Assembly: GCA_030652575.1 (NCBI GenBank)
Contig: JAUSQI010000098.1
Location: forward strand, 1 to 32,296
Length of the DNA stretch: 32,296 bases
Source: Stagnimonas sp.
GTDB taxonomy: Bacteria > Pseudomonadota > Gammaproteobacteria > Nevskiales > Nevskiaceae
Direction of reading: 5' to 3'
The notes beneath the pieces were generated by a model. That model ran no database searches, was not told where the DNA came from, and saw only the letters and a list, made by a program, of their open reading frames with translations. Position numbers and translations under genes: made by a program. How positions within the stretch are numbered: the first letter of the stretch is position 1; every line of letters starts with the position of its first letter. Positions 1 to 32,296 of this stretch are shown piece after piece.

Positions 1-2334
1 CCGCCGGAAGACATCATCTTCGACCCGAACATCTTCGCGGTCGCGACCGGCATCGAGGCACACAACTATTACGGCAAGGACTTCATCGAGGCGGTGAAGT
101 GGATCAAGGCCAACCTGCCGCACGCCAAGATCAGCGGTGGCGTCTCGAACGTATCGTTCTCGTTCCGCGGCAACAACCACGTGCGCGAGTCGATCCACTC
201 GGTGTTCCTCTACCACGCGATCCGCGAGGGTATGGACATGGGCATCGTCAATGCGGGCGCGCTGATGGTCTACGACAGTCTCGATGCGGAACTGCGCGAA
301 CGTATTGAAGACGTCATCCACTTCCGACGCGAAGACGCGACCGATCGTCTGATCGACATTGCCGGCAAGTTCAAGGGCGAGAAGCAGGAGGCGCGGGTCG
401 AAGACCTCGCCTGGCGCGATCAGGAGGCCGGCAAACGCATCACCTATGCACTGGTGAAGGGCATCGACGCCTTCGTTGAAGCCGATACTGAAGCACTGCG
501 GCAGGAAATCTCTGCACGCGGCGGTCGCCCCATCGAGGTGATCGAAGGCCCGCTGATGGAGGGCATGAACGTCGTTGGTGATCTGTTCGGCGCGGGCAAG
601 ATGTTCCTGCCGCAGGTGGTGAAGAGCGCGCGCGTGATGAAGAAGGCTGTGGCCTATCTCATCCCCTTCATCGAGGCCGAGAAGAAGCCCGGTGATGTGG
701 CATCGAGCAAGGGCAAGATCCTGATGGCGACGGTGAAGGGCGATGTGCACGACATCGGCAAGAACATCGTCGGCGTCGTGCTCCAGTGCAACAACTACGA
801 TGTGGTCGACTTGGGCGTGATGGTCGCACCGCAGAAGATTCTCGATGCCGCGCGCGAACACAACGTCGACATCATCGGCCTCTCCGGACTCATCACGCCG
901 AGCCTCGACGAGATGGTGCATCTGGCGAAGGAGATGCAGCGCCAGGGTTTCACCATTCCGCTGCTGATTGGTGGGGCAACAACAAGTCGCGCGCATACGA
1001 GTGTGAAGATCGACCCGGCATATGAAGGCCCGGTGGTGTGGGTCAAGGACGCCTCGCGCTCGGTGCCGGTCGCTGCTGCACTCTTGAGCGACGAGCAGCG
1101 CCCGAAGCTGATGGCCGAAACGAAAGCCGAGTACGACCAGATTCGCGAGCGTCATGCCAACAAGAATCAGACCGAGCGATTTCTGCCGCTGGAGAAAGCG
1201 CGCGCCAATCGCACGCCCATCGAGTGGAAGGGCTATCACCCGTTCAGGCCGCGCATGCTGCTGCAGCAGACGCACGATGTCTGTGAAGGCCACGCTCGCG
1301 CCAGAGAGCCCGTCGAAGCAGAGGGAGTGAGCGCGAGCTCTGCGACGCCTCCCGCACCCACTTCGCTTCGCTCAGGCACCGTGTCGGCGTCGCACTGCGA
1401 TCACGTGCATCACGACCACGGCGTGCAGTACGTGAAGACCTTCACCGACTATCCGCTCGCCGAGCTGCGCGAGTTCATCGACTGGCAGCCGTTCTTCATC
1501 AGCTGGGAGCTGAAAGGTCGCTTCCCCGACCTGCTCAACAACCCGGCCTCGGGCGAGGCGGCGCGCAAGCTCTACGCCGATGCGCAGACCATGCTCGATG
1601 TGGCCATCAAGGAGAAGTGGATTCAGGCCAATGGCGTCATCGGCTTGTTCCCGGCCAATGCGGTGGGGGACGACATCGAGGTGTACACGGACGAGTCACG
1701 CAGCACCGTGAAAGCCACCCTGCGCAACCTGCGCCAGCAGGCCGAGCACCGCGACGGCGTGCCCAACCGTTCACTCGGGGATTACATCGCCCCGAAGGAA
1801 ACCGGCCTGCATGATTACGTCGGCGGTTTTGCCGTGACGACCGGCCTGGGCTGCCACGAGAAGGTGGCGCAGTTCAAGAAGGACAACGACGACTACAACG
1901 CCATCCTGCTCGAATCACTGGCAGATCGCCTCGCGGAATCCTTTGCCGAACGTCTGCACCAGCGCGTGCGCAAGGAGTTCTGGGGCCATTCCAATGACGA
2001 GGGCTTGAGCAACGAAGACCTCATCAACGAAAAATATGCAGGCATTCGTCCTGCACCGGGCTACCCGGCCTGCCCAGAGCACACCGAGAAGCTCACGCTG
2101 TGGCAGTTGCTTGATGCCGAAAAGAACACCGGCATCACGCTGACCGAAAGCATGGCGATGTGGCCGGGCGCATCGGTGAGCGGTTGGTATTACTCGCATC
2201 CGCAGGCGCAGTATTTCGTGCTCGGCCGCATCAACAAGGAGCAGACCGCCGACTACGCCAAGCGCAAGGGCTGGACCTTGCAGGAGGCCGAGAAGTGGCT
2301 CGCACCCAATCTGGGATACGAGCCTGAGGATTGA
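1..2334 (+). CDS. metH: Methionine synthase, cobalamin-dependent (3' part, truncated by window edge)
   Basis: The frame is open from the first base, so the start lies upstream; 777 codons are visible. MetH transfers a methyl group from 5-methyltetrahydrofolate via cobalamin to homocysteine in the cytoplasm. Codons 1 to about 125 are the end of the pterin-binding domain ([14 protein letters not shown]). A B12 cap domain follows. The B12-binding Rossmann domain has the DVHDIGKN motif, with the cobalt-ligating His at codon 250 (bases 748-750), then SGLITPS and LIGGATTSR. The reactivation domain has the AdoMet-binding [11 protein letters not shown] and ends [12 protein letters not shown], as in E. 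coli MetH. A linker of about 50 residues between the last two domains (bases about 1285-1430) is not expected from the family. It is rich in Ala/Ser/Pro and ends in a Cys/His cluster ([10 protein letters not shown]). Whether the homocysteine domain is in the same gene cannot be seen. Confidence 0.97.
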
Positions 2335-2346
2335 TACCGCACGCAC

Positions 2347-2375
2347 AAAAAAGCCCCGCATCTGCGGGGCTTTTT
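2347..2375. terminator. Bidirectional rho-independent terminator between metH and csbD-like gene
   Basis: Arms GCCCCGC (2353-2359) and GCGGGGC (2364-2370) pair around a 4-nt loop. The stem is preceded by a run of A and followed by TTTTT, so it can terminate on both strands. It starts 13 bp after the metH stop and ends 10 bp before the stop of the convergent gene, so one hairpin serves both. Confidence 0.9.
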
Positions 2376-2384
2376 CTTGAAGGT

Positions 2385-2798
2385 CTAGACGTGCTTCTTG
2401 GCTTCGTCTTTCGCACCTTTCACTTCTTCTTTCACGCCAGCAAACTTCTGCTTGGCTTCATCGGCGAGTTCCTTGGCCTTGGCCTTGGCTTCGTCAAAAA
2501 TCACGCCGGCTTTCTCACGCACGTCCTGTGCTTTTTCGCGCAGGGTATCGGCGGCTTCCTCAGCCTTGTCGACGGCCTTGGCGGCAAAGCTCTTCACTTC
2601 GCCAGCGGTGTTCTGCACTTCGCCTTCGGCGTGTTCGCGATGCCCTTTGGCGCGCATTTCGTCGTCGCCCAGCCATTTGCCAACCGTTGCCTTGGCGTTG
2701 CCCACGGCGGATTTCACCTGGCCTTGCACCTTGTCGGACGTACCGCTACCGAGCACGTCATCCACTTTTTCTTTGACAGACTTTTCCTGGGTTTGCAT
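2385..2798 (-). CDS. CsbD family stress protein with LEA-like helical tail
   Basis: The product has 137 residues. An open frame continues 31 codons upstream, but the ATG at 2798 has a good ribosome binding site (GGAGAAG) and begins the recognisable MQTQEKSVKEKVDDVLG. The first half resembles the CsbD domain (KVQGQVKSAVGNAKATVGK, then GHREHAEGEVQNTAG). CsbD-like proteins are small, abundant and induced by general stress, without a known enzymatic role. The second half, about residues 70-137, is almost wholly Ala/Lys/Glu/Asp in helical repeats (KAEEAAD, EKAQDVREKAG, DEAKAKAKELADEAK), like late-embryogenesis-abundant or apolipoprotein-type helices. It has no signal peptide or membrane segment, so it is probably cytoplasmic. 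It stands alone, divergent from the next gene. Confidence 0.82.
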   Translation of the reverse strand: MQTQEKSVKEKVDDVLGSGTSDKVQGQVKSAVGNAKATVGKWLGDDEMRAKGHREHAEGEVQNTAGEVKSFAAKAVDKAEEAADTLREKAQDVREKAGVIFDEAKAKAKELADEAKQKFAGVKEEVKGAKDEAKKHV

Positions 2799-2900
2799 TG
2801 ATCTTCTCCGTGGGGTTTTGATGCTCGCCGCAGCGAGTGCAGACACAGTGCGCGCACCCCATGAAGTGCCACTGAATGTCTCGCCCGGCATACTCGCCGC

Positions 2901-3560
2901 ATGAACAAACCCAACTCCAGGCGTCGATTGGCCACCTTGCCCAAAAAACCTCTAATGCTTCTGGCAGGGGCGATCTTGCTGGTCGGCATCGCCGTGACCT
3001 GGTGGTTCATGCACGCGCGTCGGCCACCGCCGCCGCATCCTGAAACAGCCTTGTTCCGTCACATTGAAGAGCCTCGTGTCGTGCTCGCCGACGTGTTTCG
3101 CAGCTACGACAGCGAAGCGGCCGTTGCCACGCCACTGGAAGCCGCAGGCCTCACCGTAATCCGCAAGGTGCAGCAACGGCCCGAAGACCCGCGTTATCCC
3201 TTGCGGCGCATGGCCACCTTCACGGTGCTGAGCTACAAGCATCTCGATTGCGAAGGCACGCTGATACTGGAATTTTTCAACGACCGGCTGATGGAAGCCG
3301 ACTTTCGTCCCGACGATGCCGCACGCTACGCCCCGCGCCTGCGTCGCGCCTATCCGATATTGCGCAGCACCGGCACCGGTCACGCCGAGGCGACGGCCGC
3401 ACCGCTGCGCATGTGGTCGAGCGTGGAACTGGCCAAGAGCAAAGTCGGGCGCTCCCTCGGCACCGAAGGCATGGTGCTGTGGCAAGACCTGCGACTGATT
3501 GCACAGCGCGACGATTGGGATGCGCGCTACGGCACCATCCCAATCCCCAGCAATCGCTAA
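2901..3560 (+). CDS. Hypothetical membrane-anchored protein
   Basis: I do not recognise this 219-residue protein. A basic N-terminus (KPNSRRRLATLPKK) precedes one hydrophobic segment at about residues 18-37. A proline-rich spacer (RRPPPPHPE) and a soluble domain of about 170 residues follow, so it is probably a signal-anchored protein facing the periplasm. The soluble part carries LDCEGTLILEFFNDRLMEADFRP and MWSSVELAKSKVG, suggesting a compact alpha/beta fold. The ATG used has only a weak ribosome binding site. It is divergent from the csbD-like gene and ends 6 bp from the stop of the convergent methyltransferase gene. Coding bias and a clean frame support a real gene; function is unknown. 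Confidence 0.75.
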   Translation: MNKPNSRRRLATLPKKPLMLLAGAILLVGIAVTWWFMHARRPPPPHPETALFRHIEEPRVVLADVFRSYDSEAAVATPLEAAGLTVIRKVQQRPEDPRYPLRRMATFTVLSYKHLDCEGTLILEFFNDRLMEADFRPDDAARYAPRLRRAYPILRSTGTGHAEATAAPLRMWSSVELAKSKVGRSLGTEGMVLWQDLRLIAQRDDWDARYGTIPIPSNR

Positions 3561-3566
3561 CTCAAC

Positions 3567-4385
3567 TCAGGGTTTGACGAAGCGCAGCGTCATGCGGTCG
3601 GACTCGCCGATTGCCAGATACTTGGCCTTGTCGGTTTCGCCTTCGGCCAGGCGCGGCGGCAGGGTCCACACGCCCTTGGCGTAGTCCTTGGTGTCTTTCG
3701 GGTTGTCGTTGACGTCGCTTTCGCTCTCGAAGCGAAACCCCACAGCCAGTGCCAGACGCTTCACTTCGTCTTCGGTGACGTAGCCTGAGTCCTTCATTTT
3801 CTCAAGGCTGGTGCCGGGTGCGGCGCGGTGTTCCACCACGCCCAGCACGCCACCCGGTTTCAGCGCCTTGAACATCGCGGCGAACACCTGCGGCGCGATG
3901 TCTGCATCCATCCAGTTGTGCACATTGCGGAAGGTCAGCACGCGGTCGGCCGTGCCCGCGGGCGCGATGGTCCAGTGATCCGGTTCGCCGAGCGTGGTGA
4001 TGGCCACGTTGCCGTAGCGCGCCGGGTCAGCGCGCAGCTTTTCGACGAAGCTGGTCATGCCCTTGGCCTGGTAGGCCGGTGATTTTTCGGTGAGCGCAAA
4101 GCCGGCGGCAATGTACTGGCCCTTGTCCTTCAGGTAAGGCGCGAGGATTTCGGTGTACCAACCGCCGCCCGGCCAGATTTCCACCACGGTCATGTTCGGC
4201 TGCACATTGAAAAATGCCAGCGTCTCCTGCGGGTGACGATAGACATCGCGGGCACGGAATGCGGCCGTGCGTTCGGGCGCGGCAATCGCATCGGCCAGCG
4301 CCGTTGGCATCGGTGCGGCATGCGCCGTGGCCCCGAGCGACAGTACCGCGGCAAACGCTGCGCGCATCACAAGATTCGATTTCAT
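3567..4385 (-). CDS. Exported class I SAM methyltransferase-like protein
   Basis: The product has 272 residues from the ATG at 4385, which has GGAGTG upstream; the frame is open 21 codons further, but those lack signal-peptide character. The N-terminus is a typical Sec signal peptide (MKSNLVMRAA, hydrophobic core, then AHA cleavage near residue 23). The mature part has a methyltransferase fold: motif I is VVEIWPGGGWYTEIL (residues 67-81), then TFRNVHNWM and ALKPGGVLGVVEHRA. It matches what I know as the COG4798 type of predicted methyltransferase, which is often annotated with a signal peptide. SAM is not normally available in the periplasm, so substrate and even activity are open. It lies 68 bp downstream of slyD on the same strand and may be cotranscribed. 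Confidence 0.85.
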   Translation of the reverse strand: MKSNLVMRAAFAAVLSLGATAHAAPMPTALADAIAAPERTAAFRARDVYRHPQETLAFFNVQPNMTVVEIWPGGGWYTEILAPYLKDKGQYIAAGFALTEKSPAYQAKGMTSFVEKLRADPARYGNVAITTLGEPDHWTIAPAGTADRVLTFRNVHNWMDADIAPQVFAAMFKALKPGGVLGVVEHRAAPGTSLEKMKDSGYVTEDEVKRLALAVGFRFESESDVNDNPKDTKDYAKGVWTLPPRLAEGETDKAKYLAIGESDRMTLRFVKP

Positions 4386-4453
4386 TCCAGGCACTCCGTG
4401 TTGAGGTGTCGTTCTGACCCGCAGACGCGCGCAGCGTTCCCGCTGCATCGCAC

Positions 4454-4936
4454 TCAGTGGTGATGACCACCGGGACCGTGGGCGTGGCCGTGCTGCATTT
4501 CTTCGATGGTCGCGTCGCGCACGCTGGTCACTTCCACGTCGAAATGCAGCGTCTGACCCGCCAGCGCGTGGTTGCCGTCGAGCGTCACGGTGTCGCCTTC
4601 CACCGCCATCACGGTGACGAGCACCGGGCCCATGTTGCTCTCGGCCTGGAACTGCATGCCGACTTCCGGCGTCATGTCGTCAGGGAACATCGAACGCGGT
4701 GCCGTCTGCAGCAAGGCTTCGATACGCGGGCCATAGCCTTCTTCCGGTGTGACGTCGACCTTGAAAGCATCGCCCTTCACCTTGCCCGCCATCGCCTTCT
4801 CAAGGCCGGGCACGATGTTGCCACCGCCGTGCAGGTAGGTCAGCGGCTCCGCGCCGCGCGAGCTGTCGATGACCGTGCCCGCGTCGTCGGTGAGGGTGTA
4901 ATGGAACTGGACAACACAGCGGGGGCCGATCTGCAT
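4454..4936 (-). CDS. slyD: FKBP-type peptidyl-prolyl isomerase SlyD
   Basis: The product has 160 residues, starting at the ATG preceded by GGAGTT. It is a cytoplasmic prolyl isomerase and chaperone of the SlyD family. The FKBP half-domains flank an insert-in-flap chaperone domain: VVQFHYTLTDDAGTVIDSS, then PLTYLHGGGNIVPGLEKAM, then EEGYGPR, and finally DGNHALAGQTLHFDVEV, all hallmarks of SlyD. The C-terminus is a short histidine-rich tail (HGHAHGPGGHHH). In E. coli a longer tail binds nickel and serves hydrogenase maturation. The tail here is short and has no cysteines, so metal binding is possible but weaker evidence. The gene sits 66 bp below the SDR gene. Confidence 0.93.
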   Translation of the reverse strand: MQIGPRCVVQFHYTLTDDAGTVIDSSRGAEPLTYLHGGGNIVPGLEKAMAGKVKGDAFKVDVTPEEGYGPRIEALLQTAPRSMFPDDMTPEVGMQFQAESNMGPVLVTVMAVEGDTVTLDGNHALAGQTLHFDVEVTSVRDATIEEMQHGHAHGPGGHHH

Positions 4937-5002
4937 GAAAACTCCGGCGCACGAGGCGCGTTAACGGTGAATTGCGGACGCGCAGTTTATTCGCAATGCG
5001 GC

Positions 5003-5773
5003 CTACCAAGGCACCGGGCTGCCGTCCCAGGCAAAGAAACCGCCGGTATCGGCTGCGCTTAGGCCATCCATCACCGCCAGTAAATGAGTCGCGGACTGCT
5101 CGGTGCTGAAGAGCTTGCCCTCGGCGACATTGGCGCTGAACGGCTTGGAGAGCGCGGTATCGACCGTGCCGGGATGCAATGCCGCAACGATGAGATTGGG
5201 TGCGCGGCGCGCGGCCTCGATGGCGAAGGTGCGGGTGATCTGGTTCTGCGCCGCCTTGGCAGCGCGATAGCTGTACCAGCCACCGAGTCGGTTGTCGCCG
5301 ATCGAACCGACGCGGGCAGAAAGACTGGCAAACACCGCGCGCTGGTCGTGCGTCAGCAGTTTGAGAAAATGCTTGGCGGCCAGGGCAGGGCCTAGCGTGT
5401 TGACGCTGATGCTGGCCAGCAGCGCGTCGGGATTGAAGTCTTCCAGCCGCCGCTCGGGCTTGATGCCGCGCGCCGGGTCGTGCAGCAGGCCTGCGACATT
5501 GAGCACCAGATGCAGGCGGTCGGTCTCGCGCCGCACGGTGTCGGCAGCGATCACAAAGTCTTGTTCGCGCGTGACATCGAGTGCCAGCACGCGCAGACGC
5601 TCTGGATGTTGCTGCGCGAGCGCGGCAAGTTCAGTCGCGCTGCCGGGCTTGCGGCAGGCGGCGTAGACGAGATTGCAGTGCGGCAACGCCAGCAGGGCGC
5701 GCACCAGTGCCAGCCCCAAGCCCTGGCTTGCACCGGTGACGAGTGCGTTGAGCGGGAACGCAGGGCTATCCAT
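5003..5773 (-). CDS. Short-chain dehydrogenase/reductase (C-factor-like)
   Basis: This is a 256-residue SDR of classical length. The N-terminal dinucleotide motif is TGASQGLG (residues 13-20). The NAG-like motif is LNVAG (91-95), the active-site serine lies in the FASLSARVGS segment (about 150-152), and the catalytic Tyr169 and Lys173 form YRAAK. It most resembles the C-factor/CsgA-like SDRs that use NAD(P)H with unknown substrates. It starts 13 bp after the emrB stop, with AGGTGGTGA as ribosome binding site, so it is very probably the third gene of the emrA-emrB unit. Its role beside a drug pump is not evident; modification of the exported compound is one possibility. Confidence 0.88.
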   Translation of the reverse strand: MDSPAFPLNALVTGASQGLGLALVRALLALPHCNLVYAACRKPGSATELAALAQQHPERLRVLALDVTREQDFVIAADTVRRETDRLHLVLNVAGLLHDPARGIKPERRLEDFNPDALLASISVNTLGPALAAKHFLKLLTHDQRAVFASLSARVGSIGDNRLGGWYSYRAAKAAQNQITRTFAIEAARRAPNLIVAALHPGTVDTALSKPFSANVAEGKLFSTEQSATHLLAVMDGLSAADTGGFFAWDGSPVPW

Positions 5774-5786
5774 TTGACGTCACCAC

Positions 5787-7370
5787 CTAATGGGAAGGTT
5801 CCGCACCGGCCGTCGGGCTCGGCGGCTTGTCGGCAAACGGCAGCAGCAGCACCGCGAATGCACAGAGCGCGGACATCATCAGCATGGTGTCGTTGAAGCT
5901 CATCACCGCCGCCTGCTGCTGCACCAGCCGGTGCATGTAGCCCAGCGTGGCGGCACTGCCCTGCGCGCCCAGCTCGGGGCTTAAGTAGGCACTGCCCTGG
6001 GCGAGCATTTCGCGCACCGGCGCGCGCGCGTCGTTGATCGAGTTGGACAGGTGGCTGTAGTGAAACCACTGCCGGTCGTGCAGGTTGGTGTTGATGAGTG
6101 CGAGGCCGATCGCACCGCCGAGATTGCGCATGAGGTTGAACAGGCCGGAGCCGTTCTTCACCTCCTCCGGCTTGAGCGTGCCGATGGCAAGGCCGGTCAT
6201 GGTGATCATGCAGAACATGAAACCGTGGCCGCGCATCACCTGCGGCCAGAAGAACTGCCAAAAGCCGGCGTCGGCGGTGAGATGCGCATTGAGCCAGGTG
6301 CCGGCGGCGGCCATCGACAGGCCATAGGCGAGCAGAATGCGCAGATCGACCTTCGCCGCGAGCTTGCCGACCAGCGGCGCGGTCATGAACATGCAGACGC
6401 CCATCACCATCATCACCTTGCCGATCTGCAAGCTGTTGTAGTCGCGCACGCCACCCAGGAACGTGGGCACGATGAACACCATGCCGTAGAGCATCACGCC
6501 GACGACGAACGCAACCACCGAGCCGAAGGCGAAATTGCGATTGCCGTAGGTGCGCAGCTGCACGATGGGGTTGGCCGAAGTGAAGGCGCGCCAGAAAAAC
6601 AGCGCACCACCAATCACCATCGCAATCGCCATGTTGCGCACGGTTTCGTCCTGCAGCCAGTCGTGGCGCGGTCCTTCGTCCAGCACGAACTCCAGGCTGC
6701 CGAGAAACAGCGCCATCGTTGCCAGGCCGAATAGATCAATGGTGCGCAGCAGGCTCCAGTCCGGCAGGTCGAAGCGCACGTTCTTCCACACCACCATGCT
6801 CAGCAGCACGCCGGGCACCACGTTGATGAAGAACAGCCAGTGCCAGCTGAAGGTCGCCGTCAGATAGCCGCCGATCGTCGGCCCCAGCGCAGGCGCGGTG
6901 GTCATCGCGAGGCCCACCAGCACGGTCGGCAAGGTGCGTTTTTCGGGTGGGAACAACAGATAGATCGACCCCAGCGTGGTGGGGATCATGCCGCCGCCGA
7001 GGAAGCCCTGCAGCACGCGGAAGAAGATCATGCTCTCGATGTTCCAGGCCAGGCCGCACATCAGGCTGGCCAGCGTGAAGCCGATCGCGCAGGTCACGAA
7101 GTAGACGCGCGTGGACATCATCCGCGACAGATAGCCACTGAGCGGAATGGCGATCACTTCGGCGATGAGATAGCTGGTCTGCACCCAGGTGAGTTCGTCG
7201 GCGCTGGCCGAAAGCCCGGCCTGGATTTCGCGCAGCGAACTCGCGACGATCTGGATATCCAGAATCGCCATGAAGTTGCCGAAGATCATGCCGATGTAGC
7301 CGAACCACGCCATGCGCAGCTTGCGCTTGGCGTCTTCCTCCTCGCGGCTGAGCATGCGCGCGGCGCTCAT
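5787..7370 (-). CDS. emrB: DHA2-family MFS drug transporter, EmrB/QacA type
   Basis: The product has 527 residues and the 14-helix size of the DHA2 family. The start is taken at the ATG at 7370, just past the emrA stop and behind AAAGGA; an ATG five codons on is possible. The DHA2 signature LDIQIVASSL is at residues 37-46, and the antiporter motif C appears as APALGPTIGGYL. The protein would span the inner membrane and export hydrophobic drugs by proton exchange, delivering them through the EmrA-like adaptor and the TolC-like channel encoded across the divergent promoter. The open frame upstream of 7370 overlaps the end of emrA and is unlikely to be used. EmrB is a family-level name; the substrate is unknown. 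Confidence 0.93.
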   Translation of the reverse strand: MSAARMLSREEEDAKRKLRMAWFGYIGMIFGNFMAILDIQIVASSLREIQAGLSASADELTWVQTSYLIAEVIAIPLSGYLSRMMSTRVYFVTCAIGFTLASLMCGLAWNIESMIFFRVLQGFLGGGMIPTTLGSIYLLFPPEKRTLPTVLVGLAMTTAPALGPTIGGYLTATFSWHWLFFINVVPGVLLSMVVWKNVRFDLPDWSLLRTIDLFGLATMALFLGSLEFVLDEGPRHDWLQDETVRNMAIAMVIGGALFFWRAFTSANPIVQLRTYGNRNFAFGSVVAFVVGVMLYGMVFIVPTFLGGVRDYNSLQIGKVMMVMGVCMFMTAPLVGKLAAKVDLRILLAYGLSMAAAGTWLNAHLTADAGFWQFFWPQVMRGHGFMFCMITMTGLAIGTLKPEEVKNGSGLFNLMRNLGGAIGLALINTNLHDRQWFHYSHLSNSINDARAPVREMLAQGSAYLSPELGAQGSAATLGYMHRLVQQQAAVMSFNDTMLMMSALCAFAVLLLPFADKPPSPTAGAEPSH

Positions 7371-7374
7371 CGCA

Positions 7375-8406
7375 TCAATCCTTTGGCTTGGTGTCGATGA
7401 CGGCTTCCACACTCATGCCGGCGCGCAGTTTGCCGGCGAGCTGCTCGGGCACTTGCAGCGTCAGCTTCACCGGCACGCGCTGCACGATCTTGGTGAAGTT
7501 GCCGGTCGCGTTGTCGGGTGGCAGCAGCGCGAATTCGGCACCGCTGGCGGGTGCGACGCTCTCCACCGTCGCGGTGATCTTCTGGTCGGGGAAGGCATCC
7601 ACTTCAACCTCTGCCGTCTGGCCGATCACCACTTTGGTGAGCTGCGTTTCCTTGTAGTTGGCCTCGACCCACACCGTGGGTGAGACCAGTGACAGCAGAC
7701 GCTGGCCGGGGGCGATGCGCTCACCGAGCTTGGCCGAAAGATTGCCGACGAGGCCATCGGTCGCGGCGCGCAGGGTGGTGGCTTCGAGGTCGAGTTCGGC
7801 GAGCTTCACGGCGGCGCGGGCAGCCTCGCCCTGTGCTTCGAGGCTGGCGCGCTGCGCGACGACCGTATCGACCTGTGTGCGTGCCGCCTTCACGCCGGCG
7901 CTGCCGCGCGTCACAGCCGCGTTGGCCGCACTTTGCGCGGCGGTGGCGGTATCGAGCCGCGCCTGGGTCGCAACCCCTTCGCGCACCAGCGAATCGGCGC
8001 GCACATAGTCTTTCTTGATGCGGCCCTGATCGGCCTGGGCGCTCAACAGGCCGGCGCGGGCTTCGTCCACCATCGCCGCCTGCATGGCCTGCTGGCGCTC
8101 GTTGGTGATGAGCGCGGCTTCGGCCTCGGCGACCTTGGCGCGGGCATTGGCGAGGCGTGCTTCGTAATCACGCGGGTCGATGCGCACCAGTACGTCGCCT
8201 TTTTTCACCGACTGGTTATCGCGCACCGCAACTTCGATGATCTCGCCCCCAACGCGCGGCGTGATGCTGGCGATGTCGGCACGCACGTAGGCGTTGTCGG
8301 TGCTCTGCTGCCAGCGGCCCACCTTGTAGTAGTGGTGCGCCCACAGCGCACCACCCACAACCACGGCTACCAGCACCACAACCCGGACGATTTGTTTTGC
8401 GGCCAT
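7375..8406 (-). CDS. emrA: HlyD-family membrane fusion protein, EmrA type
   Basis: The product has 343 residues, starting at an ATG 9 bp after a strong AAGGAG. One N-terminal membrane anchor (residues about 6-23) is followed by STDNAYVRADIASITPRVGGEI, the biotinyl-lipoyl half typical of EmrA. Then come a long alpha-helical hairpin (Ala/Glu/Arg-rich, about residues 75-190) and a beta-barrel region with LGERIAPGQRLLSLVSP and VWVEANYKETQL. Such adaptors link an inner-membrane MFS pump to an outer-membrane channel. It is the first gene of emrA-emrB-SDR and faces the tetR gene across 91 bp holding a palindromic operator. Confidence 0.94.
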   Translation of the reverse strand: MAAKQIVRVVVLVAVVVGGALWAHHYYKVGRWQQSTDNAYVRADIASITPRVGGEIIEVAVRDNQSVKKGDVLVRIDPRDYEARLANARAKVAEAEAALITNERQQAMQAAMVDEARAGLLSAQADQGRIKKDYVRADSLVREGVATQARLDTATAAQSAANAAVTRGSAGVKAARTQVDTVVAQRASLEAQGEAARAAVKLAELDLEATTLRAATDGLVGNLSAKLGERIAPGQRLLSLVSPTVWVEANYKETQLTKVVIGQTAEVEVDAFPDQKITATVESVAPASGAEFALLPPDNATGNFTKIVQRVPVKLTLQVPEQLAGKLRAGMSVEAVIDTKPKD

Positions 8407-8462
8407 CGCTTGAAACTCCTTGAGAGTGCAGATGCTGCTTGCGGCACATCACTGCGGTTGTT

Positions 8463-8482
8463 ACTGTAACGAACGTTACAGT
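8463..8482. promoter_or_regulatory. Palindromic operator between emrA and tetR
   Basis: ACTGTAACGAACGTTACAGT is an inverted repeat with two perfect 9-bp arms around a central AA. It lies in the 91-bp divergent region, 56 bp before emrA and 15 bp before tetR. Its size and symmetry fit a TetR dimer, so binding by the adjacent TetR repressor on both promoters is the simplest reading. The pairing is seen directly; the binding protein is inferred. Confidence 0.85.
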
Positions 8483-8497
8483 TCACTTTAGGCGACG

Positions 8498-9217
8498 ATG
8501 GCAACCGCAGTCAAACCCCGCGCAAAGAAAAAAAGCACGGCCGGCGTCGCTGGCGGGCAGTTGCCCCTGCGCGGCAACCGTCGCGGCGAACTGCGGCGCG
8601 AATCACTGCTGACGGCGGCACGGGATGCCTTTCTCGAGAACGGGTTTTCAGGCACCTCGATCGAAGATGTGGTCAGCCGCACCGGCGGCAGCAAGGCCAG
8701 CCTCTACAGCTATTTCGGCAGCAAGGAGGGCCTGTTCGGCGAGATGGTGAGCGCGGGCTGCAAGGAGTTCCTGCGCAATATCGCGATCCCGACCACCGTC
8801 GACGGCACGCTACAAAAAACACTGCACGCCTTCGGCCTGCGCTTCTTCAAGATCTACACCGAGTCGGGCCGCGTCAAGCTGATGCGCGCTGTCATTGCAG
8901 AGGCCACGCGCTTCCCCGAGTTTGCGCATCAGCTCTATCACGAGGGCCCGCAGCAGGTGCGCATCGGCCTATCGGCGTTCTTCCGGCAGTGCCATGCCGA
9001 TGGCCTGCTGCACACACCCAACCCCGATCTCGCCGCCATCCAGTTCATCACGCTGGTGAAGGGCCACTGCCAGCTTCGCAGCCTGTTCGGCCTCTCGCCG
9101 CTGGCCTTGCCGATCTCGCAGGAGGTCTTCATCGACAGCGCCGTGCGCCTCTTCCTCAACGGCTGCGGCGCGGCACCCGCAACCACTCCAAAAACCAGAA
9201 CCCGGAGCCGCCCATGA
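8498..9217 (+). CDS. TetR-family transcriptional regulator of efflux locus
   Basis: The product has 239 residues. A basic, disordered start (residues 1-30) leads into a TetR helix-turn-helix at about 34-80: LLTAARDAFLENGFSGTSIEDVVSRTGG and then KASLYSYFGSKEGLF, the standard family core. The C-terminal ligand domain resembles AefR/AcrR-like regulators, although its last 20 residues are Pro/Thr/Arg-rich. It likely represses both its own operon (tetR-tolC) and the divergent emrA-emrB-SDR genes through the palindrome 15 bp upstream of its start, releasing DNA when it binds a drug. The stop overlaps the start of the tolC-like gene (ATGA), so the two are translationally coupled. Confidence 0.93.
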   Translation: MATAVKPRAKKKSTAGVAGGQLPLRGNRRGELRRESLLTAARDAFLENGFSGTSIEDVVSRTGGSKASLYSYFGSKEGLFGEMVSAGCKEFLRNIAIPTTVDGTLQKTLHAFGLRFFKIYTESGRVKLMRAVIAEATRFPEFAHQLYHEGPQQVRIGLSAFFRQCHADGLLHTPNPDLAAIQFITLVKGHCQLRSLFGLSPLALPISQEVFIDSAVRLFLNGCGAAPATTPKTRTRSRP

Positions 9218-10482
9218 AGCGCCCTCTCATCGCCGCACTGCTGCTCGCCAGCGTCAACGCCCATGCGCTGGGGCTGCGCGAAATCGCGCTCACCGCCCTG
9301 CACCACGATCCGCGCTTCACCGAAAGCACGGCGCGCATCGAGGTGGCGAAATACGGCGCTGCGGTGGCCGATGCCGGCGACAAGTTCACGCTCGGCCTCG
9401 CCGCCGATATCGGCCGCTCGGAGTTGCGCACCGATGCGCCGTTTCCGCAGTCGGGCTATCGCACGCCCAACTCGCTGGGCCTCGCTGCCAGCCAGCCGCT
9501 CTACAACGGCGGCCGCAGCAGCGCCGAACGCGAGACCGCCGCGCGTTCACTCGACGCCGCGGGTGAACACCGGCGCGAGGTCGGCGGCAAGATCATCCTC
9601 GCCGCACTCACGGCGACGCTGGACCTGAAGCGCGACCGCGAGACGCTGAAGCTCGCGCAAGCCAGCCGCAGCACGCTGGATGCCGCGCGCGGCGATGTCG
9701 ACAAGCGCTATCAGGCGGGTGAGGCCACCAAGACCGATCTCGCCCAGGCTGATGCCCGCCGCGCCGAAGCCAGCGCCAATGTGCGCCGCGCCGAGGCCCA
9801 GCTGCGCGCCTCCGAAATCCGCCTCGCACGACTCACCGGCCCTTTGCCGGCGGATGCCGCAGATGTCGCCTGGCCGGAGTTTCTGCCCACCGCAAAAACG
9901 CGCGAAGAGGCCGTCGAGCAATCACGGCGCGCGCCGGCCGTGGTGGCCGCTGCGCACGAGCGCCAATCGGCGAAGGCCGCCATCAAGATCGCCGAGGCCG
10001 CCGCCCGTCCGCAGCTCTCGCTGGATGCGCATGCCACGACGCAGGACAACACCGAGTTCGGCTACGACCGGCTCAGCACCTGGGCGGTGCAGCTGAAGCT
10101 CAACGTGCCGATTCTCACCGGTGGCCTGACTGCCGCGCGTCGTGGCGAAGCCGTCGCGCGTGCCGCCAGTGCTGCCGCCAATGCCGATGACGAAGCGGCT
10201 TCGTACAGCGAGGCCGCAGCCCAGGACTGGGAACTGCTGCGCGCCAGCGAGGATGTGATTGCGGCGACGCGCGTGCAGGTCACCGCGGCCGAATCTGCAT
10301 TGGATGGCGTGCAGAAGGAACTCAAGGTCGGCAGCCGCACCACGCTCGATCTGCTCGATGCCGAACGCGAGCTGCTGGCCGCACAGGTCAACCTCGTCGG
10401 CGCCTTGCGCGACCGTGGCGTCACCGCCTTCAGCCTGCTGGCCGCCTGCGGAATTCTGGAGTTGTACAACGTGCCCGAATGA
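9214..10482 (+). CDS. TolC-family outer-membrane efflux channel
   Basis: The product has 422 residues. The frame is open well upstream inside tetR, but the ATG at 9214 overlaps the tetR stop and begins a clear signal peptide (MKRPLIAALLLASVNAHA, cleaved before LGLRE). The mature protein has the duplicated outer-membrane efflux protein repeats: LTALHHDPRFTESTARIEVAKYG, then QPLYNGGRSSAERE and RYQAGEATKTDLAQADAR in the first half, with VPILTGGLTAARRGEA and VGSRTTLDLLDAERELLAAQ in the second. It forms the outer-membrane tunnel for the EmrAB-like pump. Grouping the channel with the regulator, divergent from adaptor and pump, makes a complete tripartite efflux locus. Confidence 0.94.
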   Translation: MKRPLIAALLLASVNAHALGLREIALTALHHDPRFTESTARIEVAKYGAAVADAGDKFTLGLAADIGRSELRTDAPFPQSGYRTPNSLGLAASQPLYNGGRSSAERETAARSLDAAGEHRREVGGKIILAALTATLDLKRDRETLKLAQASRSTLDAARGDVDKRYQAGEATKTDLAQADARRAEASANVRRAEAQLRASEIRLARLTGPLPADAADVAWPEFLPTAKTREEAVEQSRRAPAVVAAAHERQSAKAAIKIAEAAARPQLSLDAHATTQDNTEFGYDRLSTWAVQLKLNVPILTGGLTAARRGEAVARAASAAANADDEAASYSEAAAQDWELLRASEDVIAATRVQVTAAESALDGVQKELKVGSRTTLDLLDAERELLAAQVNLVGALRDRGVTAFSLLAACGILELYNVPE

Positions 10483-10494
10483 GCTGCGCCGCGA

Positions 10495-10605
10495 TTAGCC
10501 GGTGCAGCTCTTCAGCACGTAAAAGCCCAGGATGATCGGGATCGGCACGCCCACCAGCCACGCCAGAATGCCCCAGCCCACGCCACCTTCTTGCTTGCTT
10601 TTCAT
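10495..10605 (-). CDS. Small membrane protein, 36 residues
   Basis: A frame runs from the ATG at 10605 to a TAA at 10495, preceded by a strong AAGGAGAGAG site. It encodes a polar N-terminus (MKSKQEGG), one hydrophobic segment of about 23 residues containing GWGILAWLVGVPIPIILGF, and the tail YVLKSCTG. It is the next gene downstream of the helicase (62 bp), and 12 bp from the convergent tolC stop. Small proteins of this look occur in proteobacteria, but I know no assigned function. Ribosome binding site, membrane segment and placement in an otherwise gene-free gap make it credible. Confidence 0.75.
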   Translation of the reverse strand: MKSKQEGGVGWGILAWLVGVPIPIILGFYVLKSCTG

Positions 10606-10667
10606 GTCTCTCTCCTTGCAGCGAATGCTGCGTAAAAGGAGCACATCATCTGGGCATGAATGCCGAA

Positions 10668-13079
10668 TTAGTTCGCCGCCTTCTCCAGCGTCGCCACCAT
10701 GCGTTGCACGCGGTCACGCCAGTCTTCGCTGGAAAGCTGCTGGCTGATGCGCTCGGCCCAGAGCGGGAAGGCGAGCGGGCTGAAACGCGGGGTGTGCCTG
10801 AGCAGCAGCGTTGCCGACTGCGCACGCTCCAGCGCGAGCTTGAGGCGCTGGTAGTCGAGCTGGTGTTCCAGCACTTCGCTGAGCGCCTGCCTGGTCAGCA
10901 GATTGTCGGCGTCGTATTTGCTGAGTACATCGAATAGCAGGCCACTCGACACCTGCACCTGCTTCACCGATTTGTTGTTGCCGGGGAAACCCTCGAACAC
11001 CAGGCCCGCCACCCGCGCGATCTCGCGGAAGCGCCGCTTCGCCATCTCCGCCGCATTGAGGCTCAGCGGCAGATCGGTTTCGAGATTCTGCGGCGACAGC
11101 GCGGCGCGAAAGGCAGCCTCGTCCAGCGGCGGCAGCTCGCGTGCGAGCAGCTCGAAGCCGTAGTCGTTGACCGAGAAAGTGAAAGTGGTGGGCTTGATAC
11201 GCGCCAGCCGCCAGGCCATGAGCGCACTCAGGCCCTCGTGCGCGTGGCGGCCCGCGAACGGGAACACGAACAGGTGCTCGCCTTCGCGCGATTTTCTGCG
11301 CTCGATCAGCAGCAGGCCGGGGCGTGGCAGCGCACTCCATTCGGCCTGCACATCGAGCAAAGGCTTGAGCACGCGCGCTTCTTCGTTGGGCAGCTCGCCG
11401 TCGGCGATGCGGCCGAAGAGTTCGAGCAGCGAGTCGGCGAGTGCGGACGACAGCGGCATCTTGCCGCCCGCATAGCGCGGCGTGGTCTGGCCCTTGCCGC
11501 CGGCCTTCACGAAGGCCGTCATGTCTTCCACCTTGCTCAGCGTCAGCTTGCGGCCGCCGAACAGGAAGCTGTCGCCCACGCTCAGCCGTGCGATGAAGCT
11601 CTCTTCCACCTGGCCGATGTTGCCGCCGCTCAGGAAGGCGACGCGCATCATGCTGTCGGCGGTGATGGTGCCGACGCTCATGCGATGGCGGCGCGCCAGC
11701 GTCGCGTCTTCCACCCGCAGCAGACCCTCACGCTCGACCACCTTGCGGTATTGCGGGTACGCCGTGAGCGAGGCGCCGCCGCGCTGCACGAAGTCGAGCA
11801 CCCATTGCCATTCGCGCTCGCTCAGCTCGGCATAGGCGTGGGTGCGGCGCACTTCCTGCAGCATGTCGTCGGCACGCAGCACGCCGGTGAGCGCCAGCGT
11901 CACCACATGCTGCGCGAGCACATCGAGCGCGAGCCGAATCGGCCGGCGCGATTCAATGCGACGGTGTTCGAGTGCCAACCTCGCCGCCGCGAACTCGGCA
12001 AGCTCGAGCGCATTGGCCGGCACGCACAAGATCTCGCTCGCCGCCCCCGGCTGGTGGCCACTGCGGCCCGCGCGTTGCACCAGCCGCGCGATGCCCTTCG
12101 GCCCGCCGATCTGGATCACCTGATCCACCGGCGAGAAATCCACGCCCAGATCGAGCGAGCTGGTCGCCACCACCGCGCGCAGGCTGCCATCGCGCAAACC
12201 CTGCTCGGCGGCGGCACGCAGCGTGCTGTCGAGCGAGCCGTGGTGCAGGGCGATGGGCAGCTCGTGCGCGGCCATCGAGAGCGCGTCGTGCCAGCGCTCG
12301 GCCTGGGCGCGGGTGTTGGTGAACACCAGCGTGCTGCGCTTCGCGTGCAGCGCCTGCACCACTTGCGGCAGCAACTCCAGCCCCATGTGGCCGCTCCACG
12401 GGAAGCGCTCCACCTTGTCGGGGATCAGCGTGCGCACGTTCAAGGTTTTGGGCAGGTCGGCGCCGATGACGCGGCCACGATGCCCGGGCCCGAGCAGTGT
12501 GGTCATCGCCTCGTCGACATTGCCGAGCGTGGCCGAAACGCCCCACACGCGCAGCGTCGGCGCGAGCGCCCGCAGCCGCGAGATCGCCAGCTCGGTCTGC
12601 ACCCCACGCTTGGTGGCCAGCAGCTCGTGCCACTCGTCGACGATCACCGCCTTGAGCCCACGCCATTGCGGGATGAGATCGGCATAGCTGAGCAGCAGCG
12701 AGAGCGACTCGGGCGTGGTGACCAGGCACTGCGGCAGCCGCTTGCGCTGCTTGGCGCGCTGGGCTGCGGTGGTGTCGCCGGTGCGGCGCTCGATGCGCCA
12801 GGGCACGCCGAGCGCATCGGCTGCCGCTTGCAGATTTGCGGTGGTGTCGGCTGCCAGCGCGCGCATCGGCGTGACCCAGACGACGCGGATCGGCTCATCG
12901 GCACTGACGCCCTCCAGCAACGGTCCGCCCCAGGCGGCGAGGGTCTTGCCGGTACCGGTCGGCGCGTGGATCAGCCCGCTCTCGCCCGCCGCATAGGCAG
13001 CCCAGGCCTCGCGTTGGAAGTCTGCGATGCGCCACTTATTGGCTGCGAACCAGCGCTCGATACGCTTTGGGTCGCTCAT
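10668..13079 (-). CDS. Ligase-associated DNA damage response DEXH-box helicase (Lhr-like)
   Basis: The product has 803 residues, the usual size for the Lhr-like helicase of the ligase-associated repair set (family TIGR04121 as I recall it). Walker A is APTGTGKT (residues 39-46), the DExH box is DEWH (148-151), motif III is SATLGN, and motif VI is QRAGRSGH, followed by the Lhr winged-helix and DUF4175-like C-terminal half. It would unwind DNA with 3'-5' polarity, working with a DNA ligase and a nuclease in repair. Its start overlaps the LysR stop by 4 bp (ATGA). Partners are encoded elsewhere in the window, the ligase at 24184-25779 and the exonuclease at 28576-29619. The PdeM phosphoesterase that commonly adjoins this helicase is not here. 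Confidence 0.93.
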   Translation of the reverse strand: MSDPKRIERWFAANKWRIADFQREAWAAYAAGESGLIHAPTGTGKTLAAWGGPLLEGVSADEPIRVVWVTPMRALAADTTANLQAAADALGVPWRIERRTGDTTAAQRAKQRKRLPQCLVTTPESLSLLLSYADLIPQWRGLKAVIVDEWHELLATKRGVQTELAISRLRALAPTLRVWGVSATLGNVDEAMTTLLGPGHRGRVIGADLPKTLNVRTLIPDKVERFPWSGHMGLELLPQVVQALHAKRSTLVFTNTRAQAERWHDALSMAAHELPIALHHGSLDSTLRAAAEQGLRDGSLRAVVATSSLDLGVDFSPVDQVIQIGGPKGIARLVQRAGRSGHQPGAASEILCVPANALELAEFAAARLALEHRRIESRRPIRLALDVLAQHVVTLALTGVLRADDMLQEVRRTHAYAELSEREWQWVLDFVQRGGASLTAYPQYRKVVEREGLLRVEDATLARRHRMSVGTITADSMMRVAFLSGGNIGQVEESFIARLSVGDSFLFGGRKLTLSKVEDMTAFVKAGGKGQTTPRYAGGKMPLSSALADSLLELFGRIADGELPNEEARVLKPLLDVQAEWSALPRPGLLLIERRKSREGEHLFVFPFAGRHAHEGLSALMAWRLARIKPTTFTFSVNDYGFELLARELPPLDEAAFRAALSPQNLETDLPLSLNAAEMAKRRFREIARVAGLVFEGFPGNNKSVKQVQVSSGLLFDVLSKYDADNLLTRQALSEVLEHQLDYQRLKLALERAQSATLLLRHTPRFSPLAFPLWAERISQQLSSEDWRDRVQRMVATLEKAAN

Positions 13080-13957
13080 GCCACGCCGCGCGTCTCGGCC
13101 AGCAGCCAGTCGCGCAGCGCGAAGATGGCGGCGAGCTTGGGATGGTCGGCGCGCCAGACGAAGTAGTGCGAGTACGGGTCGGGTACGGCCAGCTCGAACA
13201 GCCGCACCAGCCGGCCGCGTTGCAGCTCGCCCTCGGCCAGCGAGCGGCGCGCGAGAGCAATGCCCAGGCCCGCCGCAGCGGCATCCATCATCACGGACGA
13301 ATCGGTGAACGAGGGGCCTCGGGCTGGCTCACGAAAGTCGAGACCGGCGGCGTGCAGCCAGGGCTCCCAAGGCAGCCAGGGATTGCGCAGCAGGGTGCAG
13401 TCGGCCAGCTCTTTCGGGCTCTTGGGCAGCAGGCCGTCTCGGTAATTGGGCGCACAGACGGGGAAGCTCGAATCGCCCATCAGCCGCACCTGCTGCACGT
13501 CGGGCCAGCCGCCGTTGCCGAAGCGGATCGCGCAATCGGCATCGCCGGCTGCCAGGTCGGCAAGGGTCGCGCGCACATCCACGAAGAGATCGATCTGCGG
13601 ATACAGCGCCACGAAACCCGACAGTCGCGGCACCAGCCAGCGGCTGGCGGTGGACGGCAGCACGCTGACGTTGAGCGTGACGTGTTCGGTGGGCCCCGCG
13701 TGGGCAAAGCTGCGCTCCAGCAAGCCGAGCGCCTGCCGCACCTTGGTCACCAAGAGCCGCCCGTGTTCGGTGGGCACCATGCGGTTCTTCTCGCGCGCGA
13801 ACAGCTTCACGCCCTGCCGCTCTTCGAGACTGGTGATGTGATGGCTGATGGCGCCGTGCGTCAGCGACAGCTCTTTCGCCGCCGCCGTGTACGACTGGTG
13901 CCGGAACGCCGCCTCGAAGGCCTGCAGGGTGGCGAGTGGGGGCAGGCGCGTGGACAT
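13076..13957 (-). CDS. LysR-family transcriptional regulator (GcvA-like)
   Basis: The product has 293 residues. The N-terminal winged helix-turn-helix covers residues about 8-67 (LATLQAFEAAFRHQSYTAAA, then LSLTHGAISHHITSLEERQG). A type 2 periplasmic-binding-like effector domain follows, of the GcvA/AmpR group (FVDVRATLADLAAGDADCAIRFG; ARRSLAEGELQRGRLVRLF). Effector unknown. It is divergent from the GNAT-GST-RarD-MFS genes across 116 bp containing two inverted repeats, which by LysR convention makes that operon its likely target. Its last codons overlap the helicase start, so readthrough from the LysR promoter should also express the helicase. Confidence 0.93.
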   Translation of the reverse strand: MSTRLPPLATLQAFEAAFRHQSYTAAAKELSLTHGAISHHITSLEERQGVKLFAREKNRMVPTEHGRLLVTKVRQALGLLERSFAHAGPTEHVTLNVSVLPSTASRWLVPRLSGFVALYPQIDLFVDVRATLADLAAGDADCAIRFGNGGWPDVQQVRLMGDSSFPVCAPNYRDGLLPKSPKELADCTLLRNPWLPWEPWLHAAGLDFREPARGPSFTDSSVMMDAAAAGLGIALARRSLAEGELQRGRLVRLFELAVPDPYSHYFVWRADHPKLAAIFALRDWLLAETRGVA

Positions 13958-13966
13958 GCCGCCATT

Positions 13967-13998
13967 TTAGGTGCGTTGTGAATTTGGCTCACACCTAA
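13967..13998. promoter_or_regulatory. Inverted repeat in LysR/GNAT divergent promoter
   Basis: Perfect 7-bp arms TTAGGTG (13967-13973) and CACCTAA (13992-13998) are separated by 18 bp, beginning 9 bp upstream of the LysR start. Inside them a second, imperfect pair TGTGA / TCACA strengthens the symmetry. LysR sites are dyads in divergent regions, so this is a reasonable autoregulatory site. Binding is inferred. Confidence 0.55.
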
Positions 13999-14005
13999 GG
14001 GCAAA

Positions 14006-14029
14006 ACTCTTCGTTTCCCGCTGAAGAGT
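14006..14029. promoter_or_regulatory. Second inverted repeat in LysR/GNAT divergent promoter
   Basis: Perfect 7-bp arms ACTCTTC (14006-14012) and GAAGAGT (14023-14029) flank a 10-nt spacer, 44 bp before the GNAT start. It may be a second LysR contact site or an mRNA leader hairpin of the GNAT operon. There is no T-run, so it is not a standard terminator. Confidence 0.45.
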
Positions 14030-14073
14030 CGCGCGCGCAGACTCCGCGCCTTCATCCAACCCGCGTTCGCGCC

Positions 14074-14541
14074 ATGGCCATCGAGTTCGACAATCCCGCG
14101 CATGCCGCCGACTTCATCCGGCTCAACGAGCAGTGGATCAGCACGCACTTTGTGCTCGAAGCCGCCGACCGGGCGCTGGCGGCACACCCCTTCAAGGTCG
14201 TCGAGAACGGCGGGCACATTCTGAGTCTGGTCGAGGCTGGCCGGGTGGTCGGCGTCTGCGCCTTGTTCAAGGAGGGCGACGGCCGCTATCAGCTCGCCCG
14301 CATGGCGGTGGCCCCTGAAGCACGCGGCCTCGGCTACGGCGAGCAGCTCATCACCGCCGCTCTCGCCCTTGCCCAACAGCGCGGCGCGACGAGCGTATTT
14401 CTGCTCTCCAACACCGTGCTCACGGCCGCGATCGCGCTGTATCGCAAGCATGGCTTCGTCACTGTCAGCGAGTGCCAGCACCCGGTGTATGCGCGCTGCA
14501 ACATCGTGATGGAAAAGCATTTCGCGGAGACCCTGCCATGA
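14074..14541 (+). CDS. GNAT-family N-acetyltransferase
   Basis: The product has 155 residues. The GNAT fold is recognisable from ILSLVEAGRVVGVCALF (strands 2-3), the acetyl-CoA pyrophosphate loop region YQLARMAVAPEARGLGYGEQL (residues about 93-113; Q/R-x-x-G-x-G/A appears as ARGLGYG), and the closing AIALYRKHGFVTV. It would transfer an acetyl group from acetyl-CoA to a small-molecule or protein amine; the substrate is unknown. It is the first gene of a four-gene unit: the stop overlaps the GST start by ATGA. No convincing ribosome binding site precedes the ATG. Confidence 0.9.
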   Translation: MAIEFDNPAHAADFIRLNEQWISTHFVLEAADRALAAHPFKVVENGGHILSLVEAGRVVGVCALFKEGDGRYQLARMAVAPEARGLGYGEQLITAALALAQQRGATSVFLLSNTVLTAAIALYRKHGFVTVSECQHPVYARCNIVMEKHFAETLP

Positions 14542-15248
14542 CCCACTACCGCCTTTACTACGCCCCCGGCGCCTGCTCGCTGGCGACCCATATCGTGCTG
14601 GAGGAAATCCGCCGTGCGGGTCTGGCCGACTACGCCAGCACGCGGCTGGTGCTGCCCTCTGGCGACCAGAAGAAGCCCGAGTTTCTCGCCATCAATCCGC
14701 GCGGCCATGTGCCAGTGCTGAGTTATCGGCTGGAGGGCGTCGAGGGCGTGCTCACCGAGAACCTCGCCATCCTGAAGTTTCTCTTGCAGCAGCACCCCGA
14801 AGCACGCTTGCTGCCGAGCGCCCCGGCCGACGAGGCGCGCGCCTGGGAGTGGCTGAGCTGGCTCGCCACCGACGTGCATTCGTTCGCCTTCATGATGGTG
14901 TTCTACCCCGCGCGCTTTGCCGAGTCGCTGGCTGCACAAGCCGAGGTCGAGGCCAAGGGCCGCGCGCTGCTCACGCAGCACTGGGTTGATCTCGAATCGC
15001 GCTTGCCCGCAGAGGGCTTTGCATTAGGCGCTTTCAGCGCGGTCGACGCCATGCTGATCGTGTTCTACCGCTGGGCGAAGCGCTATGGCTTCACGCCGCA
15101 GTCGCACTACCCGCGCTGGGCCGCGCTCAGCGAACGCACGCTGGCCCGCGAGAGCGTGCAGGCCGTGTTCAACGACGAACGCATCAACCTCACCGATGCG
15201 CTGCCGCCTCGGCCGACGCACCTGTTCCAAATCGGAGTGACGCCATGA
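14538..15248 (+). CDS. Glutathione S-transferase, beta-class-like
   Basis: The product has 236 residues from the ATG overlapping the GNAT stop; the frame is open 22 codons further up but inside that gene. The thioredoxin-like N-domain begins YRLYYAPGACSLATHIVLEE, with Cys13 at the position of the catalytic cysteine of beta-class GSTs, and contains INPRGHVPVL (cis-Pro loop) and LTENLAILKFLL. The C-domain is helical. Beta-class enzymes conjugate glutathione to electrophiles or reduce mixed disulfides in the cytoplasm. The stop overlaps the rarD start (ATGA). The company of an acetyltransferase and two exporters suggests detoxification, by inference. Confidence 0.9.
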   Translation: MTHYRLYYAPGACSLATHIVLEEIRRAGLADYASTRLVLPSGDQKKPEFLAINPRGHVPVLSYRLEGVEGVLTENLAILKFLLQQHPEARLLPSAPADEARAWEWLSWLATDVHSFAFMMVFYPARFAESLAAQAEVEAKGRALLTQHWVDLESRLPAEGFALGAFSAVDAMLIVFYRWAKRYGFTPQSHYPRWAALSERTLARESVQAVFNDERINLTDALPPRPTHLFQIGVTP

Positions 15249-16210
15249 GCGTGCAAGAAGCGGAAGCAAGGCGCGGCTTCATCGCCGCTTTCGTGGCGTT
15301 TCTGATCTGGGGATTGCTGCCGATCTACATCCACCAGCTCGCGCCCATGCCCAGCGTGCAGATCATGGCGCACCGCGTGATCTGGGCCTGCGTGTTCGTG
15401 TTCGCCTACCTCGCCATCAAGGGCGACCTCGGCAAGGTGTGGGCGGCGCTTGCGGATGCGAAGGCGCGCCTCCGTCTCGCAGCATCGGCCGTGCTCATCA
15501 CCATCAACTGGCTGGTCTACGTGTGGGCGGTGAGCAACGGCCATGTGGTGGATGCCAGCCTCGGCTACTTCATCAACCCGCTGGTGAGCGTGCTGCTGGG
15601 CGTGTTCGTGTTGAAGGAATCGCTCAACCAAACACAGTGGGTGTCGGTGGCACTCGCGGCCCTCGGCGTGCTGTGGCTCACCTTCAGCGTCGGGCAGTTT
15701 CCGTGGATCGCCATCTCGCTCGCGCTTTCGTTCGGCACCTATGGGTTGATCCGCAAGCAGGTGGTGGTGGAGTCGGTCGCTGGCCTCGGCGTGGAGACGC
15801 TGCTGATCGCGCCGATCATGCTCGCGTATCTCTTCTGGACGTTGCACACCGGCAGCTTCGCCTTCGGCACCTTGGGCCTCAAGGTGGACGTGATGCTCAT
15901 CGCCAGCGGTGCCGTCACCGCCATCCCGCTAGTGCTGTTTGCCTACGGCGTGCGGCGCGTGCCGCTCAGCACCGTCGGCATCCTGCAATACGTGGGGCCG
16001 AGCTTGCAGTTGCTGACCGGCGTGTTCGTGTTTCACGAGCCGTTCTCGCACACGCAGCTGGTCGGCTTCGGGCTGATCTGGGCCGCACTCGTGGTGTATG
16101 CGCTGGAGGGCGTGTGGCGCAACCGCCGCCTGAAGACCACCGCAGCACTCGCCGATAGCGGCGCACCGGCCGCCGCCGTCGCCACTGCCTCGTCGGCCGC
16201 ACGCTCGTGA
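15245..16210 (+). CDS. rarD: RarD-type EamA-family permease
   Basis: The product has 321 residues with about ten hydrophobic segments. The start (GFIAAFVAFLIWGLLPIYIHQL), then the HRVIWACVFV, TINWLVYVWAVSNGHVVDASLGYFINPL and GVRRVPLSTVGILQYVGPSLQLL segments, are diagnostic of RarD, an inner-membrane EamA transporter first linked to chloramphenicol sensitivity; its substrate remains unclear. The C-terminal 25 residues are an Ala-rich cytoplasmic tail. The start overlaps the GST stop and the end overlaps the next MFS gene (GTGA), so all four genes form one translational chain. Confidence 0.93.
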   Translation: MSVQEAEARRGFIAAFVAFLIWGLLPIYIHQLAPMPSVQIMAHRVIWACVFVFAYLAIKGDLGKVWAALADAKARLRLAASAVLITINWLVYVWAVSNGHVVDASLGYFINPLVSVLLGVFVLKESLNQTQWVSVALAALGVLWLTFSVGQFPWIAISLALSFGTYGLIRKQVVVESVAGLGVETLLIAPIMLAYLFWTLHTGSFAFGTLGLKVDVMLIASGAVTAIPLVLFAYGVRRVPLSTVGILQYVGPSLQLLTGVFVFHEPFSHTQLVGFGLIWAALVVYALEGVWRNRRLKTTAALADSGAPAAAVATASSAARS

Positions 16211-17424
16211 ACACCAGCGCCCGCTCGGCCTGGCTGCTGATGATCGCAGCGGCGACCATCCTCACGCTGACGATGGGCGTGCGGCAGTCGCTGGGGCTGT
16301 TCATCGCGCCCATCAACGCCAGCACCGGCATGGGCGTGGTCAGCATCAGTTTCGCGCTCGCGATCGGGCAGCTGATGTGGGGCATCGCCCAACCTCTGTT
16401 CGGTGCCTATGCCGACAAGCACGGCTCGGTGGGCGTGGTGCAGGTGGGCGGGCTGATGCTCGCGGCCGGACTCGCCCTCACGCCCTTCATGCCCACGCAA
16501 TGGGGCTTGTTGATGTGCCTCGGTGTGCTCTCGGCTGCGGGTGCTGGCGCGGGCAGTTTCTCGATATTGATCGGCGCCACCTCACGTCAGCTGCCACCCG
16601 AGCGGCGCGCCTTTGCGGCGGGCTTCATCAATGCCGGCGGCTCGTTCGGGCAGTTCGTGTTCGCGCCGCTGGCACAGGCGGTCATCGCAGCCTTCGGCTG
16701 GGCGGCGGCACTGTTCACGCTCGCCGCCAGCAGCCTTTTGACCTTGCCGCTGGCGCGTGCGTTGCGCGGTGGCGCGCCCGTGGCTTCAAGCCAAAGCAAC
16801 ACCGTGGTCGTCGAAGGCCCGAGCTTGGGCAGCGAGATTCGCCGCGCGCTCAAGGACCGCAGCTACTGGTGCCTGCACCTCGGCTTTTTCACCTGCGGCC
16901 TGCATATCGCATTTCTCGTCACGCATCTGCCGGGTGAGGTGCAGCTGTGCGGGCTCTCGGCCAATGTTTCGGCGCTGTCGCTGGCGCTCATCGGCCTGTT
17001 CAACATCGCTGGCAGCCTCACGGCCGGATGGCTCGGCTCGCGCTACCGCATGAAGTGGATTCTCACCGCCATCTACGCCAGCCGCGCCGTGCTCATCGGG
17101 CTGTTCTTGCTGGCACCGCGGACGCCGCTCACCTTCTATGTGTTCGCAGCAAGCCTCGGCTTCACCTGGCTCGCCACCGTGCCGCCCACTGCGGGCCTGG
17201 TCGGCAAGCTCTTCGGCACGCGCTACCTCGCCACCCTATTTGGTCTGACGCTGCTGTCGCACCAGATCGGCGGCTTCTTCGGTGCCTGGCTGGGCGGCGT
17301 GAGCATCTCGCGCTTCGGCGACTACCAGTGGATGTGGATCGCCGACATGGTGTTTGCGCTGCTGGCGGCAGTGGTCAATTTGCCGATTCGGGAAGCGCGG
17401 CTGCCGAAAGCGGTTCCGGCGTAG
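16207..17424 (+). CDS. MFS transporter (oxalate/formate-antiporter-like, 12 TM)
   Basis: The product has 405 residues, starting at GTG overlapping the rarD stop. Hydrophobic segments run throughout, consistent with twelve helices and a central loop near residues 195-220. TMGVRQSLGLFIAPI, FGAYADKHGSVGVVQVGG (motif A-like) and LLTLPLARAL resemble the MFS subgroup around YbfB and oxalate/formate antiporters. Direction and substrate are unknown. It is the last gene of the GNAT-GST-rarD unit and ends 20 bp before the convergent Fic stop, with no clear terminator between. Confidence 0.9.
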   Translation: MNTSARSAWLLMIAAATILTLTMGVRQSLGLFIAPINASTGMGVVSISFALAIGQLMWGIAQPLFGAYADKHGSVGVVQVGGLMLAAGLALTPFMPTQWGLLMCLGVLSAAGAGAGSFSILIGATSRQLPPERRAFAAGFINAGGSFGQFVFAPLAQAVIAAFGWAAALFTLAASSLLTLPLARALRGGAPVASSQSNTVVVEGPSLGSEIRRALKDRSYWCLHLGFFTCGLHIAFLVTHLPGEVQLCGLSANVSALSLALIGLFNIAGSLTAGWLGSRYRMKWILTAIYASRAVLIGLFLLAPRTPLTFYVFAASLGFTWLATVPPTAGLVGKLFGTRYLATLFGLTLLSHQIGGFFGAWLGGVSISRFGDYQWMWIADMVFALLAAVVNLPIREARLPKAVPA

Positions 17425-17444
17425 GGAACCTGCTCGACCCGAAG

Positions 17445-18647
17445 TCAGCGTTGCAGCGTTTCGCGCATGGCGGCTTGGGGGTCGTCGATCTCGAAGAGAT
17501 GCGGAAAGAGATAGGCAGCGGCGTAGACGGGGAAACGCGGCGTGAGATCGGCGCGGTGGCTATCGGCCACCAGCAAGCCGTCGTCGACGCACTCGGCCAC
17601 CACCTTGCGGGCGGCGCGTTCGCCCAGGCCCAGCAGGCGGGGCGCCGCACCGCGTTCCAGCTTGCCCATCAGCAGGGCTTCGAGCAGCAAGGGGGCGGCG
17701 CGGGCATCGCGGCCCATCACCAGCTGGCGCTCGGCGCAGAAGCGGGCCATGCGGTCTTTGAGGTGCTCGATCTGCAGGCGGGTGGACATGAAGCGGATCT
17801 GGTCTTCACACACATCGAGCATGAAGTTCGCCAGCTCGTAGGCCGCCTTCTGCGAGAGCGTGCCACGGCCATCGAGGTCACCGCGGCGCGCTGCATCGGC
17901 ATTGGCCAGGTGCCGGTAATAGTCGCTCTTGCGCTTGGCCAGCCCACGGCTCAGGGACCACAGTCCGCTGGCATCCAGCCCCTGCTGCGCCAGCATGGCG
18001 GTGGTGAGCAGGCGGGCGATGCGGCCATTGCCGTCCAGAAACGGATGCACCCAGGCAAAGCGATGGTGCGCGAGCAGGATGTGCGCCGGGGTTTTGGGCA
18101 GGCGTGCCCAGGTTTCGGTGAATGCCGCGAGCAAGGCCGGCACTTCCGCGGCATCCGGCGCCAGATGGTTGCCCACCACCACATCGCGCAAGCGCAATGC
18201 GCCGGGCTCGTTGATGGCGGTCTCACCATCGGTGCCGATGACGACGCGCATCGACGGCGGCAGCTGTTCGACGAAGTGCCGGTGCAAGGCGCAGATGAAG
18301 TCAGCGCCCGCCACATTGAGCGCAGGCTCTTGCCGCAACTTGAGCCGCAGCCACCGTTCGGTCTGGATGTGCGCCACGGCCAGCAGCGCCAGATCGGCAG
18401 GCTCGGCCCCGGGCGCTTGCGCGAGATTGCGCTGCAGGGCGCGCTCGGCCTCGATGGGGCGCGTGCCTTGCCCTTCGATGAGGTTGGAGTAATAGCTGTT
18501 GATGCCTTCCAGCGTCTCTGCCAGCGCCGCACAGGTGGGCTGGGGCAACCGCCCGAGGAGCTCCCCGCTCAGGCGCGCAAGTGCCGTCTCACGCTCGCGG
18601 ATTGCGGGCGTGTCGAGCAGATAGAAAGAAAGCCGGGAGAATGGCAA
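17445..18647 (-). CDS. Fic-family protein with N-terminal autoinhibitory motif and C-terminal winged helix
   Basis: The product has 400 residues. The Fic core HPFLDGNGRIAR (residues 201-212) matches HPFx[D/E]GNGRxxR with catalytic His201, so it should transfer AMP (or another nucleotide part) to a target hydroxyl. An inhibitory helix motif [S/T]xxxE[G/N] is present as SNLIEG (54-59), which marks a class II, self-inhibited enzyme needing no separate antitoxin. Residues about 330-385 (LGLGERAARKVVAECVDDGLLV) look like a winged helix able to bind DNA. The only plausible start is TTG at 18645-18647; no ATG lies in frame between it and the upstream stop. Targets are unknown. The upstream region is unusually AT-rich, suggesting acquisition. 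Confidence 0.9.
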   Translation of the reverse strand: MPFSRLSFYLLDTPAIRERETALARLSGELLGRLPQPTCAALAETLEGINSYYSNLIEGQGTRPIEAERALQRNLAQAPGAEPADLALLAVAHIQTERWLRLKLRQEPALNVAGADFICALHRHFVEQLPPSMRVVIGTDGETAINEPGALRLRDVVVGNHLAPDAAEVPALLAAFTETWARLPKTPAHILLAHHRFAWVHPFLDGNGRIARLLTTAMLAQQGLDASGLWSLSRGLAKRKSDYYRHLANADAARRGDLDGRGTLSQKAAYELANFMLDVCEDQIRFMSTRLQIEHLKDRMARFCAERQLVMGRDARAAPLLLEALLMGKLERGAAPRLLGLGERAARKVVAECVDDGLLVADSHRADLTPRFPVYAAAYLFPHLFEIDDPQAAMRETLQR

Positions 18648-18803
18648 GATATGCCGGTTGTTAGTTTTATTTAAAACATTGTTTTTAGAAGATAAAACAT
18701 ATTTCTAACTCAATGTTGATGCCGGATTATATGCCGGATTCAATTCCGCCTGCTGCTAGCCGTTGGCACTGCCGCTCCAGCCCGAAGCGGTCACTGCCCG
18801 TGG
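18648..18803 (-). promoter_or_regulatory. AT-rich promoter region of the fic gene with palindrome and repeats
   Basis: This 156-bp gap is strikingly AT-rich at 18658-18745. It holds a perfect 14-bp palindrome GTTTTATTTAAAAC (18664-18677) and two direct copies of ATGCCGGATT (18719-18728 and 18731-18740), with a third ATGCCGG at 18651-18657 touching the fic start. On the minus strand a consensus -10, TATAAT, sits at 18731-18726; no good -35 is visible at normal spacing. The palindrome lies between that -10 and the start codon, where a repressor such as the Fic winged helix could act. The rest of the gap, towards the dmeR-like stop, shows nothing. Confidence 0.6.
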
Positions 18804-19070
18804 TTACTTCATGTAGGACCGTATCACCCTGACGAGGTCTTCCAGTTCCTCAGGTCCACCACCGTTAGCCGGCACGAGATGCGTGCGCAGATGGCCTTCC
18901 AGCACCTCGTTCATCAAGCCATTGACTGCGCCACGAATCGCGGCGATCTGCTGCAAAACAGCGCCACACTCGCCGCCTTCCTCCAGAGACTTTTCGAGAC
19001 TGCCGAGCTGACCTTGCATACGCCGAACTCGGTTCAGCAGGGGCTTTTTGTTCTCGATGGTGTGGGCCAC
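18804..19070 (-). CDS. dmeR: Metal-sensing repressor, RcnR/DmeR type
   Basis: This 88-residue, all-helical protein belongs to the CsoR/RcnR (DUF156) family. His3, Cys35, His60 and His64 match the cobalt/nickel ligand set of E. coli RcnR, and the family core LLNRVRRMQGQLGSLE and CGAVLQQIAAIRGAVNGLM is complete. Metal binding would release DNA. The start is GTG at 19070, 8 nt after AAGGAG; no ATG is in frame before the upstream stop. It diverges from the cation exporter gene across 58 bp holding an RcnR-class operator. The name dmeR is by analogy with dmeRF systems; RcnR-like is the safer family statement. Confidence 0.88.
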   Translation of the reverse strand: MAHTIENKKPLLNRVRRMQGQLGSLEKSLEEGGECGAVLQQIAAIRGAVNGLMNEVLEGHLRTHLVPANGGGPEELEDLVRVIRSYMK

Positions 19071-19084
19071 GCCAACATCTCCTT

Positions 19085-19105
19085 ATATACTGGGGGTGAG
19101 TATAT
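19085..19105. promoter_or_regulatory. RcnR-class operator between dmeR and dmeF
   Basis: TATACT-GGGGGTG-AGTATA, extended by one further A/T pair, lies in the divergent region. Known RcnR operators have TACT, a run of G, then AGTA (TACT-G6-N-AGTA). Here the centre is GGGGGTG, so half-sites and G-tract agree closely. It sits 14 bp before the dmeR start and 23 bp before dmeF and should control both. Confidence 0.85.
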
Positions 19106-19128
19106 TAAATCTTGATGAGCAGCTACCC

Positions 19129-20055
19129 ATGAATCTGCATTCTCACGCTTTCAATGAGGGCAACCCACTCGCCGAGACACGCACTCGGTGGGCGGTCGTG
19201 CTGACTGCCGCCATGATGGTCGCCGAGATCGCCGGTGGTTGGATCTACAACTCGATGGCACTGCTGGCCGACGGATGGCATATGAGCTCCCATGCATTGG
19301 CTCTCGGTTTGGCGGCGTTGGCCTATGTGCTTGCGAGGCGGCTTGCGAACAATCCTCGCTTCGCATTCGGCACTTGGAAGATCGAAGTGTTGGGAGGCTT
19401 CACCAGCGCCCTTCTGCTGTTGCTGGTGGCATTCTCGATGGCTTACCAATCGATTGAGCGGTTGTTCTCACCGACCGCGATCCAGTATGACCAAGCCATT
19501 GCCGTCGCCTTCGTTGGCCTGCTGGTGAACCTGATCTGCGCCAGGTTGCTGCACGTGGGTGGCAAGCAGGGGCACGACCATGGGCATGGTGATGGTCATC
19601 AGCACCACCATCACGGCGAAGATCTCAACCTGCGATCCGCCTATCTGCACGTGCTGGCGGATGCGGCCACTTCAGTGCTGGCCATCATTGCGCTTTTCGG
19701 CGGCAAGCTCTGGGGCGCCAACTGGCTGGACCCGACAATGGGAATCGTCGGCGCCATCTTGGTCGGCACCTGGGCGATGGGATTGCTCAAGACGACAGGT
19801 CGGGTCTTGCTCGATGCCGAGATGGATGCTCCGGTTGTCGACGAGATTCGGCAGGTGATCGCCGAAAGCCCCATCCAGGCCTCGATCTCTGATCTACACG
19901 TGTGGCGCGTAGCGGGCGGCAAGTACGCCTGCATTCTTGCGTTAACGGTTTCCGAAGCCGCAACCGCCGAGGACTTTCATCGCCAACTCGCGATTCACGA
20001 GGAACTGGTCCACGTGACGATCCAGCTTGATCGCTTGCCATCCGCACCATCGTGA
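19129..20055 (+). CDS. dmeF: Cation diffusion facilitator, DmeF-type Co/Ni exporter
   Basis: The product has 308 residues; the ATG at 19129 is chosen over upstream in-frame codons that would run through the operator. Six membrane helices are expected. Metal-site motifs are LADGWHMSSHA (Asp48, His51-His55 region, second helix) and HVLADAAT (His174, Asp178, fifth helix). Between helices 4 and 5 lies a histidine-rich loop (residues about 149-162, HDHGHGDGHQHHHH). The C-terminal cytoplasmic domain follows (SDLHVWRVAGGKYACILAL). This set is typical of DmeF, which expels cobalt and nickel from the cytoplasm using protons. It is regulated by the divergent RcnR-like repressor. Codon use looks less GC-biased than that of its neighbours. 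Confidence 0.92.
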   Translation: MNLHSHAFNEGNPLAETRTRWAVVLTAAMMVAEIAGGWIYNSMALLADGWHMSSHALALGLAALAYVLARRLANNPRFAFGTWKIEVLGGFTSALLLLLVAFSMAYQSIERLFSPTAIQYDQAIAVAFVGLLVNLICARLLHVGGKQGHDHGHGDGHQHHHHGEDLNLRSAYLHVLADAATSVLAIIALFGGKLWGANWLDPTMGIVGAILVGTWAMGLLKTTGRVLLDAEMDAPVVDEIRQVIAESPIQASISDLHVWRVAGGKYACILALTVSEAATAEDFHRQLAIHEELVHVTIQLDRLPSAPS

Positions 20056-20120
20056 TGAAGGCGCGCTCTTGGCACTAGGGAGCGTTGACCTATGAAAGCG
20101 CGAAACGATAGTTTGAAGCC

Positions 20121-20990
20121 ATGAAAACCCAAGACACGCGCATCAACATCCCCACCACCGACGGCCTGCGCCTGAGTGCGCTGGTCGAAGGCAAGACCAA
20201 AGGCCCCACGCTCGTCTTCGTGCACGGCTACCCCGATAACCTGCACGTCTGGGATGGCGTGGTGGCGCTGCTGGAAGGCCGCTACCGGATCATCCGCTAC
20301 GACGTGCGCGGCGCGGGCTCGAGCGATGCGCCGCCATCGACGCGCGGCTATCGCCTGACGCAGCTGCTGGCAGATTTCCGCCGCGTGATCGACACCTTGA
20401 GCCCCGATGCGCCGGTGCATCTCGTCGGCCACGACTGGGGCTCGATACAGGCTTGGGAGTTCGCCACCGAACCGGCGCTCAAGGGCCGCATCAGCCACTT
20501 CACGACCATCAGCGGGCCGAGCCTCGACCACATCGGCCATGCGCTGCGCGCGCAGGGCCTGAGCCGGCGCACGCCGCGCGAGCTGGCGGCGAGCTGGTAC
20601 ATCGGCGCGTTTCATCTGCCGCTGCTCGGCCCGGCGGTGTGGAAGCTCGGCCTTGCCCGCCAGTGGCCGCGCGTACTGGCGCGCATCGAGGGCTTGCCAT
20701 CCGCAGCGCGCCACAGCACGCAACTGCGCGATGGCGTCAACGGCATCAACCTCTACCGCGCCAACGTGCTGCCGCGCCTGCTCAGGCCGCGTGCGCGCCA
20801 CGCCATTGCCCCCGTGCAGCTGCTGGTGGCGAGCAAGGACGCCTTCGTGAAGGCCCATCTGCTCGCAGGCCTTGAGCAATGGGCACCGGGACTCCAACGT
20901 GAAAGCATCGCAGCCCGGCACTGGCTGCCCTTGTCCAACCCGCAATGGATGGCCGACAAGATTGCCGACTTCAACGCGGCCTCACCGTGA
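20121..20990 (+). CDS. Alpha/beta hydrolase, epoxide-hydrolase-like
   Basis: The product has 289 residues. The oxyanion motif is HGYP (35-38). The nucleophile elbow is GHDWGS with Asp105, as in epoxide hydrolases and haloalkane dehalogenases rather than serine esterases. Asp240 (SKDAF) and His267 (ARHWLP) are the likely remaining triad members. A cap region spans about residues 130-225. Sequence style resembles the hydrolase half of EphD-like proteins, which carry a C-terminal SDR domain absent here. It likely opens an epoxide or cleaves a C-halogen bond on an unknown lipid-like substrate. The next gene, msrB, starts 7 bp after the stop, so they are probably cotranscribed. Confidence 0.88.
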   Translation: MKTQDTRINIPTTDGLRLSALVEGKTKGPTLVFVHGYPDNLHVWDGVVALLEGRYRIIRYDVRGAGSSDAPPSTRGYRLTQLLADFRRVIDTLSPDAPVHLVGHDWGSIQAWEFATEPALKGRISHFTTISGPSLDHIGHALRAQGLSRRTPRELAASWYIGAFHLPLLGPAVWKLGLARQWPRVLARIEGLPSAARHSTQLRDGVNGINLYRANVLPRLLRPRARHAIAPVQLLVASKDAFVKAHLLAGLEQWAPGLQRESIAARHWLPLSNPQWMADKIADFNAASP

Positions 20991-20997
20991 GAACCCC

Positions 20998-21441
20998 ATG
21001 AGCACCCTCAGCACCAGCTACACCGGCGACAAGCTGCAAAAGACCGAGGCCGAATGGCGCGCCCTGCTCACGCCCGCGCAATTCCGCGTGCTGCGCAGTG
21101 AAGGCACCGAGATGTGCGGCACGCATCCTTTCAACAACGAGAAGCGCGCCGGCACCTTCGTGTGCGCGGGCTGCAACCTGCCGCTGTTCGAGAGCAAGAC
21201 CAAGTTCGAGAGCGGCACCGGCTGGCCGAGCTTCTACGACCCCATCCCCGGCCGGCTGGAAACCAAGACCGACCACCACATCGGCTACGCCCGCACCGAG
21301 TACCACTGCGCCCGCTGCGGCGGCCACCACGGCCATGTGTTCGAAGACGGCCCCAAGCCTACCGGCCTGCGCTACTGCAACAACGGCGAGGCGCTGACCT
21401 TCGTGCCCGACGGCGAGCCGCTGCCCGCGCTGCGCGACTGA
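20998..21441 (+). CDS. msrB: Peptide-methionine (R)-S-oxide reductase
   Basis: The product has 147 residues from the ATG at 20998; the frame is open 42 codons upstream but only inside the hydrolase gene. MsrB reduces methionine-R-sulfoxide in damaged proteins. Zinc is held by CAGC (Cys56, Cys59) and CARC (Cys104, Cys107). GTGWPSF (73-79) and GYART line the pocket, and the catalytic Cys127 is in LRYCNNG. An extra Cys40 (TEMCGTHPF) is a possible resolving residue. No signal peptide is present, so it acts in the cytoplasm. It lies between the epoxide-hydrolase-like and nitroreductase genes, 25 bp before the latter, likely one unit. Confidence 0.95.
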   Translation: MSTLSTSYTGDKLQKTEAEWRALLTPAQFRVLRSEGTEMCGTHPFNNEKRAGTFVCAGCNLPLFESKTKFESGTGWPSFYDPIPGRLETKTDHHIGYARTEYHCARCGGHHGHVFEDGPKPTGLRYCNNGEALTFVPDGEPLPALRD

Positions 21442-21466
21442 AGTTACTTCATCACCACGAGCCACC

Positions 21467-22306
21467 ATGCCCACCGTCAGCAAGAGCAAATCCACCCCGC
21501 CCGCCGCACGCAAGCCTGCTACCCGCAAAGCCGCAGCACCGGTGGCCCCCAAGAGCGTGTCGGTAGATGGCAAGGCCCGTTACCACGAGCCCGCGCCGAA
21601 GGGCATCGACGTCGAGCACTTTCGCCAGGTCGTCATCAGCCGCCGCTCGGTGCGCAAGTTCACCGACAAGGCCATCCCCAAGGCGGTGTTGGACGACTGC
21701 CTCGACATGGCGATGCTCGCACCCTGCTCCAGCGGCTTGCAGCCCTGGGAGTTCTACGTGGTGAAGTCGGCGGAGAAGAAAGCCAAGCTGGTGAAAGCCT
21801 GCATGAGCCAGCTCGCCGCCAAGACGGCGCAGGAGCTGATCGTCTGCGTCGCCCGCACCGACCGCGTCAACGAGTTCAGCAAGAAGATGCTGCGCGACTG
21901 GCCGATGCCGGACGTGCCGCCGCTGGTGAAGCGTTATTACCAGCTCATCCCCACGCTCTACACGCCGGGGCCGCTCAACAGCCTGGCGCTGGCGAAGAAG
22001 GCGGCGTTCACGCTCGGCGGCTTCGTGGCCCCCGTGCCGCGCGGCCCGCACACGCGCGAGGAAGTGAAGCTGTGGGCCGCCAAGAGCACCGCGCTGGCCT
22101 GCGAAAACCTGGTGTTAGCACTTCGCGCCCACGGCTACGACAGCTGCATGATGGAAGGCTTCGACGAGGTGCGCGTGAAGAAGCTCTTGAAGCTCGGCAG
22201 TGCTGCCTTCCCCATCATGGTTGTCGGTGCGGGCGAGCGGGCGGAAGACGGTGTGTTCTGGCCGCAGGTGCGCTTCGAGCGCAGCCTGTTCGTGCACGAG
22301 ATCTAG
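21467..22306 (+). CDS. Nitroreductase-family flavoprotein with basic N-terminal extension
   Basis: The product has 279 residues. From about residue 45 it is a nitroreductase: FRQVVISRRSVRKFTDKAI, with the Arg-rich FMN phosphate site, then MAMLAPCSSGLQPWEFYVV, ALACENLVLALRAHGYDSCMMEGFD, and the end FPIMVVGAGERAEDGVFWPQ. These bind FMN and reduce quinones or nitro compounds with NAD(P)H. The first 40 residues are unusual: Lys/Ala/Pro/Thr-rich (SKSKSTPPAARKPATRKAAA), like histone H1 or AlgP tails. It is not a signal peptide. The gene ends only 4 bp from the stop of the convergent lipoprotein gene. Confidence 0.9.
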   Translation: MPTVSKSKSTPPAARKPATRKAAAPVAPKSVSVDGKARYHEPAPKGIDVEHFRQVVISRRSVRKFTDKAIPKAVLDDCLDMAMLAPCSSGLQPWEFYVVKSAEKKAKLVKACMSQLAAKTAQELIVCVARTDRVNEFSKKMLRDWPMPDVPPLVKRYYQLIPTLYTPGPLNSLALAKKAAFTLGGFVAPVPRGPHTREEVKLWAAKSTALACENLVLALRAHGYDSCMMEGFDEVRVKKLLKLGSAAFPIMVVGAGERAEDGVFWPQVRFERSLFVHEI

Positions 22307-22310
22307 CCCC

Positions 22311-24125
22311 CTAACGTGCAAACAGCCAGTCGGCTGTTTGCACCCGCCCCGTTGCGGTCTTGTCGAACACCAGCGTCACACCCGTGACGCGCGCCAGGTC
22401 GACCCCCGTAAAAGCCGCCAACGGAAAGTGACTGCTGTAGAGCAGCGTGCGCTGGCTGCCGCTGCTGGCATAGGGGTCGCCCGGTGCCAGGCCCAGCGCA
22501 TCGGTCCATTGCGCGGCTTCGATGCGCGCGCTTTTGCCGGTGGCGTCGGTGAGCACGATGCCAAAGTCCTGCCCCGTTGCGGGGTTCGCGCCCGCTGCAA
22601 AGTCCACGGCCATGCGCAGGCTGAAGAGGCGATAGCCGCGCAGGTCCTGTGTGGGGAATTGCTGGGTCAGTTTTGCGCCAGTGCTCGTCCACGTCAGCGC
22701 GAGTTGCGGGATGCGCGAAAAGGTAGGGTCGGCCGGGCAACCGTGGCCGCCGCTGGGCGGGTTGTCGCCACCGTCGTCCGGCGTGCAGAAGGTGCTGGCC
22801 GAGAAGCCGCTCAAGCTGGCACTGCCGCCCAGTGCGTTGGCGGTGAGCGCCGCGTCGCCATCGAACGCGGAGATCAGGATGCGCTCGGCAGGTGGTGCAC
22901 TGCGCACGGTGAGAAAGCGAGAGAGGCAGCCATCCGTCCCATCCGGGCACAGGCTGCCGGGCAAGCCGGTGCGGCCTGCCCACAGCGGTGCGAACGCCGC
23001 TTCGCCGCCGACGAAATGGCGGAAGAAACTGGTCATGAAAAACACCAGCTGCGCCTGCTGCGCGGCGACGTCGTCGCGGGCGCCGGTGGCGGCCCTGCTG
23101 CCGCACTGGGCATCCCTCTGCGAGGCATCCTGCAGCGACCAGTCGTCGCTGCCGGTCCACTCGGTGTTGAAGTAGTTGTGGTTGGCACCCATCGGCACAA
23201 ACAGGAAACGCAGGCCGCCGGCATCGGTGCGCAGCCGGTTCTTGTCGAGATAGAAGGCGCTGAAGAAATCCGAGGCATCGCCATCGCAATAGCCGTGCGC
23301 CGCGCCCCAGACCACGCCCGGTGCCACCTCGTAATCGGTGGCACCGATGTTGAGGCCGCCGGTGTCGGCGGCAAGGCCGAACAGCGCCTTGATGCCGAAC
23401 TGCTGCGCGACCGGACGCTTCAAGTTTTCCTGCCCGGCCTTGAGCACGCCGAGACCGCCGCGCGAATGGCCCATGAGGCCCACGCGGGTGAAATCGAGAT
23501 GGCCCTTGAGCGCATCGAAGCCCATGCCGCCCGCTGCGTCGATGGCGCGAAAGCGGTCGAGATGTTCGAGTGCGAGCTGCGCGCGGGCGAGTGCGCCGCG
23601 ATCGGTGGGCGGGGCATTGTCGTTGTCGTTCACATCGTTCAAGTCGATGGAGAGCACGACATAGCCCTGCGTCGCCAGCTTTTCAGCCGCCGCGTTGTAG
23701 CCGGTGTAGCTGGGCGCGGATTCGATCACCCCGAGACCCGTCGGGCAGTCGTCGTCGCCGATGCCGATCAGCGCCACGCCGCCGATCGCGAGCTGGCAGG
23801 TCTGGTGCCGGCCGTGCAGCCATACCAGCACCGGCACGCGCAGGCCGGCGGGCAGGTTCTGCGGCATCCAGGCAATGCCGTGCACATCGCTCTCGTAGCT
23901 GCCGCCGCTGACTTCGTCGCTGACGGTGATGCGGCCGAAGTTGTAGTCGCTGCTGACCGCCGCATACGCGCCGGGCCGGGTGCTGTCGGGGGCGATCTGG
24001 TCGTAGACCTTGGGCGTGGCGCCGGGTGCCGGTGTGGGCGCTGGCGATGTGCCGATGAGCACCGGTTGCGAATCGCCGCAGGCGGCGAGGGTAAGCAGCA
24101 GCAGGGAGGCAAGCAGAACGCGCAT
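22311..24125 (-). CDS. Lipoprotein alpha/beta hydrolase
   Basis: The product has 604 residues from the ATG at 24125; 15 codons further up are open but lack signal character. It begins with a lipoprotein signal: MRVLLASLLLLTLAAC, lipid-attached Cys16, followed by Gly-Asp, which is compatible with inner-membrane retention. A Pro/Ala spacer follows. The hydrolase core has VWLHGRHQ (101-108, oxyanion region), GYVVLSIDLNDVNDNDNAPP, and nucleophile Ser221 in GHSRGG. A likely His is in GANHNYFNTEW. The C-terminal third, about 440-604, has a beta-rich look (RLFSLRMAVDF) and may be a carbohydrate- or surface-binding domain. Substrate unknown; lipase, esterase or dienelactone-hydrolase-like. It stands alone, upstream of nothing on its strand. 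Confidence 0.85.
   Translation of the reverse strand: MRVLLASLLLLTLAACGDSQPVLIGTSPAPTPAPGATPKVYDQIAPDSTRPGAYAAVSSDYNFGRITVSDEVSGGSYESDVHGIAWMPQNLPAGLRVPVLVWLHGRHQTCQLAIGGVALIGIGDDDCPTGLGVIESAPSYTGYNAAAEKLATQGYVVLSIDLNDVNDNDNAPPTDRGALARAQLALEHLDRFRAIDAAGGMGFDALKGHLDFTRVGLMGHSRGGLGVLKAGQENLKRPVAQQFGIKALFGLAADTGGLNIGATDYEVAPGVVWGAAHGYCDGDASDFFSAFYLDKNRLRTDAGGLRFLFVPMGANHNYFNTEWTGSDDWSLQDASQRDAQCGSRAATGARDDVAAQQAQLVFFMTSFFRHFVGGEAAFAPLWAGRTGLPGSLCPDGTDGCLSRFLTVRSAPPAERILISAFDGDAALTANALGGSASLSGFSASTFCTPDDGGDNPPSGGHGCPADPTFSRIPQLALTWTSTGAKLTQQFPTQDLRGYRLFSLRMAVDFAAGANPATGQDFGIVLTDATGKSARIEAAQWTDALGLAPGDPYASSGSQRTLLYSSHFPLAAFTGVDLARVTGVTLVFDKTATGRVQTADWLFAR
22316..22343. repeat. Perfect 12-bp inverted repeat in lipoprotein gene tail
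   Basis: Arms GTGCAAACAGCC (22316-22327) and GGCTGTTTGCAC (22332-22343) pair perfectly around the loop AGTC. The hairpin is made by the last codons of the lipoprotein gene (VQTADWLFAR) and starts 9 bp after the convergent nitroreductase stop. Neither side has a T-run. It may stop or protect both transcripts. Confidence 0.75.
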
Positions 24126-24183
24126 GGCAACAACCGTCGAAGAGCAGTGCTTGCCATGCGCGAGAAGCATGCCACCCGCTTTG

Positions 24184-25779
24184 CTACGGCTGGGACAGAA
24201 GTGCCTTCAGGCTGTTGAGCGTATCGGCGGCCGCCGCCGGCTTGTCGGTGCGCCAGCGGGCGATGCGGGGGAAGCGCAAGGCCACGCCCGCCTTGTGCCG
24301 CGTGCTGACCTGGATGCCCTCGAAGGCGATCTCGAACACCTGCAGCGGCTCGACGCTGCGCACGGGGCCGAAGGTCTCGCGGGTGTGGCTGCGGATCCAG
24401 CGGTCCATCTTCAGCAGCTCTTCGTCGGTGAGGCCGGAGTAGGCCTTGGCGACCGGCACCAGCAGCTCGCCGCTCCAGACCGCCAAGGTGTAATCGGTGT
24501 AGAGATTGGCGCGCCGCCCGTGCCCTGTCTGGGCGTAGAGCAGCACGCAATCGACGGTGAGCGCACCGACTTTCCACTTCCACCAGGCGCCGCGCTTGCG
24601 GCCGGTTTGATAGCTGCTGTCGAGGCGCTTGAGCATCAGCCCTTCGACGCCGCGCGCGCGGGCTTCGTCTCGCAACAGCGCGAGTGCAGGCCAGTCGCCG
24701 ATGACGCGCTGCGAGATGCGCAGGCCGTGCGCGGCGGCGAGCACTTCGAGCTGGGCGCGGCGCGCACTCAAGGGTCGTTCGCGCCAGTCCTCGCCCGCGT
24801 GTTCGAGCAAGTCGTAAGCAAGCAAGGTCACCGGCGCATCGGCGAGCAGTTTCTTGCCAACCGTCTTGCGGCCGATGCGCTTTTGCAGCAAGGCAAACGG
24901 CAGCGCGGCGTCATCGCGCCACGCCAGGATTTCGCCATCGAGCACGGTGCCCTCAGGCAGTTGCGCGGCGAGTGCTTCGACTTCAGGGAAGCGTCCGTTC
25001 AACAGCTCCTCGCCGCGGCTCCACACCCAGGTCTGGCCATCGCGACGAATCACCTGCGCGCGGATGCCGTCCCACTTCCACTCCGCCAAGTAGTCGCCCG
25101 ACTCGCCCAGTGATTGCGGCGTATTTTCGAGCGGCGAGGCGAGGCAGAAGGGATATGGCTGGCTGGGGTCTTGCACCGTCTCGCCCAAGGGTGCGCGCAA
25201 CGCGGCATAACTTGCCGCACTGGGCTGCCAGTCGCCTGCGAGACGCTGCTGCACCAGCGGCGCGGGCAAGCCCGCCTGCTCAGCCAACGCGCGCGCGGCT
25301 AGGCCCGCCGAGACGCCGACGCGCAGCGAACCCGTCAGCAGCTTGGTGAACAGGTAGCAGGCTTCGCGCGGCAGCGTCGCCCACTCGTGCAGCACGGCTT
25401 CGCGCTGTTGTTCGGGCGTTTGTGAGGCGAGCGCTTGCAGGGCGGCAATCGCGGCACTCACCGTAGGCACCTGTTCGCGGGGTGGAACGGGCTGCACGGT
25501 GTCGAGCAACAGTGTGATGGTCTCGGCCAGATCGCCCACCTGCGCATAGCTCGCCTCCACCAAGGCGGGGGACAGCAACGTGACTTCGCCCACCCATTGC
25601 CGCAGCAGCGTCGGCGCAATCAAGCGTTTCAGACGGTTGCCGAGCAACAGCCACAAGGCCCAAGCCTTGTCGGCATCGGCCACCTCGCCATCCGCAAAGT
25701 ACGCGCGCAGGGCCGCCACTTTTTCACCGGTGGCGGTGGTGGCATCGAGCTGCTGGTAGAGCTGGGCAAAGCGGCGCAT
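24184..25779 (-). CDS. ATP-dependent DNA ligase of the ligase-associated repair set
   Basis: The product has 531 residues from the ATG at 25779, before MRRFAQLYQQLD; an open extension of 32 codons upstream is Cys/Arg-rich and not family-like. The helical N-domain (1-210) holds ALWLLLGNRLKRLI and LFTKLLTGSLRVGVS. The nucleotidyl-transfer motif is EWKWDGIR, with adenylated Lys235. Motif III-V regions include SRGEELLNGRFPEVEAL, LDGEILAW, GVEGLMLKRLDSSY and WWKWK, and an OB-fold ends the protein. It seals nicks using ATP, beside the cell's usual NAD ligase. This type is normally found with an Lhr-like helicase and a metallo-beta-lactamase exonuclease, both in this window. It is divergent from the DUF255 gene across 71 bp. 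Confidence 0.94.
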   Translation of the reverse strand: MRRFAQLYQQLDATTATGEKVAALRAYFADGEVADADKAWALWLLLGNRLKRLIAPTLLRQWVGEVTLLSPALVEASYAQVGDLAETITLLLDTVQPVPPREQVPTVSAAIAALQALASQTPEQQREAVLHEWATLPREACYLFTKLLTGSLRVGVSAGLAARALAEQAGLPAPLVQQRLAGDWQPSAASYAALRAPLGETVQDPSQPYPFCLASPLENTPQSLGESGDYLAEWKWDGIRAQVIRRDGQTWVWSRGEELLNGRFPEVEALAAQLPEGTVLDGEILAWRDDAALPFALLQKRIGRKTVGKKLLADAPVTLLAYDLLEHAGEDWRERPLSARRAQLEVLAAAHGLRISQRVIGDWPALALLRDEARARGVEGLMLKRLDSSYQTGRKRGAWWKWKVGALTVDCVLLYAQTGHGRRANLYTDYTLAVWSGELLVPVAKAYSGLTDEELLKMDRWIRSHTRETFGPVRSVEPLQVFEIAFEGIQVSTRHKAGVALRFPRIARWRTDKPAAAADTLNSLKALLSQP

Positions 25780-25850
25780 AAGCAATTTTGCAGGATGCGA
25801 TCTGAATGCTCTCAGGCATCTGCGCATCACGCCGCATCGTAGAGTTCCAC

Positions 25851-27377
25851 ATGAGCAAAATCCTACGCATCGCACTGACTGGATGGCTGTTGCTGTGCGC
25901 AGCCCCGCTGCTGGCGGCCGAGCGTGTTGACTTGCCTTGGCGACCGTTCACACCCGCGCTGTTCGCGCAGGCCAGAGCCGAGAACAAGCCGGTGTTTCTC
26001 TACCTCGAAGCCGTGTGGTGCCACTGGTGCCATGTGATGCAGGCCAAGACCTTTCCCGATGCTGGTGTGCAGAAGCGGCTTGGTGAGCAATGGCTGATTG
26101 CGAGTGTCGACCACGATGCCGACCCGCTGCTCGCCAACCGCTATCGCGACTACGGCTGGCCGGCGCTGATCTTCTTCAACGCGCAGGGGCAGGAGGTGGC
26201 GAAGCGTGCGGGCTTCCTGAGCGCGGCGGATTTCAGCGCGCTGCTCGACGCGGTGGTGGCCGACCCGACGCCGGAGCAATCCGCCCGCGAGGAGCAGGTC
26301 CGCGCGCCGCCCATCACCACCTTGCCGAAGGACTTGCGCACCATGCTTGAAGCAGCGCATCGCACCGCCTACGACACCAAGCAAGGCAGCCTGAAGCTGG
26401 CGCAGAAATACCCAGACCGCGACAGCGTCGAGTACGCACTGACGCTCGCAGCAGCCGGCGACCGGACCGAAGCGCGGCGCGCGCGGCAGACGCTCGACGC
26501 GGCACGCGCGCTGATCGACCCGGTGTGGGGCGGCATGTATCAGTACTCCACGCACGGTGACTGGGTGCATCCGCACTTTGAAAAGATCATGCGTACGCAG
26601 GCGGGGGCGCTGCGGCTGTATGCGCAGTCGTATGCGCTGACGAAAAACGCGCGCGACCTGCGCAGCGCGAACGCCATCCGCGATTACTTACTCAACTTTT
26701 TGCGCGATGCCGATACCGGCGCGTTTCACGGCACGCAGGATGCCGATGCGGTGCCGGGCGAAAAGGCGCAGGCCTACTTCCAGCTCGGTGACGCCGCGCG
26801 CCGCTGCATCGGCCTGCCGCGCATCGACCCGCATTTGTATGCGCAGGAAAACGGCCTGGCGATCGAGGCCCTGGTGGCGCTCTACAACGCCGGGCGCGAT
26901 GCCGACACCCTCTGTGCCGCCACCCGTGCGGCGCAGTGGGCGCTGGCCCATCGCGCGCTGCCGGACGGCCGCTTCGCACACGAAGCCGATGTCGGCCTCT
27001 ATCTGGGCGACACGCTCTACATGGCACGCGCCGCACTCGCCCTGCACGGCGTCACACGTGATGCCGACTGGCTTGCGGTTGCCGAGCGCGCGGCATCGGC
27101 AATGGCCCTGCACTTCGCAGCCGAGGGCGGCGGCTATCTCACCGCAGTGGCTGAAGGTGCAACCTTGCCACCGCCACGGGTGACGGCGGAAAACATCGAT
27201 GCGGCGCGCTTCTACGCCGCATTGGCAAAAGCCACCGGCAAGGCCGAATACCTTGCCGATGGCCGTCATGCACTACGCTGGCTGGCGTTGCCGGAAGTTG
27301 CCGGCGGCACGCTCACCGAGCCGGGCATTCTGCTCGCTGCGGACGAACTGGCCGCGGCGGAGAACGCCGCGCACTAG
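25851..27377 (+). CDS. Exported thioredoxin-like DUF255 (YyaL/SSP411-related) protein
   Basis: The product has 508 residues from the ATG at 25851. A Sec signal peptide (residues 1-23, LTGWLLLCAAPLLAA) precedes a thioredoxin-like domain with the DUF255 signature EAVWCHWCHVM (Cys57, Cys60). The rest is an alpha-helical toroid, with WGGMYQYSTHGDWVHPHFEKIM matching the SSP411 motif. Cytoplasmic YyaL proteins have about 680 residues; this is shorter and exported, so it probably acts in periplasmic thiol chemistry or on sugar-like ligands, which is inference. The ligase gene is divergent; the small gene at 27374 converges and overlaps by 4 bp. Confidence 0.87.
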   Translation: MSKILRIALTGWLLLCAAPLLAAERVDLPWRPFTPALFAQARAENKPVFLYLEAVWCHWCHVMQAKTFPDAGVQKRLGEQWLIASVDHDADPLLANRYRDYGWPALIFFNAQGQEVAKRAGFLSAADFSALLDAVVADPTPEQSAREEQVRAPPITTLPKDLRTMLEAAHRTAYDTKQGSLKLAQKYPDRDSVEYALTLAAAGDRTEARRARQTLDAARALIDPVWGGMYQYSTHGDWVHPHFEKIMRTQAGALRLYAQSYALTKNARDLRSANAIRDYLLNFLRDADTGAFHGTQDADAVPGEKAQAYFQLGDAARRCIGLPRIDPHLYAQENGLAIEALVALYNAGRDADTLCAATRAAQWALAHRALPDGRFAHEADVGLYLGDTLYMARAALALHGVTRDADWLAVAERAASAMALHFAAEGGGYLTAVAEGATLPPPRVTAENIDAARFYAALAKATGKAEYLADGRHALRWLALPEVAGGTLTEPGILLAADELAAAENAAH

Positions 27378-27547
27378 CGAGTGGTTTGTGCGAGCTGCAC
27401 GCTGGCCACGGGCGTGGCGTCCGGTGCGCCTCGCGCGGTCTGGAAGGACAGCGCCGGCAACGCCAGCAGGCAGACGGTGAACCCGATGTGGCGGCGCTTG
27501 CGGGCGCGGGCGAGCATCGCGAGGCGGGGGGCGTAGTCGTAGGGCAT
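27374..27547 (-). CDS. Small hypothetical membrane protein, 57 residues
   Basis: A short frame starts at the ATG at 27547 behind GGAGAA. It encodes a basic start (PRLAMLARARKRRH), one hydrophobic stretch (IGFTVCLLALPALSF) and a polar tail. The stretch could be a signal peptide or single anchor. It lies downstream of the WYL regulator gene on the same strand and overlaps the convergent DUF255 stop by 4 bp. I do not recognise it; short length and location make it uncertain. Confidence 0.5.
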   Translation of the reverse strand: MPYDYAPRLAMLARARKRRHIGFTVCLLALPALSFQTARGAPDATPVASVQLAQTTR

Positions 27548-27591
27548 TTCGGGTTCTCCGTGGGGCGGGGACACCCACTATCTCTACGCTT

Positions 27592-27610
27592 CGGCTCAAA
27601 TCCTGAGCCG
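27592..27610 (-). terminator. Hairpin after the WYL regulator gene
   Basis: Perfect 7-bp arms CGGCTCA (27592-27598) and TGAGCCG (27604-27610) flank a 5-nt loop, 6 bp beyond the WYL stop. On the minus strand no T-run follows (AAGCGTAG), so it is a weak terminator or 3'-end stabiliser for the waaA-exonuclease-WYL transcript. Confidence 0.45.
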
Positions 27611-27616
27611 CAATTT

Positions 27617-28579
27617 TCACTTCTCGTATTGCGCGAGCGCGGCCTTGAGGCGAGCGGCGACGGCCTTGCGCAAGGCAGGTGGCCCGATCACTTCCACATC
27701 TTCGCCGTGGCGCAGCAGATCCATCACCAGTTCTTCGTCGCGGTGATAGGGGAAGCGCAAGTGCCAGCTTCCATCGGCTCTGCGTTCGCCAACTTGTGCG
27801 GGATGCCACTGCTCGTCGGCGACCCAGCGCGCAGCCTTGGGCGAGAACAGCAGTTCCGCAGTGTGCGTCGCCGCCCCCGAGAAAATGCCGTAGCTGCTGG
27901 CGAGCACGGCATCGAGCGCGCTCGCGGGTTCTTCCTGCGCCGGGGTCGGCAGCTCACGCGCTTCGCCGAGGCGCTCCACCGCGAAGCTGCGCAGCGCGTT
28001 GCGCGTGTGGCACCAGGCATCGAGATACCAGCGGTCGCGGTAATGGGTGAGGCGCTGCGGCGAGAGTTCGCGCACGGTGATCTCGTCGGACTCGCGGCCG
28101 TGATAGCGCACGCTCAGGCGACGGCGACGCACCAGTGCGCTGGCGACGGTGCCGAAGGCACTGCCTGCCTCGCGGCGCGTGGCACCCAGCAGGCGCAGGC
28201 GCTGCGGCCAGTCCGGCAGGGCAGCCTGCGCACCGAGCAGCGCACGTGCCTTGCTGCGGATGGGGGCGAGCTGCTCCGACAACACGCCAGGCGCGGTACC
28301 TTGCAACAGGTTCTCGAACACGAGTAGCGCCGTGAGCTCGCCGGCATTGAGCCAGAAGCCCGGCAGCTCGAACTGCACCGCCGCGTCTCGCGCATAGAAC
28401 ACGCCGTGGCTGCGCGCGCGGATCAGCGGCGCGCCGAACTCTTCTTCCAGCTGTGTCAGCACGCGCTTGAGCGTCGCGGTGGAGCACTCCAGCCGCTGCT
28501 GCAATTCCGCAAACGGGATGGGCGTGCGGCGATTGCTGAGGATGCGATGGCAGCGGATGAGGTGTGCGAGCGTGCTCAT
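27617..28579 (-). CDS. WYL-domain transcriptional regulator
   Basis: The product has 320 residues. An N-terminal winged helix-turn-helix (1-60, LIRCHRILSNRRTPIPFAEL, then STATLKRVLTQLEEEFG) is followed by the WYL domain (about 145-215) with the triad in DRWYLDAWCH (Trp184-Tyr185-Leu186) and a WCX extension ending the protein. WYL regulators, including PafBC and phage-defence regulators such as BrxR, sense nucleic-acid or nucleotide ligands and often respond to DNA damage. The ATG overlaps the exonuclease stop (ATGA), tying its translation to that repair nuclease. That makes control of the ligase-associated set a natural hypothesis; no operator can be assigned from sequence. Confidence 0.93.
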   Translation of the reverse strand: MSTLAHLIRCHRILSNRRTPIPFAELQQRLECSTATLKRVLTQLEEEFGAPLIRARSHGVFYARDAAVQFELPGFWLNAGELTALLVFENLLQGTAPGVLSEQLAPIRSKARALLGAQAALPDWPQRLRLLGATRREAGSAFGTVASALVRRRRLSVRYHGRESDEITVRELSPQRLTHYRDRWYLDAWCHTRNALRSFAVERLGEARELPTPAQEEPASALDAVLASSYGIFSGAATHTAELLFSPKAARWVADEQWHPAQVGERRADGSWHLRFPYHRDEELVMDLLRHGEDVEVIGPPALRKAVAARLKAALAQYEK

Positions 28580-29619
28580 GCCGTCTCTGTCGTCGTCGCG
28601 CCCTGCTCGCCCTCGAACGCGGTCTTGAGTTCGGCGGCGTCGATGCCTTTTTCTTTGAGATAGGCGATCAAGGCATCGGTGTTGCCGTGGGTGGCGAGCA
28701 CGCGCTTCGCCCCGGTTTCCTCGATGGTGCGGATCAGCCCCGGCCAGTCGGTGTGGTCGCTCATCGTGAAACCGCGGTCGTAGGCCTCGCGGCGACGCGT
28801 GCCGCGCAGGCGCATCCAGCCGCTGGCGAAGCCACTGCTGTACGGCGCAAAGCGGCGCATCCACGGGGTACCGCTGGCCCCCGGCGGGGCGAGGATCAAG
28901 CGGCCCGCGAACACCGCGCCCTTGGGCGGCGTGCCGACGGCTTCGGTCGGCATCATCTTCACACCGGCCTTGCGATAGACCTCGACCAGCGGCGTCATCG
29001 CGCCGTGCAGCAGCACTGGCTCCACCTCGCCGCGTGCGAGGGCATCGGCGTCGAAGAAGCGGGTCAGTTCGGCCAGCACGCGCTGCGCCTTGCCGAGCGC
29101 GTAGCAGAACAGCACTGCGGTCTTGCCCTCGGCCTTGCACTGCTGCCACCAGTCGAAGATTTCCTGCGCGACGACGGCGGGTGCATCCCAGCGATACACC
29201 GGCAAGGCGAACGTTGCCTCGGTGATGAAGGTGTCGCAAGCCACCGGCTCGAACGGCGCACAACTCGGGTCGGCGCAGCGCTTGTAGTCGCCGCTCACAA
29301 CCCAGACCTCCCCTGCAACTTCGATGCGCACCTGCGCGCTGCCCAGCACGTGGCCGGCAGGGTGCAGTGACACCGTCGCACGGCCCATCGTGATGCGCTC
29401 GCCGTAGTCGAGCAGCGTCATCGCACTGTCGCGCCCGACGCGCGCGCGCATCAGGCCCTCGCCCGCTTTCGTGGCCCAGTAATGGCCCATGCCGGGCCGC
29501 GCGTGGTCGGCATGGCCGTGGGTGATGACGGCGCGCGGCACCTTGCGGTGCGGGTCGATGTGAAAGTCGCCAGCGGGGCAGTAGAGGCCGCTGTCGGTGG
29601 CGATGACGAGATCGCTCAT
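28576..29619 (-). CDS. Ligase-associated DNA damage response exonuclease
   Basis: The product has 347 residues from the ATG at 29619. It is a metallo-beta-lactamase fold nuclease of the SNM1/CPSF-like kind: ITHGHADHARPG (HxHxDH, residues 34-39), HPAGHVLGSAQVRIE, VVSGDYKR, TFITEATFALPVYRW, and FTMSDHTDWPGL with a terminal VLATHGNTDAL. Two zinc ions should be bound. Such proteins (TIGR04122 as I recall) accompany an ATP-dependent ligase and Lhr-like helicase. The open frame upstream of 29619 runs inside waaA and is not used. The start overlaps the waaA stop by ATGA, and the stop overlaps the WYL start likewise. Confidence 0.93.
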   Translation of the reverse strand: MSDLVIATDSGLYCPAGDFHIDPHRKVPRAVITHGHADHARPGMGHYWATKAGEGLMRARVGRDSAMTLLDYGERITMGRATVSLHPAGHVLGSAQVRIEVAGEVWVVSGDYKRCADPSCAPFEPVACDTFITEATFALPVYRWDAPAVVAQEIFDWWQQCKAEGKTAVLFCYALGKAQRVLAELTRFFDADALARGEVEPVLLHGAMTPLVEVYRKAGVKMMPTEAVGTPPKGAVFAGRLILAPPGASGTPWMRRFAPYSSGFASGWMRLRGTRRREAYDRGFTMSDHTDWPGLIRTIEETGAKRVLATHGNTDALIAYLKEKGIDAAELKTAFEGEQGATTTETA

Positions 29620-30902
29620 ACCAATGGCTCCAGCAGCGCGAGCAGTTTCTTCAGCGCGCCGCGATTGGCTGCGACAGCCGCTGCGGCGCGCGCACGGCGC
29701 GCCTCGCGTTCGGCTTGCAGATGGCCTTGCGCTTTTTGCCACGGCAGCCAGTCGAGCAGCGCGGCGCTCAGCGTGACGGCATCGGTGATTTCGCGCGCGC
29801 ATTCGGCTTGCAGCAGCAGCGTGCGGGCGTCGAGAAAATTGTGCATGTGCGGGCCGAACAGCACGGGCACACCGAGGGCTGCGGGTTCGAGCACATTGTG
29901 GCCGCCGACAGGCACCAGACTGCCACCAACGAAGGCGACTTGTGCCGCCGCGAGATAGGCCATCACCTCGCCCATCGAGTCGCCGAGTAGCACGGGCGTG
30001 GGGTGGCGTTGACCACTCACGTCAGGGTGTTCGGCGAGTGTGGAGCGGCGCTCGAAGCTCATACCCTTGGCAGTGATGCACCGCACGACCTCGTCGAAGC
30101 GTTGCGGATGACGCGGCACCAGGATGAGCAGGGCGTAGGGGTCGTGCTGCAGCAGGGCGTGATGGGCATCGAGCACGATGTCTTCTTCGCCTTCGTGCGT
30201 GCTGACTGCAATCCAGATCGCGCGGTCGGCATGCCACAGGCGCGCGATGTTCGCCGTGAGTGGGTGCGGGGCACTGGGCAGGGCAAGATCGAACTTGAGA
30301 TTGCCGATCACCTGCACATGGGGTGCGCCGAGTGCGGTGAAGCGCTCGGCATCGAGCGCACTTTGCGCCGCGACGGTGGTGACCTTGCCCAGCACGCTGC
30401 GGGTGAATCCGGCCACGCGCGAATAGCCCTTGAAAGAGCGTGGCGAGAGGCGGGCGTTGGCGATGGTGAGCGGGATGTCGCGCGTCTTGAGCGCGGCAAA
30501 CAGGTTGGGCCACAGCTCGGTTTCCATCACCACCACTTGCTTTGGTTGGGCGCGGTCGAGAAAGCGGGCGACGACGTGCGGCAGATCGTACGGGGCATAG
30601 GTGTGGATGACGCGCGTGCCGAGCGATGCCACCACGCGCTCGCTGCCGGTCGGCGTGGTGGTGGTGACCCATACCCGTCGCTCGCCGTGGCGCTGGATGA
30701 GTGCTTCGATCAGCGGCAGCGCGGCCAGCGACTCACCGACGCTCACCGCATGCACCCACACCGCCACTGGATGCGCAGGCACGCGGCCAAAGCGCTCGCC
30801 AATCCGCTGCCGATAGGCCGGCTGCACCCGGCCCTTGAACCACAGGCGCAGCACGATCAGCGGCGTGAGCACGGCCAACAGCAGGGTGTAGAGCATTCGC
30901 AT
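29616..30902 (-). CDS. waaA: 3-deoxy-D-manno-octulosonic acid transferase
   Basis: The product has 428 residues. WaaA (KdtA) adds Kdo from CMP-Kdo to lipid IVA at the cytoplasmic face of the inner membrane. It has an N-terminal anchor (MRMLYTLLLAVLTPLIVLRL), YRQRIGERFG, the acceptor-side HAVSVGES with the presumed catalytic Glu57, VVMETELWPNL, IANARLSPRSFKGY, and the CMP-Kdo site region GGSLVPVGGHNVLEPAALGVPVLFGPH. A second ATG two codons on is an equally possible start. It diverges from the lpxL-like gene across 43 bp, a lipid A pairing. On its own strand it leads into the exonuclease and WYL genes with 4-bp overlaps. Confidence 0.96.
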   Translation of the reverse strand: MRMLYTLLLAVLTPLIVLRLWFKGRVQPAYRQRIGERFGRVPAHPVAVWVHAVSVGESLAALPLIEALIQRHGERRVWVTTTTPTGSERVVASLGTRVIHTYAPYDLPHVVARFLDRAQPKQVVVMETELWPNLFAALKTRDIPLTIANARLSPRSFKGYSRVAGFTRSVLGKVTTVAAQSALDAERFTALGAPHVQVIGNLKFDLALPSAPHPLTANIARLWHADRAIWIAVSTHEGEEDIVLDAHHALLQHDPYALLILVPRHPQRFDEVVRCITAKGMSFERRSTLAEHPDVSGQRHPTPVLLGDSMGEVMAYLAAAQVAFVGGSLVPVGGHNVLEPAALGVPVLFGPHMHNFLDARTLLLQAECAREITDAVTLSAALLDWLPWQKAQGHLQAEREARRARAAAAVAANRGALKKLLALLEPLV

Positions 30903-30945
30903 CGCTCTAGCTTAAAGGTCGCGGCCCTTACAATCCGGCTCGACC

Positions 30946-31878
30946 ATGACACCCCCCGCCTTCCGCCCCGCCCTCATCGCCCCCCGCCACTGGCCGGTGT
31001 GGATCGGCCTGGGCCTGATGCGCCTGCTGCACCTGTTGCCGCTGCGCGTGCAACTGAAGCTGGGCGAGGGCCTGGGCGCGCTGGTGTCGCGGCTGGTGCC
31101 GGGGCGGCGTCGCATCGTCGCCGCCAATCTGTTCGTGGCCTTCCCCGAGCGTACGCACGCGCAACGACGCGCGCTGCTGCACACGCATTTCCGCGCGCTG
31201 GGACGCGGCGTGTTCGAGGCGGCAATTGCCTGGTGGAGTTCGGACGCGCGCATCGCCAAGGCCGGCATCGTCGAAGGGCTGGAGAACCTGCGTGCGGTGC
31301 AGGGCAAAGGCCAGGGCGCGCTGCTGCTCACCGGCCACTTCACCACGCTGGAACTCGGTGCGCGTTTCCTCACCCTGGCGGGCGTGGAGTTTCACGCCAT
31401 GTATCGCCCCTATGAAAACCCGGTCATGGATTACTTGATGCACCACTGGCGGCAGCGGCGCAGCAAGCTGCCGGCCCTGCCACGCGAGGAGTTGCGGCCA
31501 CTGGTGCGCTCGCTGCGCGAAGGCCGCGCGGTGTGGTACGCGCCCGACCAGACGCTGGACCCGAAGATCAGCGTCTACGTGCCGTTTTTCGGCAAGAACG
31601 TGGCCACGATCGTGGCCACCAGCAAGCTGGCGGCGATGGGCCGGGCCGCAGTGGTGCCGTATTTCCCGGCCTATCTCGGCCACGGCCGTTATCGGGTGGT
31701 GATCGAACCGGCGCTGGCGGATTTCCCCGGCCCGGACGAGGTGGCGGATGCCGCCCGCATCAATCAGGTGCTGGAGGCCGGCATCCGCACTTATGCCCCG
31801 GCGGCGTATTTCTGGGTGCATCGCCGCTTCAAATCGGTGCCGCGGGGCGAGCCGGACATCTACCGCAAATCGCCCTGA
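30946..31878 (+). CDS. lpxL: Lipid A biosynthesis (lauroyl) acyltransferase, LpxL/HtrB family
   Basis: The product has 310 residues. A hydrophobic segment near 15-35 anchors it to the inner membrane. The catalytic HX4(D/E) motif is HFTTLE (His131, Glu136). Further family blocks are YRPYENPVMDYLM, REGRAVWYAPDQTLDPKISVYVPFFGKNVATI and YAPAAYFWVHRRFK. It transfers a secondary acyl chain from acyl-ACP to Kdo-lipid A, the step after WaaA, whose gene is divergent. Which chain (LpxL or LpxM role) cannot be decided; the symbol is given at family level. It is followed by a small dyad and the TPR gene. Confidence 0.94.
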   Translation: MTPPAFRPALIAPRHWPVWIGLGLMRLLHLLPLRVQLKLGEGLGALVSRLVPGRRRIVAANLFVAFPERTHAQRRALLHTHFRALGRGVFEAAIAWWSSDARIAKAGIVEGLENLRAVQGKGQGALLLTGHFTTLELGARFLTLAGVEFHAMYRPYENPVMDYLMHHWRQRRSKLPALPREELRPLVRSLREGRAVWYAPDQTLDPKISVYVPFFGKNVATIVATSKLAAMGRAAVVPYFPAYLGHGRYRVVIEPALADFPGPDEVADAARINQVLEAGIRTYAPAAYFWVHRRFKSVPRGEPDIYRKSP

Positions 31879-31885
31879 ATCCCGC

Positions 31886-31946
31886 ACCGTATCACTGGTA
31901 CGGTCACCGTCCCGCGACCCTTTGCTTTAATATCTGCGGCATTAAA
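31886..31946. promoter_or_regulatory. Two small dyads in the lpxL-TPR intergenic gap
   Basis: Seven bp after the lpxL stop, ACCGTA (31886-31891) and TACGGT (31899-31904) form a 6-bp hairpin with a 7-nt loop and no T-run. Further on, TTTAAT (31926-31931) and ATTAAA (31941-31946) form an AT-rich dyad just before the TPR gene, within the only AT-rich stretch of the gap. It could mark a promoter. Both are weak on their own. Confidence 0.3.
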
Positions 31947-31972
31947 TCCACTCATCGCTAGAGGTTGACGGC

Positions 31973-32296
31973 GTGAAGCAAACCCTGACCCGCCTTGCCC
32001 TTGTTGCCGCCGCTGCCGTGTTCGCAGGCCCGGCGTTTTCCGCCACTGCCGTGGAACAGGCGCAGGCCCAGCTGAACAGCGGCGATCTGCCGGGCGCGCT
32101 GAAGACGCTCGACAAGTATCTGGCCAGCGCACCGCAGGACGCCGAGGCGCGTTTCACCCGTGGTCTGGTGCTGGTCAAGCTCAACAAGACCGACGACGCC
32201 ATCAAGGTGTTTGCCGACCTCACCCGCGACTATCCGCAGCTGCCCGAGCCCTACAACAACCTCGCCGTGCTTTACGCCGGCCAGAGCCAGTTCGAC
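31973..32296 (+). CDS. Exported tetratricopeptide-repeat protein (5' part, cut by window end)
   Basis: The frame opens with GTG at 31973 behind AGAGG and continues to the last base (108 codons visible). A signal peptide (MKQTLTRLALVAAAAVFAG, cleavage near AFSA) precedes TPR-like helices: AVEQAQAQLNSGDLPGALKTL, then AEARFTRGLVLVKLNKTDDAIKVF and EPYNNLAVLYAGQSQFD. It is therefore a periplasmic or lipid-free exported TPR protein. In many betaproteobacteria such a gene precedes peptidyl-prolyl isomerases and lpxH; the window ends too soon to tell. Confidence 0.85.
   Translation, partial: MKQTLTRLALVAAAAVFAGPAFSATAVEQAQAQLNSGDLPGALKTLDKYLASAPQDAEARFTRGLVLVKLNKTDDAIKVFADLTRDYPQLPEPYNNLAVLYAGQSQFD

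Follow-up and report, generated by a model that had tools for sequence, protein, structure and literature searches.

A palindromic box associated with WYL-domain regulators in Nevskiaceae and its predicted joint regulon of DNA repair and anti-phage genes

Transcription regulators with a WYL domain include several described activators, as well as regulators tied to anti-phage defence. PafBC occupies a site at about -26, where its contact replaces that with the -35 element, and is activated by single-stranded DNA (ssDNA) (PMC11804915, PMC10693628). DriD of Caulobacter crescentus is a wHTH-WYL-WCX homodimer that recognizes a pseudo-palindromic box at a fixed distance from the -10 element, and its regulon is described as an SOS-independent damage response that includes recJ and recA (PMC12340889). 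SiwR of Mycobacterium smegmatis is reported as a homodimeric WYL activator that binds ssDNA and a 19-bp imperfect palindrome between -35 and -10 (PMC10693628). Homologues of BrxR, on the other hand, are reported in association with a range of defence systems, CRISPR-Cas among them (PMC9122601).

The DNA analysed here (the window) comprises 32,296 nucleotides of Stagnimonas sp. (GCA_030652575.1, contig JAUSQI010000098.1, positions 1-32,296, forward strand). Its reverse strand encodes the Kdo transferase WaaA (29616..30902; NF004388 483 bits, cut-off 438; PF04413), followed by a ligase-associated DNA damage response exonuclease (28576..29619; TIGR04122 462 bits, cut-off 325) and an HTH-WYL-WCX transcription regulator of 320 aa (27617..28579). 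An earlier note on this DNA had reported these three genes at these coordinates, with waaA at the head of a chain joined by two 4-bp ATGA overlaps, and we confirm the genes and both overlaps (waaA/exonuclease at 29616-29619, exonuclease/WYL at 28576-28579). Such overlaps as such are not special in the window, where ORF coordinates place a 4-bp overlap at three more same-strand junctions (13076-13079, 15245-15248 and 16207-16210).

The WYL regulator is the single PF13280 match in the window genome (70.3 bits), and it also matches PF25583 (WCX, 68.8 bits) and HTH_11 (25.1 bits, against a cut-off of 25). It thus has the N-terminal HTH, WYL and WCX domains of PafBC/DriD/SiwR-type activators. In phmmer, its nearest relatives of solved structure are PafBC (E 1.7e-17) and PafC (E 7.6e-17); CapW (7tb6, E 7e-6, WYL domain only) and BrxR (7t8k, E 0.21) match more weakly. 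AlphaFold2 predictions on four sequences reached a mean pLDDT of 53.7. PafBC, the best match among solved structures, shares the WYL-WCX core, but it is a heterodimer, whereas a single gene is found here; further differences are the symmetric CTCA-N5-TGAG box described below (PafBC's own motif lies outside this comparison) and the anti-phage genes behind that box. DriD resembles the window protein in domain make-up and in box layout, a likeness of layout rather than the outcome of a systematic comparison of box sequences, but the cited account of DriD describes no CRISPR, BREX or restriction targets (PMC12340889). SiwR controls adjacent genes, whereas the putative targets here are scattered. 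The likeness to BrxR lies in the tie of WYL regulators to defence systems, CRISPR-Cas included (PMC9122601). The reported BrxR boxes, however, lie upstream of brxR and serve repression, and BrxR and CapW have little sequence similarity to the window protein. Membership in the BrxR group was rejected on gene position, since the window gene does not lie directly upstream of a defence system.

Among orthologues of the regulator, cas genes lie downstream in 15 of 47 loci (5 by PADLOC, 10 by BLAST cluster). Genes downstream of other orthologues include those for S9 peptidases, histidine kinases, a SpoT-like enzyme, a GGDEF/EAL protein and two proteins without a match in Pfam or PADLOC; hence not all WYL regulators of this group sit at defence loci. 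WYL flanks were fetched for 26 of the 45 other genomes of the phylum with a match. Tree and orthologue counts omit WYL loci with a tblastn score below 150 bits or no hit (L053, L054, L055, L056, L109, L124, L126, L130 and L133), and also ten of a set of twenty further loci.

Directly behind the stop codon of the WYL gene lies the palindrome GGCTCA-N5-TGAGCC (27593..27609, reverse strand), a predicted operator that is conserved in the related genome G054 (L048). Its core, CTCA-N5-TGAG, is found in 22 of 57 orthologue loci, within the stretch from -20 to +200 relative to the WYL stop, against 0.26 expected. It is the best of all 256 N5 palindromes (the next best reaches 4 loci, and other spacers 0-2), and 10 of 25 WYL clusters at 60% identity contain a member with the box; the exact core is absent from the tested stretch of 35 of the 57 loci. 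Upstream of the WYL genes, a search for inverted repeats returned mixed hairpins, and in twelve of the 30 nearest loci nothing above chance was found. With two mismatches allowed, the pattern has 12 matches in the window against 15 expected.

An extended form of the box, RKCTCANNNNNTGAGMY, was used for genome-wide scans. In the 29 family genomes with an orthologue it has 103 sites against 13 in the control, and in the 13 family genomes without any WYL gene 12 against 11. An excess is also seen in the 16 family genomes whose WYL genes are all of other kinds or unplaced (24 sites against 9; p = 0.007). In all 41 oriented sites, a set that excludes boxes before umuC, queA and genes named later, an A at +14 and a T at +18 after TGAG mark a -10 element at a fixed distance; the umuC and queA boxes in L181, L183, L188, L196, L201 and L290 fit the full pattern too. 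After duplicates were merged (94 distinct sites fetched for the 103 scanned; 17 fetched for 36 in the other genomes), this -10 rule is kept by 63 of 94 sites in orthologue genomes versus 1 of 17 elsewhere, and it is broken by 31 of the 94, including all four of G004. The window site matches the full pattern exactly (27577-27607), with a predicted -10 element GATAGT (27577..27582, reverse strand), and thereby has the placement of PafBC/DriD/SiwR-type operators, at about -26/-35 and at a fixed distance to -10. The start of a 57-aa ORF follows 45 bp behind the operator (27374..27547, reverse strand). The encoded product has a hydrophobic stretch, is conserved in G054, has no Pfam match, and is a candidate local target.

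The genes behind the box belong to both repair and defence: recA, lexA, an RmuC-like gene, and CRISPR-Cas, BREX and restriction genes. All 11 genomes of one genus (G037-G047) carry it 48-70 bp before recA, as a conserved block within an otherwise diverged upstream region; in G056 it precedes lexA, and at three umuD-umuC loci it overlaps the called start of umuC. The window genome has two exact sites against zero in the control, one behind the WYL gene and one 51 bp upstream of cas3 in a type I-C CRISPR-Cas locus unlinked to the WYL gene. This locus comprises cas3, cas5c, cas8c, cas7c, cas4 and cas1 (cas2 lay outside the search) together with an array of direct repeats spaced 71-73 nt. A box with one mismatch lies before the gene of a DNA-repair radical SAM protein (TIGR03916), and no such box was found at recA of this genome. 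The four remaining genomes of the genus have boxes obeying the -10 rule at the WYL locus only, and in G054 (87% complete) no Cas1 was found; the cas3 target is therefore not conserved in the genus. The earlier note had placed the regulator in a family that often senses DNA damage or nucleic-acid ligands, and the boxes of the group before recA, lexA and the RmuC-like gene agree with that part of its proposal. This link to DNA-damage genes is one of box position, and in the window genome it consists of the one-mismatch box before the TIGR03916 gene. No LexA above the family cut-off was found in the window genome. A replacement of LexA by the WYL regulator was considered and is not significant: among family genomes, LexA above cut-off is missing from 6 of the 29 that carry an orthologue versus 2 of 29 without (p = 0.25), and, when genomes are divided by the window's WYL clade instead, from 5 of 20 versus 3 of 38 (p = 0.11), some of the genomes being incomplete.

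Based on this dataset, we consider it likely that the WYL protein is a ligand-gated activator resembling PafBC, SiwR and DriD, with a shared box and a joint regulon of repair and anti-phage genes. The protein would bind GGCTCA-N5-TGAGCC, which takes up about -37 to -25 of target promoters instead of a -35 hexamer, and would recruit RNA polymerase to a weak -10 element in which A(-11) and T(-7) are fixed. Related WYL proteins acting on the same box would control recA, lexA, the RmuC-like gene, CRISPR-Cas, BREX and type I restriction as a joint regulon. For the window genome this predicts two targets with an exact box, namely the 57-aa ORF that follows the WYL gene and the cas operon of the unlinked type I-C locus. 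Being last in the waaA-exonuclease chain, the WYL gene would supply the activator continuously, presumably by read-through; control would then lie in the ligand, which is probably ssDNA. The sequences show the box itself, its association with WYL genes, the fixed -10 and the genes that follow it, whereas binding, activation, the ligand and the supply through the chain are inferred.

The neighbourhood of exonuclease and WYL gene may have arisen by chance through gene shuffling, in which the ligase gene moved away and a WYL gene of a defence clade landed in its place. We rate this as somewhat more probable than not; it concerns the linkage only and is compatible with the activator explanation. 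Of the 30 exonuclease loci examined in the family (those obtained for 39 hits above cut-off), 26 have waaA upstream of the exonuclease gene, so this linkage is family-wide, and the proximity of exonuclease and WYL gene is not. One further genome, G054 (L048:9596-9599), shares the ATGA overlap of exonuclease and WYL gene, and there a nucleotidyltransferase-like ORF lies between waaA and the exonuclease; the chain of three overlapping genes is thus seen in the window genome only. In 12 of the 30 family loci a ligase gene lies in the 1.5-kb flank behind the exonuclease, often so in other genera, and within the window's genus this stretch is variable. In the tree, the clade of the window's WYL protein also includes CRISPR-linked members. 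Against chance stands the presence of two different WYL lineages beside the same exonuclease in sister genomes (a single clade is rejected, AU p = 1.7e-5), a coincidence that should be rare, by judgement rather than by a computed value.

With the operator and its targets unchanged, the WYL protein could instead be a repressor released by its ligand, like BrxR. The box overlaps the promoter core, the interval from -37 to -25 could also hold a repressor, orthologues lie ahead of defence operons, and BrxR and Sll7009 are reported to act by repression (PMC9122601, PMC4012209). We nevertheless regard a repressor as unlikely, as the box takes the place of the -35 hexamer at one fixed distance to a weak -10, in the manner reported for the activators DriD, PafBC and SiwR, and as phmmer places the protein near PafBC and hardly near BrxR.

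Control of the ligase-associated set by the WYL regulator, as the earlier note had proposed, fails on co-occurrence, whose absence the note itself had named as refuting, and on operator position, and was dropped. The regulator might still govern the waaA-exonuclease-WYL chain and the remaining set, e.g. via an operator of another sequence, and the overlapping genes, the better conservation of the WYL protein (88% between window and G054, versus 78% for the exonuclease) and the finding that all five genomes of the genus have a WYL gene within 5 kb of the exonuclease would fit. Outside the genus, however, this neighbourhood recurs in none of the 33 further family genomes with the exonuclease, many of them drafts, and in 1 of 80 genomes of a phylum-wide PF13280 survey that took in 80 of 116 exonuclease-positive genomes, and inside the genus it involves the two WYL lineages. 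In G232, outside the family, a WYL gene lies 2.6 kb before the exonuclease; it is not orthologous, as tblastn gave no hit in L133. Within the window, an operator with at most one mismatch was found only behind the WYL gene, and none before waaA, the exonuclease, the Lhr-core type ligase-associated DEXH helicase (10668..13079, reverse strand; TIGR04121) or the unlinked cisplatin damage response ATP-dependent DNA ligase (24184..25779, reverse strand; TIGR04120; start set here at 25779, the ORF extending to 25875). Likewise, no exonuclease, ligase or waaA gene was found in the fetched flanks (about 1.5 kb) of the tested operator loci. We therefore give such control very little credence, and the WYL regulator, despite overlapping the gene of a repair nuclease, probably does not control that nuclease.

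That the palindrome is a transcription terminator hairpin, as an inverted repeat with a 5-nt loop immediately after the stop codon might suggest, is scarcely credible and was dropped, because its letters are conserved beyond pairing (22 of 57 loci, whereas no other N5 palindrome exceeds 4), the box also stands before unlinked recA, cas3, cas1 and brxA, the -10 is fixed, and no T-run follows the window copy.

Returning to the activator, we tentatively extend the proposal, at somewhat less than even confidence, to a WYL-box regulon that in Nevskiaceae and relatives forms a second damage response, parallel to or partly replacing that of LexA. An ssDNA-gated activator would raise RecA, repair genes, CRISPR-Cas, BREX, restriction and even TnpB/IS1595 elements, and in the window genome it would be fed by the waaA-exonuclease chain and arm an unlinked CRISPR-Cas locus. 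The exonuclease may shape the single-stranded ligand of the activator.

WYL activators of the PafBC, SiwR and DriD type are already known; a box regulon joining repair and anti-phage genes appears to be new among the literature matches listed, which contain no description of such a WYL regulon in Proteobacteria and do not amount to a full review. The data suggest, at the level of genome sequence, that one sensor of damaged DNA may switch on both repair and immunity, and a single box names the candidate regulator, the promoter layout and the likely targets in about thirty genomes. The prediction is that, via a WYL activator, DNA damage would induce recA and, along with it, CRISPR-Cas, BREX or restriction genes.

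On the minus strand of the window, waaA (29616-30902) is followed by a TIGR04122 exonuclease gene (28576-29619) and by a gene for an HTH-WYL-WCX protein (27617-28579), and both junctions are ATGA overlaps; the chain described in the earlier note is present as claimed. Of the ligase-associated set, the ligase gene (TIGR04120) lies about 2 kb and the helicase gene (TIGR04121) about 15 kb from this chain. At 10668-13957, a LysR-type regulator gene (GcvA-like) overlaps the helicase gene by 4 bp, the type of junction also seen between exonuclease and WYL gene. The WYL gene is the single WYL match in the genome (3.44 Mb, 177 contigs).

The idea that WYL genes recur beside TIGR04122 exonucleases holds, among the genomes checked, within the genus of the window only. 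The exonuclease scores above cut-off in 38 of 58 Nevskiaceae genomes, and a WYL domain is encoded within 5 kb of it in all five genomes of the genus and in 0 of the remaining 33. Among 80 checked genomes out of 116 other exonuclease-positive ones in the phylum, there is one such case (G232), and its WYL protein is no orthologue of the one studied here. The overlap itself is restricted to the window and G054, a genome of the same genus. In the three others (G052, G053, G055) the WYL gene is located 1.1-3.3 kb behind the exonuclease, at places likewise given by tblastn, and belongs to a different lineage, a single clade of all five genus WYLs being rejected (AU p = 1.7e-5). Of the 30 family loci examined, 26 have waaA upstream of the exonuclease and 12 have a ligase gene inside the 1.5-kb flank behind it, so waaA-exonuclease(-ligase) appears to be the older order. 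Besides its WYL-coupled copy, G054 carries a second exonuclease-ligase-helicase cluster (L049, on contig C28), with an exonuclease 53% identical to that of the window; an ORF named by eye as nucleotidyltransferase-like separates waaA and exonuclease in G054 (L048:8069-8623). Downstream of the WYL gene, G055 (L052) and the genome G003 (L128) have a small conserved ORF, roughly 100 amino acids long.

Directly 3' of the WYL stop codon, the window and G054 share the palindrome GGCTCA-N5-TGAGCC. Of 57 orthologue loci, 22 carry its core, CTCA-N5-TGAG, at -20 to +200 of the WYL stop; these fall into 10 of the 25 clusters formed at 60% identity. From the rate elsewhere in the same loci, 0.26 would be expected; the runner-up among 256 palindromes of the same spacer reaches 4 loci, and other spacers (1-9 except 5) reach 0-2. 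Across the 29 family genomes that have an orthologue, scanning with RKCTCANNNNNTGAGMY gave 103 sites and the reversed control 13; in the 13 family genomes without any WYL, the counts were 12 versus 11. The remaining 16 family genomes gave 24 versus 9 (p = 0.007), an excess perhaps due to unplaced WYLs.

When turned downstream, 41 oriented sites (22 behind WYL genes, 11 at recA and 8 at other targets) all have A at position 14 and T at position 18 after TGAG (41/41 each). They correspond to A-11 and T-7, the two key bases of a -10 element, and the core of the palindrome would therefore lie at -37 to -25. This rule is obeyed in one orientation by 63 of 94 distinct fetched sites of genomes with an orthologue, and by 1 of 17 from other genomes. 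Published work places PafBC between the promoter and sigma domain 4 and the sites of PafBC and SiwR at -26 (PMC11804915, PMC10693628); DriD sites are reported to overlap -35 and to keep a constant spacing to -10 (PMC12340889). Because the predicted layout of box and -10 element resembles this placement near -26/-35, it argues for activation by the WYL protein.

The window genome holds two exact sites (27593-27609 and C27:4970-4986, the control giving none), the second of them 51 bp ahead of a type I-C cas3 in a locus with cas5c, cas8c, cas7c, cas4, cas1 and an array. A one-mismatch box obeying the -10 rule precedes the gene of a TIGR03916 radical SAM repair protein by 42 bp (C74:11985-12001), with the reservation that one-mismatch sites show no enrichment genome-wide (22 versus 25 control strand matches). 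At up to one mismatch, 27593-27609 is the only site of the window, so that no box lies ahead of waaA, exonuclease, ligase or helicase; control of the ligase-associated set by the WYL protein, as put forward in the earlier note, is thus not borne out. The flanks of the tested operator loci yielded no exonuclease, ligase or waaA gene, and two of these loci (L197, L289) show a partial helicase-like match at over 1 kb from the box. LexA was not found above cut-off in the window genome or G054. In G052-G055, the boxes obeying the rule are all at the WYL locus and the remaining ones fail it, and Cas1 exceeds the cut-off in the window genome and weakly in G052, with none found in G053-G055; within the genus, cas3 thus reads as a putative target for the window genome alone, a reading backed by the occurrence of this box at cas promoters in other genomes. 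The I-C CRISPR-Cas locus of the window genome (L138) shares its contig with a Y-family polymerase gene, recX-recA and an efp-like ORF, the family search having covered the polymerase and cas genes only. Behind the WYL gene, a hydrophobic ORF of 57 amino acids (27374-27547), kept in G054, starts 45 bp past the box. As didA, on which DriD is reported to act, is an inhibitor of cell division (PMC12340889, PMC4211646), a small membrane effector is conceivable by analogy.

In other genomes, the box precedes recA by 48-70 bp in 11 of 11 (G037-G047), as a conserved block within a diverged region. Among defence genes, the box precedes cas1f in G032, G035 and, assigned by identity, G033, and it precedes brxA in G033 and G034 (by identity). 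G001 has it ahead of an I-E-like cas3 that is not linked to the WYL gene of that genome and scores below the equivalog cut-off, on a sequence truncated by the fetched stretch. Type I methyltransferase genes follow the box in G034, G042 and G044; PADLOC called one of them, and NCBIfam scores were below cut-off for all. The box also lies ahead of lexA (G056), of genes for an RmuC-like protein (G046) and a TIGR03623 probable DNA repair protein (G043), and, in some genomes of one genus (g10), of queA and a 5'-nucleotidase gene. At three umuD-umuC loci (G032, G033) the box falls on the called umuC start, which may be miscalled. TnpB-type and IS1595 transposase genes are also preceded by box and -10 element in G042, G002 and G047 (L283-L287, L174, L262, L291; identity confirmed through family search for L283, TnpB, and L174, IS1595), and, judged by these motifs, such elements look as if they were damage-inducible. 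The gene behind the box was assigned for part of the boxes, many others having no identified gene.

Of 398 genomes of the phylum, 46 (counting that of the window) contain a match to the WYL protein, the full-length ones at 37-48% identity. In a tree of 47 WYLs, the proteins of the window and G054 group first with three WYLs encoded near SpoT-like genes (97/89), next with three adjoining type I-G loci (99/97), and then with WYLs adjoining I-C and I-F loci (93/89, not starred). Downstream cas genes occur at 15 of the 47 loci; PADLOC calls five of these (Cas3c, Cas3g twice, Cas1f with Cas3f, Cas3e), and the other ten were assigned through a BLAST cluster with these five. One further locus has a type I methyltransferase downstream, and the others have ordinary neighbour genes.

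WYL control of CRISPR-Cas was predicted by Makarova 2014 (PMC4012209), and Picton 2022 (PMC9122601) connected homologues of BrxR with defence systems, CRISPR-Cas among them. Among the literature matches listed, none showed a joint recA-CRISPR WYL regulon in Proteobacteria. We hypothesize that the activator would be kept present via read-through from waaA and exonuclease. Its ligand may be supplied by damage or phage DNA, most likely as ssDNA, which others have shown to be the ligand of PafBC, DriD and SiwR. The ligand-bound activator would then open promoters without a -35 hexamer.
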